From IMG/VR virus record IMGVR_UViG_3300031951_000597, positions 1 to 35,829 of that record: 35,829 nt of DNA, one strand, 5' to 3'. The stretch is from a virus. The notes under the pieces are model-generated. The model was not told where the DNA came from and did not search any database. It was given only the letters and a program-made list of their open reading frames with translations. Made by a program: the position numbers and the translations under genes. Positions within the stretch are counted from its first letter, which is position 1, and each line of letters opens with the position of its first letter. This document shows positions 1 through 35,829 of this stretch, piece after piece.

Positions 1-229
1 ATACCCATGGGGGTCGTCACCTGGGGACTGTTCGTGTGCACGGTCGGGGCCGACGTGCAGGGCGATCGCATCGAGGCGTATCGCTGGGCCTGGGGGCGCG
101 GCCTCGAGCGGCAGATTGTCGAGCGCGCGGTCTTCTACGGCGACCCGTCGCAGGCCGAGACCGAGCCCGGCAGCCCCTGGGCGGCGCTTACCGAGTGGCG
201 CAGGGCGCCGGTGCTGCACGCCAGCGGCA
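1..229. repeat. Terminal redundancy, left copy
   Basis: This stretch matches 35601-35829 colinearly. It differs at only three positions: 3 (A versus C), 36 (G versus C) and 102 (C versus T). All three are third-codon-position, synonymous changes in the terminase frame. The simplest reading is a circular or circularly permuted genome of about 35,600 bp, with the contig ends overlapping and the two ends drawn from slightly different phage variants. Confidence 0.9.
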
Positions 230-951
230 AGCCGGTGCCGACGCTGGCATGCTTCATCGACTCGGGTGGCCACCACACCCAGGCGGTCTACAGCTACGCC
301 CGAACGCACAAGCTCTTCCACGTCTACGCAATCAAGGGCAGCTCGCAGCCCGGGCGCGCAATCCTGGGCAAGCCCACGCCGCAGGACGTCAACTGGCGGG
401 GCAACCGGGTCAAGGGTGGCGTGCAGCTGTGGCCGATCGGCACCGACAGCGCCAAGGCCGAGATCTACGGGCGCTTGCGCACCACCGAGCCGGGCCCGGG
501 CTACGTGCACCTGTCCAGGCACATGGCGCCCGAGGTCTTCGAGCAGCTCACCGCGGAGCGGCTGGTAACCCGCTACGTCAAGGGCCGGCCTCGCCTCGAG
601 TGGGTCAAGACGCCCGGCCGGCGCAACGAGGCGCTCGACTGCGGCGTGTACGCGCTGGCGGCGGCGCACTTCGTCGGCATGGACCGGTGGCGCGAGGGCG
701 AGTGGGCACGCTGGCAGGCAAGGGTAGAAAGCCGCGACCTGTTCGACGCCGCCGCGCCTGCCGAGACGACTGCGCCGGTGGACGAGACGACTGCGCCGGT
801 GGACGAGACGACCGCGCCGGCGGGCGAAACGCAAGCGGCTGCGGCCGAGACGCCGACCGCTCCTGCCCAGGCCGCCGCCACGCCCGCGCCCGCCAAGCCG
901 CGCCGGCCGGCGCCGCCCAGTTTCCAGAGACCTCGAGGCCGAACATGGTGA
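1..951 (+). CDS. Terminase large subunit, C-terminal part (partial)
   Basis: This is the nuclease half of a GpA-family large terminase, the enzyme that cuts concatemeric DNA and, with its ATPase half, drives it into the prohead. The frame is open from base 1. It continues the gene that starts at 34452, and joined across the contig ends the protein is 699 aa, near the size of lambda gpA (641). Acidic residues typical of the RNase H-like nuclease fold appear in GADVQGD, CFIDSGG and EALDCGVYA. The last ~70 residues are a low-complexity Ala/Pro/Thr tail with a tandem TAPVDET repeat. It overlaps the next gene by 7 nt. The first 229 bases duplicate the end of the window. Confidence 0.93.
   Translation: MPMGVVTWGLFVCTVGADVQGDRIEAYRWAWGRGLERQIVERAVFYGDPSQAETEPGSPWAALTEWRRAPVLHASGKPVPTLACFIDSGGHHTQAVYSYARTHKLFHVYAIKGSSQPGRAILGKPTPQDVNWRGNRVKGGVQLWPIGTDSAKAEIYGRLRTTEPGPGYVHLSRHMAPEVFEQLTAERLVTRYVKGRPRLEWVKTPGRRNEALDCGVYALAAAHFVGMDRWREGEWARWQARVESRDLFDAAAPAETTAPVDETTAPVDETTAPAGETQAAAAETPTAPAQAAATPAPAKPRRPAPPSFQRPRGRTW
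760..822 (+). repeat. Three 21-bp tandem repeats in the terL tail
   Basis: Three head-to-tail 21-bp units (760-780, 781-801, 802-822) encode seven-residue units like DETTAPV in the disordered C-terminal tail of the large terminase. The first two are almost identical and the third has diverged. In-frame tandem repeats like this can change copy number without breaking the enzyme. Confidence 0.85.
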
Positions 952-1232
952 TTGACCGAGACATCATCCGCGACATCATCCGACGCATCCAGTCGGCCGA
1001 GGAGGCCGCGCAGCGCCGGCTCGACGCGGAGCTGGCCCGCAAGATCGAGCTCGAGGCCCGCCAGTCGTGGGGCGGATGCAAGGTGCACGTCCCGTCGCGC
1101 CCGTGCGCGGTCGAGCGCGCCGAGCGTGTCGAGCGGGCGTACCTCGAGGGACACCGTGTCGCCGACATCGCCGCGGCCGAGGGCGTGACGACCCGCACGG
1201 TGCTCAACATCGTCCGTCGCACGAGTAGGTGA
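945..1232 (+). CDS. Mor/C-family transcription activator-like protein
   Basis: This 95-aa protein resembles the Mor/C family of phage activators (Mu middle and late gene activators). The middle carries SWGGCKVHVPSR, matching the WGG-x-hydrophobic-(I/V)P signature of that family. The C-terminal 35 residues (AYLEGHRVADIAAAEGVTTR and onward) form a helix-turn-helix with the family's usual spacing. The N-terminus is a charged helix (IIRDIIRRIQ). It is shorter than Mu Mor (129 aa). The start is the ATG overlapping the terL stop by 7 nt, which suggests translational coupling. It lies directly before a conserved 47-bp element, a possible target site. Family assignment is by motif only; binding and activation are untested. 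Confidence 0.72.
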   Translation: MVIDRDIIRDIIRRIQSAEEAAQRRLDAELARKIELEARQSWGGCKVHVPSRPCAVERAERVERAYLEGHRVADIAAAEGVTTRTVLNIVRRTSR

Positions 1233-1273
1233 AAAACGCGGGTGGAAATTTCACCCCCTGGTCGGGCTCAATA
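1227..1273 (+). promoter_or_regulatory. Conserved 47-bp pre-start element, copy A
   Basis: This element matches 6167-6213 at 43 of 47 positions. It ends 4 nt before the ATG at 1278. It contains an inverted repeat, GGTGAAA (1228-1234) and TTTCACC (1249-1255), with a 14-nt loop. Three of the four differences between copies fall in the loop and the stem is unchanged. No Shine-Dalgarno sequence lies between the element and the start codon. Role unknown: it could be an activator site for the adjacent Mor-like protein, an RNA hairpin controlling translation, or a promoter of a short-leader mRNA. Confidence 0.7.
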
Positions 1274-1277
1274 GGCC

Positions 1278-1826
1278 ATGGCCACGCCCACCACTGAGCC
1301 AGGCTCCATCGTGGCTGGCGACACAGCCAAGTGGCTGCGGTCGCTGGACGAGTACCCCGCATCGCAGAGCTGGGTGCTGTCGTACACGCTCGTCAGCGCG
1401 GCGCAGCGCTACACCTTCACCGCGACGGCCAGCGGCGACGACCACCTGGTCAACGTGGCCGCCACCACGACGCAATCGTGGGCCGCCGGCACCTACAGCT
1501 GGGTCGCGCGCGTCTCGAAGGCCGGCGAGGTCTTCACCGTCGGCTCGGGAACGATCGTCGTGCGGCCGTCGTTCGGCGCTGCCGTCGACGCGCGCAGCCA
1601 TGCTCGCAAGGTGCTCGAGGCGATCGAGGCGGTGCTCGAGGGGCGCGCAACCAGCGAAGTCGCCCAGTACGAGATCGCCGGCCGGTCGTTGCGCTACATC
1701 GAGCCGGCCGAGCTCCTGAAGCTGCGCGACCGCTATCGCGCCGAGGTCGCACGCGAGGACGCGGCGCAACAGGTCGCCGCTGGGCTGCCTGACAGTCGCC
1801 GCGTGTTCGTGCGCTTTGCCCGCTGA
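1278..1826 (+). CDS. Head-tail connector candidate (gpW position)
   Basis: A 182-aa protein between the terminase and the portal, where lambda has gpW. The N-terminal ~100 residues look beta-rich (VLSYTLVSAAQRYTFTATAS), and the C-terminal ~75 residues are helical with the pattern LEAIEAVLEG, YEIAGRSLRYI and ELLKLRDRYRAEV. That helical pattern is familiar from small phage head-joining proteins that sit just before lambda-type portals. I cannot assign a named family with certainty. The start follows the conserved 47-bp element and lacks a visible Shine-Dalgarno sequence. The portal gene begins 9 nt after the stop. Confidence 0.65.
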   Translation: MATPTTEPGSIVAGDTAKWLRSLDEYPASQSWVLSYTLVSAAQRYTFTATASGDDHLVNVAATTTQSWAAGTYSWVARVSKAGEVFTVGSGTIVVRPSFGAAVDARSHARKVLEAIEAVLEGRATSEVAQYEIAGRSLRYIEPAELLKLRDRYRAEVAREDAAQQVAAGLPDSRRVFVRFAR

Positions 1827-1835
1827 GGTCTTCTG

Positions 1836-3749
1836 ATGGCACGACCTGGACTGGCGCAGCGATGGCGCGCCCGGCTGGCGCAACTGATCGCGCCGCCGCC
1901 GACGCCTCGCCGCCTTGGCATGCGCCGCTTCGACGCGGCGCGCATCGATCGCCTCACGGGCAACTGGCTGGCGACCTCGGCATCGATCAACGAAGAGCTT
2001 CGCACCGACCTCGACAAGCTGCGGATGCGCGGCCGCGACCTGGTCAAGAACAACGACTACGCTCGCAAGTTCGTGTCGATGTGCCAGACCAACATCGTGG
2101 GCCCCGACGGCTTCAAGCTGCAGGCGCGCATTGAGAACCGGCCGGGCGTGCCGGACGGCCTCGCCAACGGGGCGATCGAGGCCGCCTTTGCGGAGTGGGC
2201 GCGTGCTGCCGACATCACCGGCACGATGAGCCTGCGCGACCTTTGCGAGACGCTGATCGGGCAGCTGCCCTCCGACGGCGAGTTCCTCGCCAAGTTCATC
2301 CGCGGCCCGGAGGCGGGCAACCGCTTCAACTTCGCGGTGCAGCTCATCGACGTCGACCGCATCGACACCCAGTACAACACGACCGCGACCGGCACCGGCA
2401 ACCGCATCACGATGGGCGTCGAGCGCGACACAGCCGGCCGGCCGGTGGCCCTGTGGCTGTTCGATGGCCACCCGAACGACGGGCCCAACAGCTCGAGGAC
2501 CCGCGTGCGGGTCAGCACCGACGACGTGCTGCACCGGTTCAAGGTCGTCACACCGGGTCAGGCGCGCGGCGTGCCGTGGATGGCGCCCGGGATGCTGAGC
2601 CTGCATCACCTGGGCGGGTTCAAGCTGGCGGCGCTGCTGGCGGCCGAGCACGGCGCGAACCACTTCGGCTTCTTCCACAGCCCGGACGGCGTCAGCCCCG
2701 TCGGGGCTGTCGACGAGGAGGACCAGCCGATCACGACCAGCCAGCCGGGCACCTTCGACACGCTGCCGCCGGGCGTGACCTTCACGCCGTTCGAGTCGAA
2801 GTACCCGTCCGACAACTTCGGGCCGTTCGTGAAGGTGACGCTGCAGAGGATCGCCTCTGGATGGGGCGTGGCCTACCACTCGCTGGCCAACGACCTCGAA
2901 GGCGTGTCGTTCAGCTCCATCCGCAGCGGCACGCTCGAGGAGCGCGATCGCTGGGCCGCAGACCAGAGCTGGTTCATCGGGGCCTTCCTCGAACCGCTGT
3001 ACGCGGCCTGGCTGCAGCAGGCGCTGCTCAGCTCGGCGATCGTGCTGCCCAACGGCAGCGCCCTCCCGGCGGCCAAGATCGACAAGTTCCAGGCGCACGA
3101 ATGGCAGGGGCGGCGCTGGGAGTGGGTCGACCCGAAGACCGACATGGAGGCGAAGATCCTCAGCGTGAAGGCCGGCTTGATGGCCCCGCAGGATCTTGCC
3201 GCGCAGATGGGCTACGACTTCGACGCCACGCTGGCCAAGATCAAGGCCGCGCAGGAGCTGGCCTCGTCGTATGGCGTCGCGCTGCATGCCTACGACGGCG
3301 CGCCAGGTGCCGTCCCGGCCGCGCCCGATGCGCCGGCCGATGACCCCGCTGCCCGCGATGCGGCGCCGACCGAGGTCGCGCTCGCCATCGACACGGCCAA
3401 CCGCGCGATCGAGGCACTGCGGGATCGGCCGGCGCCGGCCGCCGCGCCGGTCTCGGTGCACCTGGGCATCGATCGCGAACAGGCAGCCGGCATGGCGCGC
3501 GAGCTCGAGCAGCTGCACCGAGCCACGCTGCAGCAGATCAGAGAGGACGTCCAGGCCATGCCGATCGTCATCCCCGCGCCCGTCGTGAACGTGGCCGCGC
3601 CCGTCGTCAATGTCGCGGCGCCCGAGGTCACGGTCGAGGCCAACATGCCGCCGCCCGAGGTCGTCGTCAATCACCCGACCATGGCCATCCAGACCGTCGA
3701 GCGCAACGACGCCGGCGACATCCTTCAGACCACAACCCGGTACGCCTGA
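1836..3749 (+). CDS. Portal protein, lambda gpB family
   Basis: A 637-aa lambda-family portal, which forms the ring through which DNA enters and leaves the capsid and nucleates head assembly. Recognisable stretches include RGRDLVKNNDYARKFVSM, NIVGPDGFKLQAR, SDGEFLAKF and GVPWMAPGMLSLHHLGGFK near the middle. The C-terminal extension is repetitive (APVVNVAAPVVNVAAPEV) and ends in a short VERNDAGDI segment, a tail I associate with portals and neck proteins of related phages. The stop codon overlaps the next ATG by one base (TGATG), pointing to coupled translation. Length is somewhat above lambda gpB (533 aa) because of this tail. Confidence 0.93.
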   Translation: MARPGLAQRWRARLAQLIAPPPTPRRLGMRRFDAARIDRLTGNWLATSASINEELRTDLDKLRMRGRDLVKNNDYARKFVSMCQTNIVGPDGFKLQARIENRPGVPDGLANGAIEAAFAEWARAADITGTMSLRDLCETLIGQLPSDGEFLAKFIRGPEAGNRFNFAVQLIDVDRIDTQYNTTATGTGNRITMGVERDTAGRPVALWLFDGHPNDGPNSSRTRVRVSTDDVLHRFKVVTPGQARGVPWMAPGMLSLHHLGGFKLAALLAAEHGANHFGFFHSPDGVSPVGAVDEEDQPITTSQPGTFDTLPPGVTFTPFESKYPSDNFGPFVKVTLQRIASGWGVAYHSLANDLEGVSFSSIRSGTLEERDRWAADQSWFIGAFLEPLYAAWLQQALLSSAIVLPNGSALPAAKIDKFQAHEWQGRRWEWVDPKTDMEAKILSVKAGLMAPQDLAAQMGYDFDATLAKIKAAQELASSYGVALHAYDGAPGAVPAAPDAPADDPAARDAAPTEVALAIDTANRAIEALRDRPAPAAAPVSVHLGIDREQAAGMARELEQLHRATLQQIREDVQAMPIVIPAPVVNVAAPVVNVAAPEVTVEANMPPPEVVVNHPTMAIQTVERNDAGDILQTTTRYA

Positions 3750-4198
3750 TGTCCGACAACACCGCGCTGAACCCAGGCACCGGTGGCGACCTGATCGCCA
3801 CCGACGAGCTGGTCGCCGTGAATGGGCTGCCTGCCGACCCAGGCCTGAAAGTCCAGCGTGTGAAGGTTGGCTTCGGCGGGGACGGGCAACTGCACGATGT
3901 CAGCCCTACCGCGCCGATGCCGGTCACCGACGGGGCGGTGCAGGACCTCCTGCTGCGTCTGCTCGGCATCTCCGTTTCGCCGTTCGGCTACGACAAGTCG
4001 CTGCAGCGGTATCGCCAGACGGCGGTGATCGAGTCCGGGACAGTCACCACCGTGACAACGGTCACCACGGTCACCACGGTGACCACGGTTGCTGCCGTGA
4101 ACAACCTGGCGGCCATCGGCGGCTACAACGCGCAGATGCAGGTGCTGGACCAGAACCGCGCCGCGTGGGCCGCCTGCGTGCGAGCAAGGATCACCTGA
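3749..4198 (+). CDS. Conserved phage virion-module protein with TTV repeats
   Basis: A 149-aa protein of unknown function. The N-terminal half has the pattern LKVQRVKVGFGGDGQLHDV and PMPVTDG, which I recognise from small proteins near portals and tail genes in other siphoviruses, without a defined role. Residues 98-114 are a perfect three-residue repeat (VTTVTTV and so on), encoded by 9-bp tandem units at 4043-4090. The C-terminus (YNAQMQVLDQNRAAW) is helical. It is coupled to the portal by a TGATG overlap, and the next gene starts one base after its stop, so it is probably made with the head proteins. Confidence 0.7.
   Translation: MSDNTALNPGTGGDLIATDELVAVNGLPADPGLKVQRVKVGFGGDGQLHDVSPTAPMPVTDGAVQDLLLRLLGISVSPFGYDKSLQRYRQTAVIESGTVTTVTTVTTVTTVTTVAAVNNLAAIGGYNAQMQVLDQNRAAWAACVRARIT
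4043..4090 (+). repeat. 9-bp tandem repeats encoding VTT units
   Basis: Five consecutive 9-bp units of the form GTSACMACS encode the repeating tripeptide VTT within the gene at 3749-4198. The repeat preserves frame, so copy number may vary between related phages. Confidence 0.8.
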
Positions 4199-4199
4199 G

Positions 4200-5804
4200 A
4201 TGCCCAACACCTTCAAGAAGGTCATCGACACGCTGGTGTGGCGACAGGTCGCGCCTGCGCCCAACGCGCACGCCGCGGCGGCCTGCCTGGCCTCGGACCT
4301 GCGCAACGACGTCAGCCGCAACCCGTTCGCCTATCAGCTCGTCAGCGCTGCGGTCCTGAACCGATTCAACATCGTCACGAAGGCGTGGCATTTCGTGCAG
4401 AACCCGGGCCTCGCCGGGACGTTCGGCGCGGGCGCCGCCGCGGCGTTCGTGCCGTCGTTGGGCCTCGTCGGCACGCTGGCTGCAGGAGCGACGACGACCA
4501 GCGTCGTGCTGAGCACCGCGCTGCCCACTGCCGTCGGCCTGAACATGCTGGCCAGCCGCGGCGGCTCTGGCGACTTCGGCTTCCGGCTGCGAATCATCGA
4601 CACGGTGGCCGGCAAGACCGAGGAGCGCTGGATCACCGGGAACACCGCCGGCACCGCGCCCACCATCAACGTCGGCGCCGCCTTCACGTTCACGCCGGCA
4701 ACCGGCGCGCGCTACGAGATCCTGGGCGGTCGGCTTTTCATGCTGGGCGCCGGCACGACCGCCGCGAACATCTGGCGGTCGTTCGAGGTGGCGAGCAACA
4801 CGCTGTCCACCGGACTTTCGACGACCGGCTTGCCGGCCACCATTGCCACCGACTCGGCAATCGCCGTGCTCGACGAGCTGTACGTGCCCTACAACCACGC
4901 CCCGGGCGAAGGGATGGTCAAGGGCTCGTTCCTGTACGACACCGGCTTGAACGCGCTGAGCGCAACCGGTTCGGCGGCGTCCACACTCACCGGCCAGGCA
5001 AGCGGCGGCGACGCGGTCATCGCGGCCAACGAGTACCGGAACTTTCAGATCCGGATCGTGCAGGACACGGTCACGCCGGGCGCTGTCGGTCAGCGACGGA
5101 TCATCGCCTCGCACACCGCGGGCCCCTCGCCGGTCTTCACGCTCGGCACCGCCTGGACGACGCAGCCGAGTTCGAGCGCCAAGTACGTGATCGAGCAGCC
5201 CAACCTGCTGCTGCTGCGATCAAGCGCCACGACGACGGTCTACGCGTGGAACTACACCGACGCGACCATCAACAACGGCACGAACAACATCCCGGCGAAC
5301 AGCTGGTCGACCACCTACTTCGGCGCGGCGCCGGCGGCCAACGCGGCCGGCGGCATCTGGGCGCCGTCGTTTGGCATCCAGCCCGACTCCGGGCGCAACG
5401 CCAGGCACAGCTTCAACTACTTCTTCCGGGGCGGCGCCGTCACGCTGGACGTGCTTGACATCGCCGGCTCGATCACCGGCACCTGGACTGGCGCGATCAC
5501 CTACGACGGCAGCACCACGCTCGGCACCGGCACCAGCGGCGTCTACTCGCCCTTCGGCAGCGAAGGCCGCATGACCTACATCAACGCCTACACGGCGTCG
5601 GCCATCTCGCAGATCTTCCGGTTCGATGCCCAGAACAGGGTGCTGTCGCCCTACGCGCCGACCGACTTCCTGCAGGCCGGAACGGCGGCTGTCGGCAACC
5701 GCATGGCGGCGTACTGCGCGATCGACGGCACCGACAAGTACGACGTGGTTCTCCTCAACGCGCACCTCTCCACGGTGACGCAGGAACTGGTGGTGCTCGT
5801 ATGA
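4200..5804 (+). CDS. Large beta-rich virion protein, function unknown
   Basis: A 534-aa protein between the portal and the protease/capsid gene. The first ~60 residues (FKKVIDTLVWRQVAPAPNAH) are polar and partly helical. The rest is rich in Gly, Thr, Ser, Ala and Asn with alternating hydrophobic residues, the composition of beta-sandwich or propeller-like virion proteins such as head fibres or decoration proteins. No catalytic motif is visible. It follows the TTV-repeat protein by one base and overlaps the next small gene by ATGA, so all are likely co-translated. Lambda has no counterpart in this position. A head-fibre or capsid-surface role is inference from position and composition only. 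Confidence 0.7.
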   Translation: MPNTFKKVIDTLVWRQVAPAPNAHAAAACLASDLRNDVSRNPFAYQLVSAAVLNRFNIVTKAWHFVQNPGLAGTFGAGAAAAFVPSLGLVGTLAAGATTTSVVLSTALPTAVGLNMLASRGGSGDFGFRLRIIDTVAGKTEERWITGNTAGTAPTINVGAAFTFTPATGARYEILGGRLFMLGAGTTAANIWRSFEVASNTLSTGLSTTGLPATIATDSAIAVLDELYVPYNHAPGEGMVKGSFLYDTGLNALSATGSAASTLTGQASGGDAVIAANEYRNFQIRIVQDTVTPGAVGQRRIIASHTAGPSPVFTLGTAWTTQPSSSAKYVIEQPNLLLLRSSATTTVYAWNYTDATINNGTNNIPANSWSTTYFGAAPAANAAGGIWAPSFGIQPDSGRNARHSFNYFFRGGAVTLDVLDIAGSITGTWTGAITYDGSTTLGTGTSGVYSPFGSEGRMTYINAYTASAISQIFRFDAQNRVLSPYAPTDFLQAGTAAVGNRMAAYCAIDGTDKYDVVLLNAHLSTVTQELVVLV

Positions 5805-5968
5805 GCCTCGAAGACCTGATCCGGCTGCTCGAGGCGCGCCTGGCCGCGCTGAACACCGCGATGGCCACGGCGACGTCGGTGGGTGACCTCGCGCGGATCG
5901 GCCAGCTCGAGGTCGAGGTGGTGACCACGCAGGACACGCTGGATCGGGTGCGTTCGCTGCTCGGGTAG
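5801..5968 (+). CDS. Small coiled-coil phage protein (55 aa)
   Basis: A 55-aa ORF starting with the ATGA overlap of the preceding stop. The sequence is almost entirely heptad-like helix (LEDLIRLLEARLAALNTAMA, then GQLEVEVVTTQDTLDRVRSLL), consistent with a short two-helix coiled coil. Proteins of this size and pattern occur among phage head-tail genes, but the function is not known to me. The tight coupling at both ends (the next ATG is 2 nt after the stop) supports it as a real gene. Confidence 0.75.
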   Translation: MSLEDLIRLLEARLAALNTAMATATSVGDLARIGQLEVEVVTTQDTLDRVRSLLG

Positions 5969-5970
5969 CC

Positions 5971-6165
5971 ATGCTGCTGCCCCTGCTGCTGAACAACCTG
6001 CTGGCTCAGCAGCCGCCCGAGCCGCAGCCAGCCTCTGGTGGCGGCCGTGCGCGCCGGTCGGTGCACTGGATACCGTTGAGCCCGCAACCAGGGCCGAGCA
6101 ACCCCGACGCGCCGATCCGCCGGCGTCGTCGCGATGACGAGCTGATCGCGCTGTTCAAGCCCTGA
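5971..6165 (+). CDS. Small phage protein with hydrophobic N-terminus (64 aa)
   Basis: A 64-aa ORF beginning 2 nt after the preceding stop. Residues 1-12 are hydrophobic (MLLPLLLNNLLA), the middle is proline-rich and basic, and the C-terminus is RRRRRDDELIALFKP. The polybasic stretch followed by a short acidic/hydrophobic tail recurs in small virion-module proteins of related phages. No function can be assigned. The second copy of the 47-bp element begins one base after its stop codon. Confidence 0.65.
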   Translation: MLLPLLLNNLLAQQPPEPQPASGGGRARRSVHWIPLSPQPGPSNPDAPIRRRRRDDELIALFKP

Positions 6166-6166
6166 G

Positions 6167-6213
6167 AGGTGAAAAAGTGGGGTGGAAATTTCACCCCCCG
6201 GTCGGGCTCAATA
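6167..6213 (+). promoter_or_regulatory. Conserved 47-bp pre-start element, copy B
   Basis: Second copy of the element at 1227-1273. It keeps the GGTGAAA/TTTCACC stem (6168-6174 and 6189-6195) while the loop differs at three adjacent-codon-scale positions. It ends 5 nt before the protease/capsid ATG at 6219, again with no Shine-Dalgarno sequence in the gap. Both copies precede genes needed in high amount (connector/portal and capsid), which fits a role in late head-gene expression. Confidence 0.7.
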
Positions 6214-6218
6214 CCCTC

Positions 6219-8072
6219 ATGAGCCGCGCCGCCAAACTCCCCGCCAAGCTCGAGCGCGCTTTCGCCGTCGAAAGCCGCGCCGTCGACGAGGCCAACCGCA
6301 CCGCCACGCTGGCCTTCGCCTCCGAGCTGCCGTACGAGCGCTGGTGGGGCGTCGAGATCCTCGACTGCACGGCGCCCGCCATGCGGATGAGCCGCCTGAC
6401 CTCCGGCGCGAACCTGCTGGTCGATCACGACATGCGCGACGTCGTTGGCGTCGTCGAGTCGGTCTCGATCGACGCGGACCGCGTGGCCCGCGCGGCCGTG
6501 CGCTTCGGGCGCAGCGCCCGCGCCGAGGAGGTCTGGCGCGACGTCGTCGACGGGATCCGTCGCAACGTGAGCGTCGGCTACATGATCCACAAGGCCGTGC
6601 TGGTCGAGACGAGCGACAACGTCGAGACCTACCGCGTGACCGACTGGGAGCCGTTCGAGATTTCGCTCGTGTCCGTGCCCGCCGACCCCTCCGTCGGCGT
6701 GGGCCGCAGCCTCGAGACCGTCACCGTCGCCGTGACGGTCAGCAGCAGCGAGGACGAAGAGCAAGACCCGGCCGCCGATGCGGCCGAAGACGCCGACGAG
6801 CAAGTCGAGTCTTCCGCAATGCCCGCCGAGGCGGCCGACCGTACCCATCCCAAGAGCAAGACCATGAATCAGACCATCGAAGTGCCCGAGCAGCGCAACC
6901 ACGCCGCGGAAATCTCGAAGCTCGCTTCGAGCATCCCTGGCGCCCAGGAGCACGCGCTCCGGTCGATCCAGGCCGGCCACACCGTCGAGCAGTTCCAGGC
7001 CGACCTGCTGCGCACGATGGCCAACAAGCCGATGCCGACGCCCGATGTCGGGCTCGCGCCGAAGGAGACGCAGCGCTACTCGATCACCCGTGCGATCCGC
7101 GCGATGGTCGATCGCGACTGGACTGCCGCTGGCTTCGAGCGCGAGTGCCACCAGGCTGTCCTGAAGCGTTCGGGTCTTGGTGATGCGCCGAACGGCGGGT
7201 TCTTCGTGCCCTACGAGGTTCAGAAGCGCGACCTGACGGCCGGCACCGGCTCGCAGGGCGGGTTCCTCGTGGCCACCGACCTTCTGGCCAGCAACTTCGT
7301 CGAGTTGCTGCGCAACCGGACCGTCGTCGGGCAGCTCGGCGCGACCATGATCAGCGGCCTGGTGGGCAACGTCACCATCCCCCGCCAGACCACCGCCAAC
7401 ACGGCCACATGGCTGGCGAACGAGGCGTCGACAATCACCGAGACCAACGCGGCCTTCGGACAGATCGCGATGTCGCCTAAGCACGTCGGCGCGTACCAGG
7501 AGATCTCGCGTCAGCTGCTCATGCAGTCCTCGCCGAGCGTGGACATGCTGGTGATGAACGACCTGTCGCGCGTGATCGCGATCGCGATCGATCTGGCCGC
7601 GCTCGAGGGCAGCGGCGCTTCGGGTCAGCCGACCGGCATCTCGCAGACCGCTGGCATTGGCTCGGTCACCGGCACGTCGCTGGCCTACGCCGGCATCCTC
7701 GAGTTCCAGAGCGACGTTGCGGGCGGCAATGCCCTGGCGGAAAACTGCGCCTACGTCACCACGCCGGCCGTGGCGGCACTGCTGTCCGGGCGTCAGCGGT
7801 TCGCATCGACGGACACCCCGCTGTGGGATGGCAACCTGCTCGACGGTCGCATGTCCGGGTTCCGTGCCCTCAGCACGCTGCAGGTCACTGCCGCCACCAT
7901 GATCTTCGGCGACTTCAGCCAGGTCATCATTGGCGACTGGGGCCAGCTCGAGATCGCGATGAACCCGTACGCGAACTTCCAGGCGGCCATCACCGGCATC
8001 CGCGCGATCCAGACGGTCGACGTCGGCATCCGGTACGCAGCCGCGTTCTCGCGCGCGACCTCGATCACCTGA
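6219..8072 (+). CDS. Fused prohead protease and HK97-type major capsid protein
   Basis: A 617-aa protein joining two head functions usually encoded separately. Residues ~10-165 are an HK97-type prohead protease (family S78): His70 in LLVDHD, Ser118 in NVSVGY, and an acidic residue in PFEISLVSVPAD (Glu147 or Asp156) fit the catalytic set. Residues ~170-215 are an acidic, low-complexity linker. From ~215 to the end is an HK97-fold capsid protein, including GGFLVATDLL, NVTIPRQTT and LEGSGASGQPTGI. An in-frame ATG at 6864 (Met216) lies at the domain border and could give free capsid protein of 402 aa. The upstream ATG at 6177 lies inside the 47-bp element, so 6219 is preferred. Confidence 0.92.
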   Translation: MSRAAKLPAKLERAFAVESRAVDEANRTATLAFASELPYERWWGVEILDCTAPAMRMSRLTSGANLLVDHDMRDVVGVVESVSIDADRVARAAVRFGRSARAEEVWRDVVDGIRRNVSVGYMIHKAVLVETSDNVETYRVTDWEPFEISLVSVPADPSVGVGRSLETVTVAVTVSSSEDEEQDPAADAAEDADEQVESSAMPAEAADRTHPKSKTMNQTIEVPEQRNHAAEISKLASSIPGAQEHALRSIQAGHTVEQFQADLLRTMANKPMPTPDVGLAPKETQRYSITRAIRAMVDRDWTAAGFERECHQAVLKRSGLGDAPNGGFFVPYEVQKRDLTAGTGSQGGFLVATDLLASNFVELLRNRTVVGQLGATMISGLVGNVTIPRQTTANTATWLANEASTITETNAAFGQIAMSPKHVGAYQEISRQLLMQSSPSVDMLVMNDLSRVIAIAIDLAALEGSGASGQPTGISQTAGIGSVTGTSLAYAGILEFQSDVAGGNALAENCAYVTTPAVAALLSGRQRFASTDTPLWDGNLLDGRMSGFRALSTLQVTAATMIFGDFSQVIIGDWGQLEIAMNPYANFQAAITGIRAIQTVDVGIRYAAAFSRATSIT

Positions 8073-8114
8073 TAGGGCAGGCCGGCGCCTCCTGGCGTCG
8101 GCCGCCAGCCTGTC

Positions 8115-8339
8115 ATGGCCGATTCAATCAACACGGTGCGCGTCGAGGTTCTGCGGGCGTTCTTCCTGCGCGGGCACTCCTGCGCGGCGGGCACCGTGGT
8201 CGACGTTTCCGAGGCGCTGGCGCGCGAGCTGGTCTACGCGAACAAGGCACGGCTCGTGCCTGGTGAGCAGGCCGATGCCCTGTCCGTCGAGGTGGAGGCG
8301 CCGGCGCCAGCTCGCAAGAAGAAGGGGTCCCGCGAATGA
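8115..8339 (+). CDS. Small conserved protein downstream of the capsid gene (74 aa)
   Basis: A 74-aa protein with the pattern VEVLRAFFLRGHSCAAGTVVDVSEALARELVYANKAR, followed by a basic Lys/Arg tail. This pattern (a hydrophobic strand, a GxxVxV turn, then a helix) is common in small genes just after phage capsid genes; the role is not established as far as I know. Its stop overlaps the next ATG (ATGA). The 42-nt gap after the capsid gene holds nothing recognisable. Confidence 0.75.
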   Translation: MADSINTVRVEVLRAFFLRGHSCAAGTVVDVSEALARELVYANKARLVPGEQADALSVEVEAPAPARKKKGSRE

Positions 8340-8698
8340 GCATCTTCAACTTCCCGTCTGCCGCCACCGTCGAGACGCTGGTGGCAGCACAAAGCGCCGC
8401 GTCGACGGTGACCAGCGCCGGCATCGATCTGCTGCCCTACGACGGGCCGATCCTGGTCATCCAGAACGGCGGCGCCGGTACCGGCACGCTGGACGGCAAG
8501 CTGCAGGACAGCGCCGACAACGTGTCGTTCGCCGATGTCTCCGGCCTGACGTTTCCGCAGAAGGGCACGACGGCGGCGACGCAGTCTCTCGCCGTGCAGA
8601 CGCGCACCCTGCGTCGGTACGTGCGGTACGTCGGCACGATCGTCACCGGCCCGCATCTGCTGAGCGTGGAACTGGCCGGCTTCCGCAAGATCGTCTGA
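8336..8698 (+). CDS. Virion-associated beta-sandwich-like protein (120 aa)
   Basis: A 120-aa protein with alternating beta-type segments (GPILVIQNGGAGTGTLDGKL, FADVSGLTF, RTLRRYVRYVGTI, LLSVELAGFRKIV). This arrangement occurs in small head or neck proteins encoded between capsid and head-tail joining genes in siphoviruses. A decoration or stabilising role is plausible but unproven. Coupled to its neighbour by a 4-nt ATGA overlap. Confidence 0.7.
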   Translation: MSIFNFPSAATVETLVAAQSAASTVTSAGIDLLPYDGPILVIQNGGAGTGTLDGKLQDSADNVSFADVSGLTFPQKGTTAATQSLAVQTRTLRRYVRYVGTIVTGPHLLSVELAGFRKIV

Positions 8699-8703
8699 TC
8701 GTC

Positions 8704-8979
8704 ATGACCGAGAGTCTCCCGGCCTTCTTCGCCGACTTCGCGGTGTCGTGCACCGTGAATGGCGTCGCGCGCCGGGGGATTTTCGACGCCGGTTCGCGCT
8801 TGGGTGCGGTCGGCATGGCCGGCATCACGACGGTGCAGCCGACGCTGACGCTGCCCACCGCCGACGTGTCGGCCAATCCGGTCGGCCAGGCCGTCGTTGT
8901 CAACGCGGTGAGCTACGTCGTCGCCGAGCACGATGTCGATGGCACCGGCATCAGCACGCTGATCCTCGAGCGCGCCTGA
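8704..8979 (+). CDS. Head-tail attachment protein, lambda gpFII-like
   Basis: A 91-aa protein with the pattern of lambda gpFII-type attachment proteins: RRGIFDAGSR near residue 25, then a strand-rich middle (PTLTLPTADVSANPVGQAVV) and YVVAEHDVDGTGISTLILE at the C-terminus. In that family the protein sits at the head-tail interface and allows the finished tail to dock. The ATG at 8704 lies 5 nt after the preceding stop. The stop overlaps the next start (TGATG). Confidence 0.8.
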   Translation: MTESLPAFFADFAVSCTVNGVARRGIFDAGSRLGAVGMAGITTVQPTLTLPTADVSANPVGQAVVVNAVSYVVAEHDVDGTGISTLILERA

Positions 8980-9428
8980 TGTCCGCGCACGCAGCCATCC
9001 AGCTGGCGATCGTCAACGCGCTGCTCGCGGCGCCGGCGGCCGCCGGCGGCAACGTCCGCAGCAACGCGACGCGCCCGATGGCGGCCGGCTCGAGCACCGG
9101 CGTCGTGGTGCGAACGATGCAGTCGCGCGCGGCCACGCCGCAGGTGCTGGGCGGCCCGTATGACTGGACGACCCTGTTCCAGGTCGAGTGCCTTGCCCGT
9201 GCTTCGGCCGGATCGTCCGATCCGGTGGCGGCTGTCGACGCGTTGCTCGACCTGGTGTGGTCGCGCCTGTCGACGCTCAACACCGCAGGCCTGGGCGTCA
9301 TGGACGTGCGGATGCAGCCGCAGATCGACTGGCTCGTGGACGACGGCGAGACGCCGGTCGTGGCCGCGACCGTGAGCCTGCAAGTCAATCACCGGACCAA
9401 CAGCACCACGCTTGCCGCGTGGACGTGA
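8979..9428 (+). CDS. Tail terminator / minor tail protein candidate
   Basis: A 149-aa protein starting at the TGATG overlap. The N-terminal helix (AAIQLAIVNALLAA), the middle DWTTLFQVECLARA and the C-terminal strand VVAATVSLQVNHRT fit small tail-completion proteins that occupy the gpU or gpZ position in lambda-like gene orders. Placement between the attachment protein and the tail tube supports this. I did not see a motif that decides between tail terminator and minor tail protein. Confidence 0.68.
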   Translation: MSAHAAIQLAIVNALLAAPAAAGGNVRSNATRPMAAGSSTGVVVRTMQSRAATPQVLGGPYDWTTLFQVECLARASAGSSDPVAAVDALLDLVWSRLSTLNTAGLGVMDVRMQPQIDWLVDDGETPVVAATVSLQVNHRTNSTTLAAWT

Positions 9429-9436
9429 GACTACAG

Positions 9437-9577
9437 ATGCCTCAGAAGACCCCCTCCGATCCTGCTCCGAGCCCCGCGCCCGCGCGGCCGCCGGAGGGCA
9501 CGCCGCCCGAGGGCGGACGCTGGACATGGGATGGCACCGGCTGGGTGCCCCTGCCTGAAACCGAGTCGAAGGAGTAA
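9437..9577 (+). CDS. Small proline-rich phage protein (46 aa)
   Basis: A 46-aa ORF: a Pro/Ala-rich N-terminal half, then GGRWTWDGTGWVPLPETE. The WxWDGxxWVP motif is a recurring short module in phage proteins, probably a small aromatic fold. It begins 8 nt after the preceding stop and ends 3 nt before the tail tube gene. Function unknown. Confidence 0.65.
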   Translation: MPQKTPSDPAPSPAPARPPEGTPPEGGRWTWDGTGWVPLPETESKE

Positions 9578-9580
9578 ACC

Positions 9581-10540
9581 ATGGGCCGCCTCGTCCGTCG
9601 GACCGCCATCCTCGCGAAAGTCGAGACCGTCTACGGAACCGATTCGGTTCCCACCGGTGCCGCGAACGCGATTCTCGTCAGCAATGCCAGCTTCGAGATC
9701 AACTACAACAACGTCAACCGCGACCTGATCCGGCCGTACCTGGGCGGCTCCGAGCAGCTCGTCGGCACGCGCTTCGTGCAGCTGCAGTTCGACGTCGAGC
9801 TGGCCAACTCCGGCACCGCCGGCACAGCGCCCGCCTGGGCGCCGCTGCTGCGGGCCTGCGGCTTCGCCGAGGCCGTGCTGACCACGCCGGCGCGCGTGGA
9901 GTACACGCCCGTGTCGGCGAGCTTCACGTCGCTGTCGATCTACTACCACATCGACGGCGTGCGCCGCGTGGCGCTTGGCTGCATGGGCACCGCCGAGATC
10001 ATGCTGAACGAGGGCGAGCGGCCGATGTTCCGCTTCACCTTCACCGGCCTGGATGGCGGCCGCACGGCGGTGGCCGATCCGTCCGTGACGCTGTCGTCGT
10101 TCCGCGTGCCGCAGGTGGTGTCGGACGTTAACTCGGGCGACATCAACCTGGGCTGCACGTACGCGACCGGCGTGCTGAGCAGCGGCACTGTCTTCCCCAG
10201 CCGCGGCCTGTCGATCAACGTCGGCAACACGGTGAGCCGCAAGGCGCTGCTCGGTGGCCAGAGCGTCATCATCTCCGGCCGCGAGATGACCGGCTCGGCG
10301 AACCTGGACCTCACCCAAGCGCAGGAGGTCACCTTCATGAGCGACATCGCCGCGAACACCACGACCACCCTGGGCTTCACCCACAGCACCGGCGCGGGCG
10401 TCGGCATCCTGCTGCACGCTCCGGTCGTGCAGCGGATCGACCCGTCCGATGTCGAGTACGAGGGCGAATTCCAGATGGGCCTGAACCTGCGCTTCATGCC
10501 CAGCAGCGGCAACGACGAGCTGCGGCTCGTCTGCCTGTAA
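9581..10540 (+). CDS. Major tail tube protein
   Basis: A 319-aa protein at the lambda gpV position. The N-terminus (LVRRTAILAKVETVYGTDSV) is typical of tail tube proteins of lambda-like siphoviruses, followed by beta-rich sequence (RDLIRPYLGGSEQLVGTRFV; MFRFTFTGLDGG) and a C-terminal LNLRFMPSSGNDELRL. The tube forms the channel DNA passes through on injection. It precedes the tail assembly chaperone pair and the tape measure gene, the standard order. Confidence 0.85.
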   Translation: MGRLVRRTAILAKVETVYGTDSVPTGAANAILVSNASFEINYNNVNRDLIRPYLGGSEQLVGTRFVQLQFDVELANSGTAGTAPAWAPLLRACGFAEAVLTTPARVEYTPVSASFTSLSIYYHIDGVRRVALGCMGTAEIMLNEGERPMFRFTFTGLDGGRTAVADPSVTLSSFRVPQVVSDVNSGDINLGCTYATGVLSSGTVFPSRGLSINVGNTVSRKALLGGQSVIISGREMTGSANLDLTQAQEVTFMSDIAANTTTTLGFTHSTGAGVGILLHAPVVQRIDPSDVEYEGEFQMGLNLRFMPSSGNDELRLVCL

Positions 10541-10549
10541 GGGGGCCGC

Positions 10550-10888
10550 GTGAGTTTTCGCCTGGTCGTCAGCGACACGATCACCGTCCCCGTCGCCGGC
10601 CGGCTGCCCGATGCGGCCGGCAAGATGCAGCCCTTCAGCTTCTCGCTGAAGGCGCGGCGCTTGCCGGCTTCCGAGCTGAAGGCCTCGGTCGATACCTCCG
10701 AGGTCACCGTGCCCGAGTTCCTCGGCGGCCTGGTGCACGGCTGGTCCGGCGTGCTCGACGAGGAGGGGCGCGAGCTGCCCTTCAGCCACGAGGCGCTGGG
10801 GCAGCTCTTTGAGATCGTCGGGATGGCCGGCCTGGCGTTCGGCGCCTACATCGAGGCGTGTGGGGCCCGGGGCAAGGAAAAAAACTGA
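10550..10888 (+). CDS. Tail assembly chaperone, zero-frame product (gpG analogue)
   Basis: A 112-aa protein using a GTG start, with no alternative ATG nearby. It contains AGKMQPFSFSLKARRLPASE and a helical C-terminus (ALGQLFEIVGMAGLAFGAYI), and lies between tail tube and tape measure genes where lambda has gpG. The last codons GAA AAA AAC TGA carry the slippery heptamer A AAA AAC right before the stop. Most ribosomes should stop here to give gpG; a minority slip back one base and continue into the next frame. In lambda gpG and gpGT coat the tape measure and recruit tube subunits; they are absent from the virion. Confidence 0.85.
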   Translation: MSFRLVVSDTITVPVAGRLPDAAGKMQPFSFSLKARRLPASELKASVDTSEVTVPEFLGGLVHGWSGVLDEEGRELPFSHEALGQLFEIVGMAGLAFGAYIEACGARGKEKN

Positions 10889-11268
10889 TCGAGGCGGCTC
10901 GCCTGCTCGCGCGCGGCGAACTCACCCTGCACAGCGATGCTGACGACCCGCCATCCGACCTCGACGACGCGCTGGCGGCGTTCGGCCTGGTGCTGGACGA
11001 CGACCCTGACGATCCGCGCTTTCACCTCTGGTCCGAGAACCGGGAGACGCTGCACTTCTGGCTTGGCGTGCAGACACAGTGGCGCGTCGGCATGGGGGGC
11101 GCCACTGGCCTGGACTACGCCGGCGTCGAAGCGTATCTGCGCATGCGTGCCGTGCGCGCCCCTGCGCGCCGCGCGCGGCTCCTGCTCGAGCTGCAGGTCA
11201 TGGAGCGCGCAACGCTCGAGGAGTGGCAACGCATGCAGGCCGAGCGCGATCGCCGGCCGCGTCGCTGA
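10858..11268 (+). CDS. T-frame of the tail assembly chaperone (gpGT extension)
   Basis: This frame overlaps the end of the gpG analogue by 31 nt and is most likely expressed as a -1 frameshift extension. After the slip, reading resumes at CTG (10885) and adds 127 residues (LIEAARLLARGELTLHSD and onward), giving a fusion of about 239 aa. The ATG at 10858 has no clear Shine-Dalgarno sequence, so independent initiation is less likely. The domain has an acidic loop (DDDPDDPRFHLW) and a helical, basic C-terminus (LLLELQVMERATLEEWQRM). In lambda the T part binds the tube protein. Confidence 0.82.
   Translation: MWGPGQGKKLIEAARLLARGELTLHSDADDPPSDLDDALAAFGLVLDDDPDDPRFHLWSENRETLHFWLGVQTQWRVGMGGATGLDYAGVEAYLRMRAVRAPARRARLLLELQVMERATLEEWQRMQAERDRRPRR
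10879..10904 (+). promoter_or_regulatory. Programmed -1 frameshift signal
   Basis: The heptamer AAAAAAC (10879-10885) is positioned as A AAA AAC in the gpG frame, the canonical X XXY YYZ pattern, immediately before the zero-frame TGA. Six bases downstream, AGGCG (10892-10896) and CGCCT (10900-10904) can form a 5-bp stem with a GCT loop, the usual spacing for a stimulatory hairpin. A -1 slip leads directly into the open frame ending at 11268. Confidence 0.85.
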
Positions 11269-11280
11269 CGCGAGGCTCGG

Positions 11281-14200
11281 ATGACCGAGAACGTCGGCAT
11301 CCGGATCAGCCTGTCGGGCGCTCAGACCGTCAGCGCGGGGCTGGCCGGCGTCAACAAGGAGATCGGCGCGCTGCAGGGCGGCGCGGTGAAGGTCGCCGAT
11401 GCCCTGCGCGGCATGGGCGCCGCGCTCGTGGCCGGCCTGTCCGTCGGGGCGCTGGCGGCCTGGACGCGCCAGACCATCAACGCGCTCGACGCCATGAACG
11501 ACGTGGCCGACGCGACGGGCGCGAGCATCGAGTCGATCAGCCGGCTCGAGGCGGTGGCTCTGCGCACCGGCGCGACGATGGACACCGTCGCGGGTTCGCT
11601 GGTGAAGCTCAACCAGCAGCTCGCCGCCGCCAAGCCCGACAACGAAGCGGGCATGGCGCTGAAGATGATCGGCCTCGAGGCCGAGGCGCTGCGCCGGATC
11701 GACCCCGCCGACGCCCTGCGCCAGGTCGCCATCGCGCTTGCGCAGTTCGAGAGCGACGGCGCGAAGGCGCGCATCGTGCAGGAGCTGTTCGGCAAGTCGA
11801 TCCGCGAGGTCGCGCCGCTGCTCAACGACCTGGCCGAGGCGGGCGAGGTCTCGGCAACGGTGACGGCCAAGCAGGTGGCGGAGGCCGAGCGGTTCAACAA
11901 GCAGCTCTTCCTGCTCTCGGCCAACCTGACGCAGACCGCGCGCTCGGTCACAAGCGACTTCCTGCCCGCCATCAACGGGCTGCTCGAGCGGGTCAACCAG
12001 ATCGACGACAACAAGCTGCAGCGCTTCATCGACCGGATGATGACGCTGGGCTCGCCGGCGTTCGCCGTGATCATGCGCCAGCTGCAGGGGGCCGTGGCCA
12101 GTGCAAGCGGGGCCATGGCGCTGCCGTCGACGGGCGCAGATCCCGGTCGCGCGGCTATCAACCCCGAGCCGACCAAGAAGGCCCTGGGCAACATCGACAA
12201 GGCGCTGGCCAACAACAAGGCCGCCGCCAAGGCCGCGCAGGACGCGCTGAAGGCCTACCAGGATGAGCTCGAGCTGTACGCGAAGCGCGCGCTGAAAGCC
12301 ATCCAGGCGGTGGACGACGCCGAGGAGGCTGCCAACAAGGCGCTGGCCGAGGACGCCAAGCAGCTTGCCGCCAACTACCAGCGGCGGATCGAAGGCATCG
12401 ACCAGGCCGAAGAGGCCATGAACAAGTCGCTGCAGACCGCGCAGGACATGGTCGACGGGATTGTGCGCGAGACCGAGCAGCTGCAGATGTCGAACGTCGA
12501 GCGCCAGGTGTCGATCGCGCTGCTCGAGCTCGAGCGGGCAGGACTGGAGAAGGGCACCTACGCCTACGAGCAGTACGCCGCCAAGATCCGCGCGGCGGTC
12601 GTCGGGCGCGAGAACGTGCGCGAGTCGATCGAGCGCCAGCGCGACATTGCCGCCGAGTACCAGCGCATGGCCGACCAGGTCGGGCAGTCGCTCACCAACG
12701 CGCTGATGGATGGCGGTCGCAACGCCGCCGACTACATCAAGGGCCTCTTCCGCACCATGGTGCTGCGGCCGGTCATCCAGGCGGTCGTCGGAGGCGCGCT
12801 GGGCGTTGCGCCGTCGTCGTTGGGCGGCGGTAGCGCGTCCAGTGGCGTCGGCGGGACGCTGTCCATGCTGTCGTCGGTCAACACCGCGTACTCGGCGATC
12901 ACGCGCGGCTTTGCCAGCGTCGGCGCGAACGTCTCCGAGGCTCTGCTGCGGGCTGGCGACTACCTGGCCACCAGCTCGAGCAACATGATGGCCTCCGCCG
13001 GCGAGTGGCTGCAGAACGTCTCCCAGGGCGCGGGCACGCTCGCGGCCAGCATCGCCGGAGCGGCTGCGGGCTACTTCGCCAAGAACGCGATCTCGCGCGG
13101 CTACAGCGTCTCGCGCGGCATGGACACGATTCAGAACATCGCCATCGCCGTGGGCAGCTACATCAGCCCGGTTCTGGGCACGATCGTCGGCGCGGTGTCC
13201 GGGCTCATCAACCGGGCGTTCGGCCGGCGCCTGCGCGACACCGGCATCCGCGGCACGTTCGGCGGTGAGTCGGGTTTCACCGGGGAGTCGTACCGGTTCT
13301 ACCAGGGCGGATGGTTCCGCTCGGACCGGACGACGACCGATCAGCTCGACACCGGGACGCAGCGCAGCCTGGCCAACGCGTTCCGCCAGATGCAGCTGAG
13401 CACAGCGCAGATGGGCGCCATCCTGAACCGGCCGCTCGATGCGATCGTCAACTTCACCCGCGACGTCCAGGTGTCGCTGCAGGGTCTGTCCGACGAGCAG
13501 GCCGCCAAGGCGCTGCAGGACGAGCTGACCGCGGTGGCCGAGGCGCTGGCCGAGGCAGCGCTGGGCACGAGCGAGTTCTCGCGCGAGGGCGAGACGGCGG
13601 TGGCGACGCTCGAGCGCCTGTCGCGCTCGCTGCTGTCGGTCAACGCGATCTTCGACACGCTCGGGTACACCGCCTACGCGGCCGGCCTGGCCGGCGCCGA
13701 CATGGCCTCGCAGCTGGCCGACAGCGCCGGTGGGCTCGAGAACCTCAGCTCGATCACGACGGCCTACTACGAGACCTTCTACAGCGAGGCCGAGCGCGCC
13801 GAGACGACGACCCGCCAGGTCAGCGAAGCGCTGGGGAACCTGGGCCTGACGATGCCGGCCACGCGCGAGGCGTTCCGGCAGCTCGTCGAGGCGCAGGATC
13901 TCACCACGGCGGCCGGTCGTCAGACGTTCGTTGCGCTGCTCAACCTCGCGCCGGCGTTCGCGAGCGTGGTGCAGGAGGTGCAGGCCACGACCGACGCCAC
14001 CGACGAGCTGGCAGCCGCGGCGGAGGCTCTGCGCCTCGAGCAGGAGCGGGCGGCCGAAGTGGCGCGCGAGCGCGCGGGCCTCGAGCGCGAGCTGCTGCAG
14101 GTGCAGGGCGACACGGCAGCACTGCGGGCGCTGGATCTGGCCGCGCTGGACGAGTCGAACCGGGCGCTGCAGCAGCGCATCTGGGCAATCCAGGACGAGG

Positions 14201-15720
14201 CGGCGGCGCAGGAGCGGCTTGCCGCCGTGGCGAACCAGCGCGCGGGCCTCGAGCGCGAGCTGCTGCAGGTGCAGGGCGACACGGCGGCGCTCCGGGCGCT
14301 GGATCTGGCTGCGCTGGACGAGTCGAACCGGGCGCTGCAGCAGCGCATCTGGGCGATTCAGGACGAGGCGGCGGCGCTCGAGCAGCGTCGCAACGAGGAG
14401 GCTGCCGCCCTCGAGCGTTGGCGCAGCGAGGAGGCCGCCGCGCTCGACCAGTGGCGCGAATCGATGAGCGCTGCCGCCGCGCGCGCGCAGTCGGACTTCG
14501 AGGATGCGCAGCGCGCATCGGATGCGGCGCTGTCTCGCGTCAAGGACGCGATCGAGGCGGAGAGGACTGCCGCGGTGCAGGCCCTGCGCGATCAGGCCGA
14601 GGCGCAGGCGGCGATCTACGAGTCGCAGAAGCGCGCAGCCGAGCTGGCCCGGGACGCCGCAGCCGAGCAGGTGGAGGCGGTGCGGGAGGTGTTCGCGCTG
14701 GTGGGCGATCAGCTCAACGCGGTGCGCGGGGCGGCCGGCCTGGGCATGTCGGCGGCTGCCGGCGCTGCGTTCATCGAGCAGGCGATCGTCGCAGCTCGAG
14801 CAACCGGATATCTGCCCTCGACCGACCAGCTCGGTGCGGCCATCGAAGCGGCGCGTGGCGGTCTCGACTCGCGCCAGTTCTCGAGCGCGGTGGAGTTCCG
14901 GCGTGCCCAGGTCCGCCTCGCGATCAGCCTCGAGGATCTGCAGGCGGTGGCCGGCGACCAGCTGGACCGTGCGCAGGCGGCTCTGAGCGTCCAAGAGCTG
15001 CAGCTCGCGGCGCTGGACGCCGCCATGTCGCAGAGCGCCGACCAGTTCGAGCAGCAGATCGCGCAGACCGAGGCCATGTATGACGCGCAGATCGCTGCGG
15101 CCGAGGCGCAGCTCGCCGAGCTGCGTGGCATCTCGACTGGCATCTTGAGCGTTGCCGAGGCCATGGCGCAGCTGTCCGGCGCGTTGCAGGCCGAGAGCGC
15201 TGCTCGAACCGCGGCCGCCTCTGCTGCGGCGTCGGCCCGGACCGCGGGACAGGCGACGGTGTCGCCGTCAAGAATCGCGGGCCTCTACAACGACCTGGTC
15301 GTCGGCGGGTCGATGAACGAAGCGCAGTTCGTGACCGCGGCCCGGCAGTACGGCGTGACCGACGATCAGCTGGTGGCTGCGCAGGCGCTGGTTCTGGCGC
15401 AGCGCGCGGGGCAGCGCTTTGCGGCTGGCGGCGCGTTCGCAGGCGGCGTCGTGACGCGTCCGTCGGCCTTTCCTCTCGGCCTGATGGGCGAGGCCGGCCC
15501 CGAGGCGATCATGCCGCTGTCGCGGGGCCCGAACGGCGCGCTCGGCGTTCGCGCGTTCGGCAGCGATGAGATGGTCGCCGAGCTGCAGGCGGTGCGCGCT
15601 GAGCTCGAGGGGCTCCGAGCAGAGGCGCGCGCGACGGCGGTGCATACCAGCAAGGCAGCGCGCATCCTCGATCGCGTCACGCCCGACGGCAACAGCCTGC
15701 AGACGGTGGCGGCGCCATGA
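11281..15720 (+). CDS. Tail tape measure protein
   Basis: A 1479-aa protein that sets tail length and is ejected with the DNA. It is mostly alpha-helical, with an Ala-rich N-terminus, coiled-coil segments (residues ~300-450 and ~920-1280), and a hydrophobic middle around FRTMVLRPVIQAVVGGALG and AASIAGAAAGYFA. The C-terminus has GGAFAGGVVTRPSAFPLGLM followed by GEAGPEAIMPL, characteristic of tape measure ends. A 56-residue unit is duplicated at ~931-1032 (139-bp DNA repeat). At about 1.5 A per residue this predicts a tail near 220 nm. The stop overlaps the next ATG (ATGA). Confidence 0.93.
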   Translation: MTENVGIRISLSGAQTVSAGLAGVNKEIGALQGGAVKVADALRGMGAALVAGLSVGALAAWTRQTINALDAMNDVADATGASIESISRLEAVALRTGATMDTVAGSLVKLNQQLAAAKPDNEAGMALKMIGLEAEALRRIDPADALRQVAIALAQFESDGAKARIVQELFGKSIREVAPLLNDLAEAGEVSATVTAKQVAEAERFNKQLFLLSANLTQTARSVTSDFLPAINGLLERVNQIDDNKLQRFIDRMMTLGSPAFAVIMRQLQGAVASASGAMALPSTGADPGRAAINPEPTKKALGNIDKALANNKAAAKAAQDALKAYQDELELYAKRALKAIQAVDDAEEAANKALAEDAKQLAANYQRRIEGIDQAEEAMNKSLQTAQDMVDGIVRETEQLQMSNVERQVSIALLELERAGLEKGTYAYEQYAAKIRAAVVGRENVRESIERQRDIAAEYQRMADQVGQSLTNALMDGGRNAADYIKGLFRTMVLRPVIQAVVGGALGVAPSSLGGGSASSGVGGTLSMLSSVNTAYSAITRGFASVGANVSEALLRAGDYLATSSSNMMASAGEWLQNVSQGAGTLAASIAGAAAGYFAKNAISRGYSVSRGMDTIQNIAIAVGSYISPVLGTIVGAVSGLINRAFGRRLRDTGIRGTFGGESGFTGESYRFYQGGWFRSDRTTTDQLDTGTQRSLANAFRQMQLSTAQMGAILNRPLDAIVNFTRDVQVSLQGLSDEQAAKALQDELTAVAEALAEAALGTSEFSREGETAVATLERLSRSLLSVNAIFDTLGYTAYAAGLAGADMASQLADSAGGLENLSSITTAYYETFYSEAERAETTTRQVSEALGNLGLTMPATREAFRQLVEAQDLTTAAGRQTFVALLNLAPAFASVVQEVQATTDATDELAAAAEALRLEQERAAEVARERAGLERELLQVQGDTAALRALDLAALDESNRALQQRIWAIQDEAAAQERLAAVANQRAGLERELLQVQGDTAALRALDLAALDESNRALQQRIWAIQDEAAALEQRRNEEAAALERWRSEEAAALDQWRESMSAAAARAQSDFEDAQRASDAALSRVKDAIEAERTAAVQALRDQAEAQAAIYESQKRAAELARDAAAEQVEAVREVFALVGDQLNAVRGAAGLGMSAAAGAAFIEQAIVAARATGYLPSTDQLGAAIEAARGGLDSRQFSSAVEFRRAQVRLAISLEDLQAVAGDQLDRAQAALSVQELQLAALDAAMSQSADQFEQQIAQTEAMYDAQIAAAEAQLAELRGISTGILSVAEAMAQLSGALQAESAARTAAASAAASARTAGQATVSPSRIAGLYNDLVVGGSMNEAQFVTAARQYGVTDDQLVAAQALVLAQRAGQRFAAGGAFAGGVVTRPSAFPLGLMGEAGPEAIMPLSRGPNGALGVRAFGSDEMVAELQAVRAELEGLRAEARATAVHTSKAARILDRVTPDGNSLQTVAAP
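14071..14377 (+). repeat. 139-bp direct repeat inside the tape measure gene
   Basis: Bases 14071-14209 and 14239-14377 are near-identical direct repeats with a 168-bp (56-codon) period, so gain or loss of a unit keeps frame. Each encodes AGLERELLQVQGDTAALRAL and further coiled-coil sequence. Unequal crossover here would lengthen or shorten the tail by about 8 nm per unit. Confidence 0.88.
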
Positions 15721-17060
15721 AGGTGATCAAGCCCAAGGCCTACGCGCCGTCGATGCTCGCATCGACCACAGCCGTCGAGACCTACGCCGCCTGGTCGTCG
15801 GCCACGACCTACGCGCTGAACGCCATCGTCGACTATGGCACGAGCCTGTACCAGAGCTTGCAGGCCTCGAACCTGAACAAGCAGCCGGACACGAACCCGA
15901 CCTGGTGGCTGCGCATCGGTCCGGATAACACCCACGCGATGTTCGACGCGCAGGTGTCCACCGCCACGACCGCGACCAACGTCCTGACCGTTGCGGTCAA
16001 CGTCGGCGCGATCAACAGCGTGGCGGCCGTCGGCCTGGTGGGCACGACGCTGCACCTGATGCTGAAGCAGACGCCGGACTCGTTCACGTCGCGCGCCTCG
16101 AGCGCGACGTACGTGGACGCGGCTGGCGTGCTGCAGCTGGCCAGCTCGAACGTCGCGCGATACACCTACGACCCGGTCACCAAGGCCCCGCTGGGGCTGC
16201 TGGTCGAGGCTGCGGCCACGAACCTGCTGCTCAACTCGGTGCTCGCCGGCACCAGCCTGGCGACCCAGTCGGTCACCGTGACGGCCGCGCAGCACACGCT
16301 GTCGTTCTACGGGTCGGGGTCCGTGGTGCTGTCGGGCGCTGCCACAGGCACGCTTGCCGGCGCTGGCGCTTACCCGGCCAGGGCGTCGCTGACGTTCACG
16401 CCCACCGCCGGATCGTTGACCGTGACGGTCAGCGGGACCGTGCAATTCGCGCAGCTCGAGCTGGGAGCGGCGGCCACGAGTTTCATCCCGACAGCAGGCT
16501 CGGCCGTGACGCGCGCCGCTGATGTCGGGTCGGCCGGAACGATCGTCTACCAGAAAACCCTGTCGCTCGACGGCACGATTATCTCCGACTGGTACCAGTA
16601 TTTTTTCGAGGAGTCGGTGCAGCTCGGCGAGATCGTCGTCACCGACGTGACGCCTTATCCGAACGCGCAGTTGCACATCAGCCTGCAGAAAGCCGGCGCG
16701 GTGGAAATCGGGAATCTCCTGTTCGGGTCTTTCTATGACCTTGGGGAAACCGAGTTCGGCGCCTCGGCCGGCATCACCGATTATTCGGTGAAGGAAACCG
16801 ATGAATTCGGCGACGTGACGTTCGTTCCGCGCACATTCGCGAAACGGATGACCGCGCGCATGGAACTGGCCGCCGGCCAGATGAACAAGGTGCAGCGCGT
16901 ATTGGCCGACGTGCGTGCGACGCCGTGCGTCTGGATTGGCGCCGACGACGCGCAGCTCTACGCGCCGCTGATCGTCTACGGCTGGTACCGCGATTTTTCG
17001 ATCGACGTCGCCTATCCCACGACCAGCTACGTGAGCCTCGAGGTCGAAGGCCTCACCTGA
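15717..17060 (+). CDS. Distal tail protein with inserted lectin-like domain
   Basis: A 447-aa protein just after the tape measure. Residues 1-118 (AWSSATTYALNAIV, TWWLRIGPDN) resemble the small carbohydrate-binding-type modules common in tail proteins. Residues ~275-447 (DWYQYFFEESVQLGEIVVTD, ITDYSVKETDEFGDVTFV, CVWIGADD, YRDFSIDVAYPT) form a conserved tail-tip region. Between them residues ~119-273 (SRASSATYVDAAGVLQ, YDPVTKAPLGLLVEAAATNL, FAQLELGAAATSFIPTAG) match a lectin/jelly-roll module found in many phage structural proteins, apparently inserted. Codon use around 16540-16900 is less GC-biased than upstream. Likely baseplate or tail-tip adsorption role; the exact function is inferred. 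Confidence 0.75.
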   Translation: MKVIKPKAYAPSMLASTTAVETYAAWSSATTYALNAIVDYGTSLYQSLQASNLNKQPDTNPTWWLRIGPDNTHAMFDAQVSTATTATNVLTVAVNVGAINSVAAVGLVGTTLHLMLKQTPDSFTSRASSATYVDAAGVLQLASSNVARYTYDPVTKAPLGLLVEAAATNLLLNSVLAGTSLATQSVTVTAAQHTLSFYGSGSVVLSGAATGTLAGAGAYPARASLTFTPTAGSLTVTVSGTVQFAQLELGAAATSFIPTAGSAVTRAADVGSAGTIVYQKTLSLDGTIISDWYQYFFEESVQLGEIVVTDVTPYPNAQLHISLQKAGAVEIGNLLFGSFYDLGETEFGASAGITDYSVKETDEFGDVTFVPRTFAKRMTARMELAAGQMNKVQRVLADVRATPCVWIGADDAQLYAPLIVYGWYRDFSIDVAYPTTSYVSLEVEGLT

Positions 17061-17072
17061 CCGGAAATCATC

Positions 17073-18605
17073 ATGCCGATCACTCCGCTACCTACTCCGC
17101 CAAGCCGGCAGGACCCTGCGAACTTCAGCAGCCGCTCGGACGCGTTTCTCGGCGCACTGCCGACGTTCGCGACCGAGGCGAATGCGACGGCCAGCCAGGT
17201 GAACTCCGACGCTGCCGCCGCGGCAAGTTCCGCTGCAGCTGCTGCTGCATCGGCTGGCGGTGCGACCGCTGCCTCCGGCGTCGTCAAATGGGTCAGCGGG
17301 ACGACCTACGCCGAGGGCGCTGCTGTCTGGTCGCCCGCCACCTTCCTGACGTATCGGCGCAAGACGGCCGGCGCCGGAACGACCGATCCGAGTACTGACA
17401 CGACGAACTGGGCGCCCATCGCCGGCACCGGCAACGTTTCCACCAGCTCGGGCGTCACCACGGTTCAGGGCACGGCCACGGTAGGCGCCACGGTCAAGCT
17501 GCTCGAGGGCAGCAACAACGGCACGCACGCGGTCAATCTCCGGGCGCCTGCGTCTGTCGCTGCTGATGTCACTCTGACATTGCCAGGCACGGCGGGATCT
17601 CCCGGCCAGGTGATGACGACCGACGGGAGCGGGAATCTATCTTTCGCCACCTCGCAATCCGCCAACCTCCAAGTCTTCACCAGCAGCGGCACATGGACGA
17701 AGCCTGCCGGCGCTCAGTTTGTCATGGTGGAGCTTTGGGGCGCGGGCGGGGGCGGGGGGAGTGGGGCGAGAACGGCGAGCGGGACCAATACGTCCGGGGC
17801 CGGCGGGGGAGGGGGCGGTGCGCGGGCGGTGCAGATGTTCCGCGCATCCGACCTTGCCGGCAGCTACACCGTCACCATCGGCGCGGGCGGAACGGGAGGG
17901 GCGGCGCAGACCGTCAACAGCACTTTTGGCAACGCCGGCACAGTAGGCGGAAACACGACTTTCGGCAGCGTAATGACCGCCTTTGGTGGCGGTGGCGGCA
18001 GCGGTGGGTTTGGAAACAACCAAGCGGCTGGCGGTGGTGGTGGTGGTACGGGCGGCGCGGGCGCAACGTCTCCTAGTCAATCTAGCTCGTTGAACGGTGG
18101 TTTTCCTCGCAACAGCAGCACTTTTGGATCAAGTTCCGCTCCGAACAACACGGGCGGGGGCGGGGCGGCTAGTTCTAATGGCGACATCGGCAACGCCGAA
18201 TGGGGCGGCGGTAGCGGCGGGGCCACCTCTCCTAGCCCGACTGCCAGTTCAGGCGGCAGTTCCATCTTTGGCGGCGCTGGCGGTGGTAGTGGGGGAGGGA
18301 TGACCACTGCCCCAACTGCCACTTCTGGAACAGCAGGCGGTGCGACGAACTCTTACAGCGGCGGCGGCGGCGGCGCAGGCGGCGCAGTTGATAATCCGGG
18401 CACGGCAGGCACGCAGAGCGCCACAACCGGCTCAGGCAACGGCGGTGGTGGTGGCGGGTCATCCATTACAGGCACAGGCGGCGCAGGCGCAGCAGGCGGC
18501 GCAGGCGGCGGTGGCGGTGGCGGTGGCGGCGCAAGCCTCAACGGCTTCAACTCCGGCGCAGGCGGCCCCGGCGGCGCAGGCTACGCCCGCATCTACTCGT
18601 GGTGA
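17073..18605 (+). CDS. Tail fibre / glycine-rich adhesin
   Basis: A 510-aa putative receptor-binding protein. The N-terminus (PPSRQDPANFSSRSDAFLGA) and the Ala-rich segment ~50-68 look like fibre-attachment sequence, followed by a small carbohydrate-binding-type module (KWVSGTTYAEGAAVWSPATF). From ~195 (NLQVFTSSGTWTKPAGAQFV, then ELWGAGGGGGSG) to the end it is dominated by glycine runs separated by short Ser/Thr/Asn-rich loops, ending in AGYARIYSW. This resembles glycine-rich adhesins that pack polyglycine-II helices, as known for the T4-like phage S16 gp38, with exposed loops setting host range. The homology is compositional and structural, not proven. Confidence 0.78.
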   Translation: MPITPLPTPPSRQDPANFSSRSDAFLGALPTFATEANATASQVNSDAAAAASSAAAAAASAGGATAASGVVKWVSGTTYAEGAAVWSPATFLTYRRKTAGAGTTDPSTDTTNWAPIAGTGNVSTSSGVTTVQGTATVGATVKLLEGSNNGTHAVNLRAPASVAADVTLTLPGTAGSPGQVMTTDGSGNLSFATSQSANLQVFTSSGTWTKPAGAQFVMVELWGAGGGGGSGARTASGTNTSGAGGGGGGARAVQMFRASDLAGSYTVTIGAGGTGGAAQTVNSTFGNAGTVGGNTTFGSVMTAFGGGGGSGGFGNNQAAGGGGGGTGGAGATSPSQSSSLNGGFPRNSSTFGSSSAPNNTGGGGAASSNGDIGNAEWGGGSGGATSPSPTASSGGSSIFGGAGGGSGGGMTTAPTATSGTAGGATNSYSGGGGGAGGAVDNPGTAGTQSATTGSGNGGGGGGSSITGTGGAGAAGGAGGGGGGGGGASLNGFNSGAGGPGGAGYARIYSW

Positions 18606-18610
18606 GCGAC

Positions 18611-19051
18611 ATGAGACACGCAATCGTTCAAGGCGGAATCGTCGTCAACGTGGTGCTGGCCGAGCCCGAGTTCGCGGCCGAGCAGGGATGGGTGCTTGCG
18701 CCCGCCGAGGTATCGACCGGGTGGCTCTACGACGGGTCCACCTTCAGCCCGCCGCCTCCCATCGTGCGCGACCCGGCCGAGATTCAAGCCGAGATCGAAG
18801 CGGCCGTGCAAAAGCGGCTCGACGATTTCGCCGCCACCCGCTACTACAACGGCATCCTTTCAGCCTGCACCTACGCCAGCAGCCCGACGCCCAAGTTCGC
18901 GGCCGAGGGGCAGTATTGCGTGCAGGCACGCGATGCGACCTGGGCGCGCTGTTACGAGATCCTGAGCGCGGTGCAGGCCGGCACGCGGCCTATGCCGACG
19001 GGGTATGCCGACATCGAGTCGGAGTTGCCGGTGCTGACCTGGCCGGCGTGA
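18611..19051 (+). CDS. Tail fibre assembly-like protein
   Basis: A 146-aa protein directly after the fibre gene. The N-terminal part (HAIVQGGIVVNVVLAEPEF, GWLYDGSTFSPPPP) is the short beta module seen at the start of many fibre assembly proteins. The C-terminal part (KRLDDFAATRYYNGILSACT, FAAEGQYCVQARDATWARCY, PMPTGYADIESELPVLTWP) is a conserved helical region common in siphovirus genes after the fibre. ATG at 18611 is preferred over GTG at 18599 because a GGTGAG sits a few bases upstream. Probable chaperone for the adhesin; not demonstrated. Confidence 0.78.
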   Translation: MRHAIVQGGIVVNVVLAEPEFAAEQGWVLAPAEVSTGWLYDGSTFSPPPPIVRDPAEIQAEIEAAVQKRLDDFAATRYYNGILSACTYASSPTPKFAAEGQYCVQARDATWARCYEILSAVQAGTRPMPTGYADIESELPVLTWPA

Positions 19052-19061
19052 GGAACTGGAC

Positions 19062-19325
19062 ATGCCGGATGCAGCCGACATCAGCCGCCTCGAGGCCAAG
19101 GTCGACAAGCTCACCGATGCGGTGATGCGCCTGGTGCTCATCGAGGAGCGACAGACGACCCAGGGCGAGCGAATCGGAGCCGTTGAACAGCGCCAAGCAG
19201 CTGCCGAGGTCGCAATCGCCAAGACCGACCGCATGCTGATGATGTGGATCAACCGCGGGATCGGCGTGTGGGCGGTCGCCGTGCTCCTGTTCACCATCTG
19301 GACCCAGGTTGGGAACTGGAAGTGA
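19062..19325 (+). CDS. Coiled-coil protein with C-terminal membrane anchor (lysis module)
   Basis: An 87-aa protein: coiled coil in residues 5-60 (ISRLEAKVDKLTDAVMRLVL, ERIGAVEQRQAAAEVAIAKT) and a transmembrane segment in residues ~64-83 (INRGIGVWAVAVLLFTIWTQ). This layout is like haemolysin XhlA-type proteins found next to holins. It overlaps the holin candidate by 4 nt (GTGA). It may modify holin function; no direct evidence. Confidence 0.75.
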   Translation: MPDAADISRLEAKVDKLTDAVMRLVLIEERQTTQGERIGAVEQRQAAAEVAIAKTDRMLMMWINRGIGVWAVAVLLFTIWTQVGNWK

Positions 19326-19525
19326 CGCTGTACCCGAACTGGCGCAAAATCCTGCGCCGCGCCTGGTCGATCCGCCTCATGCTGCTGGCCGGGGCGCTGT
19401 CCGCCGTCGAGGTCGCGCTGCCATTCTTCGCCGACCAGTTCCCGCGAGGCACCTTCGCAGCGCTTTCCGGGCTTGCAGTCGGAGCAGCCTTCGTCGCGCG
19501 CCTGGTGGCGCAGAGGGACGTGTGA
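19322..19525 (+). CDS. Holin candidate
   Basis: A 67-aa protein with GTG start overlapping the previous stop (GTGA). Basic N-terminus (YPNWRKILRRAW), then two hydrophobic segments (residues ~17-37 SIRLMLLAGALSAVEVALPFF and ~45-60 FAALSGLAVGAAFVAR) and a charged end. The size, two-segment topology and position immediately before the endolysin indicate a small holin or pinholin. With a SAR endolysin, a pinholin that only collapses membrane potential would be enough. Confidence 0.78.
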   Translation: MTLYPNWRKILRRAWSIRLMLLAGALSAVEVALPFFADQFPRGTFAALSGLAVGAAFVARLVAQRDV

Positions 19526-20022
19526 CCGCAGAGCGGCGGCCGCCGCGCGCGCGGCGCATCGCAGCCGCCACCGCGGTCGCTGTAGGCATTGCGATCCCCG
19601 CCGAGGGCCTGCGGACCGTCGCGTATCGAGACCCGGTGGGCATCCCGACGATCTGCTTCGGTAGCACCCGCGGCGTGCAGATGGGCGATCGCGCGACCGT
19701 CGAGCAGTGCCATCAGCTGCTCACCGCCGAGATGCGCGAGGCGGTTGAGGCAGTCGATCGATGCCGGCCTGGCTTGCCCACCGGCGTCCTGGCGGCGTTC
19801 GGGGACGCGGCCTACAACGTCGGCGAGCACATCGCATGCGACTCCAGGCGCTCGACGGCCGCCCGGCTGCTAGACGCCGGCGAGCTCGAGCAGGCATGCC
19901 GACAGCTGCCGCGCTGGAACAGGGCGCGCGTGGTCGGCGTGCTGGTCGAGCTGCCCGGCCTGACGAAGCGGCGGGCCGAGAACATGCGCGTCTGTCTGGA
20001 CGGCGTCAGAGAGGCGTCGTGA
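19522..20022 (+). CDS. SAR endolysin, GH24 lysozyme
   Basis: A 166-aa muramidase cleaving the peptidoglycan glycan backbone. The catalytic set has the classical E-8aa-D-5aa-T spacing: Glu28 (PAEGLR), Asp37 (YRDPVG), Thr43 (IPTICFGS). Residues 13-27 are a weakly hydrophobic Ala/Gly-rich segment (IAAATAVAVGIAIPA), typical of a signal-anchor-release domain that lets the enzyme be exported by the host Sec system and held inactive in the membrane. Six cysteines (around TICFG, EQCHQ, DRCRP, IACDS, QACRQ, RVCLDG) may support disulphide control. GTG start in a GTGA overlap. Confidence 0.9.
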   Translation: MTAERRPPRARRIAAATAVAVGIAIPAEGLRTVAYRDPVGIPTICFGSTRGVQMGDRATVEQCHQLLTAEMREAVEAVDRCRPGLPTGVLAAFGDAAYNVGEHIACDSRRSTAARLLDAGELEQACRQLPRWNRARVVGVLVELPGLTKRRAENMRVCLDGVREAS

Positions 20023-20531
20023 TCGATCCTCGCTGGCTTGTTGTGGGCGCGCTGGTGGCGTTCGGCGCGACCAGTGGCTGGTTGGCCAGGGGAGTGCTCG
20101 CCGATCGCACAGAGGCCCGTCTGGAGGCACAGCGGGCCGATGACGCGGCGCAAGCCTCTCAGGCGCTTGCCCGGGCATCCGAGCGCGCACGGGCCGAGGA
20201 GCAGCGACGAGCGGCACGACATCAGGAGGTGGTGCGAGATGCGATGGAACAGGCAAATGCGGCTCGCCGGGACGCTGCCGATGCTCATGGCGCTGCTGAG
20301 CAGTTGCGCGGCACCCTCTTCCAACAGGTCTCCAGTGGCACTGGAAGCCGCTCCTGTGGCGATTCCGCAACTGCCCGAGGTGGCGAGGCAGCCAGCGCTT
20401 CCGGCCTGGTGCTCGCCGACGTGTGCAGCCGCGGTGGCGCGCGAGCTGCAGAGCTGGCGGCTGCGCTTGATGCCGCCCGAAGCGCAGGCCTCGCCTGCGA
20501 GCGAGCCTACGACGCGCTGAAGGGGCCCTGA
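20019..20531 (+). CDS. Inner-membrane spanin (Rz-like, DUF2514 type)
   Basis: A 170-aa protein using GTG in a GTGA overlap with the endolysin. Residues 6-24 (WLVVGALVAFGATSGWLARG) form an N-terminal anchor; residues ~30-95 are a long Ala/Glu/Arg coiled coil (EARLEAQRADDAAQASQALA). The C-terminal part has three cysteines (SRSCGD, ADVCSR, GLACER). This is the i-spanin that spans the periplasm and, with Rz1, fuses inner and outer membranes at the last step of lysis. The Rz1 partner is fully embedded in another frame. Confidence 0.87.
   Translation: MIDPRWLVVGALVAFGATSGWLARGVLADRTEARLEAQRADDAAQASQALARASERARAEEQRRAARHQEVVRDAMEQANAARRDAADAHGAAEQLRGTLFQQVSSGTGSRSCGDSATARGGEAASASGLVLADVCSRGGARAAELAAALDAARSAGLACERAYDALKGP
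20239..20520 (+). CDS. Outer-membrane spanin lipoprotein (Rz1-like), nested in Rz
   Basis: A 93-aa protein wholly inside the Rz gene in another frame. The signal peptide (MRLAGTLPMLMALLSSC) ends in a lipobox LSSC, so Cys would be acylated and the protein sent to the outer membrane. The mature part is proline-rich (PVAIPQLPEVARQPALPAW), as in Rz1. The start at 20239 is backed by a strong AGGAGGT (20224-20230) 8 nt upstream; the ATG at 20257 is a weaker alternative. It lacks an ATG overlap with its host gene, so it is easily missed. Confidence 0.85.
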   Translation: MRWNRQMRLAGTLPMLMALLSSCAAPSSNRSPVALEAAPVAIPQLPEVARQPALPAWCSPTCAAAVARELQSWRLRLMPPEAQASPASEPTTR

Positions 20532-20544
20532 CCAGGCCTCAATT

Positions 20545-20562
20545 TGTGGGGCCATTTCTGCC
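20545..20562. repeat. Putative integrase arm-type site, left
   Basis: TGTGGGGCCATTTCTGCC here recurs at 20776-20793 with a single change. The two copies are in the same orientation and flank the attP core. Direct repeats around a core are typical of arm-type integrase sites. A related but degenerate GGGCCGGTTTTGCGCC lies at 20579-20594. Confidence 0.5.
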
Positions 20563-20611
20563 ACGGGTGGTGCATTTCGGGCCGGTTTTGCGCCATGCGC
20601 GCACGTTTCCG

Positions 20612-20628
20612 CCTCTGGCGTTCAGAGG
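20612..20628. other. Small hairpin between lysis genes and attP
   Basis: CCTCTG (20612-20617) and CAGAGG (20623-20628) pair around a 5-nt loop. No T-run follows on either strand, so it is not a convincing intrinsic terminator, although it lies where transcription of the late operon should end. Confidence 0.3.
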
Positions 20629-20658
20629 AGAGAGGGGTGCGCGCGGTGCGCCTATCGC

Positions 20659-20714
20659 ACTCAAAATCCGGTGCCCGCGAGGGCGTGCGGGTTCGAGTCC
20701 CGCCTCCGGCACCA
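20659..20714 (+). other. attP: attP core: 3' half of tRNA-Leu(CAA)
   Basis: This 56-bp stretch reads as a tRNA-Leu 3' part: anticodon loop with CAA (ACTCAAAATCCGG), a variable arm (TGCCC-GCGA-GGGCG), a T arm (GCGGG-TTCGAGT-CCCGC), acceptor 3' strand CTCCGGC, then ACCA. The matching 5' half of a tRNA is absent upstream, and the 5' side of the anticodon stem does not pair, so identity begins at the anticodon loop. This is the usual form of an attP that restores the tRNA on integration. The integrase gene ends 23 nt away. The host target should be a tRNA-Leu(CAA) gene with this 3' end. Confidence 0.88.
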
Positions 20715-20737
20715 CTTACGAATCAGGCACTTACATC

Positions 20738-21763
20738 CTAAGCCGCCGCCTTTTTCTTGGGCGTCGCGCCGATCGTGTGGGGCCGTTTCTGCCCGATGGT
20801 CCCCACGGCGGCGGCCAAAGTGGCCGCATTCAGGTGGGCGTAGCGCTTCGTCGACCGGGGGTCGCGGTGGCCCAGGATCTGCCCCACGACGTACAGGTTC
20901 ACGCCCGCGTTCACCATCGCCGAGGCGGCCGAGTGGCGCAGATCGTGGAAGTGCACCTCGGGCATCCCGGCGGCCGCGCGTGTCCGGGCGAAGGCGTGCT
21001 GGATCGTGCTCTTCGAGGTCTTCAGCGGTAGCCGGTCGACCAGGTGGGCGATCTTGGGATGCGGCGGCACGGCGCGCACGTCGCCGTTCTTGGTGTCGCG
21101 CAGCATGATCAGCCCGCGCTCTAGCTCGGCCGTGCGCAGCTCGCCCAGGCGCAGGCCACTGTAGAACGCCAGCCGGATCGCCACCCGCGTGTCCGCGTGC
21201 GTGCAGGCCCTGGCCAGCCGCAGCATCTGCTCGCGGTCGATGTAGACCTGGCGCTCGTTGCGCACCGTCGGCAGCACCATCCTGGCCGTCGGGTCGCTCT
21301 CCGTGAGCCCGTGAGCCTTCCAGGCGTGCCTGCAGGCGGCCTTGAGCAGCGCGAGGCGGTTGCGTGCCGTGGCCACGCTGATCTCGTGTTCGGCGCGCCG
21401 CGCGCTCGCCGGGATGAGCCTGCGGGTGGCTACTTCGCGGGCGATCTCGGGGAGCTGCGACATCGGCCGGCCGACGAAGGCCCAGGCAATCGCGCCCAGG
21501 TGCTCGGCGGCGCTGCGGTGGCTCTTCAGGTGCTGCTTGTCGGCCAGGTAGAGGCCGACCGCGGTCTCGATCAGCGGGTCTGTTTGGTCGATGCCAGCCG
21601 CAACGGCGCAGAGGCGTGCGGTCTCGGCAGCATCGAAGGCGTCAGCTTGGGCTCGACTCCAGCCTTCCGGAAGCAGTCGAGAATGCCGGTGGCGGACGCC
21701 CGCCAGACTGCGCTTGAACTGCCACCGCCAGCGCTTGTTGCGGGGGTCCCATTGGATCGACAT
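20738..21763 (-). CDS. int: Tyrosine-type integrase
   Basis: A 341-aa site-specific recombinase. An N-terminal arm-binding-like part (WDPRNKRWRWQFKRSLAG) is followed by a core-binding region and the catalytic domain with Arg205 (SGLRLGEL), Lys225 (DTKNGD), His273 and Arg276 (HFHDLRHS), His299 (LGHRD) and Tyr308 (TKRYAHL). The C-terminus is basic (ATPKKKAAA). It is the last gene of the leftward operon, its stop 23 nt from the attP core, and should catalyse integration into tRNA-Leu. Its 5' end lies under the overlapping excisionase-candidate frame. Confidence 0.95.
   Translation of the reverse strand: MSIQWDPRNKRWRWQFKRSLAGVRHRHSRLLPEGWSRAQADAFDAAETARLCAVAAGIDQTDPLIETAVGLYLADKQHLKSHRSAAEHLGAIAWAFVGRPMSQLPEIAREVATRRLIPASARRAEHEISVATARNRLALLKAACRHAWKAHGLTESDPTARMVLPTVRNERQVYIDREQMLRLARACTHADTRVAIRLAFYSGLRLGELRTAELERGLIMLRDTKNGDVRAVPPHPKIAHLVDRLPLKTSKSTIQHAFARTRAAAGMPEVHFHDLRHSAASAMVNAGVNLYVVGQILGHRDPRSTKRYAHLNAATLAAAVGTIGQKRPHTIGATPKKKAAA
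20776..20793. repeat. Putative integrase arm-type site, right
   Basis: Second copy of the 18-bp direct repeat flanking the attP core. It lies within the last codons of the integrase gene, where it encodes GQKRPHT on the minus strand. Coding and binding-site constraint would then overlap. Confidence 0.45.
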
Positions 21764-21909
21764 GCTGCCCTGTAGGTGTCGACATCGGCCTGCTCGAAGC
21801 GTACCGCATCGCCGAATCGGTAGTGCGCAAGCCGGCCCGAGGCCGCCAGCTCGTAGACTTTGCGCTTGCTCAGCCCGAGCTGGGCCGCGACGTCGGCCGC
21901 AGTCAGCAC
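21571..21909 (-). CDS. Excisionase / MerR-like HTH protein candidate
   Basis: A 112-aa ORF from a GTG start. Residues 1-54 (LTAADVAAQLGLSKRKVYEL, then GRLAHYRFGDAVRFEQADVD) form an HTH_17/excisionase-type winged helix of the Xis/AlpA kind. The remaining ~58 residues lie entirely over the start of the integrase gene (193-nt overlap) and show no recognisable fold. The start overlaps the preceding gene by 7 nt. Position directly upstream of int supports a recombination directionality role. The long C-terminal overlap may be a by-product of high GC rather than selected sequence. Confidence 0.7.
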   Translation of the reverse strand: MLTAADVAAQLGLSKRKVYELAASGRLAHYRFGDAVRFEQADVDTYRAACRSNGTPATSAGGGSSSAVWRASATGILDCFRKAGVEPKLTPSMLPRPHASAPLRLASTKQTR

Positions 21910-22112
21910 GCCGGCCCCTTCAGCGCCTGCTCGATGGCTTGCAGCGTCTCGTCGTACTCGGCCAGCGTGTGCTGCGCCTCTGGCGGGTAGGTGCCGTTCG
22001 GCTGCAGCTCGGAGTCGGCCACGGCCATGCGGTCGATCGCAATGCAAGCCTGAGCCTGCAGCAGCGCCTCGCGCATGGCTTCGAGCTGAGCGGTGCGGAT
22101 CTTGCGGGCCAT
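21903..22112 (-). CDS. Small phage protein (69 aa), unknown
   Basis: A 69-aa helical protein (RTAQLEAMREALLQAQACIA, then HTLAEYDETLQAIEQAL). It lies between the MazG-like gene and the excisionase candidate, with a 2-nt gap on one side and 7-nt overlap on the other. Both helices are amphipathic and may form a helical hairpin. No function assigned. Confidence 0.65.
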   Translation of the reverse strand: MARKIRTAQLEAMREALLQAQACIAIDRMAVADSELQPNGTYPPEAQHTLAEYDETLQAIEQALKGPAC

Positions 22113-22114
22113 CG

Positions 22115-22549
22115 TCAGAACCTCTTGCCGCCCTCGGCCGCCCGGGCCTGCAGCGTGTGGTCGGCGCGCCGCGCGTTGTAGCTCATCTTTTCGGCCAGTG
22201 CGCCGGCCAGATCCAGGCCAAGCCCGCCGGCCATGTCGCAGATCCGGATCACCGCGTCGGCCAGCTCGACCTCGAGCATCGGCCGGTGCGGCAGGTGGTC
22301 GTCGGCCAGGCGCTTGCGGGCGCCCTCCATCGCCTCGCTGATCTCGGAGTGCACCAGGCAGAGAAGCTCGCCGACGTTACGCGGCGGCTGGCTGTGAGCC
22401 TCGATTGCCCAGTTGCATGTGAGGTCGGCACCGGTGACGATGTCAGTCCACCATCCCTGCCGGCGCGCCTGGCCGTGGCAGATCTCAACGAGCTTCTCGA
22501 CGTGGTGGTGCAGCAGCACCTCCTGGTTGGACATGGGCTTGTGCGTCAT
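22115..22549 (-). CDS. MazG-like nucleotide pyrophosphohydrolase, paralogue A
   Basis: A 144-aa protein with the features of all-alpha NTP pyrophosphatases: EISEAMEGARK in the first metal-binding helix and MLEVELADAVIRICDMAG in the second, giving the paired acidic motifs EExxE and ExxD. Such enzymes hydrolyse NTPs or dNTPs to monophosphates; in phages they may adjust nucleotide pools or alarmone signalling, which is inference here. A Met-Thr start at 22549 is in an ATGA overlap with the upstream gene. It is a paralogue of 25296-25727; the 5' 280 bp match at 269 of 280 positions, whereas the 3' part has clearly diverged. Confidence 0.8.
   Translation of the reverse strand: MTHKPMSNQEVLLHHHVEKLVEICHGQARRQGWWTDIVTGADLTCNWAIEAHSQPPRNVGELLCLVHSEISEAMEGARKRLADDHLPHRPMLEVELADAVIRICDMAGGLGLDLAGALAEKMSYNARRADHTLQARAAEGGKRF
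22261..22540. repeat. High-identity block shared by the two MazG-like genes, copy A
   Basis: This 280-bp block matches 25442-25721 at 269 positions (96%), in direct orientation with a 3181-bp offset. Identity falls to roughly two thirds in the 3' part of the genes and vanishes upstream of the starts. The sharp edges suggest recent gene conversion or recombination. Confidence 0.9.
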
Positions 22550-22698
22550 GCCCGGCCCTCCGCTTTCGAGCACGCCTCGCGCTCGGCTTCCTCAGCCGCT
22601 CGAATGGCACGCTCCACCTTGGCCAGCAGGCTGTTTGGGCCGTCGTTCACAATCGACGGATGCCAGTCCATCAGCTTGATGATCTCGTCGCGTTTCAT
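22546..22698 (-). CDS. Small phage protein (50 aa), unknown
   Basis: A 50-aa ORF (KRDEIIKLMDWHPSIVNDGP, then LLAKVERAIRAAEEAEREAC). A short loop separates two helices. Its stop overlaps the MazG-like start (ATGA). Small proteins with EIIxLxxW near the N-terminus occur in phage accessory operons without known roles. Confidence 0.6.
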   Translation of the reverse strand: MKRDEIIKLMDWHPSIVNDGPNSLLAKVERAIRAAEEAEREACSKAEGRA

Positions 22699-22730
22699 TC
22701 GTGCTCCACGAAGATGCGCCAGCACCGCCG

Positions 22731-22781
22731 TCAGATGATCCAGCCGCGCATGGCGCGACGGTGGCAGTGTTCGCAGGTCAT
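22731..22781 (-). CDS. 16-residue mini-ORF with CxxC motif
   Basis: A 16-codon frame, MTCEHCHRRAMRGWII, starts in an ATGA overlap with the stop of the ASCH-like gene. The CEHCH start looks like the beginning of the small zinc-knuckle proteins found in phage operons, but it ends far too early. It could be a truncated remnant, a translational coupling device, or chance. It occupies most of the otherwise empty 79-nt gap before the next gene. Confidence 0.3.
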   Translation of the reverse strand: MTCEHCHRRAMRGWII

Positions 22782-23416
22782 TGCGGCACCCTCCGAAACT
22801 CGACCACCCAGACCCACGGGTTCGCGTCCCATGAGCCGGGGCCGTTGATGGATTCCCACAGGGCGCGGTAGGCCAAATGGGGGAAAGCGGTTGGTATCTT
22901 GAAGTCACGGCCAGCCTGTTGCAGTGACGCTGAATCGCCTGCGAGCGGACCGCGATACCACCCGGGGAAGCCAGCGCCGCGCTCGATTCCCTCCGCTATC
23001 GCATCCACCTCGCTGATGTCCTGCAGGCGCTCCACGCGGACGCCGGTGACTTCAAGAGTGATGCGGCTGGCCCAGCGGGGCATGTGGATGGATGGCGACC
23101 ACCGGCCGCCGTTTGGGTCATCCGCGTCTGCCCGATAGACCGTGCTCGCGGGCCGGCTCGGGATGCTGACGCTGGCCTCCCAGCAGTAGTCGGCCGGCTC
23201 GTGGATGAATGACTCCCGCACCCACAGCCGATCGCCGGGCTGGCCGTAGGGGCAGAGCCGAGCCTTGTGCTCGTCGCCCGCGATCTCGCACGGCGCCATG
23301 TGGCAGCCGAAGTCAGGGTCTTTGCGCGGCTTCACCACCCTCCGCGTCTGCGTCTTCGTGCCAGCCAAGATCGCGCGCACCATCGGCGCGCTGAACAGGA
23401 TCGGGCGCTCTTTCAT
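22778..23416 (-). CDS. ASCH-domain-like phage protein
   Basis: A 212-aa protein beginning RPILFSAPMVRAILAGTKTQ followed by TRRVVKP, the entry motif of the ASCH/PUA-like phage family. It continues with GDRLWVRESF, HMPRWASRITLEVTGVRVER, LQDISEVDAIAEGIE and RALWESINGPGSWDANPWVW. ASCH domains are predicted RNA- or modified-base-binding modules; the role in this phage family is unknown. The start at 23416 overlaps the preceding stop (ATGA); the longer frame upstream is Arg-rich shadow sequence. Confidence 0.8.
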   Translation of the reverse strand: MKERPILFSAPMVRAILAGTKTQTRRVVKPRKDPDFGCHMAPCEIAGDEHKARLCPYGQPGDRLWVRESFIHEPADYCWEASVSIPSRPASTVYRADADDPNGGRWSPSIHMPRWASRITLEVTGVRVERLQDISEVDAIAEGIERGAGFPGWYRGPLAGDSASLQQAGRDFKIPTAFPHLAYRALWESINGPGSWDANPWVWVVEFRRVPQ

Positions 23417-23814
23417 GCCGCCCCCCGCATCGCGCGCAGTTCGTAGCCCGTCTTGATCGGTGCCGGCACCTTCAGCAGCCGGCCCGACGGCCCGCGCCAC
23501 TGCCAGCGCATTCCGATCACGGCCCGCGCGAGGTCCATGCCGTAGCCGCTGGAGTGGTCGCACGCATCCTCCTCGACGCTGCCGTAGCACCAGCCGCCGC
23601 ACTCGTCGCTCAGCCACTGGCGAACCACCATGCAGTGCCCGCAGGTCTTGTGCACGGTGATGCGGCCATCCCAGACGTAGGTTTCGCGGAGATACCGCTC
23701 TCCCGTGCCGATGCGGCGCGCGCACTCCGCGCACTTGTGCTCGCGGCGGGCGGTCACATACCGCCCCGGCCCGAGGCCGGTGACGGTGCCGTCGGCGTCG
23801 TCGACCATGCACAT
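23413..23814 (-). CDS. Cysteine-rich zinc-ribbon-like phage protein
   Basis: A 133-aa protein with HKCAECARRI near residue 29 and HKTCGHC around residue 59, two CxxC knuckles that probably bind one zinc ion. The later CGGWCYGSVEEDACDHSSGY is a further Cys/His cluster. The fold may be a treble-clef. Such genes are common in phage accessory operons; no activity is established here. It overlaps its downstream neighbour by ATGA and its upstream neighbour by one base (TGATG). Confidence 0.7.
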   Translation of the reverse strand: MCMVDDADGTVTGLGPGRYVTARREHKCAECARRIGTGERYLRETYVWDGRITVHKTCGHCMVVRQWLSDECGGWCYGSVEEDACDHSSGYGMDLARAVIGMRWQWRGPSGRLLKVPAPIKTGYELRAMRGAA

Positions 23815-24305
23815 CAGAACGCCCCCTTTGCGACCTGGAAGCAAGGCACGCCGGCTGCTCGCCACATGGCCACCACTTTGTCGCGGTCGTCGAAGACGGC
23901 AGTCAGGCGAGCAAACTCCGGCTGCTCGAGATCGTGCAGCCACTGCCGCTTGAGATCCTCGTCTGGCGTGTAGTCTCCGGCGGCGCGCATGCGAAAACGT
24001 TCCGGTGCGCCAAAAGGCCACGCGGGCAGAAAGCCGTTTGGCTTTCCAAAGCAGCCGTGTTTGCAGAGCCACTCGACTGTCTGAGTCTTGACCTCATCGC
24101 TGCGCCCTGACCAGATCCAGCATTCGGCTCCGGCTTTGCGCAGGGATTGCAAGGTGCGAATTACCGGCACGTTCGGCTGGTCGTCCACGCACGCAGCGAA
24201 GAACTTGCGCCAGCGGTCTGGGTCTTCCTTGTTGTCCAGAAGGTGCTGGCGGTGCTCGGTGAGCGCCAGCGTGCCGTCCAGGTCGAAGATGTAAAGCGGG
24301 GTCAT
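23814..24305 (-). CDS. HAD-family phosphatase (polynucleotide 3'-phosphatase-like)
   Basis: A 163-aa haloacid dehalogenase-type phosphatase. Motif I is Asp8-x-Asp10 (IFDLDGTLALTEHR), motif II lies in IWSGRSD, and the acidic motif is FDDRDKVVAMW. A conserved WRKFF-AACVDDQPN segment follows motif I. This architecture is that of phage proteins related to the phosphatase domain of T4 polynucleotide kinase, which removes 3' phosphates from nucleic acid ends. No kinase domain is present. Substrate is not known; it could also act on nucleotides. Confidence 0.82.
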   Translation of the reverse strand: MTPLYIFDLDGTLALTEHRQHLLDNKEDPDRWRKFFAACVDDQPNVPVIRTLQSLRKAGAECWIWSGRSDEVKTQTVEWLCKHGCFGKPNGFLPAWPFGAPERFRMRAAGDYTPDEDLKRQWLHDLEQPEFARLTAVFDDRDKVVAMWRAAGVPCFQVAKGAF

Positions 24306-24715
24306 TGCGTGCCTTCCGCTTGGACTCGACGCCACATGAACGCGGGCGGCTCGCGCATCACCCACAGATGCCGCATGTTGGCTACGTTCACCACATCACC
24401 GGCCGGCGGATACAGCTCCACGGCAACAGCCATTGGGTACCCGCACTGCGCCTTGATGTCCTGCAGCTCGTCCCACGTCAGGTTGTCGCTCCAGCGGTCG
24501 CCGGTCAGCGTCGTCCGGTTCACGGTAAGCCTCACGCAAGCTGGCGCGGGCGCGTCAAATTCCTGAACCAGGTAGTCACGCGAGCGCCAGACACGCCGCT
24601 GCGGGCCTTGCGGGTTTGGCCACTCCTCGCGTGGGATGAGCCGCAATTCGCCCGGCATCTTGGCGTTTTTCCGTTGCAGTTCGCGCCGCTGCGCCCGAGT
24701 CGTCACAATGCTCAT
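24302..24715 (-). CDS. Conserved phage protein, DUF7694-like
   Basis: A 137-aa protein with RRELQRKNAKMPGELRLIPR, VWRSRDYLVQEF, LTVNRTTLTGDRWSDNLTWD, LQDIKAQCG and VVNVANMRHLWVM. The order of these segments matches the DUF7694 family, common in temperate phages with no known function. Its ends overlap both neighbours by ATGA. Confidence 0.72.
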   Translation of the reverse strand: MSIVTTRAQRRELQRKNAKMPGELRLIPREEWPNPQGPQRRVWRSRDYLVQEFDAPAPACVRLTVNRTTLTGDRWSDNLTWDELQDIKAQCGYPMAVAVELYPPAGDVVNVANMRHLWVMREPPAFMWRRVQAEGTQ

Positions 24716-25296
24716 GGCCGGCCCTCCGCTTTGTCGATCGCGGCGCGGGCCGCCCGGTGCAACGGTGAGATGACGCCGTCGCCGTGCGCGCTGGCGTGGT
24801 GGTCCCACAGGCCGACGATGCCGATCAGCGCCTGCAGCAAATCCGGGGCAGCGGCCATCAACTGCACATTGGCCGGCAGCGCCGAGTGCGCGGTGGTGTT
24901 CTCGGTGGTCGAGAGCTTGGCGACGGTCGTGCTGTCGGCCTCGACGATGAAGGCAACGGCGCCGCCCTCGAAGAGGTACTGCCATGGCCCCGGGGTGTGG
25001 CGCGGCCTCGGCTCCCGCTCCCGCATCGACTGCGTCAACTTGTGCGCCGTCCAGTCTCTGAACCATGTGCGCAGGAACTCGCGAGACGATTGCCGCACAT
25101 GGCACCTAGCCAGCCCGTCGATGATCTGGTCAAGCTGGTCAACGCTGGGCTCTCGCGGCGGCTCCTGCCCCTCCTGCTCCAGCGCGGCGCGCTGACAGTG
25201 TTTGCGTATGCGGCACCACGGCATCCCGGTGCAGTCGCTCTCCTCGGCGCACTGCTCCGGCCGCGCCAGCGCGGCGCGGAGGGCTGGGGTTTGCAT
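24712..25296 (-). CDS. Ead/Ea22-like phage accessory protein
   Basis: A 194-aa protein of two parts. Residues 1-90 include a cluster of cysteines (EQCAEESDCTGMPWCRIRKH) and a helix (DQLDQIIDGLARCHV). Residues ~98-194 contain the HTPGPW motif and NVQLMAAAPDLLQALIGI, characteristic of Ead/Ea22-type phage proteins. The fusion of a Cys-rich N-terminus to the HTPGPW part is a little unusual. Role unknown. It overlaps the MazG-like paralogue B by one base. Confidence 0.68.
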   Translation of the reverse strand: MQTPALRAALARPEQCAEESDCTGMPWCRIRKHCQRAALEQEGQEPPREPSVDQLDQIIDGLARCHVRQSSREFLRTWFRDWTAHKLTQSMREREPRPRHTPGPWQYLFEGGAVAFIVEADSTTVAKLSTTENTTAHSALPANVQLMAAAPDLLQALIGIVGLWDHHASAHGDGVISPLHRAARAAIDKAEGRP

Positions 25297-25727
25297 CAGA
25301 ACGCCTTCCCGCCGCCAGCCCTGCGGCTATCCGGCTTGTGGTCTTCGCGCTTGGCGTTGTAGGCCAGCTTCTCGGCGATGGCGCCCGGCAGATCCAGGCC
25401 CAGGCCACCGGCCATGTCAAAGATGCGGATCACGGCGTCGGCGAGTTCGACCTCGAGCATCGGCCGGTGCGGCAGGTGGTCGTCGGCCAGGCGCTTGCGG
25501 GCGCCCTCCATCGCTTCGCTGATCTCTGAGTGCACCAGGCAGAGAAGCTCGCCGACGTTGCGCGGCGGCTGGCTGTGAGCCTCGATTGCCCAGTTGCATG
25601 TGAGGTCGGCACCGGTGACGATGTCAGTCCACCATCCCTGCCGGCGCGCCTGGCCGTGGCAGATCTCGACCAGCTTCTCGACGTGGTGGTGCAGAAGCAC
25701 TTCCTGGTTCGACATGGGTTTGCTCAT
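25296..25727 (-). CDS. MazG-like nucleotide pyrophosphohydrolase, paralogue B
   Basis: A 143-aa paralogue of 22115-22549 with the same acidic pairs (EISEAMEGARK; MLEVELADAVIRIFDMAG). Residues ~5-105 are nearly identical between the copies, including an unusual N-terminal extension (LLHHHVEKLVEICHGQARRQ, then GWWTDIVTGADLTCNWAIEA). The C-termini differ (AGGLGLDLPGAIAEKLAYNA here), so the two may differ in regulation or partner. Coupled upstream by an ATGA overlap. Confidence 0.8.
   Translation of the reverse strand: MSKPMSNQEVLLHHHVEKLVEICHGQARRQGWWTDIVTGADLTCNWAIEAHSQPPRNVGELLCLVHSEISEAMEGARKRLADDHLPHRPMLEVELADAVIRIFDMAGGLGLDLPGAIAEKLAYNAKREDHKPDSRRAGGGKAF
25442..25721. repeat. High-identity block shared by the two MazG-like genes, copy B
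   Basis: Partner of 22261-22540. Recombination between these direct repeats would delete 3181 bp, removing the ASCH-like, zinc-ribbon, HAD, DUF7694-like and Ead-like genes in one step and leaving one hybrid MazG-like gene. Confidence 0.9.
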
Positions 25728-25987
25728 CGAATCCTGTGCACCGTGCGCTGGGTGATGCCTGCGGGCAACTGCTCGTCGGCAGTCTTCTCCGGCTCCATAA
25801 ACGTGCTCGCGCCGCCTCCGCTCTCCTTGAGGTAGTCGGTCTCGACGCGCGCAAGCTCGATCAGCCTCTTGCTCAGCTCGTTGACGCCGCGGGCCTGCTC
25901 GGCCTCGATGCTGCCGTCGCGCACCTGGGCGATGGTCTCGAACAGGACGGCGCGCAGCGCGCCGATCGTGTGGTCATTGGCCGCCAT
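25724..25987 (-). CDS. Small phage protein (87 aa), unknown
   Basis: An 87-aa protein, helical through residue ~55 (IGALRAVLFETIAQVRDGSI, then EAEQARGVNELSKRLIELAR), ending in a flexible tail (TADEQLPAGITQRTVHRIR). The pattern is common among phage accessory genes next to MazG-like and HNH genes. Start at 25987 is within a 14-nt overlap with the HNH gene. Confidence 0.68.
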   Translation of the reverse strand: MAANDHTIGALRAVLFETIAQVRDGSIEAEQARGVNELSKRLIELARVETDYLKESGGGASTFMEPEKTADEQLPAGITQRTVHRIR

Positions 25988-26651
25988 CGCGGACCTCCTT
26001 CTGACGGTTGAGAATGCGGGTGAGCACGCCGCGCAGCCGCGACAGCTGGGCGATCTCCGGCCCATGCCGGTGCACGCTGTTGCGCCGGCCAAGCTCGGCC
26101 CGCGAGACGCACTCGAGCAGCTCGACGCGGATGCAGGCCGGGTCGGTCGAGCGCTGCTGCTGGTCCTTCCAGGCGATCAGGTGGCCCTCTGGCACCGGGC
26201 CGTGCGCCTGCTCCCAGACGTACCGGTGGTACATCACCCAGTCGTGCGGCGGGTACCCGGTCTCGCGTACCTTGATTTGCAGGTAGTTCGATGGGCCAAT
26301 GCGAAGGCTGCCGAGCGCCGCCGCGTTGTGCGGGCGGTGGCCTGGCTTGAAAACGGTCGCCGGCGACATCACCACGCCCTTGCGCCCTTTGGTCCATGGG
26401 ACGTTGCCCGGCTGGAAGCGCGAGCCCATGCCGCGCACGCCGTCCAAGCGCCCGCCGGCCGGGCCGTTGAGGAACTCCGCGGCCTTGCGAAGTCCCATCG
26501 CGCCGGCGCGTTTTGCCACCGCCGAGTAGGTCGCCCCGAACTCGTCGGCCAGCTCCTGCGTGCGTGTCGTCGCGAAGGCCTCGCGCAGGCGCTCGAGCTG
26601 CTGCTCGGTCGGCCGCCAGCGCGGCTGGTTGATGCCGCGGCTGCGTGTCAT
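25974..26651 (-). CDS. HNH endonuclease-family protein with N-terminal HTH
   Basis: A 225-aa protein. Residues 1-70 contain a DNA-binding helix-turn-helix-like region (LREAFATTRTQELADEFGAT, YSAVAKRAGAMGLRK), then a linker (GSRFQPGNVPWTKGRKG, FKPGHRPHN). The C-terminal HNH-like core has HRYVWEQAHGPVPEGHLIAW and LLECVSRAELGRRNSVHRHG. The order is that of phage HNH proteins acting as homing or genome-associated nucleases. The site where many HNH enzymes have a second histidine reads AWKD here, so activity cannot be assumed. It overlaps both neighbours by a few bases. Confidence 0.78.
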   Translation of the reverse strand: MTRSRGINQPRWRPTEQQLERLREAFATTRTQELADEFGATYSAVAKRAGAMGLRKAAEFLNGPAGGRLDGVRGMGSRFQPGNVPWTKGRKGVVMSPATVFKPGHRPHNAAALGSLRIGPSNYLQIKVRETGYPPHDWVMYHRYVWEQAHGPVPEGHLIAWKDQQQRSTDPACIRVELLECVSRAELGRRNSVHRHGPEIAQLSRLRGVLTRILNRQKEVRDGGQ

Positions 26652-27022
26652 TGCGCTGCCACCGCCTTCGCCGCCCAGGCGCGCATGTCGGCCAGTGCCT
26701 GGGCGTACCCGCGCTGGTATGCCTGCTTCTCGATGCGCTCGACCTCGGCATCGCCGAGCCCCATGAGCCCTTGCGGGATCCACGAGGCCGGCGTGCGCGC
26801 TGACGGCACTGACGCATCGCCAGGATGTCGAGGGCTGCACCGGTACACCAGGCGCCTGCCGACGCCGACGACCGTATCGACAACGCCCTGCTCGATCATC
26901 GGTTTGAGCAGCGTGACGACCTGTTTCGGTGCGCAGTCGCCGGCCACCGAGAGCTCGGCCGCATTCGCGCCAGTGAGCCCGCGCGCGCGCAGCAGCTCCA
27001 TCATGCGATCAGCTTTGGTCAT
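26648..27022 (-). CDS. Winged-helix-like phage protein (124 aa)
   Basis: A 124-aa protein whose first 60 residues (KADRMMELLRARGLTGANAA, CAPKQVVTLLKPMIEQGVVD) resemble a winged helix. A proline/serine linker follows, then a helical C-terminus (DAEVERIEKQAYQRGYAQAL). Possibly a regulator, but no target is evident. ATGA overlaps on both sides. Confidence 0.65.
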   Translation of the reverse strand: MTKADRMMELLRARGLTGANAAELSVAGDCAPKQVVTLLKPMIEQGVVDTVVGVGRRLVYRCSPRHPGDASVPSARTPASWIPQGLMGLGDAEVERIEKQAYQRGYAQALADMRAWAAKAVAAQ

Positions 27023-27504
27023 GCGGCTGCCTCCGCGCCCGATGCGGCCTGCTGCGCAGCCGTGTCTTGCAGGCGCATCGCCAACAGCCGCGACCGCTGG
27101 ATGGCCAGCGCCCTGACGTCAAGGTAGGGCAGCGCCTCGCGCGCCGCGTCGACCGCGCGCGACACGGCGTGCAGCTCGTGGTCATACATGCGCTCGAGCG
27201 CTTCGGGCTGCCCGGCCGCGCGGCGAGCCGCAGCACGGTCCGCGGCGGCGTTCATCGCCAGCGCCGCGCTCGAGATCGCAATCGAGAGTTCGTGGCGCTT
27301 GCCGAAGCGCATCAGCGTCACCGGGCCGATGGTGTTGAGCAGCGTGGCAATGGCGTCGAAGTGATCGGCCGTCGGCGCGCGCAGGTGCAGGCCGGTCTCC
27401 GCCAGGCGGAAGCACTCCTCGAACATGTCGAGCAGGCCCTGCGTGATCGGCGCGTTCACCAGGCGCGGCCGGTACGGGCGCCGCGGGCGCTTACCGGTCG
27501 GCAT
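27019..27504 (-). CDS. Conserved helical phage protein (161 aa)
   Basis: A 161-aa protein with a basic N-terminus (TGKRPRRPYRPRLVNAPITQ) and a helical body (DMFEECFRLAETGLHLRAPT, FDAIATLLNTIGPVTLMRFG). I have no name for the family, although similar proteins occur in early operons of temperate phages. The start is in a 14-nt overlap with the kinase gene. Confidence 0.65.
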   Translation of the reverse strand: MPTGKRPRRPYRPRLVNAPITQGLLDMFEECFRLAETGLHLRAPTADHFDAIATLLNTIGPVTLMRFGKRHELSIAISSAALAMNAAADRAAARRAAGQPEALERMYDHELHAVSRAVDAAREALPYLDVRALAIQRSRLLAMRLQDTAAQQAASGAEAAA

Positions 27505-28096
27505 GATGCGTGAGCAGGTCGACCACGATGCGCCGAAGGTGCTCGAAGCCGCGGTCGTTGGTGATGACGTGATCGGCTGGCGCATCGTCGAGCGCCACTT
27601 CGCTCTCGTGGCCGCGACCGATGACGCCGGGCCGAACAACGCGCCACAGCTCGCCGCCCACGTTGCGCAGCCACGCGGCCTCGTTGGGGAAGCGCACGTC
27701 GGTCACCAGCAGCATCGGCCGCTGCTCCTCGACGGCCAGCAGCCGCGCCCGCAACGCAGGCAAGATGAAGTAGTGGATGTCTGCCCGATAGCGCCGCCAG
27801 TCGCCCCAGGTCTGCATGATGGTGCGCGGGGTGATTGCCGGCAGGCTGGCGAGGTGCCACGACCACTCGACGAAGCCGGCATCGGTGCACCGATTCAGCG
27901 CTAGGCAGTCCTGCGGGATGGTCTTGCGAAGCGGGTCGGACAAGAGCCGCACGTCGACCCCGAACGCGGCAGCAACCTCTTCGCGCAGTACGGTCGCGAA
28001 AGCGAAGCGTGCCGCGCCAGGCACGAGTTCCTGCACGATGTCGGCCGTCGTGTCCTTGCCGGCGCCGGCCGCGCCCGTAAGCCCAATGATCCTCAT
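27491..28096 (-). CDS. Deoxynucleoside monophosphate kinase-like protein
   Basis: A 201-aa P-loop kinase. The Walker A motif is GAAGAGKDT at residues 8-16, followed by ADIVQELV. A later TDVRFPNEAAWLRNVGGELW segment matches the T4 gp1-like dNMP kinase family, as does TWGDWRRYRADIHYF. These enzymes phosphorylate dNMPs (including modified ones) to dNDPs. With two MazG-like enzymes in the same operon, nucleotide-pool control appears to be a theme. It has overlaps at both ends. Confidence 0.85.
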   Translation of the reverse strand: MRIIGLTGAAGAGKDTTADIVQELVPGAARFAFATVLREEVAAAFGVDVRLLSDPLRKTIPQDCLALNRCTDAGFVEWSWHLASLPAITPRTIMQTWGDWRRYRADIHYFILPALRARLLAVEEQRPMLLVTDVRFPNEAAWLRNVGGELWRVVRPGVIGRGHESEVALDDAPADHVITNDRGFEHLRRIVVDLLTHHADR

Positions 28097-28260
28097 CGCC
28101 GCGTCTCCGCAGGGCGCTGGGCAGCCGCGGCGGCGGCAGTGCCAGACCGCAGCTCGAACAGCACCCGCGCCACGATGGCGCGGCGCAGCTCGGGATCGCG
28201 CGCGGTCCGCAGCGACAGCGCCCGGCGGTGAGCCTGGCGCAGGATCTCGGCCGGGCTCAT
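28093..28260 (-). CDS. Small phage protein (55 aa), unknown
   Basis: A 55-aa ORF (SPAEILRQAHRRALSLRTAR, then PELRRAIVARVLFELRSGTA), an Arg/Ala-rich helical protein. It is flanked by ATGA overlaps on both sides, which strongly supports it as a real gene of the leftward operon. No function known. Confidence 0.62.
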   Translation of the reverse strand: MSPAEILRQAHRRALSLRTARDPELRRAIVARVLFELRSGTAAAAAAQRPAETRR

Positions 28261-28481
28261 GGGATGAGCCCGGTTGCCAGTCCAATGCCGACCACCAGCA
28301 TGGCGATCGCCAGGGCGACTCCGACCAGCCGGTCGGGGTTGCGTTCGATCTTGCGGATGGTCAGTCGGGCATGCGGCCCGAACGCCTCAGCCAGCGACCG
28401 CGGCGCCATCGCGCGCGCGTGGCCGCGGCTGTGCGCGGCTCCGATGACGACCCGGGGGCCAGCGGCTTGGTGGTAGGACAT
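28257..28481 (-). CDS. First gene of the leftward operon: small membrane protein
   Basis: A 74-aa protein: a basic N-terminal part (HSRGHARAMAPRSLAEAFGP) and one transmembrane segment near the C-terminus (RLVGVALAIAMLVVGIGLAT). A GGAG sits 6 nt before the ATG at 28481. It is the first gene after promoter PL and may be produced early; its position suggests a superinfection or host-takeover role, which is speculation. Confidence 0.62.
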   Translation of the reverse strand: MSYHQAAGPRVVIGAAHSRGHARAMAPRSLAEAFGPHARLTIRKIERNPDRLVGVALAIAMLVVGIGLATGLIP

Positions 28482-28501
28482 TGCAGTCTCCGATGCGCAG
28501 G

Positions 28502-28555
28502 ATGCGCGATCGGATTATGCGAGCCCGCATGATTGACGTCAATGCCGCGTCGCAT
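28502..28555. promoter_or_regulatory. Operator cluster at the leftward promoter
   Basis: Three sites fit ATGCG-N4-CGCAT: 28502-28515 (one mismatch in the right half), 28517-28530 (perfect) and 28542-28555 (one mismatch). A fourth perfect copy lies at 29234-29247. The middle site lies within the -10/-35 spacer of PL, the others at the start point and -35 region. This fits binding by the repressor, Cro-like protein, or both. Confidence 0.75.
28514..28542 (-). promoter_or_regulatory. Leftward early promoter PL
   Basis: On the minus strand TTGACG (28542-28537) and CATAAT (28519-28514) are separated by exactly 17 bp, matching a sigma70 promoter at five of six positions in each box. The predicted start lies near 28507, about 26 nt before the first ATG. 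The -35 sits in a 10-bp palindrome TTGACGTCAA. Confidence 0.78.
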
Positions 28556-28742
28556 TACTGCCCGAGCACGATCACGGCCTGGACCGGTCGTGGATGCAGG
28601 TCAGCGAAGCTGCAGCGGCAACGCCCTTGGAAACCCGTTTTCTGAGCAGGGTTCTTTCTGACAGCAGGGCCGGGCTGAAGTCAGCCCTTGCCGGGCCCTT
28701 TGGCGCGATGCGGGAGCATTGCGATGACCCTACCCGCGCGCG
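28556..28742. other. Intergenic stretch between PL and the repressor stop
   Basis: No convincing gene. It holds a GC-rich inverted repeat GGGCTGA-AG-TCAGCCC (28672-28687) within a longer partly symmetric region (AGGGCCGGG ... CCGGGCCCT). The position downstream of the leftward repressor gene would suit a transcription terminator, but no clear T-run follows on the minus strand. Confidence 0.4.
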
Positions 28743-29186
28743 TCATGCTGCGGGCTTCAGCCGTTTGCGACTTGCCCGTAGCTGTTCACGACGCGCCATC
28801 ACTTTGTCGTAGGCGTCGAGCATCGCCTCCTCGACAATCGCGCGCTCCGCGGCGTCTAGCATTGCCCAGTAGAGCTCAGGGAACCGCTCGTGCGGCCATT
28901 GTGACGGTGCATCGACAGGTGCGGAGGCGGAAGCCGAGCCGCTGCCTTCGTCGCCGCTCATTTTCTGAAACAGCGCCGTTGCTGTCTCGTCGCTGTAGAT
29001 CGCGTCGACTGGGATGTTGAAGTGCGACGCAATGCGCTCGGCACTTGCCCTGGTCGGGCTTGCCACCTGGCCGGCACAGATCTTGTGCAGCGTGGGTTGG
29101 AACCCGGGCTGACGCATGCGCTTTGCGACGGCCAGGGTTCCGCCTGCGCGTTGCACAAGCCACGCGATGAAGTCGCTAGCTTTCAT
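28743..29186 (-). CDS. CI-type repressor, XRE-like, lacking a peptidase domain
   Basis: A 147-aa protein with an N-terminal HTH (FIAWLVQRAGGTLAVAKRMR, TLHKICAGQVASPTRASAER, then IASHFNIPVDAIY). The rest is a short Ser/Ala linker and a charged helix (FPELYWAMLDAAERAIVEEA, LDAYDKVMARREQLRASRKR). There is no S24 peptidase domain, so RecA-stimulated self-cleavage, as in lambda CI, is not expected; induction would need another route. It is divergent from a Cro-like gene and lies beside ATGCG-N4-CGCAT sites. A consensus TTGACA (29230-29225, minus strand) is a possible -35, but no well-placed -10 is clear. Confidence 0.82.
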   Translation of the reverse strand: MKASDFIAWLVQRAGGTLAVAKRMRQPGFQPTLHKICAGQVASPTRASAERIASHFNIPVDAIYSDETATALFQKMSGDEGSGSASASAPVDAPSQWPHERFPELYWAMLDAAERAIVEEAMLDAYDKVMARREQLRASRKRLKPAA

Positions 29187-29223
29187 TGCGCGACTATGCA
29201 ACCGCGAATATTTCGACGGGGAA

Positions 29224-29252
29224 TTGTCAAGCAATGCGCCGTCGCATAGACT
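29224..29252 (+). promoter_or_regulatory. Rightward early promoter PR with embedded operator
   Basis: TTGTCA (29224-29229) and TAGACT (29247-29252) are 17 bp apart. A perfect operator ATGCGCCGTCGCAT (29234-29247) fills the spacer, the same geometry as at PL. The predicted start lies within a base or two of the Cro-like ATG at 29260, so this mRNA may be leaderless. Confidence 0.68.
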
Positions 29253-29259
29253 GTCCGGC

Positions 29260-29481
29260 ATGCGCACCACATGCCAGATTCTCCGAGCCTTGCTGGACCT
29301 AGGTCTGAGCCAGACCGAGATTGCTCGCCGAACCGGAATTCCGCAGCCTCGGCTGAGCCGGTGGGCGGCTGGTGAAGTCCCGGCCAGCGCCGACGACGTG
29401 CTGAGGCTTGCCGACCTGCACGGGGAACTTGTTGATCGAAGCGACGCATCGTCGTTGGCGGTCAATGGTGCTGGCTACTGA
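29260..29481 (+). CDS. Cro-like HTH repressor
   Basis: A 73-aa protein dominated by an HTH (CQILRALLDLGLSQTEIARR, then TGIPQPRLSRWAAGEVPASA). It is divergent to the repressor gene and is the first gene of the rightward early operon, the position of Cro. There is no Shine-Dalgarno sequence in front of the ATG; with the predicted transcription start beside it, leaderless translation is possible. It likely lowers early transcription and blocks repressor synthesis. Confidence 0.8.
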   Translation: MRTTCQILRALLDLGLSQTEIARRTGIPQPRLSRWAAGEVPASADDVLRLADLHGELVDRSDASSLAVNGAGY

Positions 29482-29492
29482 CAGGCGCACGC

Positions 29493-29711
29493 ATGCGTGA
29501 ACCCTCCGTCGAGCTTCGTGCTCAGGTCCCGCGGCGGCTGATCGACATGCTCGATGCGGTGTCGATGGCCCGCGGGGTCAACCGCACCGAGCTGCTGATC
29601 GAGGTGCTGGACACCTGGCACCAGACCCGGGTGCGAGAGGCCACTTTGATTCACCGACTCGTGCGGGGCAAGGCCGTGCCCCCGGAGTCCGTGGGCGGGC
29701 TCGACGTATGA
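29493..29711 (+). CDS. Ribbon-helix-helix-like protein (72 aa)
   Basis: A 72-aa protein with PSVELRAQVPRRLIDMLDAV (strand then helix) and SMARGVNRTELLIEVLDTWH (second helix), the pattern of Arc/MetJ-type ribbon-helix-helix DNA-binding proteins. Probably a regulator of early genes. Its stop overlaps the next ATG (ATGA). Confidence 0.68.
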   Translation: MREPSVELRAQVPRRLIDMLDAVSMARGVNRTELLIEVLDTWHQTRVREATLIHRLVRGKAVPPESVGGLDV

Positions 29712-29884
29712 GCTGCCGCAATGTCACCGGACGTGATGGGATCGTGAGCTGCGTCACGAAAGCGGCTCGGGAAGTGTGTTCGGGCTGGCGCGCAGTCTGG
29801 CTCGGCAACCACTGCCGCTGTCTCCTCGACCGGGAGCCGGGCCCGGAACTGCGCAACCCGGCACCCACACTGAGGGCGCCATGA
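29708..29884 (+). CDS. Small cysteine-rich ORF (58 aa)
   Basis: A 58-aa frame coupled by ATGA overlaps at both ends. It contains five cysteines (SCRN, VSCV, EVCSGW, HCRC), suggesting a small zinc-binding or disulphide-bearing protein. The coupling is the strongest argument for it being translated. No family recognised. Confidence 0.5.
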   Translation: MSCRNVTGRDGIVSCVTKAAREVCSGWRAVWLGNHCRCLLDREPGPELRNPAPTLRAP

Positions 29885-30201
29885 AGCTCGGCGACAAGGT
29901 CCGCATCACCGCCGGCAAGGGCAAGGGCCATCACGGCGTCGTCGTTGCCATCCGCGGCCAGGCGGTGACCGTAAGGTCGGCCACCCTCGGCCTGGGCGAC
30001 GGCCTTGGGCAGGAGTACGACGTGCCGGCCTCGCTGCTCGAGCCAGCACCCTATGCCGGGCCCGCCGAGCCGCGCCGCGCGCTGCCCTGGCGGCCCTACC
30101 AGCCGCAGCCGTTCAGCCCACCGCGCGCGGGCTCAGATCGCGCCTCGCGGCTGCCGTCGATCATGGGTGGCGTGCAAGTCGCGCCGCGGTGGGCCCGCTG
30201 A
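29881..30201 (+). CDS. KOW-domain phage protein
   Basis: A 106-aa protein. Residues 1-32 (LGDKVRITAGKGKGHHGVVV, then AIRGQAVTVR) form a KOW motif as in NusG and ribosomal protein L24, which bind RNA or RNA polymerase-associated factors. The rest is proline- and arginine-rich and likely unstructured. In a rightward early operon leading to replication and packaging genes, a role in transcription elongation or antitermination is tempting but unsupported beyond the motif. Confidence 0.68.
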   Translation: MKLGDKVRITAGKGKGHHGVVVAIRGQAVTVRSATLGLGDGLGQEYDVPASLLEPAPYAGPAEPRRALPWRPYQPQPFSPPRAGSDRASRLPSIMGGVQVAPRWAR

Positions 30202-30224
30202 TGCCCGGGGTGGCGTGAGCAGCC

Positions 30225-32537
30225 ATGCAGTCGAGCATCGACATCGCGCAGGTGGCGCGAGAGGCCCTCGCCGCCGCCGATCGGCTGGTGCCCGACTGGT
30301 TGCCCGACGGCCGCCGCTCGGGCCACGAATGGCAGGCCCGCAACCCGCTGCGCAGCGATCGCTCGATCGGATCGTTCAGCGTCAACCTCACGACCGGCGC
30401 CTGGGCCGACTTCGCCAGTGGCGACAAGGGCGGCGACCTGGTCTCGCTGTACGCCTACCTGCACGGCATGAAACAGGGCGACGCGGCCCGGGAGGTCGCG
30501 CGCTCGATCGGCATGACGCCGGCCGCGTCGCTGTCGTCTTCTGCCCCTACGCCTGCGCCCGCGCCTCGCCTGGCCTACGCCACCGACTGGCGGCCGCTGT
30601 TGCCCGTTCCGGCCCACGCGCCGCCCGCGCCGGTGGCCCACATCAAGCGCGGCCGACCGCAGGCCACCTGGACCTACCGTGGCCGCGCGGGCGAGCTGCT
30701 GGGGCACGTCTACCGGTTCACGACCAGCGATGGCGGCAAGGAGATCCTGCCGGTCGTCTGGGCGCGCCACGAGCGCACCGGCGAGGAGCAGTGGCGCTGG
30801 ATGCAGTGGACGCAGCCGCGGCCGCTCTACGGCCTCGACCGGCTGCTCGACGACCGGCCGGTGCTGCTGGTCGAGGGCGAGAAGTGTGCCGATGCCGCGC
30901 ACCAGATGCTCGGCGAGCAGTGGTGCGTCCTGACATGGCCGGGCGGCGGCAAGGCCGTCGCGAAGGCCGACTGGCAGCCCCTGGCGCGCCGCAGCGTCCT
31001 GATCTGGCCCGACTGCGACGCCCAGCGCGACTCGGGCGGCGCGCTGCTGCCGGAGCCTCGACAGCCGGGCATCGCAGCCGCCGAGGCGATCGCGGCGCGC
31101 CTGATCGAGCTCGGCGCGAAGGTCGGCATCGTCCGCATCCCTGCGCCTGGGGCGAAGGCTGCCGGATGGGATGTCGCCGACGCCATCGCCGAAGGCATGA
31201 CGCTCGAGGCCGTGCAGGCCCTTCTGGCGGATCGCCGGCTGCCAGTCGCTGCGCCCCCCGCGCCGACGCCTGCTGCGCCAGCAGACGACTGGACGGCGCG
31301 CCTGCTGTGGAAGCGTGGCGAGTGTTCGCCGTGCCTGTCCAACGTCGTGGCCATTTTGGCCAACCATGAGGCGTGGGACGGCGTGATCGCGTTCGACGAG
31401 TTCGCCTACCGGACCATCAAGCGCAAGCCCATCCCGGGCGCGCGCTCGGCCGACGTCGGCGAGTGGCGCGACGCCGACACCACCGCCGTGAGGATCTGGC
31501 TTACCGAGCAGTACGGCATGGTGGTCGGGCCGCAGGACGTCGATTCCGCGGTCGACCTCGTCGCCCAGATGCACGCCTTCCACCCTGTCCGCGAGTACCT
31601 CGACGGTCTGCGGTGGGATGGCGTGTCGCGCCTCGACCTCTGGCTGGACGACTACCTGGGCGTCGCACGGTCGGAGTACACGACCCGCGTCGCCCGATGG
31701 TTCCTCATCGCGATGGTGGCCAGGGTCTACGACCCGGGCGTGAAGTTCGACTACTGCCTGGTGCTCGAGGGCGGCCAGGGCCTGCGCAAGTCGTCAGCGC
31801 TGCGGATCCTCGCAGGCGAGTTCTTCTCGGACACCGAGCTGGACCTGACGAACAAGGACGCGATGTCGTCCATCCGCGGCAAGTGGCTGCACGAGTTCGC
31901 CGAGATGGGCAGCCTTGCCCGGGCCGAGAACACGCGGCAAAAGTCGTTCCTGTCGCGCCAGATCGACGAGTTCCGCCCGACCTACGCGCGCCGGGAGATT
32001 CGCTGCCCGCGCCAGCTCGTGTTCGCGGGCACCACCAACGACTGGCAGTGGAACAAGGACCCGACCGGCGGGCGGCGCTTCTGGCCCATCGAGATCGGGG
32101 CCGAGATCGACACCGATGCGCTGCGGGCCAACCGCGACCAGCTCTTCGCCGAGGCCGTCCAGGCGTACCGGGCTGGCGAGCGCTACTGGCCGCAGGCCGA
32201 CGAGCAGCGCGTGATCTTCGACCCGCAGCAGCTGCAGCGCGAGGCGGAAGACGGTCTGTTCGACATGCTGCACGACTGGATCGAGGACCTGCCGCGCGCC
32301 GAGTTCACGATGGGCGAAGTGCTCGCGGAGGCCCTGAAGCTCGATGCCGGGCGGATCACGCGCGACGTGACCACCCGCGTCGGTCAACTGCTCAAGAAGC
32401 TCGGCTGCGGCCGGAAGGAGAAGAGGAACGGGACGGTTCGGTTCGTCTACGTGGCGCCGGCCTGGTCGAAGTACCAGCAGGCCGCGCAGGCTTCCAGGAC
32501 GACAGGTGGCGGAGACAGAGATGGGTTGCCGGTTTGA
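30225..32537 (+). CDS. Toprim primase / VirE-type helicase
   Basis: A 770-aa replication protein. Residues ~25-95 (HEWQARNPLRSDRSIGSFSV, WADFASGDKGGDLVSLYAYL) match the N-terminal domain of phage primases. Residues ~213-325 form a Toprim-like domain with VEGEKCADAAH and WPDCDAQ. Residues ~370-660 are the VirE/VapE (virulence-associated E) ATPase: Walker A EGGQGLRKSS (515-524), Walker B WLHEFAE (554-560), sensor-like AGTTNDWQWN and GGRRFWPI. It probably primes and unwinds at the phage origin. The repeat array that starts 11 nt after its stop is the natural candidate site. Confidence 0.88.
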   Translation: MQSSIDIAQVAREALAAADRLVPDWLPDGRRSGHEWQARNPLRSDRSIGSFSVNLTTGAWADFASGDKGGDLVSLYAYLHGMKQGDAAREVARSIGMTPAASLSSSAPTPAPAPRLAYATDWRPLLPVPAHAPPAPVAHIKRGRPQATWTYRGRAGELLGHVYRFTTSDGGKEILPVVWARHERTGEEQWRWMQWTQPRPLYGLDRLLDDRPVLLVEGEKCADAAHQMLGEQWCVLTWPGGGKAVAKADWQPLARRSVLIWPDCDAQRDSGGALLPEPRQPGIAAAEAIAARLIELGAKVGIVRIPAPGAKAAGWDVADAIAEGMTLEAVQALLADRRLPVAAPPAPTPAAPADDWTARLLWKRGECSPCLSNVVAILANHEAWDGVIAFDEFAYRTIKRKPIPGARSADVGEWRDADTTAVRIWLTEQYGMVVGPQDVDSAVDLVAQMHAFHPVREYLDGLRWDGVSRLDLWLDDYLGVARSEYTTRVARWFLIAMVARVYDPGVKFDYCLVLEGGQGLRKSSALRILAGEFFSDTELDLTNKDAMSSIRGKWLHEFAEMGSLARAENTRQKSFLSRQIDEFRPTYARREIRCPRQLVFAGTTNDWQWNKDPTGGRRFWPIEIGAEIDTDALRANRDQLFAEAVQAYRAGERYWPQADEQRVIFDPQQLQREAEDGLFDMLHDWIEDLPRAEFTMGEVLAEALKLDAGRITRDVTTRVGQLLKKLGCGRKEKRNGTVRFVYVAPAWSKYQQAAQASRTTGGGDRDGLPV

Positions 32538-32565
32538 GCCCGAAAAGTTCCACACCTGTTCCACA

Positions 32566-32597
32566 CCTTCCACACCTCCGCGCGGAGGTATGGAAGG
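32566..32597. other. Left flanking inverted repeat in the array
   Basis: A 32-bp inverted repeat with one mismatched pair. Its core ACCTCCGCGCGGAGGT (32574-32589) is a perfect palindrome flanked by CCTTCCA and TGGAAGG. One repeat unit lies in each arm. Confidence 0.8.
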
Positions 32598-32672
32598 CGG
32601 AAACCCGCGCCAATGCTGGAGGTTCCATACCTTCCATACCTTCCACACCTTCCTCCGCGCACCCGCACGGGG

Positions 32673-32706
32673 GCGTGGGCGCGCACGCACGCGTGTACGC
32701 CCACGC
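32673..32706. other. Central hairpin of the array
   Basis: GCGTGGGCG (32673-32681) pairs with CGCCCACGC (32698-32706) around 16 nt of alternating purine-pyrimidine sequence (GCACGCACGCGTGTA). It sits at the centre of symmetry of the 9-mer array. Alternating purine-pyrimidine tracts can adopt Z-DNA; that is a possibility, not evidence. Confidence 0.7.
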
Positions 32707-32773
32707 GCGTGTGCTTTCAACCCTTGAGGTATGGAAGGTATGGAAGAGTCAGTAGTGGCGCGGGTTTCCGGGC

Positions 32774-32798
32774 TCCACACCTCCTCGGGAGGTGTGGA
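32774..32798. other. Right flanking hairpin in the array
   Basis: TCCACACCTCC and GGAGGTGTGGA form a perfect 11-bp stem with a TCG loop. Its core (ACCTCC/GGAGGT) repeats the core of the left flanking hairpin, at nearly equal distance from the centre. Confidence 0.8.
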
Positions 32799-32856
32799 AC
32801 GAGGTGTGGAAGGTGTGGCAGGTGTGGAACCCCGCGCCGTGCGGCCGCCGGGCTGG

Positions 32857-33027
32857 ATGCGTGAGGCGATGCCGACCACGGCGGCCTGGGTTGACGAGCT
32901 GCGGCGCGTGTTCGGCGCCGACCAGGTCGACCCGTCTATCCGCGCAGGGATGGGCGGCGTGCCCGGCAAGTTCCACGCGATCGAGAATGGCCACGAGATT
33001 GGCACCCCGACGCGGGGCCGGGCATGA
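32857..33027 (+). CDS. Small conserved phage protein (56 aa)
   Basis: A 56-aa protein containing AAWVDELRRVFGADQVDPSI and GVPGKFHAIENGHEIGT. This short helical motif (WVxxLRxxFGxxxxDxSIRxGM ... FxAxENGxEIG) recurs in many phages without known role. Upstream in-frame ATGs at 32731 and 32740 would translate the repeat array into low-complexity sequence, so a start at 32857 or 32869 is preferred. It overlaps the next gene by ATGA. Confidence 0.7.
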   Translation: MREAMPTTAAWVDELRRVFGADQVDPSIRAGMGGVPGKFHAIENGHEIGTPTRGRA

Positions 33028-33815
33028 AGCTCGACCTGTCCGTGGCCGGCCTGGACAAGGTGCGCAAGCACATCGCCGTGCTCAGCAGCGACCAGCTCAA
33101 CCAGGCGTGTGCCAAGGCCCTGACCGACATCGCCTTTCAGACGCGCAAGGCGATGCAGGAGGAGATGCGCGCGGTCTTCGACCGTCCCACGCCCTACGTG
33201 GTGTCGAGCGTGATCGTGCGGCCGGCCACGCCAGACCGCCTCGAGGCCAACGTCCTGCCGACCTACGGCGGAGGCAAGGGCATCGACCCGCAGCAGATCC
33301 TCGCCGCGCAGGCCGGGGGCGGGGCGCGGCGCGACAAGCGCTCGGAGTCGGCGCTGCGGCGCGTGGGCCTGCTGCCAGCCGGCTACCAGACCGCGATCCC
33401 CGAGCAGCCGTACCCGGGCAGCGACGACGGGCGCGGCAACCTGCGAGGGCCGTTCATCGTGCGCCTGCTGTCCTACCTGCAGGCGTTCGGAGAGCAGGGC
33501 TACCGGGCCAACATGACGGCGCGCCGCCGGGCCAAGCTCGAGGCGCGCGGTGTCACCGCCGAGGGGTACCGCACGATCGCCGGCGTGGCGTTCTTCGTCG
33601 CGATCCCGGGCCGGGCGCGCACGCGGCACCTGGCGCCCGGCATCTGGGCAAAGTCCGGCACCGGTGGCGTGGTGCTCAAGCCGGTGCTGATGTTCGTGCG
33701 CGCGGGCACCTACAGCCGGCGGCTCGACATGGCGCGAGTCGCGCGCACCGCAATCCCTCCTGGCCGACTCGAGGCGCGCCTGCGCTATCGCATCCGCCAG
33801 GCCGCGGGAGTCTGA
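33024..33815 (+). CDS. Phage morphogenesis-like protein, unknown exact role
   Basis: A 263-aa protein. The N-terminal half has KLDLSVAGLDKVRKHIAVLS, ALTDIAFQTRKAMQEEMRAV and FDRPTPYVVSSVIVRPATPD, a layout resembling minor tail or virion-assembly proteins. The C-terminal half has GYRTIAGVAFFVAIPGRART, HLAPGIWAKSG and VLKPVLMFVRAGTYSRRLDM. Similar proteins occur near the terminase or portal of related phages. I rate a structural or assembly role as likely but unproven, since it sits before the terminase rather than in the tail module. Confidence 0.65.
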   Translation: MKLDLSVAGLDKVRKHIAVLSSDQLNQACAKALTDIAFQTRKAMQEEMRAVFDRPTPYVVSSVIVRPATPDRLEANVLPTYGGGKGIDPQQILAAQAGGGARRDKRSESALRRVGLLPAGYQTAIPEQPYPGSDDGRGNLRGPFIVRLLSYLQAFGEQGYRANMTARRRAKLEARGVTAEGYRTIAGVAFFVAIPGRARTRHLAPGIWAKSGTGGVVLKPVLMFVRAGTYSRRLDMARVARTAIPPGRLEARLRYRIRQAAGV

Positions 33816-33930
33816 CGATGGCCTCCCCCCCGGTTTGGGTCCTCCTCCAAAGGCTCGAGTAAGGGTAATTCGAACCACGCTCTCACGTTAGTGAGCACTC
33901 TCGTCGCTTTGTACGCCAGCTCGTAACGTC
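33816..33930. other. Pre-terminase intergenic stretch (cos candidate)
   Basis: About 115 bp with no gene. It contains a C-run followed by GGTTTGGGTCCTCCTCC (about 33825-33849) and a perfect inverted repeat CTCAC-GTTA-GTGAG (33882-33895). Lambda-like phages with a GpA/Nu1 terminase carry cos just before the small terminase gene, so the cohesive-end site may be here. No known cos sequence was recognised. Confidence 0.35.
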
Positions 33931-34449
33931 ATGCCAGTCGGTACGATTCAGACGATCACCCAGGCCGAGTATGCGCGCCGGCGCGGGTGCACCGAGGGCG
34001 CCGTGCGCCGCGCCGTGCGCGACGGCCGGATCTCGCTCATCGATGGCCGCATCGACCCAGTCGCTGCGGATGCCCAGTGGCTGCGCAACACGCGGGTGCG
34101 CGCCGGCAGCCGGCCAGCCGAGGACGCCAACCTGGCGAGCGCTCGCGGCTCGAGCGGCGGCCGCGGCCGCGACGACGAGGCGGACGACTACTGGACGAGC
34201 AAAGGGCGGCGCGAGCGCGCCGAGGCCGAGCTGGCCGAGCTGAAGCTGGCCGAGCAGCGCGGCGAGCTGGTGCGCGCGGCCGACGTTCGCGCCCAGCACG
34301 CCGGGCGGCTGGCGATGCTGCGCGAGAGTCTGCTGCAGCTGCCGGCGCGCATGGCGCCGCTGCTGGCCGTCGAGGGCGACGCGGCCCGGTGCCACGACAT
34401 CCTGCAGCGCGAGCTGCATGGCGTGCTCGAGCTCGCCACCCAGGCCTGA
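33931..34449 (+). CDS. Terminase small subunit, Nu1-like
   Basis: A 172-aa DNA-recognition subunit. Residues 1-50 form a winged helix-turn-helix (ITQAEYARRRGCTEGAVRRA, VRDGRISLIDGRIDPVAADA), as in lambda Nu1. An Arg/Gly-rich linker follows, then a helical oligomerisation region (RRERAEAELAELKLAEQRGE) and a C-terminal part that should bind the large subunit. It is immediately followed (2 nt) by terL. The ATG at 33931 has a weak Shine-Dalgarno sequence but is the only suitable start before the HTH. Confidence 0.87.
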   Translation: MPVGTIQTITQAEYARRRGCTEGAVRRAVRDGRISLIDGRIDPVAADAQWLRNTRVRAGSRPAEDANLASARGSSGGRGRDDEADDYWTSKGRRERAEAELAELKLAEQRGELVRAADVRAQHAGRLAMLRESLLQLPARMAPLLAVEGDAARCHDILQRELHGVLELATQA

Positions 34450-34451
34450 CG

Positions 34452-35829
34452 ATGGGCGCGCGCGAACCGGTCGAGCTGGTCGATGCCAAGGCGCTGATCG
34501 ACGCGCTGTGGCGCGAGTTCATGGCGCCGCCGGCCGCCGGCACCGTAACGCAGTGGGCCGAGCGCAACCGCGTGCTGTCGGGCAAGGACTCGGCCGAGCC
34601 GGGCCCGTATCGCGTCGCGCGCACGCCGTACTCGCGCGAGCCCATGGATTGCCTGAGCCAGACGAGCCCGGTGGTCGAGGTGGTGCTGCAGTGGGGCGCG
34701 CAGACGTCGAAGACGACGATCGGCAGCAACTGGCTGGGCTACCTGGTGGACGTGAACCCGGGCCCGATCATGATCGTGCAGCCCACGATCGACCTGGCCA
34801 AGCGCTACAGCCGCCAGCGCCTGGCGCCGATGGTCGAGGAGTCGCCGGCGCTGCGGCGTCGCATCCGCGAGAACCGCTCGCGCGACGAGGCCAACACCAC
34901 GCTGCTCAAGGAGTTCACCGGCGGCTTCATGGCGGTGGCCGGGGCCAACAGCGCGGCCGGCCTGCGCTCGATGCCGGTGCGCGACCTGTTCCTGGACGAG
35001 ATCGACGGCTACCCGCTCGACGTCGACGGCGAGGGTGATCCGGTCAAGCTGGCGGAGGCGCGGCAGTCGACGTTCAGCCGGCGCAAGCGCCTGCTGACCA
35101 GCACGCCGACCACGAAGGGCTTTTCGCGCATCGAGCAGCGCTACCTGGCGAGCGACCGCTGCCGCTACCACGTGCCGTGCCCGCACTGCGCCGAGCTGCA
35201 GCCGCTCGAGTGGGGTGCCGACAAGCCGCACGGCATCAAGTGGGACCGCGATCCCGACGGCCACGCCCGGCCCGAGACGGTGCGCTACGTCTGCCGGGCG
35301 TGCGGCGTGGAGATCGCCGAGCACCACAAGACCGCCATGCTGGCCGCCGGCCGATGGGTGGCCGAGTCGCCCGGGGCATCGGACGGGCGGGTGCGTGGCT
35401 TCCACCTGTCGTCGCTCTACAGCCCGCTGGGCTGGCTGAGCTGGGCCGAGCTGGTGACCGAGTGGGAGGCGGCGATGGCCGCCGCCCGTACCGGCGACGT
35501 GAGCCTGCTGCGCGTGTTCGTCAACACGCGGCTGGCCGAGACGTTCGAGGAGCAGGGCGACCGGGCCGACGAGCACTCCCTGCGCCGTCGCGCGACCGAC
35601 ATCCCCATGGGGGTCGTCACCTGGGGACTGTTCGTCTGCACGGTCGGGGCCGACGTGCAGGGCGATCGCATCGAGGCGTATCGCTGGGCCTGGGGGCGCG
35701 GTCTCGAGCGGCAGATTGTCGAGCGCGCGGTCTTCTACGGCGACCCGTCGCAGGCCGAGACCGAGCCCGGCAGCCCCTGGGCGGCGCTTACCGAGTGGCG
35801 CAGGGCGCCGGTGCTGCACGCCAGCGGCA
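34452..35829 (+). CDS. Terminase large subunit, N-terminal part (partial)
   Basis: The ATPase half of a GpA-family terminase, running off the window end and continuing at base 1. Walker A-like WGAQTSKTT is at residues 81-89 and Walker B LFLDEID at 179-185; STPTTKGF (217-224) is the coupling motif. CPHC and CRAC pairs (about residues 243-246 and 283-286) form a zinc-ribbon-like element. With the part at 1-951 the whole is 699 aa. Its last 229 bases here repeat the window start with three synonymous differences. Confidence 0.95.
   Translation, partial: MGAREPVELVDAKALIDALWREFMAPPAAGTVTQWAERNRVLSGKDSAEPGPYRVARTPYSREPMDCLSQTSPVVEVVLQWGAQTSKTTIGSNWLGYLVDVNPGPIMIVQPTIDLAKRYSRQRLAPMVEESPALRRRIRENRSRDEANTTLLKEFTGGFMAVAGANSAAGLRSMPVRDLFLDEIDGYPLDVDGEGDPVKLAEARQSTFSRRKRLLTSTPTTKGFSRIEQRYLASDRCRYHVPCPHCAELQPLEWGADKPHGIKWDRDPDGHARPETVRYVCRACGVEIAEHHKTAMLAAGRWVAESPGASDGRVRGFHLSSLYSPLGWLSWAELVTEWEAAMAAARTGDVSLLRVFVNTRLAETFEEQGDRADEHSLRRRATDIPMGVVTWGLFVCTVGADVQGDRIEAYRWAWGRGLERQIVERAVFYGDPSQAETEPGSPWAALTEWRRAPVLHASG
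35601..35829. repeat. Terminal redundancy, right copy
   Basis: Counterpart of 1-229. Differences at 35603, 35636 and 35702. Joining the contig here closes a circle of about 35,600 bp and restores an uninterrupted terL frame. Confidence 0.9.

Follow-up and report, generated by a model that had tools for sequence, protein, structure and literature searches.

A mirrored array of 9-bp iterons 3' of a TOPRIM-VapE primase-helicase gene is a probable phage replication origin whose iteron sequence follows the C-terminal half of the protein

Introduction

Mapped origins of replication exist for few temperate phages. Iteron plasmids of the RK2, P1 and pSC101 type carry 17-22-bp iterons in one direction, an AT-rich DUE and DnaA boxes, and the centre of the SaPI origin is likewise AT-rich. 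SaPIs carry an iteron origin directly 3' of the initiator helicase gene, and this origin is recognised via the C-terminal domain of the helicase, apparently by two hexamers (PMC7581432). The same source describes the SCCmec helicase Cch2, the C-terminal domain of which binds repeats just 3' of its own gene; this origin is putative, and the binding site holds only three 5-nt iterons, with no iteron dyad reported in the passages concerned (PMC7581432). In the Streptococcus phage Sfi21, the annotated origin is a 302-bp non-coding element (PER) directly 3' of a putative primase gene, and a later article, citing Foley et al., reports it as an independent origin (PMC6356513).

Here, we describe a repeat array in the window, by which is meant the whole stretch of 35,829 nucleotides that was analysed, an IMG/VR virus record. 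The array is very probably a phage replication origin for which the product of the gene immediately upstream (30225-32537) would serve as initiator. As in the SaPIs (PriRep1, 7pds; SaPI5 primase-helicase, 7ola), the window encodes a VapE-type AAA+ helicase, the candidate iteron origin lies directly 3' of the initiator gene, both in the window and in its relatives, and two symmetric sets of iterons flank a central region. In contrast to the SaPIs, the primase is of the DnaG/TOPRIM type and fused to the helicase rather than of the AEP type, the centre is GC-rich with alternating purines and pyrimidines rather than AT-rich, and the iterons are 9-mers in strict 9-nt tandem, accompanied by a mirrored second motif.

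The Sfi21 element occupies the same position 3' of a primase-helicase gene and has the same dyad layout in a gap of ~300 bp. Its GGTTACT dyad, found with a relaxed rule after the strict detector had missed it, has 35 nt from outer to inner copies, inner steps of 8-9 nt, an inner gap of 84 nt and 30 nt to the outer copy, with AAACCC in both spacers; the layout was reproduced in none of 600 shuffles and occurs nowhere else in 15.7 kb. The two systems differ in the iteron and in the centre, which is AT-rich in Sfi21 and alternating GC/GT in the window. None of 30 primases gave a tblastn match to the Sfi21 region at E 1e-3, and the orf382 helicase is not BLAST-similar to the window protein, P0001, although a wider SF3/D5 fold common to both is possible. 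With a centre that is not AT-rich, and with no BLAST homology to the Sfi21 initiator, the window locus is placed in neither the SaPI nor the Sfi21 family.

Further likenesses are found in Cch2, with repeats just downstream of a helicase gene, and in the primase-polymerase/helicase of phage NrS-1, which has a related helicase fold in its C-terminal region (Z 15) but a primase-polymerase of the AEP type. In iteron plasmids, too, initiator-bound repeats adjoin the initiator gene, whereas the window has 9-bp sites in both orientations, a GC-rich centre and a self-loading-type helicase, and so falls outside that class. The kind of origin is thus known, namely iteron origins adjoining a self-loading helicase (SaPI/Sfi21 type), and the window carries a variant that would work like them. 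As far as the open literature shows, four things are new: a layout that recurs over many phages independently of sequence, a second motif in mirrored copies, a centre of alternating purines and pyrimidines, and a C-terminal half that is coupled to the origin like a cassette; no earlier description of this iteron, of VirE-type origins or of alternating purine-pyrimidine phage origins was found there.

Results

The array and its dyad symmetry

The sequence GGTRTGGAA/TTCCAYACC occurs as 12 exact copies and two with one mismatch (at 32773 and 32812), all within 282 nt (32548-32829), a count that bears out the preliminary description of this DNA. The primase-helicase gene encodes 770 aa, and the array starts 10 nt past its stop codon (Table 1). 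With up to one mismatch allowed, 19 matches are present in the window against 5.84 expected, a number reached by none of 100 shuffles. From left to right, three outer copies point leftward and one rightward, followed by a 27-nt spacer and three inner leftward copies; beyond the 78-nt centre lie two inner rightward copies, a 27-nt spacer, one leftward copy and four rightward copies.

The placing of outer and inner blocks about a centre, as described previously, is confirmed, and a long inverted repeat with 61-nt arms (32581-32641 and 32727-32787, 82% complementary) makes the dyad even larger than first described. The inverted-repeat search also returned an outer repeat (32566-32581/32582-32597, 94%) and a central one (32665-32688/32691-32714, 79%). 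The former corresponds to the left of two flanking ACCTCC/GGAGGT repeats noted earlier, and the right one (32774-32798) is visible directly in the sequence.

A reading of the array as translated repeats was ruled out: both orientations are present, some copies are put out of frame by spacings of 11 and 19, the frames across the array carry stops or are not common to relatives, and the length of the centre differs among relatives. In one relative (L047), the homologous downstream gene begins past the array. A GC-skew switch, proposed earlier as a sign of an origin, was not seen at the array, a check that is weak given the gene direction and the small size.

Table 1. Features of the array and of the upstream gene for the probable initiator (window coordinates)
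Feature	Position	Strand	Basis
Initiator P0001, 770 aa: TOPRIM primase, VapE-type AAA+ helicase and C-terminal winged helix	30225..32537	+	Pfam, AF2 model, structure alignment
Winged-helix codons, residues 677-743 (helix 713-725, wing strands 729-734 and 738-743); predicted iteron reader	32253..32453	+	AF2 model secondary structure; co-variation peak
Outer left iterons, three copies of TTCCACACC (32548, 32559, 32568)	32548..32576	-	repeat search
Outer left inverted iteron GGTATGGAA, opposite 32568-32576 in the left hairpin	32587..32595	+	repeat and inverted-repeat search
Spacer of 27 nt on the left, containing the second conserved motif, GGAAACCCGC	32596..32622	.	mirrored copy in the right spacer; motif recurs in most of the 76 relatives
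Inner left iterons, three tandem copies in 9-nt steps	32623..32649	-	repeat search
Centre between inner arms; probable opening region	32650..32727	.	66-123 nt long in relatives
Alternating purine-pyrimidine tract, containing the hairpin described earlier (32673-32706)	32673..32714	.	alternation scan
Inner right iterons, two tandem copies	32728..32745	+	repeat search
Spacer of 27 nt on the right, containing the mirrored copy of the second motif, GCGGGTTTCC	32746..32772	.	mirrors left motif
Outer right inverted iteron, one mismatch (CTCCACACC)	32773..32781	-	repeat search
Outer right iterons, four copies (32791, 32803, 32812 with one mismatch, 32821)	32791..32829	+	repeat search

The probable initiator protein

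P0001 matches the Pfam VapE-like domain at E 5e-74, and its AF2 model has a mean pLDDT of 86.8. Residues 122-343 align with T7 gp4/DnaG primase cores and residues 354-750 with PriRep1 in complex with dsDNA (7pds; Z 33, 26% identity), a match also given by phmmer (E 2e-48) and Foldseek (E 1e-28). The closest solved relative of P0001 is PriRep1, a VapE-type helicase solved with dsDNA; the next structural matches of the helicase region are the NrS-1, SaPI5 and D5 helicases.

One layout, many iterons

A scan of IMG/VR on DNA alone, for three tandem 9-mers, yielded 38 contigs. Two of these (L009 and L024) have just 3-4 copies, all direct, and lack a primase; they were rejected as matching the pattern by chance and left out together with a contig that is cut off (L022). 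In every array locus with enough context, the array sits directly 3' of a P0001 homologue and is not scattered over the relatives. Nearly all of these loci, which span 46 to 69% GC, have copies in steps of 9 nt, an outer-to-inner distance of 36 nt and ~90 nt between the inner arms, in mirror image. In one locus (L015:2923-3241), an apparent duplicated left arm lies ahead of the standard dyad.

Primase relatives found by protein similarity and lacking GGTRTGGAA have the same layout with other iterons, including GGTTGGGAA, GGTTAGGAA, GGTTGGACG, ACTGTGAC and AGTGGGACG. Among isolates, the layout is found in Marinobacter phage PS3 (iteron GGGGTGACC), in Rhodobacter phage RcAqua (AGGGTGAG) and in Pseudomonas phage Haddon (GTGGGACA), where one gene lies between helicase and array. 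A layout detector, given no iteron sequence, was applied to the 1.5 kb 3' of each VapE-type homologue at 224 loci and to 224 control stretches. The dyad, which consists of outer iterons, a spacer of ~27 nt, 2-3 inner iterons, a centre of 66-123 nt and the mirror image, was detected at 105 of 224 loci, a proportion inflated by loci chosen for their repeats (33 of 214 evaluable), and in none of the controls; at 90% protein identity, 76 loci are non-redundant. Where loci had been picked by protein alone and had enough downstream sequence, 17 of 21 carried the layout in the P0001 scan, and profile scans gave 29 of 77 (viral) and 24 of 77 (bacterial genomes). The most frequent arrangement is six iterons per half (32/76 loci), and twelve copies in total are present in 33/76. 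The layout is conserved over loci of about 45-70% GC, and Sfi21 is the only one of the phage records examined to have an origin annotated at it. In three prophage-bearing genomes (3.1-4.3 Mb), no tandem iteron was found elsewhere. Dechloromonas sp. CZR5 (L160) is one of the prophage carriers.

In the wider set of VapE homologues, roughly half, most of them less than 40% identical, have no such layout within 1.5 kb; for instance, it was not found for the distant homologues of Acidovorax phage Aval, Variovorax phage VarioGold and Burkholderia phage Mica. No VapE gene is annotated in Staphylococcus phage phi13. Other kinds of array are present 3' of some VapE genes. In Paenibacillus, Bacteroides, Listeria and Enterococcus phages (L235, L236, L238 and L241), an asymmetric array with the right arm reduced or absent has one full set of iterons, such as CTGCAACA, CGTTTAC, TGTCAAC and TGGATAC, beside an alternating tract, with nuclease and DEAD-box helicase genes next. 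Dense TGATGCAACA repeats with no strict dyad lie 3' of the VapE helicase gene of Staphylococcus phage SAP11 (L239:3300-3640), and nine further loci (L108, L120, L121, L128, L202, L205, L208, L218 and L223) carry 11-16 copies of an 8-mer, for example AGGTGCAC, GGTCCGGG or TTCCAGTG, in layouts not accepted by the detector. These 8-mer arrays are probably further origin variants.

Spacer motif and alternating centre

The spacers of the window contain a second mirrored motif that is absent from the preliminary description. Among relatives the spacers are mostly 27 nt long, and the mirrored motif reads roughly GAAACCCGC or GCAAGCCTTG.

The centre is conserved as a pattern of alternation and not as a sequence. 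In the window, where it is GC-rich, the maximum for a 28-nt stretch is 25 alternating steps out of 27, and the ten top stretches of the 35.8 kb all start between 32673 and 32687. Over the 76 loci, the mean purine-pyrimidine alternation of the centre is 0.67 against 0.49 expected from composition, and in 59 of them the 28-nt stretch with the highest alternation anywhere in the locus falls in the ~85-nt centre (0.8 expected). The alternating centre is present also in loci of 46-47% GC (L034 and L038) and missing in a few (L117, L135, L140, L149 and L057). In Paenibacillus, Listeria and Enterococcus phages with VapE helicases, the best alternating stretch of the locus adjoins the asymmetric array.

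Folding of the centre is mildly better than that of dinucleotide shuffles (mean z -1.34, with 21/76 below -2), shuffling itself disrupting the alternating block, and alternation is the stronger signal. The central hairpin described earlier does exist as an inverted repeat; it is better described as part of the alternating tract, which by its nature is quasi-palindromic.

The iteron follows the C-terminal half of the protein

Iteron distance was compared with protein distance over 68 full-length non-redundant proteins. The correlation with the C-terminal half (residues 361-772) is strong (rho 0.70, 0/499 permutations) and that with the N-terminal half (residues 1-340) weak (rho 0.16); as partial correlations, the C-half given the N-half retains 0.69 and the N-half given the C-half 0.005. 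A co-variation of the array with the primase C-terminus, put forward earlier as a check, is thus observed. In 40-residue windows, a sharp step occurs at the linker, near residue 350, and the highest values are found at 581-620 and 701-740. The second of these peaks (rho 0.73) lies inside the winged helix and coincides with the DNA-binding fold of the AF2 model, and this winged helix is the predicted reader of the iteron. Residues 723, 728, 732 and 740 are candidate positions for iteron preference in proteins with the iterons TTCCATACC and GTCCAACC. For SaPIs, a link between the C-terminus of Rep and the iteron may already have been described.

The downstream gene does not follow the iteron, with a rho of 0.10 and homology in 3.6% of the pairs that share an iteron, so the co-variation is not mere linkage. 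Natural exchanges point the same way. Loci L053 and L057 share ~98% of the N-half and have flanks (N-half and downstream DNA) that are 88-94% identical, whereas the C-half (~53% identical) and the whole array have been exchanged, with iterons GTCACAGT and TCCCACTT. Together with the downstream-gene control, this exchange argues against physical linkage as the sole cause. In L063 and L183, the N-half is 53-58% identical to that of the window but the C-half and the iteron (GCAGGGTT) are different, and proteins with only 12-16% N-half but 64-69% C-half identity have retained similar iterons. Such exchanges of C-half and array provide ready-made pairs with which the reading of a 9-bp site by a winged helix could be mapped.

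Probable origin function and alternative explanations

We infer that the array has origin activity, that the iterons are bound, that a double hexamer assembles and that the DNA is opened at the centre. In the proposed mechanism, the C-terminal winged helix of the initiator would bind the 9-bp iterons, and the VapE-type AAA+ domain would assemble as a hexamer on each half-site, for which the typical six iterons per half would be suited. The two hexamers, anchored by the iterons on either side, would face each other over the centre, open its alternating purines and pyrimidines and then become the two replicative helicases, with the fused TOPRIM domain priming both strands. The chances appear evenly balanced for a more specific proposal: that the opening element is a non-B-prone alternating tract rather than an AT-rich one, that two facing hexamers load on 6+6 iterons, and that the helicase/winged-helix half and the origin travel together as a single exchangeable cassette, which sets specificity and diversifies much as the incompatibility groups of plasmids do. 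We speculate that iterons may diversify to escape resident prophages, satellites or decoy origins with the same iteron.

Several other functions have to be weighed against an origin. The initiator or another phage regulator might sit on the iterons as on an operator and control downstream transcription, with replication starting elsewhere. Replication initiators often autoregulate, and the array does lie between two genes, the downstream one beginning just past the last iteron. However, the array sits 3' of the gene of its presumed binder, the downstream genes are unrelated in most same-iteron phages, with the 3.6% of homologous pairs given above, and a mirror-symmetric element of ~280 bp that holds 12 sites around a patterned centre goes beyond what an operator requires. 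The Sfi21 equivalent is, in addition, reported as an origin (PMC6356513), and an operator or autoregulatory site is unlikely. Less likely still is a structured RNA, attenuator or terminator arising from transcription of the primase operon. It would account for the long inverted repeats and mirrored arms, but the array has no Rfam family and only chance-level miRNA and sRNA matches, its copies hold one consensus rather than pairing (in the left outer hairpin, TTCCACACC against GGTATGGAA leaves a C-A mismatch), and the iterons are exact while the centre varies in length and sequence.

A partition (centromere) or packaging (pac/cos) site, also raised in the preliminary description, is similarly improbable. 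Inverted arrays of short repeats also mark parS-like sites, and TerS starts ~1.1 kb downstream in the window phage, but the array follows the replication protein in phages and prophages whatever unrelated genes come next, it co-varies with the primase-helicase C-half, and no ParA/ParB gene was seen among the proteins examined. A chance or low-complexity repeat in a GC-rich genome can practically be dismissed: alternating GC/GT is common in high-GC DNA, but the repeats exceed all 100 shuffles, and the layout is kept from ~45 to 70% GC and absent from all 224 controls. An origin recognised by the VirE/VapE-type primase, as proposed earlier, is the best explanation, though not as a wholly new type in view of the SaPI and Sfi21 precedents. 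Because the layout can be recognised whatever the iteron, it points to a probable origin, together with its initiator, in the phages and prophages of a wide range of Proteobacteria (betaproteobacteria, Pseudomonas, Marinobacter, Rhodobacter). The alternating tract raises the question of whether a GC-rich origin lacking an AT-rich element can be opened via Z-DNA, a cruciform or weak pyrimidine-purine stacking.

Genome context

The short protein encoded downstream of the array (32857-33027, MREAMPTTAAWVDELRRVFGADQ...) has no Pfam match, and no PHROG match was obtained for the longer ORF (32731-33027); the short protein recurs after the array in several relatives (for example L047 and L052). Positions 170-229 repeat the final 60 nt of the window; no second exact copy of its first 20 bases was found. 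The terminase large subunit leaves the right end of the window and continues from the left end, so that the record appears to be an almost complete, circularly permuted genome whose ends overlap by ~229 nt (1-229 and 35601-35829).
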